From: Ruminococcus sp.
GTDB lineage: Bacteria > Bacillota > Clostridia > Oscillospirales > Ruminococcaceae
DNA: 33,580 bases
Reading direction: 5' to 3'
NCBI GenBank assembly: GCA_017523285.1
Contig: JAFWWU010000017.1
Location: 1 to 33,580, forward strand
The stretch's first letter is position 1; every line of letters begins with the position of its first letter. Both the position numbers and the translations under genes were made by a program. Positions 1-33,580 of the stretch are shown here, piece by piece. The notes under the pieces are model-generated. The model worked only from the letters and a program-made list of their open reading frames with translations, had not been told where the DNA came from and searched no databases.

Positions 1-30
1 GCTCCTTTAGGTTTCTAAAGGAGCTTTTTT
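1..30 (+). terminator. Rho-independent terminator or attenuator before the first gene
   Basis: A perfect 10 bp stem (1-10 with 15-24) closes a 4-base loop (GTTT) and is followed by six T. It probably ends the gene left of the window. Only about 12 bases separate it from the ribosome binding site of the next gene and no promoter fits in between, so that gene may depend on read-through. Confidence 0.85.
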
Positions 31-55
31 ATTATATTTTTGAGGTGATATGGTT

Positions 56-1636
56 ATGGAAAAACTAAAGAAATATCCACTATTTAACAAATGGACACTT
101 GTTATTGTATTGTTTTCTTTTATTCAAAGCCTATGTTTGATAACTCATGGTGATGATTTATTCTGGCGACAAAAGTCGAGCTATAATAATATTTTTACTT
201 CTAAGAGTGAAAACGCACGATATTTTACTAATATTTTTACGCATTTAATTACATCTGATTCTTTATGTCGCATTATAATATATACTATTTTTCTATCAGC
301 TTTTCTTATCCTTATTGCCAAAATAGTTAATGGTGATAATCCGAAATTATTTTTTGGATATTCCTTTTCTTTTTTATCATTTCTTTTTTTACCTATTACA
401 TTTTATGAAAGTGTTTTTAATTGGATGTCTGGATTTACTAATTATGTAATATCTATGGTATTTTTATTTATGTATTTATGGTTTGTATATCCTATCTTAA
501 ATGGTCGAGAACCCAAGTATTCCAAATGGTTTGCTATTTATACTTTTTTTCTAGGTTTTTTAGGTTCTTTTTGTGTTGAGCATGTAAGTATATATAATTT
601 TATTTTCGGAATATTTATTATATTATACTCATATAAAATACATAAAAAGGTGTTCTTACCAAATATTACTTATATTATTTCTGTTATTATAGCTCTTATA
701 TTAATGTTTTCTAATTCTACTTATTCCGGTGTTTTAGCTGATGATCCGAATCGTGCCGGATTGCGATATTTTGAATTCTCCTTTTCAGATTTGTCAATGA
801 AATTATATACTGAAATAATACCTTTATTTGCCAAAAAATTCTGGTTTATTCATTTATTAATTGCGTTTAGTCTGTATATAATATTTTTTAAACTTGATAA
901 ATCTTCCTTTTCTAAGGAAAAAAAACGCTATTCAAATATCTCTATGATTTTAGTGGTTTTATATGCAATTTATTCACTCTTTTCTTCACTTTTTACTGAC
1001 TTTCAATCTTTAACATATGCATATAGAGTGAATGCATTAGAAACTGCGTTTGTCTTTTTATATATTCTTTCGATTATTTTTTTATCTTATAATATATTTG
1101 ATAGATATAGATTTATTCGTATATCTCTATATATAATAAGTATACTTATATTAACTGCACCATTTATTATTGTTAATCCGGTTACAGAGCGCTGTTTTTT
1201 TGCAGAATATTGTTTCTGGATTCTAACTACAGGGGAGATAGTCGTATATGTCCTTATTGAGTTAAAAGCAATTGATTTATTTCATTTTAAAAGACTGTTA
1301 TCTATTATATGTGCTTGTATGTTTTTTTCAATTTCATATATTAATGTTTCTAATAAAATATGTGAGATTATTCGCGTTAAATATATACATCAGCAAATAG
1401 ATAGCAATTCCAATGTAATTGAAATCATTGAAATACCATATTCCGAATATAGTTCAGATGTTATTTATATGTTTCCAACTTATAAAAAAACGGAAACTAT
1501 CACAGTTTCTGATAATATGATTGAAGCCAAAAAAAGATACTTTGAGTATTATAAGGATTATATCGGTGTTGATGACAGATTTGATCCCAAAAAATTTGTA
1601 TATATCTCTATTCAGGATTACTTCATGAATCATTAA
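56..1636 (+). CDS. Polytopic membrane protein, DUF6056-like
   Basis: A 526-residue integral membrane protein of unknown function. It has roughly 11-12 hydrophobic segments and a soluble C-terminal tail of about 90 residues rich in Tyr, Ile and Lys. A GDDLFW motif follows the first membrane segment, and a WMSGFTNY motif lies in an early loop; together they resemble DUF6056-type membrane proteins, which are often found with surface glycan genes. That assignment is from memory of the family. The start is set at the ATG at 56: GAGGTG at 42-47 is 8 bases from it, but only 2 bases from the ATG at 50. The gene is much richer in A+T (many ATA, TTT and TAT codons) than everything downstream, which suggests a horizontally acquired surface-polysaccharide locus extending left of the window. 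Confidence 0.7.
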   Translation: MEKLKKYPLFNKWTLVIVLFSFIQSLCLITHGDDLFWRQKSSYNNIFTSKSENARYFTNIFTHLITSDSLCRIIIYTIFLSAFLILIAKIVNGDNPKLFFGYSFSFLSFLFLPITFYESVFNWMSGFTNYVISMVFLFMYLWFVYPILNGREPKYSKWFAIYTFFLGFLGSFCVEHVSIYNFIFGIFIILYSYKIHKKVFLPNITYIISVIIALILMFSNSTYSGVLADDPNRAGLRYFEFSFSDLSMKLYTEIIPLFAKKFWFIHLLIAFSLYIIFFKLDKSSFSKEKKRYSNISMILVVLYAIYSLFSSLFTDFQSLTYAYRVNALETAFVFLYILSIIFLSYNIFDRYRFIRISLYIISILILTAPFIIVNPVTERCFFAEYCFWILTTGEIVVYVLIELKAIDLFHFKRLLSIICACMFFSISYINVSNKICEIIRVKYIHQQIDSNSNVIEIIEIPYSEYSSDVIYMFPTYKKTETITVSDNMIEAKKRYFEYYKDYIGVDDRFDPKKFVYISIQDYFMNH

Positions 1637-1640
1637 AAGA

Positions 1641-1668
1641 AAAGCGGCTATTTTAAAATAGCCGCTTT
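1641..1668. terminator. Bidirectional terminator
   Basis: A 28-base perfect palindrome (GC-rich AAAGCGGC arms) lies between two convergent genes. Read on the minus strand it is followed by TTTTCTTTT, a good T-tract. On the plus strand the tract is weaker (TTTGATTATTT). It probably serves both genes. Confidence 0.8.
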
Positions 1669-1670
1669 GA

Positions 1671-1889
1671 TTATTTCAGAGCAGAAGGAACTTCGATAAG
1701 CTTTTCCTTCATTATATCTGTATTGAATTCAATAATTTCTGTCTGTGCGTTTGCAAATTCCGGAGCTTTGATATAAATTTTTGCAGTTTTTTTATCTGTA
1801 AATTTCCTTGCAAATACAGGATTCTCTACCATAACTTTTTTTGAGTAAACGTATTTGTTCAGTTCAGTTAATTTTACTATCCATGACAT
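1671..1889 (-). CDS. Small protein of unknown function (72 aa)
   Basis: A 72-residue protein with no recognised domain, signal peptide or membrane segment. It is rich in Lys, Ile and Glu, with an alternating pattern (TAKIYIKAPEFANAQTEIIEF) that suggests beta strands. A GGAGG site overlaps the last codons of the upstream DUF218 gene and stands 9 bases from the ATG, so translation is probably coupled. It is the last gene of the minus-strand operon, ending at the shared terminator. Operon position and a clear ribosome binding site make it a real gene; its role is unknown. Confidence 0.65.
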   Translation of the reverse strand: MSWIVKLTELNKYVYSKKVMVENPVFARKFTDKKTAKIYIKAPEFANAQTEIIEFNTDIMKEKLIEVPSALK

Positions 1890-1894
1890 TTATA

Positions 1895-2683
1895 TCAGCC
1901 TCCAGTGATGAATTGATGAGTCACGCCGAATAATTCTCTTACATAATATGTTGGCAGAAGCCATAACGCTGTCGGGGCAGAAAGATTTGAAATTGATTTA
2001 TAACCATAGTTTTTTGCAATCATTTCTGCTCTAAGCTGATGATAACCATCTGTTACAATTGTAATATTCTGTGGAAGTTCATATTCTGCGATTAGTTTCT
2101 TTGAAAATTCAAGATTTTCTCTTGTTGATGTTGAAGCAGACTCTATAATTATTCTGTTTTCGGAAATGCCCTTTTTTGTCAGATAATCATGCATGCATTG
2201 TGCCTCGCTGATAATCTCATCGGTTCCTTTTCCACCCGAAACTATAACCTTAACATCGGGATTTTCAATCAGATAATCATAAGCGGTATCAAGTCTGCGT
2301 TTAAGCATCTGCGACGGCTGACCATCTTTTACTTTACATCCAAGAATAATCAGCGTTGTGTTCTTTGATTCAGGTTTGTCATTTGCAGCTTTTACGATGA
2401 AAAATGTTATTAAAAATGCTGTTATCAAAGTAATGATAATCACGACATTAACAGCAATAACAATCGCTTTTCCTGTTTTGTTTTCGGATATATGTCTGAC
2501 AAATAAGCTTATTCTGTTATAAAATATACAATATAAAAGTATAATCAGAGATACTCCGAATCCGCATATATTACCGAGATTTATTATTCTATGAAGCATA
2601 GGTGCCGCAAATATAAGCAAAAAAATAATTGAAGCAAGAGCTATAACAGCTCTTACTTCAAAATTATTCATAGGAGATATCAT
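1895..2683 (-). CDS. DUF218/YdcF-family membrane protein
   Basis: A 262-residue membrane protein of the YdcF/SanA/ElyC (DUF218) family, members of which are linked to envelope or peptidoglycan precursor maintenance in other bacteria. Three hydrophobic segments (about residues 10-30, 37-55 and 72-97) precede a cytoplasmic or outward-facing DUF218 domain from about 108. The domain shows the family landmarks: LIILGCKVKDGQPS, a VIVSGGKG loop, the ESASTSTREN motif and TDGYHQLRA. The ATG overlaps the TGA of the upstream TSCPD gene (ATGA) and AAGGAA lies just before it. An ATG four codons further in lacks a ribosome binding site. The precise substrate is unknown. Confidence 0.88.
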   Translation of the reverse strand: MISPMNNFEVRAVIALASIIFLLIFAAPMLHRIINLGNICGFGVSLIILLYCIFYNRISLFVRHISENKTGKAIVIAVNVVIIITLITAFLITFFIVKAANDKPESKNTTLIILGCKVKDGQPSQMLKRRLDTAYDYLIENPDVKVIVSGGKGTDEIISEAQCMHDYLTKKGISENRIIIESASTSTRENLEFSKKLIAEYELPQNITIVTDGYHQLRAEMIAKNYGYKSISNLSAPTALWLLPTYYVRELFGVTHQFITGG

Positions 2684-2925
2684 AAGATTTCCTTTAATGC
2701 TTCAGCAAGCTGTGCAGGACATGAAGTATTCTTCATGCCGCAGGTAATACCTTCAAGACGTTCAATAACGTCCTCAGCTTTCATACCCTTAACAAGCTGA
2801 CCGATACCTTTAAGATTACCGTTACAACCGCCTATAAATTCAATATTCTCAATTGTTCCGTCGTCATTGATGTCAATAAAAATTTTGCGTGAGCATACGT
2901 TTACTGGAGTATATTCATATTTCAT
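2680..2925 (-). CDS. TSCPD-domain small protein (TIGR03905 type)
   Basis: An 81-residue protein matching the short TSCPD family, named after the motif seen here near the C-terminus (NTSCPAQLAEAL). Conserved cysteines occur in VCS, GGCNGN, ITCG and TSCP, suggesting a metal site or redox function. The same domain ends some ribonucleotide reductases, but this stand-alone form has no established function. It lies in an operon between malic enzyme (12 bases upstream, with AGGAGG in the gap) and the DUF218 gene, which it overlaps by 4 bases. Length and motif fit the family well. Confidence 0.9.
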   Translation of the reverse strand: MKYEYTPVNVCSRKIFIDINDDGTIENIEFIGGCNGNLKGIGQLVKGMKAEDVIERLEGITCGMKNTSCPAQLAEALKEIL

Positions 2926-2937
2926 ATTATTTGCCTC

Positions 2938-4113
2938 CTATTTGATTTTTGCTACGTTTGATTTAATTGCTGCTTCGGCAACAGCCTTTGCAACAGCCTT
3001 TGGCACTTCTCTGTCAAATGGGTCAGGAAGAATATTATCTGCATTGAGCTTTTCAGATGGAACGCTGTCTGCAATTGCATAAGCAGCTGCAAGCTTCATT
3101 TCTTCATTTATATCTGACGCTCTTACAGCGAGTGCACCCTTGAAAACGCCAGGGAATGCAACAACATTGTTAATCTGGTTAGGATAGTCACTTCTGCCTG
3201 TTCCTACGATAAATGCTCCGGCTTCCTTAGCGTCCTCCGGCATAATTTCAGGAGTAGGATTTGCCATAGCAAAAACGATAGGCTTATCAGCCATAGACTT
3301 AATCATATCTTTTGTAACAAGATTTGGTCTTGATACACCGATAAATGCGTCTGCATTCTTCATTGCGTCTGCAAGTGAGCCTTTAAGCTTGTTTTTGTTT
3401 GTAATCTTTGCCATTTCGTAATGTGCAGGATTTTCAAAATCATCTCCGTCGCAGATAATTCCCTTTACGTCAACCATTATAATATTTCCCATACCGAGAG
3501 AAATAAAATGCTTGGCAATGGCAATTCCTGCCGCACCTGCACCGTTAATTACAAGAGTCATATCAGATATCTTCTTGCCTGCAACCTTAGCGGCGTTAAG
3601 CATAGCCGCACTTGCAACGATAGCTGTACCATGCTGGTCATCATGGAAAACAGGAATATCTACAAGCTTTTTAAGCTTTGCTTCAATTTCAAAACAGCGT
3701 GGAGCTGAAATATCTTCAAGATTGATTCCGCCGAAGCTTTTTGAAATCATAGCGATTGTATTTACAATTTCGTCTGTATCCTTAGAATCTATACAAAGCG
3801 GAAAAGCGTCAACATCTGCAAATTCCTTGAAGAGAGCACATTTTCCTTCCATAACAGGCATAGCGGCAAGCGGACCGATATCACCGAGTCCGAGAACTGC
3901 TGTACCATCTGTAATAACTGCAACGAGATTATGTCTGCGAGTAAGCTCGTAGGATAAATCAGGATTTTTTTCGATTTCAAGACAAGGTTTTGCGACACCC
4001 GGAGTATAAGCGTGTGAAAGCTGGTCACGGTTGTTTACGGGAGTTCTTGAAACGATTTCTATTTTGCCCTGCCATTCCTTATGTTTGTTGAGGGCTGATT
4101 CCATAATATCCAT
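2938..4113 (-). CDS. NAD(P)-dependent malic enzyme
   Basis: Oxidative decarboxylation of malate to pyruvate and CO2 in the cytoplasm. The 391-residue length fits the short bacterial malic enzymes that lack the phosphotransacetylase-like C-terminal domain. Visible signatures: LSHAYTPGVAKPC with the catalytic Tyr; ITDGTAVLGLGDIG and EGKCALFKEFADVDAFP in the substrate domain; PVFHDDQHGTA with metal-binding acidic residues; and a Rossmann loop INGAGAAGIAIA. The start is placed at the ATG at 4113, which has GGAG 7 bases upstream, rather than at ATG codons up to 11 residues earlier that lack a site. It follows the PHP gene and precedes the TSCPD gene in one minus-strand unit. A hairpin lies in its leader. 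Confidence 0.95.
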   Translation of the reverse strand: MDIMESALNKHKEWQGKIEIVSRTPVNNRDQLSHAYTPGVAKPCLEIEKNPDLSYELTRRHNLVAVITDGTAVLGLGDIGPLAAMPVMEGKCALFKEFADVDAFPLCIDSKDTDEIVNTIAMISKSFGGINLEDISAPRCFEIEAKLKKLVDIPVFHDDQHGTAIVASAAMLNAAKVAGKKISDMTLVINGAGAAGIAIAKHFISLGMGNIIMVDVKGIICDGDDFENPAHYEMAKITNKNKLKGSLADAMKNADAFIGVSRPNLVTKDMIKSMADKPIVFAMANPTPEIMPEDAKEAGAFIVGTGRSDYPNQINNVVAFPGVFKGALAVRASDINEEMKLAAAYAIADSVPSEKLNADNILPDPFDREVPKAVAKAVAEAAIKSNVAKIK

Positions 4114-4126
4114 TTTTTTCTCCATT

Positions 4127-4169
4127 CTGCCGCAAGGGGATAGCAAAACCGAAAAATCATCTGCGGCAG
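4127..4169 (-). promoter_or_regulatory. Leader hairpin before malic enzyme
   Basis: A perfect 8 bp inverted repeat (CTGCCGCA at 4127-4134, TGCGGCAG at 4162-4169) encloses a 27-base loop. In the transcript its 3' arm ends a few bases before the GGAG of malic enzyme, so the hairpin could affect ribosome access or mark an RNA processing site between the PHP and malic enzyme genes. There is no T-tract, so it is not a terminator. Confidence 0.45.
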
Positions 4170-4192
4170 GCTGATTTTAGCGGACATATAAA

Positions 4193-5032
4193 TTAATCTG
4201 TCGATTTATTTGAAAGCTTTATAATTCTGTCAAGATTTTCCTTAGTAGTCGATTCGCTTCCGAGATGTGTCGGAACTGCATTATAAAGACCGTGGAAATC
4301 CGAACCGCCTGTCTGGATAAGCTCATATTTTTCAGCAATAGAGCGAAGCTCACTGCGGTAATTTTCATTGGCCGAATAGTGATTTACTTCAACGCCGTCG
4401 ATTTTACCTGCTTTTGCAAGCTCTTCAAGCAGTTCCATATTGTCATACTGTGCAGGGTGAGCCATAACAGCCACACCTCTTGCAGAGTGAATAAGGTCGA
4501 GTACAGCATTTACATCAGGATATTCACGTTCAACATAGCATGAACCTGTCTGAGGATTAAAAAGCTCTTTGTCAAGTTCACCATAGAATTCAAGAGCGTA
4601 GCCGTAATCGATAAGAGCTCTCATAATATGCTGCTTGAATATACTTTTACTGCTTGTTGTATGTTTAAGTATACTTTCAAGAGTAATAGGATATTTTTCC
4701 ATAACCTTTTCAATCATTTCTTTAGAACAAGCTTTTCTGATTTCGCATGATTTAAGACACAGAACTTCAAGACGGTCAGGTTTTTTCGGTGCATAACAAA
4801 GGATATGTACTTTTGAATTGCGTTTTTTATCCCATGCCGAAAGTTCAACGCCGTGAAGAATTTTTACACCATGACGTTCGCCGAGAATATCTGCTCTTGA
4901 AAATGAAGACATTGTGTCGTGGTCTGTAATAGATAGAAAATCAATATTCATTCTTTTTGCCTGAGAGATTACGTCCTCAATACCGAGCGAACCGTCAGAC
5001 AGCTTTGTATGACAATGTAAATCACAAATCAT
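4193..5032 (-). CDS. PHP-domain phosphoesterase (YciV/TrpH type)
   Basis: A 279-residue metal-dependent PHP phosphoesterase. The family includes 3',5'-nucleoside bisphosphate phosphatases and 5'-3' exonucleases such as RNase AM (YciV/TrpH), so an RNA-end or nucleotide clean-up role is likely. Metal-binding motifs are in the expected order: DLHCHTKLSDG at the N-terminus, ITDHDT near residue 36, GVELS, MAHPAQ in the C-terminal half and GGSDFHG near the end. GGAG stands 8 bases from the ATG. It is the first gene of the minus-strand operon, with a promoter in the divergent region it shares with the HD-domain gene. Confidence 0.9.
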   Translation of the reverse strand: MICDLHCHTKLSDGSLGIEDVISQAKRMNIDFLSITDHDTMSSFSRADILGERHGVKILHGVELSAWDKKRNSKVHILCYAPKKPDRLEVLCLKSCEIRKACSKEMIEKVMEKYPITLESILKHTTSSKSIFKQHIMRALIDYGYALEFYGELDKELFNPQTGSCYVEREYPDVNAVLDLIHSARGVAVMAHPAQYDNMELLEELAKAGKIDGVEVNHYSANENYRSELRSIAEKYELIQTGGSDFHGLYNAVPTHLGSESTTKENLDRIIKLSNKSTD

Positions 5033-5048
5033 AGTAAAACTCCGTTCT

Positions 5049-5080
5049 GCCGTTATGTTTAAGATAAGCGCTGAAACGGC
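5049..5080 (-). promoter_or_regulatory. Leader inverted repeat before the PHP gene
   Basis: A 6 bp inverted repeat (GCCGTT at 5049-5054, AACGGC at 5075-5080) lies in the leader just before the ribosome binding site. The transcript reads CGGCAGAACGGAG, which matches the malic enzyme leader (CGGCAGAATGGAG) at 12 of 13 bases. The stem is short and may be chance. Confidence 0.3.
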
Positions 5081-5121
5081 GGTGGTTAAAATATTTTAAA
5101 AGGTCACAAAAACCTTTATTA

Positions 5122-5150
5122 ATTATATCACATTTTTTTAAAAAAATCAA
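5122..5150 (-). promoter_or_regulatory. Promoter of the PHP-malic enzyme operon
   Basis: On the minus strand TTGATT (5150-5145) and a perfect TATAAT (5127-5122) are 17 bases apart. The region is very AT-rich, so the -35 match is only moderate. Confidence 0.5.
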
Positions 5151-5198
5151 GAAAAATTTGTCTTAAATTATTTGGTAGAAAATACCAACAAAAAATCA

Positions 5199-5227
5199 TT
5201 GAAATCTGTTGAAAAATGGTGTATAAT
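5199..5227 (+). promoter_or_regulatory. Promoter of the HD-domain gene
   Basis: TTGAAA (5199-5204) and TATAAT (5222-5227) are 17 bases apart, about 30 bases before the start codon. It is divergent from the PHP operon promoter. Confidence 0.75.
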
Positions 5228-5259
5228 GTTATAAAATGATTGCGATAGGAGTCATATAA

Positions 5260-5763
5260 ATGATAAAAGCTATTTGTTCGAAAAAAGAACTTTCGGAAAA
5301 CTCGTATTACGAGCATATCCGTGATATAATAGAAAGCGACGAATTTATAAAGCTTAAAGATATTACTCACCACAGAGTAACAACAAGGTATCAGCATTGC
5401 ATAAATGTATCATACCATAATTATGTTATCTGCCGTAAGCTTGGTTTTGACGCTGTTTCGGCGGCAAGAGCGGGGCTTCTTCACGACCTTTTCTATTATA
5501 ACCGCAAGGAATATAATAAATCACATAAGGTTTTATCGCACAGCCGTTTTCATTCGCTTGTTGCACTTGATAATGCACTTAAGCTTACGGAAATAAACGA
5601 CCGTGAGCGTGATATAATTGAAAATCATATGTGGCCTGCAACAAAACAGCGTCCTAAATATAAAGAAAGTTATATAATTGTTGTTGTGGATAAATATTGC
5701 GCAATACTTGAAGTATGTCTGCCAAAGCTCAAAAAGCTCATGCAGATGTGCAAAAGAGGTTAA
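5260..5763 (+). CDS. HD-domain phosphohydrolase
   Basis: A 167-residue protein with the HD metal-dependent phosphohydrolase signature in order: H46 in RYQHCINV, the H75-D76 pair in AGLLHDLF, H98 in RFHSLVAL, H123 in IIENHMWP and D144 in VVVDKYC. These five positions are the usual metal ligands, so the enzyme should be active. The family acts on nucleotides or cyclic nucleotides; the substrate cannot be read from sequence. It has its own promoter and an AGGAG-like site. Its TAA overlaps the stop of hflX on the other strand by three bases, with no room for a terminator between them. Confidence 0.85.
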   Translation: MIKAICSKKELSENSYYEHIRDIIESDEFIKLKDITHHRVTTRYQHCINVSYHNYVICRKLGFDAVSAARAGLLHDLFYYNRKEYNKSHKVLSHSRFHSLVALDNALKLTEINDRERDIIENHMWPATKQRPKYKESYIIVVVDKYCAILEVCLPKLKKLMQMCKRG

Positions 5764-7010
5764 TCAACTTTGTATTGTTCTGCCTGACTTACAAGCTTTA
5801 TATCAACGAGAGCGTCAATCAGTGTACCCTCTGCTTCATATTCCTCTGAAAAGATTTTTCCGTCAATTCGGATTTTTCCGATTAATGCGGTTTTATCATA
5901 AGGGATAAGAAGCTTCATTCTTCTTGCTGTTTCAGGTAGATTTTTTGCGATACATTCAAGCAGACGCTTGAATCCGTCGTGATGTCTTGCACTTATTATT
6001 ACTGTTTTATCATCTTCAAAAACAGTATCGAGATTAAGTGCGGCATCACATTTATTCATAACATTTATCTGAGGTATGCCGTCACATCCAAGCTCTGAAA
6101 GCAGCTGACGTGTAACCTCAGCTTGTTGTTCTCTTTCCTTTGAGGATAAATCCTGTACATTGAGAATAATATCAGCCGCTGCGGCTTCTTCAAGAGTTGA
6201 TTTGAAGGCTTCAACGAGATTATGCGGCAGACGTCTGATAAGTCCGACTGTATCGATAAGCATTACGCTTCTTCCATCGGGAAGCTCAAGAGAACGTGAA
6301 GTGATGTCGAGTGTTGCAAAAAGCTTGTTTTCAGCTAAAACACCTGCATCTGTAAGAGCGTTCAGCAGAGTTGACTTTCCGACGTTTGTATATCCTACGA
6401 TAGCCGCGCACAGAACACCGTCTTTTTTACGTCTTGAACGTGAGAATGTACGGTGTTTTTTCAGTTCTTCAAGTTCAGCTTCAAGATATGAAATTCTCTT
6501 TCGTATATGACGTTTGTCTGTTTCAAGCTTTGTTTCACCCGGACCTCTTGTACCGATACCGCCGCCCAGACGTGAGAGCGATGTGCCGAGTCCCGTAAGA
6601 CGCGGCAGTCTGTATTTCTGCTGTGCAAGTTCAACCTGAAGCTTACCCTCTTTAGTTCTTGCTCTCTGCGCAAAGATATCAAGAATAAGCGTAGTTCTGT
6701 CGATTACTCTGACGTTTACGATATCCTCGATATTTCTGACCTGAACACCTGTAAGCTCATGGTCGAAGATTACAAGCTCAGCTTCAAGAGCTTCAATCTG
6801 CCCCTGTAATTCTTCAAGTCTGCCTGCACCCATGCAGGTCGCAGGGTCGTATGTGTTTTTTCTTTGCATACATACCCCGACAACCTCGGCATTGGCTGTT
6901 TCGGCAAGCTCTGCAAGCTCTGCTATTGAAGCATCAGCGTCAAATTCACCTGTATCGACTGAGGCAAGAATGGCTCTGACAGGTTGTTCTTCAATTTTAT
7001 TTTCGTACAT
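5760..7010 (-). CDS. hflX: GTPase HflX
   Basis: A ribosome-associated GTPase that binds the 50S subunit; family members split stalled or hibernating ribosomes under stress. Its 416 residues contain the HflX-specific N-terminal domain (PATCMGAGRLEEL; a Gly-rich SRLGGGIGTRGPGETKLE linker near 145-163), a coiled coil near 165-188 and the G domain with Walker A GYTNVGKST (206-214), DTVGLI (253-258) and NKCD near 323. GGAGG lies 6 bases from the ATG. It follows tyrS by 22 bases, so the two are probably co-transcribed. The stop codon overlaps that of the convergent HD gene. Confidence 0.97.
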   Translation of the reverse strand: MYENKIEEQPVRAILASVDTGEFDADASIAELAELAETANAEVVGVCMQRKNTYDPATCMGAGRLEELQGQIEALEAELVIFDHELTGVQVRNIEDIVNVRVIDRTTLILDIFAQRARTKEGKLQVELAQQKYRLPRLTGLGTSLSRLGGGIGTRGPGETKLETDKRHIRKRISYLEAELEELKKHRTFSRSRRKKDGVLCAAIVGYTNVGKSTLLNALTDAGVLAENKLFATLDITSRSLELPDGRSVMLIDTVGLIRRLPHNLVEAFKSTLEEAAAADIILNVQDLSSKEREQQAEVTRQLLSELGCDGIPQINVMNKCDAALNLDTVFEDDKTVIISARHHDGFKRLLECIAKNLPETARRMKLLIPYDKTALIGKIRIDGKIFSEEYEAEGTLIDALVDIKLVSQAEQYKVD

Positions 7011-7032
7011 AATTACCTCCGACGGTAAATTA

Positions 7033-8250
7033 TTATTTCAGAATTACTTTGTGGAAGCTCTTTTTGCCTTTCTTGATGATAACTTCATCTGTGATTGGAA
7101 TAATTGCCTTAGGGTCAGTGATTTTTTCATCGTTTACAGAAACGCCGCCCTGCTGTACATTTCTTCTTGCTTCAGAAGTTGAAGGAGCAAGCTTTGTTTT
7201 AACGAGTAATGAAAGTATACCCATTCCGCCGTCTGTTAATTCATCGGCTGTGATTTCAGTTGTAGGCATATTTTCGCTTGAACCGCCGTTTGCAAAGATT
7301 GCCTTAGCAGCTTCACGAGCTTTGTCAGCCTCTTCTTCGCCATGAACAAGCTTTGTAAGTTCATAAGCAAGAAGCTCCTTGGCTGTATTGAACTGAGCAC
7401 CTTCCATTGTTTTTTCCATTTCTTCGATTTCTTCAACAGGAACGAATGTGAGCATTTTAAGGCACTTGATAACGTCAGCATCAGCAACATTTCTCCAGTA
7501 CTGGAAGAATTCGTAAGGAGTTGTCTTTTCAGGGTCAAGCCATACAGCACCCTTTTCAGTCTTACCCATTTTCTTGCCTTCTGAATTGAGAAGAAGAGTA
7601 ATTGTCATTGCGTAAGCGTCTTTGCCGAGCTTACGACGGATAAGTTCTGTACCGCCGAGCATATTAGCCCACTGGTCATCGCCGCCGAACTGCATATTAC
7701 AGCCGTATTTCTGGAAAAGTTCCATGAAGTCGTAGCTCTGCATAATCATATAGTTGAATTCAAGGAATGTAAGTCCTCTTTCCATTCTCTGCTTGTAGCA
7801 TTCGTGAGAGAGCATTCTGTTTACGCTGAAGCAAGCACCGACATCACGGAGAAGCTCAACATAGTTGAGATTCATAAGCCAGTCTGCATTGTTTACAACG
7901 ATAGCCTTATCTTCTGAAAAATCGATAAAGCGGCTCATCTGCTTCTTGAAGCAGTCAACATTGTGCTGAATTGTTTCAGGTGTCATCATCTTACGCATAT
8001 CAGTTTTGCCTGACGGGTCGCCAATCATAGCAGTACCACCGCCGATAAGTACGATAGGCTTATTGCCTGCCATCTGTAAACGCTTCATAAGGCAGAGTGC
8101 CATGAAGTGTCCAACGTGGAGAGAGTCTGCTGTCGGGTCAAAGCCGATGTAGAATGTAGCTTTACCTGCGTTTACAAGCTCCTCGATTTCTTTTTCGTCG
8201 GTCAGCTGTGCAAGCAGACCTCTTCTTCTGAGTTCTTCAAAAGTTGTCAT
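7033..8250 (-). CDS. tyrS: Tyrosine--tRNA ligase
   Basis: Charges tRNA-Tyr in the cytoplasm. It is a 405-residue class I synthetase with the HIGH-type motif HVGHF near residue 46, the KMSKS counterpart KKMGKT in the middle, the Tyr-binding segment YMIMQSYDF and QFGGDDQW, and a C-terminal S4 RNA-binding domain ([16 protein letters not shown]). AAAGGAG precedes the ATG by 11 bases. No T-box lies directly in front, but one begins the transcription unit about 1.4 kb upstream, ahead of two other genes. hflX follows by 22 bases. Confidence 0.97.
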
Positions 8251-8298
8251 AATTTTTATTCTCCTTTACATTATTTATATATTTATATTTGATTCCGC

Positions 8299-8326
8299 AA
8301 CACATAAAGTTTGCCGCAGATGTGTT
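8299..8326 (-). promoter_or_regulatory. Hairpin in the leader of tyrS
   Basis: A 7 bp inverted repeat (AACACAT at 8299-8305, ATGTGTT at 8320-8326) with a 14-base loop lies in the 90-base gap between the radical SAM gene and tyrS. There is no T-tract and no T-box consensus. It may be a processing or stabilising element. Confidence 0.35.
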
Positions 8327-8340
8327 AAGGCTGTATTTGT

Positions 8341-9228
8341 TCAGAAAAACGAAAGCTGATTATTTCCATATCCCATTTTATAGGCAGAAATAATATCTTT
8401 CATATTGTAGAGTATACCATATCTGTTGCAGTCCTCGGTAAATACTTTCCATAGTTTTTTTGCATTTGGACTTACACATTCGTATCTGTTGCCGTAGTGG
8501 CTGATATATTGCTGTCGGAGGTTGCTGTCAGGGAACCGCTTGTCCAGTTCATTGAAGAAGTGCTCACGCTGATTTGTTCGCAAAGTTACTCCGAAAAACG
8601 GATATATACAACGCACACCACATTGATGTGCAGTACGGACAATATTTCTGATATTTTCAACGCTGTCCTCGATAAAGGGGAGTACGGGCATAAGGGTAAT
8701 TCCCGTGAAAAGCCCATTGTCAGCCATTTTCGCCAATGCCTCAAATCGCTCTGATGCAACGGAAACATTCGGCTCAATTATATGGCATAAATTATCGTCA
8801 GCAGTTGTAATCGTCATTTTGCAAAGCACAGGGGAATTTTCCGCAATTTCCTTATACACATCAATATCCCGTGTTATAAGGTCGCTTTTGGTGATTACTG
8901 TCAAACCAAAACCGTAAGCAGAAATCAGCTCCAGAGAGTGACGTGTAAGTTGTTCCGTCTTTTCAAAGGGATTGTAAGGGTCGCTCATAGCTCCCGTGCC
9001 GATAATCCCTGAACGAATCTTTCTCTGCAACTCGTTACGTAGTATTTCAAGAGCATTTTCTTTTGCGTGGACTGTATCAAAATCCTCAACGTGATAACAC
9101 TCGGAACGACTGTCACAGTAAATACATCCATGACAGCAGCCACGATATAAATTCATATTATAATCGTTGCCGAACCAGTCAGAGGTTTTATTCTTTTGCA
9201 GAATAGTTTTTGCAGGTACTGTTTTCAT
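8341..9228 (-). CDS. SPL-family radical SAM protein
   Basis: A 295-residue radical SAM enzyme of the group related to spore photoproduct lyase (Rv2578c/PA0069-like proteins). The iron-sulfur motif is C31-x3-C35-x2-C38 in LYRGCCHGCIYCDSR, followed by GAMSDPYNPFEK, LTVITKSDLITRD and GITLMPVLPFIED, as in this family. It does not show enough to call it a true photoproduct lyase, and its substrate is unknown. The ATG overlaps the TGA of the upstream gene (ATGA), so the two are translated together and probably work together. tyrS follows after 90 bases. Confidence 0.88.
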   Translation of the reverse strand: MKTVPAKTILQKNKTSDWFGNDYNMNLYRGCCHGCIYCDSRSECYHVEDFDTVHAKENALEILRNELQRKIRSGIIGTGAMSDPYNPFEKTEQLTRHSLELISAYGFGLTVITKSDLITRDIDVYKEIAENSPVLCKMTITTADDNLCHIIEPNVSVASERFEALAKMADNGLFTGITLMPVLPFIEDSVENIRNIVRTAHQCGVRCIYPFFGVTLRTNQREHFFNELDKRFPDSNLRQQYISHYGNRYECVSPNAKKLWKVFTEDCNRYGILYNMKDIISAYKMGYGNNQLSFF

Positions 9229-9632
9229 AGCATACTTTTTTCATCGCATATTGCGTCAAAATGTCTGCGATATCTTTTTGGGATATTTATTCCCACAAGG
9301 TAGCCGATAGAATGAAGAAAATCTGAAATAACAGAAAATCCGTCTTTATAGAATGCTTCAATTCTCTTATCCTTATATGGAATGTTCTTATAATCGGGAG
9401 GACATATAAAAGTCCAGTCAGCACCGCTTTTGTCAACGATTATACGGAAATATCTGTCGATATCAGTTTCCTTTAAACCTGCTTTCATAAGCAGAATGTG
9501 ATGTTCCAGAGCATCATCAATCTGACTCATTATTGCTGTTTTGCCGTCGAATGCAATAGCGGCAATCAATGGTTCATCTGCTGATATTGCTTTATTGACG
9601 CTTTCGTCAGAGGGGAATTTCAAAATATCCAT
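9225..9632 (-). CDS. Unknown protein (135 aa) under a T-box
   Basis: A 135-residue soluble protein I do not recognise. It has acidic N-terminal helices, an IAAIAFDGKTAIMS stretch that looks like a beta hairpin, and a basic KRYRRHFDA near the C-terminus. The ATG at 9632 has GGAGG 4 bases upstream. A frame stays open further upstream to 9749, but that part is the T-box leader and terminator, so it cannot be coding. It is the first gene of the T-box unit and overlaps the radical SAM gene by 4 bases. Pairing with a radical SAM enzyme suggests a partner or substrate, which is inference only. Confidence 0.75.
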   Translation of the reverse strand: MDILKFPSDESVNKAISADEPLIAAIAFDGKTAIMSQIDDALEHHILLMKAGLKETDIDRYFRIIVDKSGADWTFICPPDYKNIPYKDKRIEAFYKDGFSVISDFLHSIGYLVGINIPKRYRRHFDAICDEKSML

Positions 9633-9655
9633 AAAACCTCCATTAAAACAAAAAT

Positions 9656-9890
9656 CCCCGTACAGCAAAAACTGTACGAGGACGAAATTACTCGTGGTAC
9701 CACCTCGGTTTATCGGTAAAATGCCGACCTTGAAAGCTGTAACGGGCATACCCGTATTTTCCTACTGTAAATTTCAGAAAATAAGCTCTGAGATGTAATT
9801 CACAATAACTGCTGTTTTTCCTCGCACCAAACGGAAAATCTCTGAAAGCAGACAGATAATGCTACTTTATTCTCTTCAACACTTTTAACT
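9656..9890 (-). promoter_or_regulatory. T-box riboswitch
   Basis: A tRNA-sensing leader on the minus strand. The T-box core GAGGTGGTACCACGAG is at 9706-9691. A terminator follows: a 10 bp stem (9681-9672 with 9665-9656) and then ATTTTTG. The Stem I distal loop motif GTTTGGTG is at 9832-9825, and an AGTAG S-turn is on the 5' side. The specifier region reads GTGAATTACATC (9803-9792) opposite AAAGTAG, closed by GAGA/TCTC. The codon is ambiguous: UAC (Tyr) is followed by A as usual and matches downstream tyrS; UUA and AUU are also possible. Transcription of the unknown protein, the radical SAM gene and probably tyrS should rise when the uncharged tRNA builds up. Confidence 0.92.
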
Positions 9891-9896
9891 GAATAA

Positions 9897-9925
9897 ATGA
9901 TAACATATTTCAGCCTTTTTGTCAA
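9897..9925 (-). promoter_or_regulatory. Promoter of the T-box operon
   Basis: On the minus strand a perfect TTGACA (9925-9920) and TATCAT (9902-9897) are 17 bases apart, putting the start of the T-box RNA near 9890. Confidence 0.88.
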
Positions 9926-9940
9926 CGGATAATTGAAAAA

Positions 9941-9962
9941 TGCCGCACATTTCTGTGCGGCA
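9941..9962 (-). terminator. Terminator of the MBL/beta-CASP gene
   Basis: A 9 bp stem (TGCCGCACA with TGTGCGGCA) and a 4-base loop, followed on the minus strand by TTTTTC. It separates the RNase gene from the T-box promoter just downstream. Confidence 0.88.
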
Positions 9963-9977
9963 TATATTTGTTGAGGA

Positions 9978-11573
9978 TTAAAGTCCCCATTCATCGCAAA
10001 GCTTGTAAATTGCCTCTGTGAGTTTACGCATATCTGCATTTGCTCTGCCTGAATTATCTTTGATAAGTCGATAGAGCTTATCGGAAGCGTTAAGCAGCTC
10101 GTTGTAAGCAGCATTCGCATTCGGATTTCTCTTTTCTCTCGGAATGATTACAGGTTCAGCGTCATAAGTAACTTCTCCTGTTATCATATCAAATTCAGAA
10201 CCGCTATACGGACAATATGTGTCGAGATTAAGCTCGTCACGAAGCTTCTGCGCAAGTGCCTCTGTTGCTTCATGGTCACCGTGATTGATGAATACCTTTT
10301 TAGGATTATCAATAGCTTTAATCCATTCCATAAGTCCATTGTGGTCAGCGTGACCGCTTATGCCAGGAAGCTGTTTGATTTCAGCGGCAACGTGAACACT
10401 TTCACCGAAAAGCTTAACTTTTCTTGCGCCTTCAAGCAAACTTCTTCCGAGAGTATTCACAGCCTGATAACCTACAAAGAGGATAGTGTTTTCTGGACGC
10501 CAGAGATTGTGCTTGAGGTGGTGCTTGATACGGCCAGCCTCACACATACCACTTGCGGAAATTATGATTTTCGGACGTGTATCGTTGTTGATGTTCTTTG
10601 AATCATCACTTGAAACAGCGGTAATAAGTCCTGTAAAGCCGATAGGGTTAATTCCCTGACGAACAAATTTTAACGCTTCTTCATCATAACAGCTTTCACG
10701 GTTGTTGATGAAAATATTTGTAGCTTCGATAGCAAGAGGGCTGTCAACGTAAACAGGGAAGTCCTCGTGACCTTCAATGAGGTTATTCGCCTTGATTTTA
10801 CGGATGAAGTAAAGCATTTCTTGTGTTCTGCCGACAGCAAATGACGGGATAATAACGCTTCCGCCTCTGTCAAAGGTTCTCTTGATTATTGAAGTAAGTG
10901 AAGTAACGTAATCTGTTGGCTTTTCGTGGATACGGGTACCATAAGTTGATTCCATTACAACATAGTCAGCGGATTCGATATACTGAGGGCATCTGATAAG
11001 CGGCTGATCTTTATTTCCGATATCACCTGAAAATACGATTTTTCTTGTTTCAGAGCCTTCTGTAAGAGTGATTTCTATACTTGAAGAGCCGAGAAGATGT
11101 CCTGCATCGATGAAATTTACAACTATATTTTCGTAGATTTCTTCCGGCTCGTTGTATCTGTGCGGAACGAAAAGTCCGATAGCACCGATAGCGTCATCCA
11201 TAGTATAAAGCGGAACATATTCTTCCTTGCCGCTTCTTTTTCCCTTTCTGTTTCGCCATTCTGCTTCAAATTCCTGAATGTGTGCGCTATCCTTGAGCAT
11301 TACCTCACAGAGATTTGTTGTCGCGCTTGTAGCATGGATTTCACCACTGAAGCCTCCTGCAAAAAGAAGCGGCAAAAGTCCTGAATGGTCGATATGCGCA
11401 TGAGTTAAAAGTACAAAGTCGATCTGTGACGGAGCAACGGGAATCTGTACGTTTTCATAAACATCCTCGCCCTGTTCCATACCGAAATCGACAAGGAATT
11501 TCTTGCCGCAGGCTTCAATATAGGTACAGCTTCCTGTAACTTCATGTGTAGCACCGATAAATTTAAGTTTCAT
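9978..11573 (-). CDS. MBL-fold beta-CASP ribonuclease (YSH1-like)
   Basis: A 531-residue metallo-beta-lactamase/beta-CASP protein of the type found in CPSF-like RNA nucleases (YSH1 group), expected to cleave RNA with two zinc ions. The metal motif HAHIDH is at 58-63, followed by DAGHLLGS, FSGDIGN and MESTYG. The beta-CASP part has PSFAVGRTQE, ISASGMCEAGRI and a late ISGHADHNGL plus NHGD. About 60 residues after these form an extra helical C-terminal tail. It is not an antibiotic-hydrolysing beta-lactamase, since it lacks a signal peptide and carries the beta-CASP insert. GGGAGG lies 8 bases before the ATG. It stands alone, with a terminator after it. Confidence 0.93.
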   Translation of the reverse strand: MKLKFIGATHEVTGSCTYIEACGKKFLVDFGMEQGEDVYENVQIPVAPSQIDFVLLTHAHIDHSGLLPLLFAGGFSGEIHATSATTNLCEVMLKDSAHIQEFEAEWRNRKGKRSGKEEYVPLYTMDDAIGAIGLFVPHRYNEPEEIYENIVVNFIDAGHLLGSSSIEITLTEGSETRKIVFSGDIGNKDQPLIRCPQYIESADYVVMESTYGTRIHEKPTDYVTSLTSIIKRTFDRGGSVIIPSFAVGRTQEMLYFIRKIKANNLIEGHEDFPVYVDSPLAIEATNIFINNRESCYDEEALKFVRQGINPIGFTGLITAVSSDDSKNINNDTRPKIIISASGMCEAGRIKHHLKHNLWRPENTILFVGYQAVNTLGRSLLEGARKVKLFGESVHVAAEIKQLPGISGHADHNGLMEWIKAIDNPKKVFINHGDHEATEALAQKLRDELNLDTYCPYSGSEFDMITGEVTYDAEPVIIPREKRNPNANAAYNELLNASDKLYRLIKDNSGRANADMRKLTEAIYKLCDEWGL

Positions 11574-11679
11574 AGTTAAACCTCCCTGTAATCTGAAAAT
11601 ATTTATGCATATATAAAATAGTATATCAGTCTTGATTATTAATAAAACACTTTAATTAAGGTATACTATTGCTTCCTAT

Positions 11680-11708
11680 ATTATAGCATTTATTTTATAG
11701 ATAGTCTA
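11680..11708 (-). promoter_or_regulatory. Candidate promoter of the RNase gene
   Basis: On the minus strand TAGACT (11708-11703) and a perfect TATAAT (11685-11680) are 17 bases apart. The AT-rich setting makes it uncertain. Confidence 0.35.
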
Positions 11709-11796
11709 TACTGTAATCATAATTTTATGATTTTTTATGAAATAAAAGATGCTGATTTGTTGAAAATTACCAAATGAACAAAAATATCTGTTGCAG

Positions 11797-11821
11797 CACT
11801 TTTAAAAAATCTTTAAAAGTG
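11797..11821. repeat. Perfect 10 bp inverted repeat upstream of rpsL
   Basis: CACTTTTAAA (11797-11806) and TTTAAAAGTG (11812-11821) with a 5-base loop, about 85 bases before the rpsL -35 box. There is no T-tract. It could be a protein-binding site or a relic of a terminator. Confidence 0.4.
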
Positions 11822-11904
11822 AGGTTGAAAATATTGCGTTATGTGGTGAAAATGCTGAAAAATGAAATATGGCTCAATATGTGGGCTTTTTTCTTAAAAA
11901 AGTC

Positions 11905-11933
11905 TTGACAAAATATAGAGTATAAGATATAAT
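11905..11933 (+). promoter_or_regulatory. Promoter of the str operon
   Basis: A perfect TTGACA (11905-11910) and a perfect TATAAT (11928-11933) with 17 bases between them, as expected for a very strong ribosomal protein promoter. The leader of about 50 bases contains a short CTGAA/TTCAG hairpin. Confidence 0.93.
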
Positions 11934-11990
11934 ATTAAAGTATGCTGAATAAATGTTTCAGTATGACTAATCGAGAAAAGGAGGAAAAAT

Positions 11991-12410
11991 ATGCCTACAT
12001 TTAACCAGTTGGTTCGTAAGGGAAGAAAGGTTCTGGAGGACAAGTCAACAGCTCCTGCACTTCAGAAAGGCTACAATGCTAAGAAGAAGAAGCAGACAAA
12101 TGTAAGCTCACCACAGAAGAGAGGCGTTTGTACAGCTGTAAGAACTGCTACACCTAAGAAGCCTAACTCAGCTATGAGAAAAATTGCCAGAGTTAAGCTT
12201 ACAAACGGATATGAAGTAACTTCATACATCCCAGGTATCGGTCATAACCTTCAGGAACACAGCGTTGTTCTTATCAGAGGCGGAAGAGTTAAGGACCTCC
12301 CTGGTGTACGTTACCACATCATCAGAGGCGCACTTGACGCACAGGGCGTTGCTAACAGACTTCAGGCTCGTTCAAAGTACGGTGCTAAGCGTCCAAAGGC
12401 TGGCAAGTAA
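11991..12410 (+). CDS. rpsL: 30S ribosomal protein S12
   Basis: Decoding-centre protein of the small subunit. It has 139 residues, with the lysine-rich insertion after residue 25 typical of Firmicutes compared with 124 residues in E. coli. The streptomycin-related segments [11 protein letters not shown] and [11 protein letters not shown] carry the usual lysines, so the sequence looks drug-sensitive. AAGGAGG precedes the ATG. It is the first gene of the str operon. The codons are those of a highly expressed gene. Confidence 0.99.
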
Positions 12411-12594
12411 TTATTTGCCGAAATCAAATCAATCAATAGGATAACTACTACCACAAGATAAATGTGGAGATTTTATATATAAAATCCTCTGCATTGGTCT
12501 TGACGTGATAACCGGTGAAGATGGTCAAAATGACAGTAATCGGTTAAAACGAGTACCTATGAATTCATGAATCTATGTGAAGGAGGGAAGCGAA
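12411..12594 (+). promoter_or_regulatory. Structured 184-base spacer between rpsL and rpsG
   Basis: Three possible hairpins lie in a row: CCACA/TGTGG (12451-12467), an 18-base palindrome with GATTTTATA arms (12469-12486), and a long-range TAACCG/CGGTTA pair (12509-12514 with 12541-12546). In E. coli S7 represses its operon by binding the rpsL-rpsG spacer. The same role here is inference from position and structure. No T-tract and no convincing promoter were seen. Confidence 0.45.
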
Positions 12595-13065
12595 ATGCCA
12601 AGAAGAGGTAATATCGCAAAGCGTGATGTATTGCAGGATCCTGTTTACAATTCAAAGCTCGTAACAAGACTTATCAACAATATAATGCTTGATGGTAAAA
12701 AGGGTGTTGCTCAGAAAATAGTTTACGGTGCATTCGAAATCGTAGCTGAAAAGACAGGCAAGGATGCTCTCGAAGTTTTCGAGGAAGCAATGGAAAACAT
12801 TATGCCTGTACTTGAAGTAAAGGCTCGCCGTTTAGGTGGTGCAACATATCAGGTTCCAATGGAGGTTAGACCTGAGAGACGTCAGACACTCGGTCTTAGA
12901 TGGATTACTAAGTATTCCAGAGAAAGAAACGAAAAGACTATGAAGGAAAGACTTGCAGGTGAAATCCTCGACGCTCTTAACGGTACAGGCGGTGCTTGTA
13001 AGAAGCGTGATGATACTCACAAGATGGCAGAAGCAAACAAGGCGTTTGCTCACTATCGCTGGTAA
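12595..13065 (+). CDS. rpsG: 30S ribosomal protein S7
   Basis: Primary 16S rRNA-binding protein that organises the 30S head. At 156 residues from the ATG at 12595 it has the standard length. The frame is open six codons further upstream, but that start lacks a ribosome binding site, while AAGGAGGG stands 8 bases before MPRRGN. Family landmarks include [32 protein letters not shown] and the C-terminal FAHYRW. It is the second gene of the str operon, after an unusually long structured spacer. Confidence 0.98.
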
Positions 13066-13101
13066 TTGTCTTAGATTTCTGTTTATCAGAGGAGGATTAT
13101 T

Positions 13102-15183
13102 ATGTCAAGAGACTGTTCACTTGAACAAACACGAAATATCGGCATAATGGCGCACATTGACGCAGGTAAGACAACTACAACTGAGCGTATCCTTTTTTAT
13201 ACAGGTGTAAACCATAAGATTGGTGAAACTCACGAGGGTTCTGCAACAATGGACTGGATGGAGCAGGAGCAGGAAAGAGGTATTACAATTACTTCAGCTG
13301 CAACTACTGCATACTGGGCAGGTCACAGACTTAATATTATCGATACTCCAGGACACGTTGACTTTACAGTAGAAGTTGAGCGTTCACTCAGAGTTCTCGA
13401 CGGTTCTGTAACAGTTCTTTGTGCTAAGGGCGGTGTTGAACCACAGTCTGAAACTGTATGGCGTCAGGCTGATAACTATAAGGTACCTAGAATGGCTTAT
13501 GTAAATAAGATGGACATTATGGGTGCTAACTTCTATCGCGTTGTTGAAATGATGCGCGACAGACTTAAATGTAATGCTGTTCCGATTCAGCTTCCAATCG
13601 GTGCTGAAGAAGACTTCAAGGGCATTATCGACCTTCTCGAAATGAAGGCTTATGTTTACTATGATGATCTCGGAAAGGATATCAGAGTAGAAGACATTCC
13701 TGCTGACATGGTTGAAAAGGCAGAAGAATATCGTCAGTCACTCGTTGAGTGTGTTGCTGAACAGGACGATGAACTTATGGAAAAGTATTTCGCAGGCGAG
13801 GAAATCTCAATTGACGAAATCAAGAAGAACATCCGTAAGGCAACTATTGATAATAAGATGGTACCTGTTGTTTGTGGTACATCATATAAGAATAAGGGCG
13901 TACAGAAGCTCCTCGATGCAATCATTGATTATATGCCATCACCACTGGATATTCCAGCTATCAAGGGTGTAAATCCTGATACAGATGAAGAAATCGCAAG
14001 ACCTGCATCAGATGAAGAGCCATTTTCAGCTCTCGCATTCAAGATCACTACTGACCCATTCGTTGGTAAGCTCTGCTTCTTCAGAGTTTACTCAGGTGTT
14101 ATCAACCAGGGTGATACTGTTCTTAATGCAACTAAGGATAACAGAGAAAGATTCGGACGTATCGTTCAGATGCACGCTAACCAGCGTAAGGATCTTACTA
14201 CTGTATACGCAGGTGATATCGCTGCTGCTGTTGGTCTTAAGAATACAACAACAGGTGATACTCTCTGTGATGAAAAGCATCCTGTAATTCTTGAATCAAT
14301 GGAATTCCCAGAACCAGTTATCCAGCTCGCTATCGAGCCAAAGACAAAGGCTGGTCAGGAAAAGATGGGTATCGCTCTTGCTAAGCTTGCTGAAGAAGAC
14401 CCAACATTCAAGACATGGACAGACGAAGAAACTGGCCAGACAATCATTGCCGGTATGGGTGAGCTTCACCTCGACATCATTGTTGACAGACTTCTCCGTG
14501 AGTTCAAGGTTGAAGCTAACGTTGGTGCTCCACAGGTTGCTTACAAGGAAACAATCAAGGGCGACGCAGATATCGACTACAAGTACAAGAAGCAGTCCGG
14601 TGGTTCAGGTCAGTACGGTCACGTTAAGATCCGTGTTTCACCTAACGAATCAGGTAAGGGCTACGAATTCAAGAACTCTGTTGTCGGTGGTTCTATTCCT
14701 AAGGAATATATCCCGGCTGTTGACGCAGGTATTCAGGGCGCTACTAAGGCAGGTATTCTTGCAGGCTATGAAGTTGTTGACGTTAAGGTTGAACTTTATG
14801 ATGGTTCATACCACGAAGTTGACTCTTCAGAAATGGCATTTAAGATTGCCGGTTCTATCGCTTTCAAGGAAGCTTTAAAGCAGGCACAGCCTGTTCTTAT
14901 GGAACCAATCATGAAGGTTGCAGTTATTGTTCCTGATGATTATACAGGTACTGTAATCGGTGACCTCAGCTCACGTCGTGGCCAGATTCAGGGTCAGGAA
15001 ACAAGAAGCGGTTCAATCCAGGTTGACGCTCTCGTTCCACTTTCTGAAATGTTTGGTTACACAAGCGATCTTCGTTCAAATACTCAGGGTCGTGGTCAGT
15101 ATACAATGGAACCTGACAGCTACCAGGAAGTACCTAAGAACGTTGCTGAGAAGATTATGTCTTCAAGAAACAAGCAGAACTAA
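13102..15183 (+). CDS. fusA: Elongation factor G
   Basis: The GTPase that drives ribosomal translocation and, with RRF, recycling. It has 693 residues with all five domains. The G domain begins at the N-terminus with [15 protein letters not shown] (G1), then RGITI (G2), DTPGHVDF (G3) and NKMD (G4). Domain IV shows [12 protein letters not shown] and the domain V part [18 protein letters not shown] lies 8 bases before the ATG. It follows rpsG by 36 bases in the str operon. Confidence 0.99.
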
Positions 15184-15196
15184 TAATAAATTCTTT

Positions 15197-15223
15197 GTTT
15201 TCCCGATAAAAATTCGGGAAAAC
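15197..15223 (+). other. Hairpin between fusA and tuf
   Basis: A perfect 10 bp stem (GTTTTCCCGA with TCGGGAAAAC) and a 7-base loop. There is no T-tract after it, so it is a weak terminator, a processing site or a 3' end protecting the upstream mRNA. It lies 3 bases before the -35 box of the tuf promoter. Confidence 0.6.
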
Positions 15224-15225
15224 AC

Positions 15226-15254
15226 TTGAATTATTTATATATATCTGTTATAAT
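15226..15254 (+). promoter_or_regulatory. Internal promoter of tuf
   Basis: TTGAAT (15226-15231) and a perfect TATAAT (15249-15254) are 17 bases apart, with an extended -10 TG at 15246-15247. It lets EF-Tu be made in excess over EF-G, as is common. Confidence 0.8.
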
Positions 15255-15300
15255 ATATTTACAGATTTTATTAAATTCAATTATAAGGAGGAAATTTCCA

Positions 15301-16500
15301 ATGGCTAAGGCTAAATTTGAAAGAACCAAACCACACGTAAACATTGGTACAATCGGACACGTTGACCACGGTAAGACAACTCTTACAGCTGCTATCACAA
15401 AGACTCTTGCTCTTAAGGGTCAGGCTCAGTATGAGGCTTACGATATGATCGATAAGGCTCCAGAAGAAAGAGAACGTGGTATCACAATCAACACAGCTCA
15501 CGTTGAGTACGAAACAGACGCTCGTCACTACGCTCACGTTGACTGCCCAGGACACGCTGACTACGTTAAGAACATGATCACAGGTGCTGCTCAGATGGAC
15601 GGCGCTATCCTCGTAGTTGCTTCATCAGATGGTCCTATGGCTCAGACAAGAGAGCACATCCTTCTTGCTCGTCAGGTTGGCGTTCCAGCTATCGTTGTAT
15701 TCATGAACAAGGCTGACCAGGTTGACGACGAAGAACTTCTCGAACTCGTTGAAATGGATATCAGAGATCTCCTTTCATCATACGATTTCCCTGGCGATGA
15801 TACACCAATCATCAAGGGTTCAGCTCTCGCTGCTCTTAACGCTGCAGATGACATCAATGACGCTGCATACGCTCCAATTCTTGAGCTCATGAACGCTGTT
15901 GACGAATACATCCCAAGCCCAGAGCGTGACGAAAACAAGCCATTCCTTATGCCTATCGAAGATACTATGACAATTTCAGGTCGTGGTACTGTTGTTACAG
16001 GTAGAGTTGAAAGAGGAAAGCTCAACGTTAACGAAACAGTTGAAATCGTTGGTCTTTCAGATGAAAGCTCATCAACAGTTGTTACAGGTATCGAAATGTT
16101 CCGTAAGACTCTTGACTACGCTGAAGCTGGTGACAACATCGGTGCTCTTCTCCGTGGTGTTACAAGAGATCAGGTTGAAAGAGGACAGGTTCTCTGTAAG
16201 CCAGGCTCAATCAAGCCATACACAAAGTTCAAGGGACAGGTTTACGTTCTTAAGAAGGAAGAAGGCGGACGTCACACTCCATTCTTCAACAACTACAGAC
16301 CACAGTTCTACTTCAGAACAACTGACGTTACAGGTATCGTAACACTTCCAGCTGATGTACAGATGTGTACACCTGGCGATAACGTTACAATGGATGTTGA
16401 GCTCATCACTCCAATCGCTATCGAAGAAGGTCTCCGTTTCGCTATCCGTGAAGGCGGCAGAACAGTTGGTTCAGGCGTTGTAACTGCTATCAACGAATAA
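15301..16500 (+). CDS. tuf: Elongation factor Tu
   Basis: The GTPase that delivers aminoacyl-tRNA to the ribosome. It has 399 residues from the ATG at 15301, which has AAGGAGG 10 bases upstream. The longer open frame starting at 15226 begins inside the promoter and is not translated. Motifs: GHVDHGKTT (G1), RGITI (G2), DCPGHADY (G3), NKAD (G4), and later [11 protein letters not shown] in domain 2 and RTVGSGVV at the C-terminus. A strong terminator follows directly, so the S10 operon is not attached. Confidence 0.99.
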
Positions 16501-16517
16501 TTAATATTATTGCAATT

Positions 16518-16545
16518 AAAGACCACGCTTAATGCGTGGTCTTTT
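16518..16545 (+). terminator. Terminator of the str operon
   Basis: An 11 bp stem (AAAGACCACGC with GCGTGGTCTTT), loop TTAAT, followed by T residues. Confidence 0.93.
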
Positions 16546-16567
16546 TGTATATCTAAATATAAAAAAT

Positions 16568-16596
16568 AAATGCTATCGGAAAATCCGATAGCATTT
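16568..16596 (-). terminator. Terminator of the serC-serA operon
   Basis: A 13 bp stem (16568-16580 with 16584-16596) around AAA, followed on the minus strand by TTTATTTTTT. It lies back to back with the tuf terminator. Confidence 0.9.
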
Positions 16597-16614
16597 AAAA
16601 TATATAAGACTTAA

Positions 16615-17778
16615 TTACTTCTTGATAACTCTTACTCTGATAACACCGTCAATAGCCTTGATAGCATCAACAAGTGCGTCGTTAACATCGCCAACGATAT
16701 CAATCATTGTGTAAGCGTAATCCTTCTTGCTTGCATTAACCATATTTTCAATGTTAAGACCAGCATTTCCAACAGCTGTTGTCATTGCAGCGATAAGTGT
16801 AGGAATGTTCTTGTGGATAACGCAAACCTTTGTGCCAACTGCATTCATTGTAGCATTTGGAAGGTTTACACTGTTCTTGATGTTACCATTTTCGAGGTAA
16901 TCAATGATTTCGTGAGCAGCCATAACTGCACAGTTATCTTCACTTTCAGGAGTTGAAGCACCAAGGTGTGGAAGAACGATTACGTTTTCAACACCGAGAA
17001 CGATATCATCAGCAAAGTCAGTAACATACTTAGCAACCTTACCGTCAGCAATTGCCTTAACGATAGCTTCACTGTTGATGAGCTCGCCTCTTGCGAGGTT
17101 GATAATGCGAACGCCGTCCTTCATCATAGCAATCTGAGCAGCGTCAATTGTATTCTTTGTTGCAGGAGTATATGGCATGTGAATTGTGATGTAATCACTG
17201 TTCTTGTAGATGTCATCAAGTTCCTTAACAATCTGAATGTGTGAGTCAAGGTTGATAGCAGCATCAAGTGAGAGGTAAGGGTCATAACCGATAACCTTCA
17301 TACCAAGCTTGATAGCAGCGTTAGCGATTTTGCCGCCGATAGCACCAAGACCGATTACACCGAGAGTCTTGCCTCTGAGTTCAGGACCTGCAAATTTAGC
17401 CTTGCCGCCTTCAACAGTCTTAGGAGCATCAGGAGTACCCTTGAGTGAAGCAGCCCAAGCAGCAGCTTCAACGATTTTTCTTGAAGCAAGGAGAAGTGCA
17501 CAGATAGCAAGTTCCTTAACAGCATTAGCGTTAGCACCTGGAGTATTGAATACACAGATACCTTCTTCAGCACATTTGTCTACAGGAATGTTGTTTACGC
17601 CTGCGCCTGCACGAGCAATACAAAGAAGATTATCGCCAAATGTCATATCGTGCATCTTAGCACTTCTTACCATTATTGCATCTGGATTTTCAGGAGCATC
17701 TGAAATAGCGTACATGCTTTTATCAAAAATATCTGTACCGCAAGCAGCGATTTTATTAAGTGTCTGAATATTATACAT
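16615..17778 (-). CDS. serA: D-3-phosphoglycerate dehydrogenase
   Basis: First step of serine synthesis: oxidation of 3-phosphoglycerate to 3-phosphohydroxypyruvate with NAD. It has 387 residues with an N-terminal substrate domain, a Rossmann domain (GVIGLGAIGGK near 140-150, then YDPY), the catalytic Arg in NLARGELI, the His in LPHLGAST, and a C-terminal ACT domain (VCVIHKNIPTLIA), probably for serine feedback. The usual catalytic Glu region reads TDFADD, a variant I associate with this short class. The ATG at 17778 is preferred over an in-frame TTG three codons earlier, which sits only 2 bases from the GAGG. It is downstream of serC. Confidence 0.96.
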   Translation of the reverse strand: MYNIQTLNKIAACGTDIFDKSMYAISDAPENPDAIMVRSAKMHDMTFGDNLLCIARAGAGVNNIPVDKCAEEGICVFNTPGANANAVKELAICALLLASRKIVEAAAWAASLKGTPDAPKTVEGGKAKFAGPELRGKTLGVIGLGAIGGKIANAAIKLGMKVIGYDPYLSLDAAINLDSHIQIVKELDDIYKNSDYITIHMPYTPATKNTIDAAQIAMMKDGVRIINLARGELINSEAIVKAIADGKVAKYVTDFADDIVLGVENVIVLPHLGASTPESEDNCAVMAAHEIIDYLENGNIKNSVNLPNATMNAVGTKVCVIHKNIPTLIAAMTTAVGNAGLNIENMVNASKKDYAYTMIDIVGDVNDALVDAIKAIDGVIRVRVIKK

Positions 17779-17815
17779 TAAAATCAAACCTCTTTCGTTA
17801 TATATTAAAATTGTA

Positions 17816-17850
17816 AGCTTTAGAGCATGAATAAATCATACTCTAAAGCT
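17816..17850 (-). other. Hairpin between serC and serA
   Basis: A perfect 10 bp stem (AGCTTTAGAG with CTCTAAAGCT) extended by ATGA/TCAT inside one mismatch, loop ATAAA. On the minus strand it is followed by TTACAATTTTAA rather than a T-run, so it is a partial terminator or a processing site that may set the serC:serA ratio. Confidence 0.55.
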
Positions 17851-17864
17851 GATATAAGTTTAAA

Positions 17865-18947
17865 TTAAGCGTTTTCTGCTTCAAACTTCTTCATGAAGTC
17901 AACGAGTGCCTGAACGCCTTCGATTGGCATAGCGTTGTAGATAGAAGCTCTCATACCGCCAACACTTCTGTGACCCTTGAGGTTTTCAAAGCCGGCTTCC
18001 TTAGCTTCCTTGATGAACTTAGCATCAAGCTCGTCGCTGCCTGTGATGAATGGTACGTTCATGAGTGAACGGTCAGCCTTTTCAACTGTACCCTTGAACA
18101 TCTTGCTCTGGTCGAGGAAATCGTAAAGGATAGCAGCCTTCTTTTCGTTGTGAGCCTTCATAGCTTCAAGACCGCCCATCTTCTTGATCCACTTGAATAC
18201 CTTGCCGCAGATGTAGATACCATAGCATGGAGGTGTGTTGTAGAGTGAATCGTTGTCAGCCTGTGTCTTCCACTTGAGCATTGTAGGAGTGCCAGCGAGA
18301 ACGTCATCTCTGATGAGGTCTTCACGAACGATAGCAATTACAACACCTGCAGGGCCGATATTCTTCTGAACACCGCCGTAGATTACGCCGTATTTTGTTA
18401 CGTCAACAGGTTCTGAAAGGAAGCATGATGAAACGTCTGAAACGAGAATCTTGCCCTTTGTATCAGGGAGTGACTGGAACTTTGTACCATAGATTGTATT
18501 GTTTTCACAGATGTAAACATAGTCTGCATCTTCAGGAATGTCAAGATTTGAACAATCAGGAATGTATGAGAATGTCTTATCAGCTGATGAAGCAACAGCA
18601 ACAGCTTCGCCGTACATCTGAGCTTCCTGGTAAGCCTTCTTAGCCCACTGACCAGTGATTATGTAAGCTGCCTTTTTATTTTTCATAAGGTTCATAGGAA
18701 CAGCTGCGAACTGCTGTGAAGCACCGCCCTGAAGGAAAAGAACCTTGTAGTTGTCAGGAATATTCATAAGGTCACGAAGATCCTGTTCAGCTTCCTTAAT
18801 GATAGTATCATAAGCTTTTGAACGGTGTGACATTTCCATTACGGACATGCCTGTTCCGCGATAATCCATCATTTCGTCAGCAGCTTCCTTGAGAACTTCC
18901 TCAGGGAGAACAGCAGGACCTGCACTAAAATTGTAAACTCTGCTCAT
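17865..18947 (-). CDS. serC: Phosphoserine aminotransferase
   Basis: Second step of serine synthesis: PLP-dependent transfer of an amino group from glutamate to 3-phosphohydroxypyruvate. It has 360 residues, the family length. It starts with YNFSAGPAVLPEEV, and shows QGGASQQFAAVPMNL, VSDVSSCFLS, and the Schiff-base lysine in GVQKNIGPAG. The C-terminus has GHRSVGGMRASIYNAMP, the phosphate-binding part. GGAGG lies 10 bases before the ATG. It is first in the serC-serA operon. No serB (phosphatase) is present here. Confidence 0.97.
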   Translation of the reverse strand: MSRVYNFSAGPAVLPEEVLKEAADEMMDYRGTGMSVMEMSHRSKAYDTIIKEAEQDLRDLMNIPDNYKVLFLQGGASQQFAAVPMNLMKNKKAAYIITGQWAKKAYQEAQMYGEAVAVASSADKTFSYIPDCSNLDIPEDADYVYICENNTIYGTKFQSLPDTKGKILVSDVSSCFLSEPVDVTKYGVIYGGVQKNIGPAGVVIAIVREDLIRDDVLAGTPTMLKWKTQADNDSLYNTPPCYGIYICGKVFKWIKKMGGLEAMKAHNEKKAAILYDFLDQSKMFKGTVEKADRSLMNVPFITGSDELDAKFIKEAKEAGFENLKGHRSVGGMRASIYNAMPIEGVQALVDFMKKFEAENA

Positions 18948-19000
18948 TTTAAGTTACCTCCAAAGAATAATTTATTATTAGAATAATAACATACAATAAT

Positions 19001-19029
19001 ATTATACTCCTTTAAAGTCGATAAGTCAA
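19001..19029 (-). promoter_or_regulatory. Promoter of serC-serA
   Basis: On the minus strand TTGACT (19029-19024) and a perfect TATAAT (19006-19001) are 17 bases apart. Confidence 0.88.
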
Positions 19030-19033
19030 TAAA

Positions 19034-19067
19034 AATACAGCAATTTTTTGAAAAAAATTGCTGTATT
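19034..19067 (-). terminator. Terminator of a lost gene
   Basis: A 15-16 bp stem (AATACAGCAATTTTT with its complement) followed on the minus strand by TTTTTATT. It stands just downstream of the decayed gene tail and upstream of the serC promoter, so it now ends nothing intact. Confidence 0.7.
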
Positions 19068-19097
19068 AACGACTTTATTGAGTATATATAGAATTTA

Positions 19098-19178
19098 TCA
19101 TTTGCTTGCTACAAAATCGGCAAGAGAGCCTGTTCCGCCTGTTGAAATATGTGCGTAATATGCAAGTATGGAATACTA
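19098..19178 (-). pseudogene. C-terminal remnant of a degraded gene
   Basis: On the minus strand 25 sense codons run from an in-frame TAG (19178-19176) to a TGA (19100-19098). They begin YSILAYYAHISTGG and end LADFVASK. This reads like the natural end of a protein rather than random AT-rich sequence, and a terminator hairpin follows at the right distance. There is no start codon or ribosome binding site. I cannot name the parent family. Confidence 0.4.
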
Positions 19179-19197
19179 TATAAAAGCAAGAAAAAAG

Positions 19198-19249
19198 CCG
19201 CAAAATAAATAAGAAACGAAATATTGGGATAATGCTTGACATTTTGCGG
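19198..19249. repeat. Inverted repeat overlapping the glyS promoter
   Basis: CCGCAAAAT (19198-19206) and ATTTTGCGG (19241-19249) form a perfect 9 bp inverted repeat with a 34-base spacer. The right arm shares one base with the -35 box and occupies the promoter spacer, so a bound protein would affect glyS transcription. Confidence 0.4.
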
Positions 19250-19264
19250 ATAAAGCAATATAAT
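19236..19264 (+). promoter_or_regulatory. Promoter of glyS
   Basis: A perfect TTGACA (19236-19241) and a perfect TATAAT (19259-19264), 17 bases apart. The leader is only about 30 bases, too short for a T-box. Confidence 0.92.
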
Positions 19265-19300
19265 ATATGTATGTACGAAAATTTGAAATGAGGTATAAAT

Positions 19301-20707
19301 ATGCTTAAAAACAGCGAAAAGAATATGGAAAAAATCGTTGACCTTTGTAAATCAAAGGGCTTTGTTTATGCAGGCTCTGAAATTTACGGCGGTCTTGCAA
19401 ATACCTGGGATTACGGCCCTCTCGGTGTAGAGCTTAAGGATAACATCAAGAGAGCATGGAGAAGAAAGTTCATTCAGGAAAACAAGTATAACGTAGGTCT
19501 TGACAGTGCTATCCTTATGAATCCACAGACATGGGTTGCTTCAGGACATATCGGCGGCTTCTCAGATCCTCTCATGGACTGTAAGGAATGTAAAACACGT
19601 CACAGAGCAGATAATCTTATCGAAGATTTTGACGGCACAAACGTTGCAGGCTGGACAAATGAACAGATGACAGACTACATAAAGGAAAAGAATATCGTAT
19701 GCCCTAACTGCGGTAAGGCTAATTTCACAGATATTCGTCAGTTCAACCTTATGTTCAAGACATTCCAGGGTGTAACAGAGGATTCAAAGGCAGAGCTTTA
19801 TCTTCGTCCTGAAACAGCACAGGGTATTTTCGTAAACTTTGCAAATATCCAGCGTACAAGCAGAAAGAAAGTTCCTTTCGGTGTTGCTCAGATCGGTAAA
19901 TCATTCAGAAACGAAATCACTCCGGGCAACTTCATTTTCCGTGTTCGTGAATTCGAACAGATGGAGCTTGAATTCTTCTGCAAGCCAGGCACAGACCTCG
20001 AATGGTTTGATTACTGGAGAAGCTTCTGCAAGAACTGGCTTTTAAGCATTGGTATCAACGAAGAAAACTTAAGACTCCGCGACCATTCACCAGAAGAGCT
20101 TTGCTTCTATTCAAAGGCTACAACTGACTTTGAATACCTCTTCCCATTCGGCTGGGGCGAGCTCTGGGGTATCGCTGACAGAACAGATTATGACCTTAAT
20201 CAGCACATCAAGACAAGCGGTAAGTCACTTGAATATATTGATCCTGAAACAAACGAAAAGTATGTTCCTTACGTTATCGAGCCATCACTCGGCGTAGAGC
20301 GTCTTTTCCTCTCTATCGTAACAGAAGCTTATGACGAAGAAGAAATCGTTTCTGTTGATAAGGACGGTAATGAAAAGAAGGATGTAAGAACAGTAATGCA
20401 TTTCCACCCTGCACTTGCACCATTCAAGGCAGCTGTTCTTCCACTCGTTAAGAAGCTCACTCCTAAGGCTATGGAAGTTTACGAAATGCTTTCAAAGAAG
20501 TTCAATGTTGACTTTGACGAAGCAGGTACAATCGGTAAGAGATATCGCCGTCAGGACGAAATCGGTACACCTTTCTGTATTACATACGACTTCGATACAC
20601 TTGAAAAGGATAACTGCGTAACAATCCGTAACCGTGATACTATGGAACAGGAAAGAGTAAGCATTGATAATCTCGTTGCATATCTTGAAGAAAAAATTGA
20701 TTTCTGA
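19301..20707 (+). CDS. glyS: Glycine--tRNA ligase (single-chain class II)
   Basis: Charges tRNA-Gly. This is the 468-residue alpha2-type enzyme, not the two-subunit form. Motifs: [18 protein letters not shown] at the N-terminus, a zinc-type CKECKTRH and CPNCGK pair, class II motif 2 ([13 protein letters not shown], then [21 protein letters not shown]), motif 3 ([10 protein letters not shown]) and a C-terminal anticodon-binding domain. GAGG lies 7 bases before the ATG. It is monocistronic between its own promoter and a strong terminator. A tRNA-Gly (GCC) gene lies at 33362-33437. Confidence 0.97.
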
Positions 20708-20723
20708 TTAAATTAAACAAAAT

Positions 20724-20764
20724 AAGCCTGAGAAGAATTGAGTTCTTCTCAGGCTTTGTTTTTT
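20724..20764. terminator. Bidirectional terminator after glyS
   Basis: A 14 bp stem (20724-20737 with 20743-20756), loop TTGAG, followed by TGTTTTTTTG. On the minus strand ATTTTGTTT follows, so it can also end the convergent regulator gene. Confidence 0.92.
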
Positions 20765-20768
20765 GCTG

Positions 20769-21356
20769 TTATATTTTTTGCTTCATAAGTCCATGATGAT
20801 TACAGTATAAATACAGATAGCCTTTGCCTCTCAGATTAAAGCGACATTCTGCATTTCCCTCAGGATAAAGCTTTATAAGCTGTATTTTATCTGATGTAAC
20901 ATGAGCCAGAAATGAGATATAATGCTTTTTGGTCATCTCGTGATTTACAGTCAGAAAATGCTCATCTTCAACATTTTCGATAATAATTCTATGTGCATCA
21001 TCAGTTTCTTCTGTTTCTGAGGGAAGTAGATTTATTCCGCAGCAGCTTATGATACTTTCGCCGACAGCAGTAATAATATTTCCGCATATAGGGCAGATGT
21101 AGAATTTCACACGAAGCATATTTGCGGAAATATTCTTGTTATCAACCGCATTCCCTGACATTAATTCTATTACGGAAACGGAAAGAGCACTTGCAAGAGG
21201 CTCTAACAGCGAAATATCAGGAAATCCCTTTGCGGTTTCCCATTTTGATATGGTTTTAGGGCTTACATCGATTAAGGCGGCAAGTTCATTCTGAGTCATA
21301 TGTTTCTGCTCACGAAGCTGTTTTATTGTACTGCCTGTAACGTAATTATCTATCAT
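20769..21356 (-). CDS. XRE regulator fused to a desulfoferrodoxin-like domain
   Basis: A 195-residue DNA-binding protein with an iron-type sensor domain. Residues 9-65 form an HTH_3/XRE domain (IKQLREQKHMTQNELAALID, then SPKTISKWE). From about 85 the protein reads as a desulfoferrodoxin (2Fe superoxide reductase): C88, C91, C105 and C106 match the desulforedoxin Fe(Cys)4 site, and H122, H139, H145, C185 and H188 match the SOR Fe(His)4Cys site, with spacings of H139-H145 and C185-H188 as in the enzyme (NHEMTKKHYI; YCNHHGL). The usual Glu-Lys pair before the first His is D120-A121 here, so it is more likely a sensor of superoxide or redox state than an efficient reductase. AAAGGAG-type site precedes the ATG. 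It has its own promoter, divergent from the DUF4317 gene. Confidence 0.88.
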   Translation of the reverse strand: MIDNYVTGSTIKQLREQKHMTQNELAALIDVSPKTISKWETAKGFPDISLLEPLASALSVSVIELMSGNAVDNKNISANMLRVKFYICPICGNIITAVGESIISCCGINLLPSETEETDDAHRIIIENVEDEHFLTVNHEMTKKHYISFLAHVTSDKIQLIKLYPEGNAECRFNLRGKGYLYLYCNHHGLMKQKI

Positions 21357-21386
21357 ACAGATTATTCTCCTTTATGTAATATCATA

Positions 21387-21415
21387 AGTATATCATCATA
21401 AATGGGAATATACAA
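21387..21415 (-). promoter_or_regulatory. Promoter of the XRE-desulfoferrodoxin gene
   Basis: On the minus strand TTGTAT (21415-21410) and TATACT (21392-21387), 17 bases apart, with an extended -10 TG. Confidence 0.6.
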
Positions 21416-21416
21416 C

Positions 21417-21429
21417 CTACGTTTCGTAG
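21417..21429. promoter_or_regulatory. Candidate operator dyad
   Basis: CTACG-TTT-CGTAG, a perfect 5 bp dyad with a 3-base centre, lies 1 base from the -35 box of the regulator gene, in the divergent region. Size and placement suit an XRE dimer. Confidence 0.4.
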
Positions 21430-21465
21430 ATGTCGATTTATTTTATGCTTTTTTATTTATTCTTC

Positions 21466-21494
21466 TTGCAAAAATGGAAAAAATATTATATAAT
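21466..21494 (+). promoter_or_regulatory. Promoter of the DUF4317-CLC-GNAT cluster
   Basis: TTGCAA (21466-21471) and a perfect TATAAT (21489-21494), 17 bases apart. It fixes the downstream start codon to the ATG at 21540. Confidence 0.75.
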
Positions 21495-21539
21495 AGTTTT
21501 ATTGTAGAGTACAAAAGTATACGGAGGTACATAAAAGAA

Positions 21540-22670
21540 ATGAATAAAAAGGAAACAGCAGAAATAAAAAAGAATTTTTCAGATAAAAGCGGATTTTTCA
21601 TAATGGAAAAAATCCTCACAGGCTTTGTTGATGCCGATAAGAATCTGCTTTACAATAATATATCATCATGTATCACAATGTCAGAGGAAGACCATTCGGT
21701 TTATGAGGATACTCTCAAAAAGGTACTCAATACAAATGTAGGTAAATCATTTATAGAATATGAATTTCCGAATGAAGCCTATGAAGAAGGAATGGCACAG
21801 GATGTTCTCTATAAGCTTCTGAAATCAGAGCTTAAGGATGAAGAGGCTGCTGAAAACTTCCTTCATATGATTATCAATAATATCGCATATACAGGACCTT
21901 TCACTGTAATTACAGCATATTGCAGCTATACAATAAGAACAAAGGACAAAACAGATGAATATTCAGAAACAGCAGATGAAATATATCGTTATCTGCTTAC
22001 AGCAATATGTCCTGCAAATACTTCAAATGACGGCTTTGTGTTTGATTCATCAAGCAATGAGATTATGAAAAAAATGAATACAGAGCTTATTATCAGCAAA
22101 GCACCGACAGACGGCTTCTTGTATCCTGTATTCAGCAACAGAAGTCCTGATGTAAATCACGTTATGTATTATACAAAAAACAAGAGCAAGCCTAATATTT
22201 CTATTATTGAGAATGTTCTCGGATGTAATTTCGTGATGTCGGCTGACAATGAAAAAGCAAGCTTCCAGACAATACTCAAAAGTGTTGTCGGTGATGACCT
22301 CGATTATACTCTTATAAAGACAGTAAATGATAAAATTCAGGAGGTTGTTGAGGAAAACAAGAATGAAACAGATGTAACTGTAATTGATGATAAAAAGCTT
22401 CACGATATATTATCAGAAGTAGGCGTACCGAGCGAAAAGCTTACCGCACTTGAAACTGTATATGAAAAATCATGCGGAAATGCACCTCTTACAGCTTCAA
22501 ATCTTGTTGAAACAAAAACAGTTCTTACATCTCCGGGCATAACAGTAAATATAAAACCATCTGCTTCGGATAAGGTGAGAACAAGTGTTATTGAGGGCAG
22601 AAGATGTCTGCTTATTGACCTTGACGACCCGAACATTGAAATAAACGGATTGCCCGTTAGCCTTAACTGA
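21540..22670 (+). CDS. DUF4317 family protein
   Basis: A 376-residue soluble protein of the DUF4317 family, common in Clostridia and of unknown function. The N-terminal NKKETAEIKKNF is typical of the family. There are no membrane segments; the acidic sequence has a predicted alpha/beta pattern. The start at 21540 has GGAGG 12 bases upstream and lies after the promoter, whereas an ATG at 21402 lies before the promoter and is not used. It is the first gene of a plus-strand cluster, one base ahead of the CLC gene. Confidence 0.85.
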   Translation: MNKKETAEIKKNFSDKSGFFIMEKILTGFVDADKNLLYNNISSCITMSEEDHSVYEDTLKKVLNTNVGKSFIEYEFPNEAYEEGMAQDVLYKLLKSELKDEEAAENFLHMIINNIAYTGPFTVITAYCSYTIRTKDKTDEYSETADEIYRYLLTAICPANTSNDGFVFDSSSNEIMKKMNTELIISKAPTDGFLYPVFSNRSPDVNHVMYYTKNKSKPNISIIENVLGCNFVMSADNEKASFQTILKSVVGDDLDYTLIKTVNDKIQEVVEENKNETDVTVIDDKKLHDILSEVGVPSEKLTALETVYEKSCGNAPLTASNLVETKTVLTSPGITVNIKPSASDKVRTSVIEGRRCLLIDLDDPNIEINGLPVSLN

Positions 22671-22671
22671 T

Positions 22672-23958
22672 ATGAAGACGTATATTTTAAAGCTTATCAA
22701 AATGTTAAAGACGAATTTCCCCGATACTGTGCTGGGATTTGCAAAATGGATATCTCTCGGTGCTGTAATGGGGGCGGTAATCGGACTTATCGGCACAGGC
22801 TTTCATCATTGCGTTGAATATGCCACACATTTCAGAGAAGATCACAGCTTTATAATATGGTTTCTTCCGATTGCGGGTTTAGCTATAGTATCGTTTTATT
22901 CAGCGGTCGGATATAAAAATGACAGAGGCACAAATCTTGTTCTTCTTGCAGTGCGTGACAATGAAAAAATGGGATTCAACCATACACTTAGCATATTTGT
23001 TTCAACTATAATAACTCATCTTTTCGGCGGCTCAAGCGGCAGAGAGGGTGCAGCACTTCAGATTGGCGGAAGTATCGGCTCGCAGCTCGGAAGAACTTTC
23101 AGACTTGATGAGGATGATAAACGAATTCTTACAATGTGTGGAATGAGTGCGGCTTTTGCGGCTCTTTTCAACACTCCTGTTGCTGCTGCATTTTTTGCTA
23201 TGGAAGTAATAAGCGTAGGAATTTTTCATTATTCCGCAATAGTTGCGTGTGTTATTTCAGCTGTTGTTGCCGATGGTATTTCAAAGAGCTTCGGTTCAGC
23301 TCCGTTCAGTGCAGACGTTGTATTTCCCGAAGGAAATGCAGAAGTATACATTAAAATCCTGCTGCTTATAGTATTATGCTCACTTCTGAGTATATTTTTC
23401 TGTATATCAATGGGGGCAGTTTCAATTGCATATAAGAAAATCAAAAACTCATATATAAGAGCCGCTTTGGGTGGTTTGATAGTTGCTCTGCTTACATTTG
23501 TTGTCGGAACATACGATTACAACGGAGCAGGCAGCGGAGTTATTGAGAGAGCATTTACAGAACCTGCAAATCTTGAAGCTTTTATTCTTAAAATTGCATT
23601 TACAGCACTTACTCTTTGTGCAGGCTTCAAGGGCGGAGAGATTGTTCCTGTATTCTTTGTCGGAGCAACATTTGGAAGCTTTTTTGCAGATATAGCAGGA
23701 CTTGAATACTCACTCGGAGCAGCAATAGGCATGATCGCACTTTTCTGCGGAGTTACAAACTGTCCGATTGCTTCAATGCTTCTTAGTATAGAGCTTTTCG
23801 GAAGCGAGGGAGTAGTTTTCTTTGCAATTGCTTGTGCGGTTTCGTATGTGCTTTCAGGTTACAGAGGTCTTTACAGCGAACAGACTATACTCTATTCAAA
23901 AACAAAAACAAGATTTATAAATCAGAAAATAGGCGATAAAAAACATCAGAGTGAATAA
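22672..23958 (+). CDS. CLC-family anion channel or antiporter
   Basis: A 428-residue membrane protein with about ten hydrophobic segments. CLC landmarks: GGSSGREGAALQIGG with the gating glutamate; ALFNTPVAAAFFAMEV; and GGEIVPVFFVGATFGS. The GGE(I/V)xP form, and GTNLVL earlier, recall CLC-F fluoride exporters, but the Thr typical of that group is Val here, so chloride or another halide is equally possible. It follows the DUF4317 stop by one base without a visible ribosome binding site, so it is probably translated by coupling. The ATG at 22702 is a weaker alternative start. Confidence 0.9.
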   Translation: MKTYILKLIKMLKTNFPDTVLGFAKWISLGAVMGAVIGLIGTGFHHCVEYATHFREDHSFIIWFLPIAGLAIVSFYSAVGYKNDRGTNLVLLAVRDNEKMGFNHTLSIFVSTIITHLFGGSSGREGAALQIGGSIGSQLGRTFRLDEDDKRILTMCGMSAAFAALFNTPVAAAFFAMEVISVGIFHYSAIVACVISAVVADGISKSFGSAPFSADVVFPEGNAEVYIKILLLIVLCSLLSIFFCISMGAVSIAYKKIKNSYIRAALGGLIVALLTFVVGTYDYNGAGSGVIERAFTEPANLEAFILKIAFTALTLCAGFKGGEIVPVFFVGATFGSFFADIAGLEYSLGAAIGMIALFCGVTNCPIASMLLSIELFGSEGVVFFAIACAVSYVLSGYRGLYSEQTILYSKTKTRFINQKIGDKKHQSE

Positions 23959-23985
23959 TTTACTCAAAGCAAGGAGGTTGCTAAA

Positions 23986-24444
23986 ATGAGCGTCAGAAAA
24001 GCAGAGCTTTTGGATTTGCAGATTATTGCCAATATAACCGAAACAACAATAAGTGAGATTTATCCGCATTATTATCCAAAGGGTGCAGTAGTATTTTTCC
24101 TTAATCATCACAGAGAGGAGAATATCCTGAGGGATATAGAGCATGGATTGGTTTATATCTGCGTCAATTCACGTCAGGAGGTTACGGGAACTGTTACTGT
24201 AAAGGATAACGAGATTTTAAGGCTTTTCGTTTTGCCACAGTTTCAGGGAAAGGGTTATGGCAGAGAATTGCTCAGTTTTGCCGAAAATGCCATATTTGAA
24301 AATTACGATGAAGCTGTAATAGATTCATCATTGCCTGCAAAAAGAATTTATCTTGACAGAGGATATAAGGAAACCGAAAGCAACGTAATCGAGGTTTTAT
24401 ATAACGATTATCTTTGCTATGATGTTATGATAAAGAAGAAATAA
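23986..24444 (+). CDS. GNAT-family acetyltransferase
   Basis: A 152-residue acetyl-CoA-dependent N-acetyltransferase. The acetyl-CoA loop is in RLFVLPQFQGKGYGREL (Q-x-x-G-x-G), with the preceding VTGTVTV strand and the AKRIYLDRGYKE segment near the C-terminus, as in the fold. The substrate cannot be deduced. AAGGAGG lies 8 bases before the ATG, 27 bases after the CLC gene. A terminator follows. Confidence 0.9.
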   Translation: MSVRKAELLDLQIIANITETTISEIYPHYYPKGAVVFFLNHHREENILRDIEHGLVYICVNSRQEVTGTVTVKDNEILRLFVLPQFQGKGYGRELLSFAENAIFENYDEAVIDSSLPAKRIYLDRGYKETESNVIEVLYNDYLCYDVMIKKK

Positions 24445-24458
24445 GAAATTATATCTGA

Positions 24459-24490
24459 ATGACCGAAGCATCAGCATCGGTCATTTTTTT
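24459..24490 (+). terminator. Terminator of the DUF4317-CLC-GNAT cluster
   Basis: An 8 bp stem (ATGACCGA with TCGGTCAT) with a partly paired loop, followed by seven T. The stop codon of the convergent flippase gene lies inside it. Confidence 0.85.
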
Positions 24491-26060
24491 GTACATTCAG
24501 AAGCCATAATGAAAGCAGATATATTCCTCCGCCTACTGCGATTGATGCAAAAAGGGCAGGAATATCCGAAATAATCGGAGAAAGAATATTCATACACAGC
24601 ATTGCAGAAACTCCGCATAGAATCCCTGAGTAAATAACAGATAAAAAAGGTTTTGCTTTCAGTTTTATCCTCGTAAGCTTCAGATATACCGACAGAGAAA
24701 AAATGATTATTACGGTATAGCAAAGCGTGGTTGAAAGAGCCGCACCGTCTATTCCCATGTGTTTTATAAGAGTAAGATTTCCGATAAGCTTTACAAGTGC
24801 ACCTATAAGCATAATTTTAAGCGGAACAGATGAATTTCCCGTTGCCTGAAGCATACTGAAAACAGGAAAAGAAACGCACAGAAAGACCATTCCCGGCATA
24901 AGATACTGCAAGGCTTTGACGCAGATTGAAATCTCGTCTGTCTGCAAAGGAAACAGCATTAAAAGAAGCGGCTTGGCAAGAATTCCGATGCCGACAGCGG
25001 CAGGAACGGCTATTATAAGTGCGGCAAGAAGCGCCTGAGAGGTATTTTTCTGCAATTTGCACTTATCTTTTTTCTCCCATGCGTACGTTACAGAGGGGAG
25101 AATGCCTTTTCCGAGCATATTTGTAACTGATGGTATGATATTGAATATTGTAACTGCAATTCCTGTGAATGAGCCATAAATGAATTGTGGGAAGTTTTCA
25201 TGTCCGAGCTGTGCAGATAAATCGGAATAGCCGCTGTACATTTCACAGCAACTGATGATAGTTGCAAGGTCGATAACAGAGGTGAAATTTGTAACAAGTG
25301 AGCTTACTCCGACAGGCAGAGCGATTTTAATAAGTTCTGCTGATATATCGTGACTGCTTATGAGTGTTTTATCGCCGCATTTATTATCGTTTTTTATAAA
25401 AATACGCATAATAGGGAAAAATAATGCCGAGCCGACAGATGAAAGCGTTACGCCGAGAATTCCTGCGGAAGCTGTTACAGCCTTTATATCTGTGCCTTCT
25501 GGGAAAAAAGTGATAAGAGTATCGCTGTGCTGTACGGCAAGAGCGCATAATAACAGACCTGCGGCAGTTTTTACTATACTTTCGGCAAGCTGAGAAAATG
25601 CTGTAGGGTACATATTGCATAGTCCCTCATAATATCCTCGTTCAACAGCAGTAATACAGCCGAAAAGAACAGATGGAGCAATAAGCATTATTGCCGTCTG
25701 TGCGTCGGGAGATTTAGCTATATATACAGCAAACGGCTTTGCGGCAGATGCAATGAAAATCATTCCAAAAAATCCGACAGAGGCAAAAAGCTTTAATGCT
25801 GTTTTGCGTATTTTTCGGGCATTATCGTACATTTCAAGAGCAATACTCTGTGAAGTAAGCCTTGCGACAGCGGCGGAAAGTCCCGTAACGCTGAGAGCGT
25901 AAACAGGCAGAAAAAGACTGTATGCACAGCTGAAAAATCCCATTCCCACGCCGCCGAGCATATTGGTAAGAGGGATTTTGAACAACGCTCCGAGTCCTTT
26001 TGCAATTACCGCCGATATCATAAGTATTAACGAGCCTTTGATAAAACCTTGTTTTTTCAC
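24471..26060 (-). CDS. SpoVB/MurJ-like lipid flippase (MOP superfamily)
   Basis: A 529-residue membrane protein with about 14 hydrophobic segments, of the MATE/PST type related to SpoVB (YabM), MurJ and polysaccharide flippases. It begins with KGSLILMISAVIAKGLGALFKIPLTNMLGGVGMG, a strong SpoVB-type signature. It probably moves a lipid-linked cell-wall precursor across the membrane. The start codon is GTG, with AAGGTGG 8 bases upstream. In Bacillus the yabM-yabN(mazG)-yabO(rqcP) genes are neighbours; here mazG and rqcP lie 3-6 kb away on the other strand. Confidence 0.88.
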   Translation of the reverse strand: MKKQGFIKGSLILMISAVIAKGLGALFKIPLTNMLGGVGMGFFSCAYSLFLPVYALSVTGLSAAVARLTSQSIALEMYDNARKIRKTALKLFASVGFFGMIFIASAAKPFAVYIAKSPDAQTAIMLIAPSVLFGCITAVERGYYEGLCNMYPTAFSQLAESIVKTAAGLLLCALAVQHSDTLITFFPEGTDIKAVTASAGILGVTLSSVGSALFFPIMRIFIKNDNKCGDKTLISSHDISAELIKIALPVGVSSLVTNFTSVIDLATIISCCEMYSGYSDLSAQLGHENFPQFIYGSFTGIAVTIFNIIPSVTNMLGKGILPSVTYAWEKKDKCKLQKNTSQALLAALIIAVPAAVGIGILAKPLLLMLFPLQTDEISICVKALQYLMPGMVFLCVSFPVFSMLQATGNSSVPLKIMLIGALVKLIGNLTLIKHMGIDGAALSTTLCYTVIIIFSLSVYLKLTRIKLKAKPFLSVIYSGILCGVSAMLCMNILSPIISDIPALFASIAVGGGIYLLSLWLLNVQKNDRC

Positions 26061-26100
26061 CCGAAAACCACCTTTTTTTGAAATTATACAAAAATATATG

Positions 26101-26129
26101 TTGCTACTTTTGAAAATATGTGGTATAAT
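26101..26129 (+). promoter_or_regulatory. Promoter of the aminotransferase gene
   Basis: TTGCTA (26101-26106) and a perfect TATAAT (26124-26129), 17 bases apart, with an extended -10 TG. It overlaps the divergent upstream region of the flippase gene. Confidence 0.75.
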
Positions 26130-26212
26130 TATTTATGTGAATATATGTAGATTATAGAAATACAGAATATTATATCAAATATGCAAAAACAGAAAGGACG
26201 GTTTTCTTACCA

Positions 26213-27406
26213 ATGAATTATAAATTTTCAGATAAGGTAAGCGGCTTGCAGGCTTCGGCTATCAGAGAAATTCTTAAATTCACATCTGAGCCGGGAGTAA
26301 TTTCATTTGCAGCGGGCAATCCTGCGCCTGAGGCTTTTCCAAGCGAAAAGGTTGCAGAGCTTTCGGCAGAGCTTCTTGCAAATGAGCCAATACTTGCAAT
26401 GCAGTACAGCATTACAGAGGGCTATCCTCCGCTTCGTAATGCATTAAAGGATGATATGGCTTCAAAAAAATGCTTTAATGCTGAAATTGATGAGCTTATT
26501 ATTACATCAGGTGCACAGCAGGGAAATGAGCTTGCATGTAAGGTTCTTCTCAATGAGGGCGATACTCTTATCTGCGAAGCACCGAGCTTTATCGGTTCTA
26601 TCAATGCTTTCAAGTCATATAATGTAAATCTTGTCGGCGTAGAGCTTGAAAATGACGGAATTAACCTTGAAAAGCTTGAAGAAGCTATAAAATCAAATAA
26701 AAATGTAAAGCTTCTTTATCTTATTCCTAATTTCCAGAATCCGACAGGTCTTACAATGTCATGGGAAAAGCGTAAGGCTGTATATGAGCTTGCAAAAAAA
26801 TATGATTTCATAATCCTTGAGGATAATCCATACGGTGCACTCAGATTTGAGGGCGAGGATATTCCAGCAATAAAGACTCTCGACACAGAGGGCAGAGTAA
26901 TCTATACAGGTACTTTCTCAAAGATTCTTTCACCTGGTTTCCGTACAGGCTATGTTTCTGCTCCTAAGGAAATAGTGCAGAAAATCATCGTATGTAAGCA
27001 GGTTTCAGATGTTCATTCAAATATCTGGGCACAGGTTATCTGTCACCGCTTTATGACAAGTATTGATATGGATAAGCATTATGCACAGCTCAGTGAAATT
27101 TACAAGAGAAAATGCAACCTCATGCTTTCAAAAATCGAGGAATGCTTCTCAAAGAAAATTGAATATACACGTCCTGAGGGCGGACTTTTTATATGGTGTA
27201 CGCTTCCTGAGGGCTGTGATATGATAGAATTCTGTACAAAGGCTGTTTCAGAGTATAAAATAGCTGTTGTTCCTGGAACTGCTTTCTGTATAAGCGAAAA
27301 CGATAAAACTCAGTCATTCCGTCTTAATTTCTCAACTCCTACTGATGAACAGATTATCAAGGGAATTGAAATACTCGGTAAAATGACAAAAGATATGTTT
27401 GATTAA
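26213..27406 (+). CDS. PLP-dependent aminotransferase (fold type I)
   Basis: A 397-residue class I/II aminotransferase of the 2-aminoadipate/LysN-like branch, close to the catalytic part of MocR regulators but without an HTH domain. Key features: ISFAAGNPAPEAFP at the N-terminus, ITSGAQQGNEL for PLP phosphate, NPTG (176-179), the PLP-stacking EDNPY (203-207), the Schiff-base lysine K237 in GTFSKILSPGFRTGY and the carboxylate-binding Arg in FRLNFS near 369. The amino acid handled is not clear. AAAGGAC-type site is weak. It starts a cluster with an unknown gene and trpS. Confidence 0.92.
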   Translation: MNYKFSDKVSGLQASAIREILKFTSEPGVISFAAGNPAPEAFPSEKVAELSAELLANEPILAMQYSITEGYPPLRNALKDDMASKKCFNAEIDELIITSGAQQGNELACKVLLNEGDTLICEAPSFIGSINAFKSYNVNLVGVELENDGINLEKLEEAIKSNKNVKLLYLIPNFQNPTGLTMSWEKRKAVYELAKKYDFIILEDNPYGALRFEGEDIPAIKTLDTEGRVIYTGTFSKILSPGFRTGYVSAPKEIVQKIIVCKQVSDVHSNIWAQVICHRFMTSIDMDKHYAQLSEIYKRKCNLMLSKIEECFSKKIEYTRPEGGLFIWCTLPEGCDMIEFCTKAVSEYKIAVVPGTAFCISENDKTQSFRLNFSTPTDEQIIKGIEILGKMTKDMFD

Positions 27407-27427
27407 TTTTGAAAGGAAATTTTTATT

Positions 27428-27940
27428 ATGTCAAGACGTTCACCTTTAGACAGATATCCTGTTACACAAAAATATCTTATGACAAGAGGTCAGGCTCTTA
27501 CTTTTCCTGCTGACCTTCTGAACATCAAAGTAAAATCAGATGAGGTTTACGGCGTAGTTATCGATATGCCTATGGGAACAGATGTTGTTACAACCATGGT
27601 ATGCTTCGTAAACGGTGCGGCTAACCTCTACTTCAACAACGGAAATGAATACACAGGTGCTTCAATGCGTTACAGAAATCTTGTTCAGGCTGCAAGAAAC
27701 TTCGTGCTTCAGTCAAACGAGCTTAAGCCATTCGCAGAAAAGGTAAAAGCATTCGATATGCCTATCGGAAAGACACATTTCATTTACCTTCTTACTAAAA
27801 AGGGCGTATATAAGACAATTATTGAGCCTGCACTCATTCCTCAGTCACCTGCACAGATTCGCACAGCATTCTCTCTTTATCAGAATGTACTCAGCGAAGT
27901 GAGAAATTGTCAGCTTAAAGACAGAGCTGCAAATCAGTAA
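27428..27940 (+). CDS. Unknown conserved-looking protein (170 aa)
   Basis: A 170-residue soluble protein I do not recognise. It has a central hydrophobic beta-rich stretch (VYGVVIDMPMGTDVVTTMVCFVNGAANLYF) and a C-terminal helix with LPQ/RTAFSLYQNVL. No metal motif, signal peptide or membrane segment is visible. AAAGGAA precedes the ATG. It lies 21 bases after the aminotransferase and 20 bases before trpS, so the three are probably one unit. The codon usage matches its neighbours. Confidence 0.75.
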   Translation: MSRRSPLDRYPVTQKYLMTRGQALTFPADLLNIKVKSDEVYGVVIDMPMGTDVVTTMVCFVNGAANLYFNNGNEYTGASMRYRNLVQAARNFVLQSNELKPFAEKVKAFDMPIGKTHFIYLLTKKGVYKTIIEPALIPQSPAQIRTAFSLYQNVLSEVRNCQLKDRAANQ

Positions 27941-27960
27941 TTGACGGGGTTTGATATTCT

Positions 27961-28956
27961 ATGGATAAAAAGTTAATTTTCAGCGGTATTCAGCCGACAG
28001 GTACTTTTACTCTCGGTAACTATATCGGTGCAGTTCGCAACTGGGGACCGCTTCAGGATGAATACAACTGCATTTACTGCGTTGTAGACCTTCACGCTAT
28101 AACTGTAAAGCAGGAGCCAGCAAAGCTTCGCAAGAATACTCTTGATGCTTATGCGCTTCTTATGGCTTGTGGTATAGATACTGAAAAGTCAATACTCTTT
28201 ATACAGAGCCATGTAAAGACTCACGCAGAGCTTAACTGGGTTCTCGGCTGTTCAACACAGTTTGGCGAGCTTTCAAGAATGACTCAGTTCAAGGATAAGA
28301 GTAAGCGCCATGCAGATGACGTAAACTCAGGACTTTTTACATATCCTGTTCTTATGGCAGCAGATATTCTTGCATATAACGCAGACCTCGTTCCTGTCGG
28401 TGTTGACCAGAAGCAGCATCTTGAGCTTGCAAGAAATATAGCGCAGCGCTTCAATCAGCGTTACGGCGAGCTGTTTACAGTTCCTGAGCCGTATATTGCT
28501 GAAATCGGTGCAAAGGTTATGTCACTTCAGGACCCTACAAAGAAAATGTCAAAATCCGATGATAATCCGAATGCCTGCATACTCATTCTTGATGATAAGG
28601 ATACAGTTATCCGTAAGTTCAAGAGAGCTGTTACAGACAGTGAGGCTGAGGTTTGCTATCGTGAGGGTAAAGACGGCATAAATAACCTTATGACCATTTA
28701 TTCAAGCGTTACAGGCAAGAGCTTTGATGAGATTACTTCTGAATTTGCAGGAAAGGGATACGGTGACTTCAAGCTTGCAGTAGGTGAAACTGTTGCTGAC
28801 CATCTCGCGCCAATCAGAAGTGAATTTGACCGTCTTATTCAGGATAAAGCTTATCTTAAAAAGTGTTATACAGAGGGTGCTGAAAAGGCACAGAGATATT
28901 CTCAGCGTATAGTTTCAAAGGCTTATCATAAGGTAGGATTTGTTGATAAAGCATAA
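27961..28956 (+). CDS. trpS: Tryptophan--tRNA ligase
   Basis: Charges tRNA-Trp. It is a 331-residue class I synthetase with the HIGH counterpart TGTFTLGN near residue 15 and KKMSKSDDNP near residue 200, plus AADILAYNADLVPVGVDQKQH between them. The length fits the family. The ribosome binding site (GGGG) is weak, so translation may be coupled to the gene 20 bases upstream. No T-box lies in front. A promoter for mazG follows. Confidence 0.97.
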   Translation: MDKKLIFSGIQPTGTFTLGNYIGAVRNWGPLQDEYNCIYCVVDLHAITVKQEPAKLRKNTLDAYALLMACGIDTEKSILFIQSHVKTHAELNWVLGCSTQFGELSRMTQFKDKSKRHADDVNSGLFTYPVLMAADILAYNADLVPVGVDQKQHLELARNIAQRFNQRYGELFTVPEPYIAEIGAKVMSLQDPTKKMSKSDDNPNACILILDDKDTVIRKFKRAVTDSEAEVCYREGKDGINNLMTIYSSVTGKSFDEITSEFAGKGYGDFKLAVGETVADHLAPIRSEFDRLIQDKAYLKKCYTEGAEKAQRYSQRIVSKAYHKVGFVDKA

Positions 28957-29064
28957 TTCGGCGGAAAATGCGTTGTAAAATAAACAAGTTAATTGGTAAA
29001 ACTAACAAAACATTGCCGAAATTTAATCTTTATTACGCAAAAGTTACAAAGTTCTTAAAATGTA

Positions 29065-29093
29065 TTGCAATTTAACGTAATATAGGGTATTAT
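29065..29093 (+). promoter_or_regulatory. Promoter of mazG-hup-rqcP
   Basis: TTGCAA (29065-29070) and TATTAT (29088-29093) are 17 bases apart, about 35 bases before the mazG ATG. No gene lies in the 170 bases before mazG. Confidence 0.75.
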
Positions 29094-29126
29094 ATTAAAT
29101 GTACCCGTTAAAGAGAGGTTTTTCCT

Positions 29127-29924
29127 ATGGTGAATTTTCAGCAGAAGGATTTTTATAATATTGAAGATTTACAGAAAATCGTTGAGCTTTTAAGAAGCGA
29201 AAACGGTTGCCCTTGGGACAGAGAGCAGACACATAAATCCATCAAAAGTGATTTCATAGAAGAAGTGTGTGAAGCTATTGAGGCTATTGACCTTGAAGAT
29301 TCAGAGTTGCTTCGTGAAGAACTTGGTGATGTTCTTTTACAGGTTGTTTTTCATTGCAGAATTGAAACCGAAAACGGAAATTTCGTTTTTGATGATGTCT
29401 GTGATGAGGTCTGCAAGAAATTGATTGTGCGTCATCCTCATGTATTCGGAGATGTAATAGTTGCCGATACAAGTGATGTTCTTAAAAACTGGGATTCAAT
29501 CAAAAAAGAAACCAAGGGACAGGAAAGTTATACCGATACTCTGAAGAGCGTTGCAAAATCGCTTCCTGCGCTTATGAGAGCACAGAAAGTCGGTAAAAGA
29601 GCAATGCGTGCAGGAATGGATTTTCGTACAGCTGATGATGCTGTTGCTTGTATCGCCGCTGAAAAGGCTGAGTTTGATGAGGCTCTTTCTCAAGGTGATA
29701 AGGACAGAATTTTTGAAGAATTCGGCGATTTGCTGTTTTCTTGTGTAAATGCTGCAAGACATCTTGGCATTGACGCTGAACAGGCACTCACAGCTTCGAC
29801 TGAAAAATTCATACGCAGATTTTCAAAGACGGAAGAGCTTGTTTCTCTTGATTTACTCAATATGCCCGATCTTGATATCGAGCAGCTTGATGTCTATTGG
29901 GAGCAAGCTAAAAAATTATTATAA
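29127..29924 (+). CDS. mazG: Nucleoside triphosphate pyrophosphohydrolase MazG
   Basis: Hydrolyses NTPs or dNTPs to the monophosphate and pyrophosphate, removing damaged or excess nucleotides. Its 265 residues carry two MazG repeats, each with the metal-binding acidic pair: FIEEVCEAIEAI and EELGDVLLQVVFH in the N-terminal copy, and EKAEFDEAL and EEFGDLLFSCVN in the C-terminal copy. N-terminal NGCPWDREQTHKS is a family hallmark. GAGAGG precedes the ATG. It is first in a unit with hup and rqcP. Confidence 0.96.
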   Translation: MVNFQQKDFYNIEDLQKIVELLRSENGCPWDREQTHKSIKSDFIEEVCEAIEAIDLEDSELLREELGDVLLQVVFHCRIETENGNFVFDDVCDEVCKKLIVRHPHVFGDVIVADTSDVLKNWDSIKKETKGQESYTDTLKSVAKSLPALMRAQKVGKRAMRAGMDFRTADDAVACIAAEKAEFDEALSQGDKDRIFEEFGDLLFSCVNAARHLGIDAEQALTASTEKFIRRFSKTEELVSLDLLNMPDLDIEQLDVYWEQAKKLL

Positions 29925-29947
29925 TAAATTTATGGAGGTATTTTAAA

Positions 29948-30223
29948 ATGACAAAGGCAGAACTTATCAATTCAATCGCAGCAAAGGTAGATTGCACAAA
30001 GAAGGAAGCTGACACAGCTCTTAACGCTGTAATCGGTGCTATTACAGAAGCTCTCGAAAAGGGTGACAAGGTTGCTATCACAGGCTTCGGTACATTCGAA
30101 GTTCGTGAAAGAGGCGAAAAGAAGTGCATCAACCCAAGAACAAAGGAAGAAATGGTTTGCCCTCCAAGCAAGGCTCCTGCATTCAAGGCAGGTAAGGCTC
30201 TTAAGGAAGCTGTAAACAAGTAA
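29948..30223 (+). CDS. hup: HU-type DNA-binding protein
   Basis: A 91-residue bacterial histone-like protein that bends and compacts DNA. TKAELINSIAAKVDCTKKEADTALNAV at the start, FGTFEVRERG in the middle and the beta-arm INPRTKEEMVCPPSKAPAFKAGKALKE follow the family. An unusual Cys lies in VDCTKK and two more in the arm region. TGGAGG precedes the ATG by 7 bases, 23 bases after mazG. A terminator directly follows, so hup is probably expressed more than the downstream rqcP. Confidence 0.97.
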   Translation: MTKAELINSIAAKVDCTKKEADTALNAVIGAITEALEKGDKVAITGFGTFEVRERGEKKCINPRTKEEMVCPPSKAPAFKAGKALKEAVNK

Positions 30224-30239
30224 TTATAAAATTACATTT

Positions 30240-30274
30240 GCAGGGAAAGGCTTCATTGCCTCTCCCTGCTTTTT
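30240..30274 (+). terminator. Terminator between hup and rqcP
   Basis: A 7 bp GCAGGGA/TCCCTGC stem continued by AGGC/GCCT after one mismatch, loop TTCATT, then TTTTT. The rqcP ribosome binding site starts about 6 bases later, so rqcP depends on read-through. Confidence 0.85.
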
Positions 30275-30291
30275 ATTCTCAGGAGGTTATT

Positions 30292-30534
30292 ATGCGTCTT
30301 GACAAGTATCTCAAGGTTACAAGACTGATTAAACGCAGAACAATTGCAAATGAAGCGTGTGACGCTGATAAAATAATCGTAAACGGTAAGATTGCCAAGG
30401 CTTCATACGACGTAAAGGTCGGCGACATAATTGAAATAAATATGGGTACAAGACCTTTGAAGGTAAAGGTTACAAATGTAACTGAGCATGCTACAAAAGA
30501 AACTGCGGCAGATAATTATGTAATTGTAACATAA
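30292..30534 (+). CDS. rqcP: S4-domain protein RqcP (Hsp15/YabO family)
   Basis: An 80-residue RNA-binding protein of the RqcP (YabO/RlbA) family, which binds the 50S-peptidyl-tRNA complex during ribosome quality control with RqcH. RLDKYLKVTRLIKRRTIANE and VNGKIAKASYDVKVGD make up the S4 domain. The ATG at 30292 has AGGAGG 6 bases upstream; the open frame further upstream is the terminator and is not coding. It follows hup and is followed by a terminator. Confidence 0.93.
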   Translation: MRLDKYLKVTRLIKRRTIANEACDADKIIVNGKIAKASYDVKVGDIIEINMGTRPLKVKVTNVTEHATKETAADNYVIVT

Positions 30535-30535
30535 A

Positions 30536-30573
30536 AGCGGTTATCGGATTAGTCCGATAACCGCTGATTTTTT
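30536..30573 (+). terminator. Terminator after rqcP
   Basis: A 13 bp stem (30536-30548 with 30553-30565), loop TTAG, followed by GATTTTTTATTT. Confidence 0.9.
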
Positions 30574-31516
30574 ATTTATCTGCATAATCAATAAAGCTTA
30601 AATTGAGGTCTACGTCGCCTGTAATGCCAGGGATTCTGCCTTTGCAAGAATATTGCCACATATCATAATCGTAATAATATGTGGCACCGTCGCTGTATTC
30701 TGCAAGCCAGAAATCATAATCCTGAAGTCTTGGCAAATCAAGCTTGAAAAGCGTTGTGCGTTTATTCTGATATATCATGGGTGTATATCCTGCTGATTTT
30801 ACACGTTCACAAAATGTGATACAGCAGTCTGTGAGAACATCAACAGGGACATTATCTGTGCGTGCTTTATCATCGTAAATGATTTCCCAGTCATAAACAA
30901 CAGGGTAGGTGATATTGTAGTCCTTTATTACTTTGAGGAGCGCATCGGCTTCTTCGAGAGCTTCTTCGGTGCTTATAGCCTGCGAGAAAAAGTAAACTCC
31001 GACATCAATGCCGTTTGCAATAGCGTTTTCGAGGTTCTGATGTACCCTTTCATCAATGTGAATATCTCCGCCGCCGTATGTTCTGTTTCCTGCACGGATT
31101 ATAGCAAATTCAACCCCTGCCTCTTTTACCTTTTTCCAGTCGATTTCACCCTGATGCTCGGAAACGTCAATGCCGAATTTTGAGGCAATCTGTCCGTTTT
31201 CGGTATAAAAGGTATATCCGTTTCTTGTGATTATCGAGTTTTTATCACGGGTAAAAGCGGGAACATCCTTGTATACAGGGAGATATATTTCTCCGTATGT
31301 ACCGTCTGAAAGAAGTATTTTTTTGCCGTCAAACTGATAATGAGCTTCGGTCTTTTTAATATCTATCGGCTTGTTGTTGGCTGAAACAGTAACACTTTTC
31401 TGCGAATTATCGGAAGCAAGTGAAATGACAAGTGCTATTATAAGTATAAGAATTACAATCATTTCTATTGCTGAAATTAGCTTGAATTTATTAATTTTTC
31501 TCTTTTCCTGTTGCAT
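30572..31516 (-). CDS. Membrane-anchored GH25 lysozyme-like hydrolase
   Basis: A 314-residue cell-wall muramidase. An N-terminal anchor (about residues 14-34, preceded by KRKINKFK) places the rest outside the cell; a linker of about 75 residues precedes the GH25 domain (about 114-314). The domain begins FGIDVSEHQGEIDW with Asp117, and the catalytic pair DWE is at 209-211 in YPVVYDWE. It ends with MWQYSCKGRIPGITGDVDLNL. It has its own promoter. Its terminator is likely the shared stem after rqcP. Confidence 0.92.
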   Translation of the reverse strand: MQQEKRKINKFKLISAIEMIVILILIIALVISLASDNSQKSVTVSANNKPIDIKKTEAHYQFDGKKILLSDGTYGEIYLPVYKDVPAFTRDKNSIITRNGYTFYTENGQIASKFGIDVSEHQGEIDWKKVKEAGVEFAIIRAGNRTYGGGDIHIDERVHQNLENAIANGIDVGVYFFSQAISTEEALEEADALLKVIKDYNITYPVVYDWEIIYDDKARTDNVPVDVLTDCCITFCERVKSAGYTPMIYQNKRTTLFKLDLPRLQDYDFWLAEYSDGATYYYDYDMWQYSCKGRIPGITGDVDLNLSFIDYADK

Positions 31517-31550
31517 TTTTATCTCCTGTTTTTACATCTTTATATATTTT

Positions 31551-31579
31551 ATAATAACATAATAACTGCGTTTTGTAAA
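31551..31579 (-). promoter_or_regulatory. Promoter of the GH25 gene
   Basis: On the minus strand TTTACA (31579-31574) and TATTAT (31556-31551), 17 bases apart. Confidence 0.6.
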
Positions 31580-31610
31580 GGTACTGACAGAAATTTACTG
31601 TTTATTGCAT

Positions 31611-31647
31611 AAAATCCCTGAGAACGTTGTCTGCTCTCAGGGATTTT
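31611..31647 (-). terminator. Terminator of the SPFH gene
   Basis: A 13 bp stem (31611-31623 with 31635-31647) with an 11-base loop; on the minus strand it ends in TTTT. It separates the SPFH gene from the GH25 promoter. Confidence 0.8.
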
Positions 31648-31654
31648 GAATTAC

Positions 31655-33070
31655 TTATTTCTGAATATCGTTTTCGTCGAATGAATCGCCGCATTCAGGG
31701 CAGAATTTCGGTGGGTTCTTTGGATCTTCAGGAGTCCAGCCGCATTTATCGCACTTGTAGATTGGTGCGCCTGCCGGACGTGGTTTTGCACATTCTGTGC
31801 AGAATTTACCTGTGTTTACAGCTCCGCAAGAACATGTCCAGCCGTCAGCGCTTGGCTTTGGCTTAGCACATTCTGTGCAGAACTTGCCTGTGTTTGTTGC
31901 TCCGCATGAGCAAGTCCACTGACCTGCAGGTGCCGGCTTTGGTTTAGCGCATTCTGTGCAGAATTTGCCTGTGTTTGATGTTCCGCATGAACAAGTCCAG
32001 GCGTTGAGGTTAGCGGCAGCCTGCTGCTGTGCCATAGCCTGAGCTTGCTGCTGAGCCTGTTGCTGAGCATTCATATTGAATAATGACTGTGCGTCAATTC
32101 CGCCTGCCTGCTGAGCCATATTCATGCCCATAAAGCCCATCATAGCGCCATTCTTGTTATTAGCGGCATCCTTCATAGCCTGAGCCTGAGCCTCTGTGAG
32201 AGTAGCAGCAGCCATACCTGCGTTACGCATAACAGCAGTTTTCTGAAGCTGCTTTATCATATCCTCGTCTTCTTTTGGGATTGTAGCGCTGTTTACTGTT
32301 ATCTCGATAAGCTCGATACCCTTTTTCTGAAGCCACTTGTCAGCAAGAGCTTTTCTGAGAGCATCTGTGAGTTCCATAGTGCATCCTGGAAGCTGATTGT
32401 AACGTATGCCCTTTTGTGAAATATCAAAGAATGCAGGTTGAAGAGCTGTAAGAAGCTCAGTTTTAAGCTGTGCAGCGATATCATCTCTTCTTAATTCGTT
32501 TGCTACGTTTCCTGAGTAAGTGGAGAAGAAGAGAAGTGGGTCGGCAATTCTGTATGAATATGCGCCGTTGCAGCGAACAGTAATATCAACGTCAAGACCT
32601 ATATTATTATCAACAAGTCTGAATGGAACTGGATTCTGTGTGCCATAAGGGTTGTTGAGAATTTCCTTTGTGTTTATGTAGTAGATACGCTGATCCTTAG
32701 CAGCAACACCGCCAAATGTAAAACGTCTGCCGATGTTCTTGAAAGTATCAATGATACCCTTTCCAAGACTATCGCAGAAGATTGATGGTTCAGAAGATGT
32801 GTCGTATGTATATTCACCAGGGTCAGCACAGATAGCTGTAACGAGTCCCTGATCAAGTACGATAGCACACTGACCGATAGCAACAGAGAAAACAGAACCG
32901 TTTGTGATTACATTTTCATCGCCCTTTGTGTTTGAAGAACGACCTGTAACCTTTTTCTTTCCTTTTGCTACGAGAACATCAGTTGAAAGTGCTTCGCACA
33001 TAAAATATTCTTTCCACTGGTCAGCCATTACGCCGCCGGCAGAACCTAATAATGCTTTGATAACGCCCAT
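31655..33070 (-). CDS. SPFH-domain protein with tandem zinc ribbons
   Basis: A 471-residue protein of the YdjI/SPFH (band 7) type, called virion core protein in some databases. The N-terminal 300 residues form the SPFH domain (GVIKALLGSAGGVMADQWKE, VFSVAIGQCAIVLDQG). A short Ala/Gln-rich linker (AQQQAQQQAQAMAQQ) follows, then three near-identical zinc ribbons (WTCSCG...NTGKFCTECAKP) and a fourth, different one (CDKCG...CPECG). B. subtilis YdjI is tied to membrane stress with PspA; a similar envelope role here is inference. The ATG at 33070 has AAGGAGG 7 bases upstream; an earlier in-frame ATG at 33109 lies in a leader hairpin. Confidence 0.9.
   Translation of the reverse strand: MGVIKALLGSAGGVMADQWKEYFMCEALSTDVLVAKGKKKVTGRSSNTKGDENVITNGSVFSVAIGQCAIVLDQGLVTAICADPGEYTYDTSSEPSIFCDSLGKGIIDTFKNIGRRFTFGGVAAKDQRIYYINTKEILNNPYGTQNPVPFRLVDNNIGLDVDITVRCNGAYSYRIADPLLFFSTYSGNVANELRRDDIAAQLKTELLTALQPAFFDISQKGIRYNQLPGCTMELTDALRKALADKWLQKKGIELIEITVNSATIPKEDEDMIKQLQKTAVMRNAGMAAATLTEAQAQAMKDAANNKNGAMMGFMGMNMAQQAGGIDAQSLFNMNAQQQAQQQAQAMAQQQAAANLNAWTCSCGTSNTGKFCTECAKPKPAPAGQWTCSCGATNTGKFCTECAKPKPSADGWTCSCGAVNTGKFCTECAKPRPAGAPIYKCDKCGWTPEDPKNPPKFCPECGDSFDENDIQK
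31775..31999 (-). repeat. Tandem zinc-ribbon coding repeat
   Basis: Three direct repeats of 81, 78 and 66 bases encode ribbons of the form WTCSCG-xx-NTGKFCTECAKP. Their DNA is similar enough (for example CATTCTGTGC at 31791, 31869 and 31950) to suggest recent internal duplication. Slippage could change ribbon number. Confidence 0.85.
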
Positions 33071-33095
33071 TGATAGACCTCCTTGTTTTATCTCA

Positions 33096-33111
33096 GAGTG
33101 TTTATACACTC
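33096..33111 (-). promoter_or_regulatory. Hairpin in the SPFH leader
   Basis: GAGTGT (33096-33101) and ACACTC (33106-33111), a 6 bp stem with a 4-base loop, about 15 bases before the ribosome binding site. Confidence 0.45.
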
Positions 33112-33156
33112 CCGATTTGTATAAAATATTTCTTATTCGTAACCGAATATAAGTAA

Positions 33157-33185
33157 ATTATAACATACAAAAGCAGATTTTTCAA
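33157..33185 (-). promoter_or_regulatory. Promoter of the SPFH gene
   Basis: On the minus strand TTGAAA (33185-33180) and a perfect TATAAT (33162-33157), 17 bases apart, with an extended -10 TG. Confidence 0.85.
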
Positions 33186-33239
33186 TATGTTTATAAAAAT
33201 AATTATAAAAATATTATTTTTTTTATAATTATTTGAATA

Positions 33240-33272
33240 TAAAAAGAAAAAAGTCCGAATAATTCGGACTTT
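33240..33272 (-). terminator. Terminator of the tRNA cluster
   Basis: A 10 bp stem (AAAGTCCGAA with TTCGGACTTT) and a 3-base loop, followed on the minus strand by TTTTCTTTTT. It lies directly after the last tRNA gene. Confidence 0.88.
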
Positions 33273-33282
33273 TGTTTTAATA

Positions 33283-33356
33283 TGGAGGCGCCACCCAGAT
33301 TTGAACTGGGGATCAGGGTGTTGCAGACCCACGCCTTACCGCTTGGCTATAGCGCC
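33283..33356 (-). tRNA. tRNA-Cys (GCA)
   Basis: A 74-base tRNA with acceptor GGCGCTA/TGGCGCC, anticodon loop CTGCAAC (anticodon GCA), T-loop TTCAAAT between CCCAG/CTGGG, discriminator T and encoded CCA. It is the last of the minus-strand cluster. There is a U-U mismatch at the base of the anticodon stem. Confidence 0.95.
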
Positions 33357-33361
33357 TCAAT

Positions 33362-33437
33362 TGGAGCGGATTACGAGGCTCGAACTCGCTACCTCCACCT
33401 TGGCAAGGTGGCGCTCTACCAGATGAGCTAAATCCGC
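33362..33437 (-). tRNA. tRNA-Gly (GCC)
   Basis: A 76-base tRNA with acceptor GCGGATT/AATCCGC, anticodon loop TTGCCAA (GCC), T-loop TTCGAGC, discriminator T and encoded CCA. It lies 5 bases from tRNA-Cys. Confidence 0.97.
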
Positions 33438-33439
33438 AT

Positions 33440-33516
33440 TGGCGACCCGGATGAGGCTCGAACTCACGACCTCCAGCGTGACAGGCTGGCGTTCTAACCA
33501 ACTGAACTACCGGGCC
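33440..33516 (-). tRNA. tRNA-Asp (GTC)
   Basis: A 77-base tRNA with acceptor GGCCCGG/CCGGGTC (one G-U), anticodon loop CTGTCAC (GTC), T-loop TTCGAGC, discriminator G and encoded CCA. It lies 2 bases from tRNA-Gly. Confidence 0.97.
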
Positions 33517-33520
33517 ACGA

Positions 33521-33580
33521 TGGTGGGAACTACAGGGCTCGAACCTGTGACCCTCTGCTTGTAAGGCAGATGCTCTCCCA
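33521..33580 (-). tRNA. tRNA-Val (TAC), partial
   Basis: The 3' part of a tRNA cut by the window edge: anticodon loop CTTACAA (TAC) between TCTGC/GCAGA, T-stem ACAGG/CCTGT, acceptor 3' strand AGTTCCC, discriminator A and CCA. Confidence 0.92.

Follow-up and report, generated by a model that had tools for sequence, protein, structure and literature searches.

An XRE-family regulator with a desulfoferrodoxin-type body and a candidate operator at its own promoter

The window analyzed here, a 33,580-nucleotide stretch of a Ruminococcus sp. contig (JAFWWU010000017.1), encodes a protein in which an N-terminal HTH_3 DNA-binding domain is joined to a desulfoferrodoxin-type body. With a probability of about 60%, we consider it an autoregulated one-component regulator, in which the superoxide reductase (SOR) fold serves as input and dimerization domain and centre I, rather than the catalytic site, is the essential part; its signal, its metal and the sign of regulation are what we infer from the data below. 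The combination of HTH and SOR is not new, as it was catalogued in 2011, when SORGOdb set up the class HTH-Dx-SOR with 19 proteins (PMC3116461). New here are a palindrome at the regulator's own promoter, its recurrence in front of a few further genes, and a pattern in which centre I is kept and centre II is lost.

Domain architecture and distribution

The regulator gene starts with an ATG at 21356 on the minus strand, and its stop codon ends at 20769 (Table 1). Its HTH_3 domain scores 51.2 bits, over the curated Pfam cut-off of 23 bits. For the C-terminal body, the Pfam profile Desulfoferrodox matches residues 137-193 with an E-value of 2.4e-4, just below the cut-off (22.0 against 22.2 bits) but above it in the whole-genome search (23 bits), in addition to a weak match of Desulfoferrod_N to residues 85-107 (E 0.059). 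The desulfoferrodoxin family TIGR00320 covers residues 83-193 with an E-value of 5.7e-11, at a score (42.7 bits) far below the equivalog cut-off of 146.9 bits. Comparison with solved desulfoferrodoxins (PDB 2ji2, 1vzg and 1dfx) gave E-values of 2.3e-8 with the single sequence and 2.3e-13 with a family profile, and in the printed alignments the Cys and His ligands of both centres pair with those of the regulator. The first-pass annotation, which had read an HTH_3 domain fused to a desulfoferrodoxin-type part over residues 85-195 and had placed nine metal ligands there, is thus borne out, each ligand lying exactly where it had been placed. SORs have a Glu-Lys pair beside the first His ligand. 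The annotation had reported this pair as missing, and indeed residues 120-121 are Asp-Ala; the window protein differs from the desulfoferrodoxin enzymes, which have the Glu-Lys pair but no HTH.

Table 1. Features of the regulator locus and other features of the window
Feature	Position	Strand	Basis
Regulator gene, 195 aa: HTH_3 head and desulfoferrodoxin-type (Dx-SOR) body	20769..21356	-	ORF and profile matches
HTH_3 DNA-binding domain, residues 11-65	21162..21326	-	Pfam, E 1.2e-13
Centre I (desulforedoxin-like): C88, C91, C105, C106	21039..21095	-	family alignment
Centre II (SOR-like): H122, H139, H145, C185, H188	20793..20993	-	complete in the window protein
-10 TATACT of the regulator promoter, 17-bp spacer	21387..21392	-	register common to the family
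-35 TTGTAT of the regulator promoter	21410..21415	-	register common to the family
Proposed operator CTACGAAACGTAGGTTG, with palindrome CTACGnnnCGTAG at 21417-21429	21413..21429	-	family upstream comparison
Two-way terminator-like hairpin 3' of the regulator gene, shared with the convergent gene	20724..20756	both	terminator scan
Promoter-like site of the DUF4317 gene	21466..21494		
T-box leader, 139.5 bits	9675..9888	-	
484-aa ORF, C-terminus with several CxCG...FCxxC zinc-ribbon-like repeats	31655..33109	-	repeats seen by eye
Four clustered tRNA genes, the last truncated at the end of the window	33286..33580	-	

Similar to the HTH-Dx-SOR class, the regulator has an N-terminal HTH followed by desulforedoxin-like and SOR domains; all five centre II ligands and the CxxC...CC centre are present, with the second and third Cys separated by 13 residues, compared to X15 in the wording of SORGOdb (PMC3116461). 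That class was collected by an active centre II, whereas the wider family described here includes members that have lost it, and the accessible portions of the SORGOdb paper give no function, operator or targets for the class (PMC3116461). The annotation's remark that such fusions lack a functional description holds in so far as no functional study of HTH-Dx-SOR proteins was found in the literature searched, mostly without subscription papers and supplements, but the architecture itself had already been catalogued (PMC3116461). TrtA of Treponema denticola, an XRE regulator tied to oxygen, was considered as a characterized homologue and rejected, as it has 104 residues and the accessible text reports no SOR part (PMC12724145).

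A contig search returned 54 loci, comprising 43 full-length relatives at 53-90% identity and 11 that share the HTH only. By title, the 43 relatives come mostly from Oscillospiraceae/Ruminococcus and Lachnospiraceae, plus one Treponema metagenome bin, whose 60%-identical copy (L041) reflects either gene transfer or a misbinned contig. The regulator was matched in 13 of 30 own and related genomes, the own genome (97.5% complete, 174 contigs) included, and in 82 of the 393 genomes of the class sample, representing 55 of 220 genera. Both the HTH and the C-terminal part are covered in 73 of these 82 genomes; the nine other matches cover the C-terminal part only, and the three examined (L258-L260) have no HTH. 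The family set has 125 rows, 122 of them with HTH. Besides the window protein and its 43 relatives it contains 81 others, of which 12 come from related genomes and 69 (29 loci and 40 fetched) from the class-sample matches. Thirteen class-sample rows from 12 genomes stand outside it (G153 twice, G164, G173, G194, G239, G317, G368, G386, G418, G433, G434 and G440). Within the set L084 repeats L005 and L021 is identical to L022; as the rows include close relatives, the counts are of non-independent events, and the homologues are mostly from metagenome bins.

Clustering of the ORFs flanking the 43 relatives found no gene neighbourhood conserved beyond close relatives. The divergent DUF4317-CLC-GNAT cluster had been correctly identified by the first-pass annotation, but its role as a target is unsupported and was rejected, because it adjoins the regulator gene in only one of the 43 relatives (the 90%-identical L003; several relatives are on short contigs) and because a promoter-like site of DUF4317's own lies some 37 bp past the operator. 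The regulator gene itself looks monocistronic, since it is followed by a two-way terminator-like hairpin. A more distant HTH-Dx-SOR relative (L311, 32% identity) is encoded on a 55-kb plasmid of Monoglobus pectinilyticus (NZ_OY725727.1), between genes for a sugar O-acetyltransferase and a ZIP family metal transporter.

Metal centres across the family

In the alignment of 44 sequences, C88, C91, C105, H139, H145 and C185 are present in all, H122 in 43, and C106 and H188 in 38 each, a conservation that excludes a chance origin of the nine ligands; the six sequences with His106 are the same six that have Asp188. The larger family set retains C88, C91 and C105 in all 125 rows; position 106 is more variable, with 110 Cys, 14 His and one Asn. 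By contrast, all five centre II ligands are found in 76 of the 125 rows and centre II is incomplete in 49. H188 alone is changed in 19 rows, H122 alone is lost in 16, and both are lacking in six, one of which (L094) ends before position 188. In eight further rows H122, H145, C185 and H188 are all missing, the C-terminal CxxH having become SxxX, and the CxxC...CC motif is intact. H139 is kept in all 122 HTH-bearing rows and may therefore have another role. A Lys occupies the position of SOR Lys48 in 11 of the 125 rows.

On a quick tree, built with the ligand columns left out, the distinction between complete and incomplete centre II requires at least 12 changes, seven of them forced by well-supported branches; H145 and C185 were lost at least four times, and centre I changed at least twice. 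Centre I is near-invariant and centre II repeatedly lost, and therefore centre I appears to be the part that cannot be lost. This pattern suggests that selection protects centre I, not the catalytic centre II, in all members, although the invariance of centre I would equally fit a structural zinc site.

One Lachnospiraceae-like branch carries Cys106 to His together with His188 to Asp, thus one ligand of each metal centre, in 13 rows (L038-L040, L042, L043, L045, L195, L197, L199, L202, L203, L212 and L213). A fourteenth row, L206, has Asn and Asp instead. In this branch both centres change at roughly the same point of the tree.

A candidate operator and its further sites

Across the family, a palindrome TCTACGnnnCGTAG(G/A)TTG adjoins the -35 of the regulator's own promoter. 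In the family upstream consensus TCTACGnnnCGTAGGTTG, the TTG starts the -35 and is followed by a 17-bp spacer and TATAAT. Among the 121 members with at least 60 bp of upstream DNA, the element is found in 104 at 11 or more of the 14 specified bases, compared to a mean of 1.02 and a maximum of 4 in 50 dinucleotide-shuffled sets. In 97 of these 104 upstreams a -10 that matches four or more of six bases lies in register, a score reached by 22% of random positions, and the spacer is 17 bp in 86. The -35 resembles TTGACA at a mean of 3.5 of six bases (97 sites); a simple promoter scan of the window passed over the TTGTAT/TATACT pair, TTGTAT having too few consensus bases. The window operator is the only exact match in the whole genome, and the four remaining palindromes, each with one mismatch, fall within ORFs. 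We propose this conserved palindrome as the candidate operator of the regulator; no occurrence of its sequence, in six written forms, was found in the literature searched.

Ten of the 17 members without an adjoining element have one farther upstream, either before an operon containing the regulator (L234, L236, L237, L240, L245, L248 and L254) or some 0.2-0.8 kb ahead of the regulator, without a visible gene in between (L238, L239 and L247). In L232 a GIY-YIG-like gene, whose element scores a poor 10 of 14, precedes the regulator, and six members have no such account (L044, L199, L233, L253, L255 and L257). An initial reading of HTH-operator coevolution, in which a group with recognition helix QNK/KNK would be without the operator, was withdrawn, since in the five genomes of that group the element stands in front of an operon, 0.4-4 kb upstream.

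The 11 HTH-only relatives (L046-L056) are XRE/HTH_3 regulators with an HTH 51-62% identical to that of the window protein. They share its HTH type and the same operator-promoter element, but differ in a C-terminus that looks membrane-bound or otherwise unrelated and has no SOR fold. The element lies upstream of all ten that have enough upstream DNA, scoring 10-13 of 14, whereas of 2000 random 250-bp windows drawn from these loci, with self-sites left in, 86 reach 10. As the element is present despite unrelated C-termini, HTH and operator seem to travel as a unit, and by this comparison the C-terminus of the HTH clade seems to be a swappable input module. The same finding supports self-binding but warns that sites may be shared, so that a given site need not be bound by a regulator of the window type. 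XREs with this HTH type or element (L046-L051, L053-L056, L126, L304, L306 and L308) have membrane, GNAT or ROK-like C-termini, and may represent a wider self-regulating promoter-HTH module.

In the window genome, the operator-plus-promoter pattern with up to two mismatches occurs at two places, the regulator promoter and G000:C121:7601, and at a third place, in C114, only with three mismatches. The site at G000:C121:7601 lies 88 nt before a gene for a 227-residue flavodoxin-fold protein (Pfam Flavodoxin_2 and FMN_red), whose CxxCxxC...C stretch we take to be reminiscent of iron-sulfur flavoproteins, with no profile support. This gene is present in three of 33 genomes searched and preceded by the element in all three, which is weak target evidence because the three copies are 92-93% identical. 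The canonical SOR gene of the window genome showed no such element in the operator scans. When a shorter pattern was searched with one mismatch, 20 stretches were found away from the own promoter, and one more match is the opposite strand of a self-site. Seventeen of the 20 have no TATAAT-like -10 in register, 16 of them lying inside an ORF, and were rejected as operators; the other three precede two flavoprotein genes and one XRE gene. In five genus genomes (G001, G004, G008, G009 and G012) a recurring promoter-like string resembles CTGCAnATTGTGGGTTG plus TATAAT at three mismatches, possibly the site of another regulator.

A scan of the 393 class genomes with up to two mismatches gave 44 sites in 42 genomes, compared to 12 matches of a reversed control pattern. 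By position, 26 of the 44 can be assigned to the regulator or to the operon it lies in. Among the 18 others, 11 were examined: two precede GIY-YIG-like genes, two genes for CAT-family acetyltransferases (Pfam CAT), one the flavoprotein gene, three XRE genes with other C-termini and one a 69-residue ORF, in addition to two intra-ORF sites. The acetyltransferase genes, found once in each of two families, are only suggestive because of the 12 control matches.

The best-supported extra target predicted by these comparisons is the GIY-YIG-like gene, named after the annotation of 31-34% identical proteins in plasmid records; its product has no Pfam or NCBIfam match above cut-off. The regulator is present in all 11 class genomes with a close copy (E ≤ 1e-20), but in two of the 22 other matching genomes. 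One of these 22, G058, has a 38-residue piece at 76% identity but no regulator match, which speaks against a strict linkage. When Acetoanaerobium noterae is added to the class sample, the element precedes the close copy in 11 of 12 regulator-bearing genomes, 61-62 nt ahead of the gene start (58 in one row through start choice), and scores only 10 of 14 in the twelfth, G353. The close copy lies near the regulator in nine of the 12 and elsewhere in three (G216, G243 and G268). By contrast, none of 18 distant copies, two of them in regulator-bearing genomes, is preceded by the element (best 9 of 14), a count that leaves out the G058 piece, which has no start, and five rows. Sequence closeness and element thus co-vary, and descent alone may explain part of the association. 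In three genomes (L290-L292; G089, G215 and G258) element-driven operons comprise the GIY-YIG-like gene, DUF6530, an AAA-type ATPase/VWA-like stretch and then the regulator, with an IS-like transposase pair inside the G215 operon.

Proposed mode of action and alternative explanations

Desulfoferrodoxins are dimers. We propose that a regulator dimer, held by the desulforedoxin-like centre I region, would bind TCTACGnnnCGTAG and control its own transcription together with a very small regulon, namely the flavodoxin-fold/FMN-reductase-like gene in the window genome and the GIY-YIG-like gene in other genomes. Iron loading of the metal site, or its oxidation by superoxide, peroxide or O2, would alter DNA binding, with repression in the reduced, metal-loaded state and release on oxidative stress. 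A complete centre II, as in the window protein, may add superoxide reactivity, and centre I alone would serve where it is lost. If transcription starts 7 nt after the -10, the palindrome would be centred near -43 and could block the -35. Lambda-cI-like activators also act near this position, and the fixed register in unrelated promoters together with the weak -35 keeps activation possible; repression seems somewhat the likelier of the two. A possible working parallel is PerR, the Fur-type peroxide repressor described with the rbr-sor operon in C. difficile, which is likewise a metal-based repressor governing its own gene, but which, in the accessible portions of its literature, has the Fur fold, an unrelated sensor, and another operator and targets. 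The fold and the ligand conservation point to sensing through the metal centres, and superoxide, oxygen or iron are plausible signals. Against the overall proposal stand the putative nature of any link between the targets and oxidative stress, the canonical SOR gene without the element in the scans, and the background of the class-wide scan, 12 control matches against 44.

The first-pass annotation had favoured a regulator over an enzyme, a view strengthened by the element at the own promoter and at other genes, by the separate canonical SOR and by the losses of catalytic ligands. It is improbable that the protein is an SOR that also represses its own gene, scavenging superoxide and adjusting its own level. 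For such a dual role speak the full set of nine ligands in the window protein, the Lys at the SOR Lys48 position in eight of the 122 HTH-bearing rows, and the own promoter as the commonest site found; but Asp-Ala replaces Glu-Lys in the window protein, 49 of 125 rows lack a complete centre II, and the window genome already has a canonical desulfoferrodoxin with E-K-H (G000:C87). In a chosen sample of 50 regulator-bearing genomes, a canonical SOR distinct from the regulator was found in 34 (Desulfoferrodox E ≤ 4e-16). The regulator has a complete centre II in 16 of the 34 genomes with such an SOR and in six of the 16 without (Fisher p 0.56). The idea of an enzyme standing in for a missing SOR was accordingly rejected.

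Rather more weight, though still unlikely, is given to an autoregulated XRE whose SOR-like body is only a dimer scaffold, for example with zinc in centre I, the signal coming otherwise or not at all. A structural site could tolerate the His (14 of 125 rows) and Asn (1 of 125) at position 106 of an otherwise near-invariant centre I, centre II is dispensable in the family, and the candidate targets outside the window genome, among them two CAT-family acetyltransferase genes and the GIY-YIG-like gene, are not classical oxidative-stress genes. A mere scaffold would not need the five centre II ligands that 76 of 125 rows keep, however, and the flavoprotein target suits a redox theme. That another XRE of the same HTH type binds the palindrome, the regulator's target lying elsewhere, is as improbable as the dual-role enzyme: XREs with other C-termini do have the same element, but it tracks the HTH clade as a self-site in both C-terminal kinds, only the regulator gene carries it among the nine examined of the 13 HTH_3 genes in the window genome, and all 11 genomes with a close GIY-YIG-like copy also have the regulator.

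A broader picture, which we hold only tentatively, is that a widespread class of transcription factors in anaerobes has taken the SOR fold as its input domain, with the Cys4 centre I as the switch and the once-catalytic centre II discarded lineage by lineage. The module would be self-wired, its operator fused to the -35 and its sensor swapped in sister regulators, and its targets would be a nuclease-like protein, a flavoprotein and acetyltransferases rather than classical oxidative-stress genes. HTH-fused SORs have been listed since 2011 with no function found; a candidate operator, a fixed promoter register and candidate targets now make their function testable. If centre I senses oxidation or iron, the family would represent a one-component regulator built on the SOR fold and present in nearly a fifth of the sampled class genomes.
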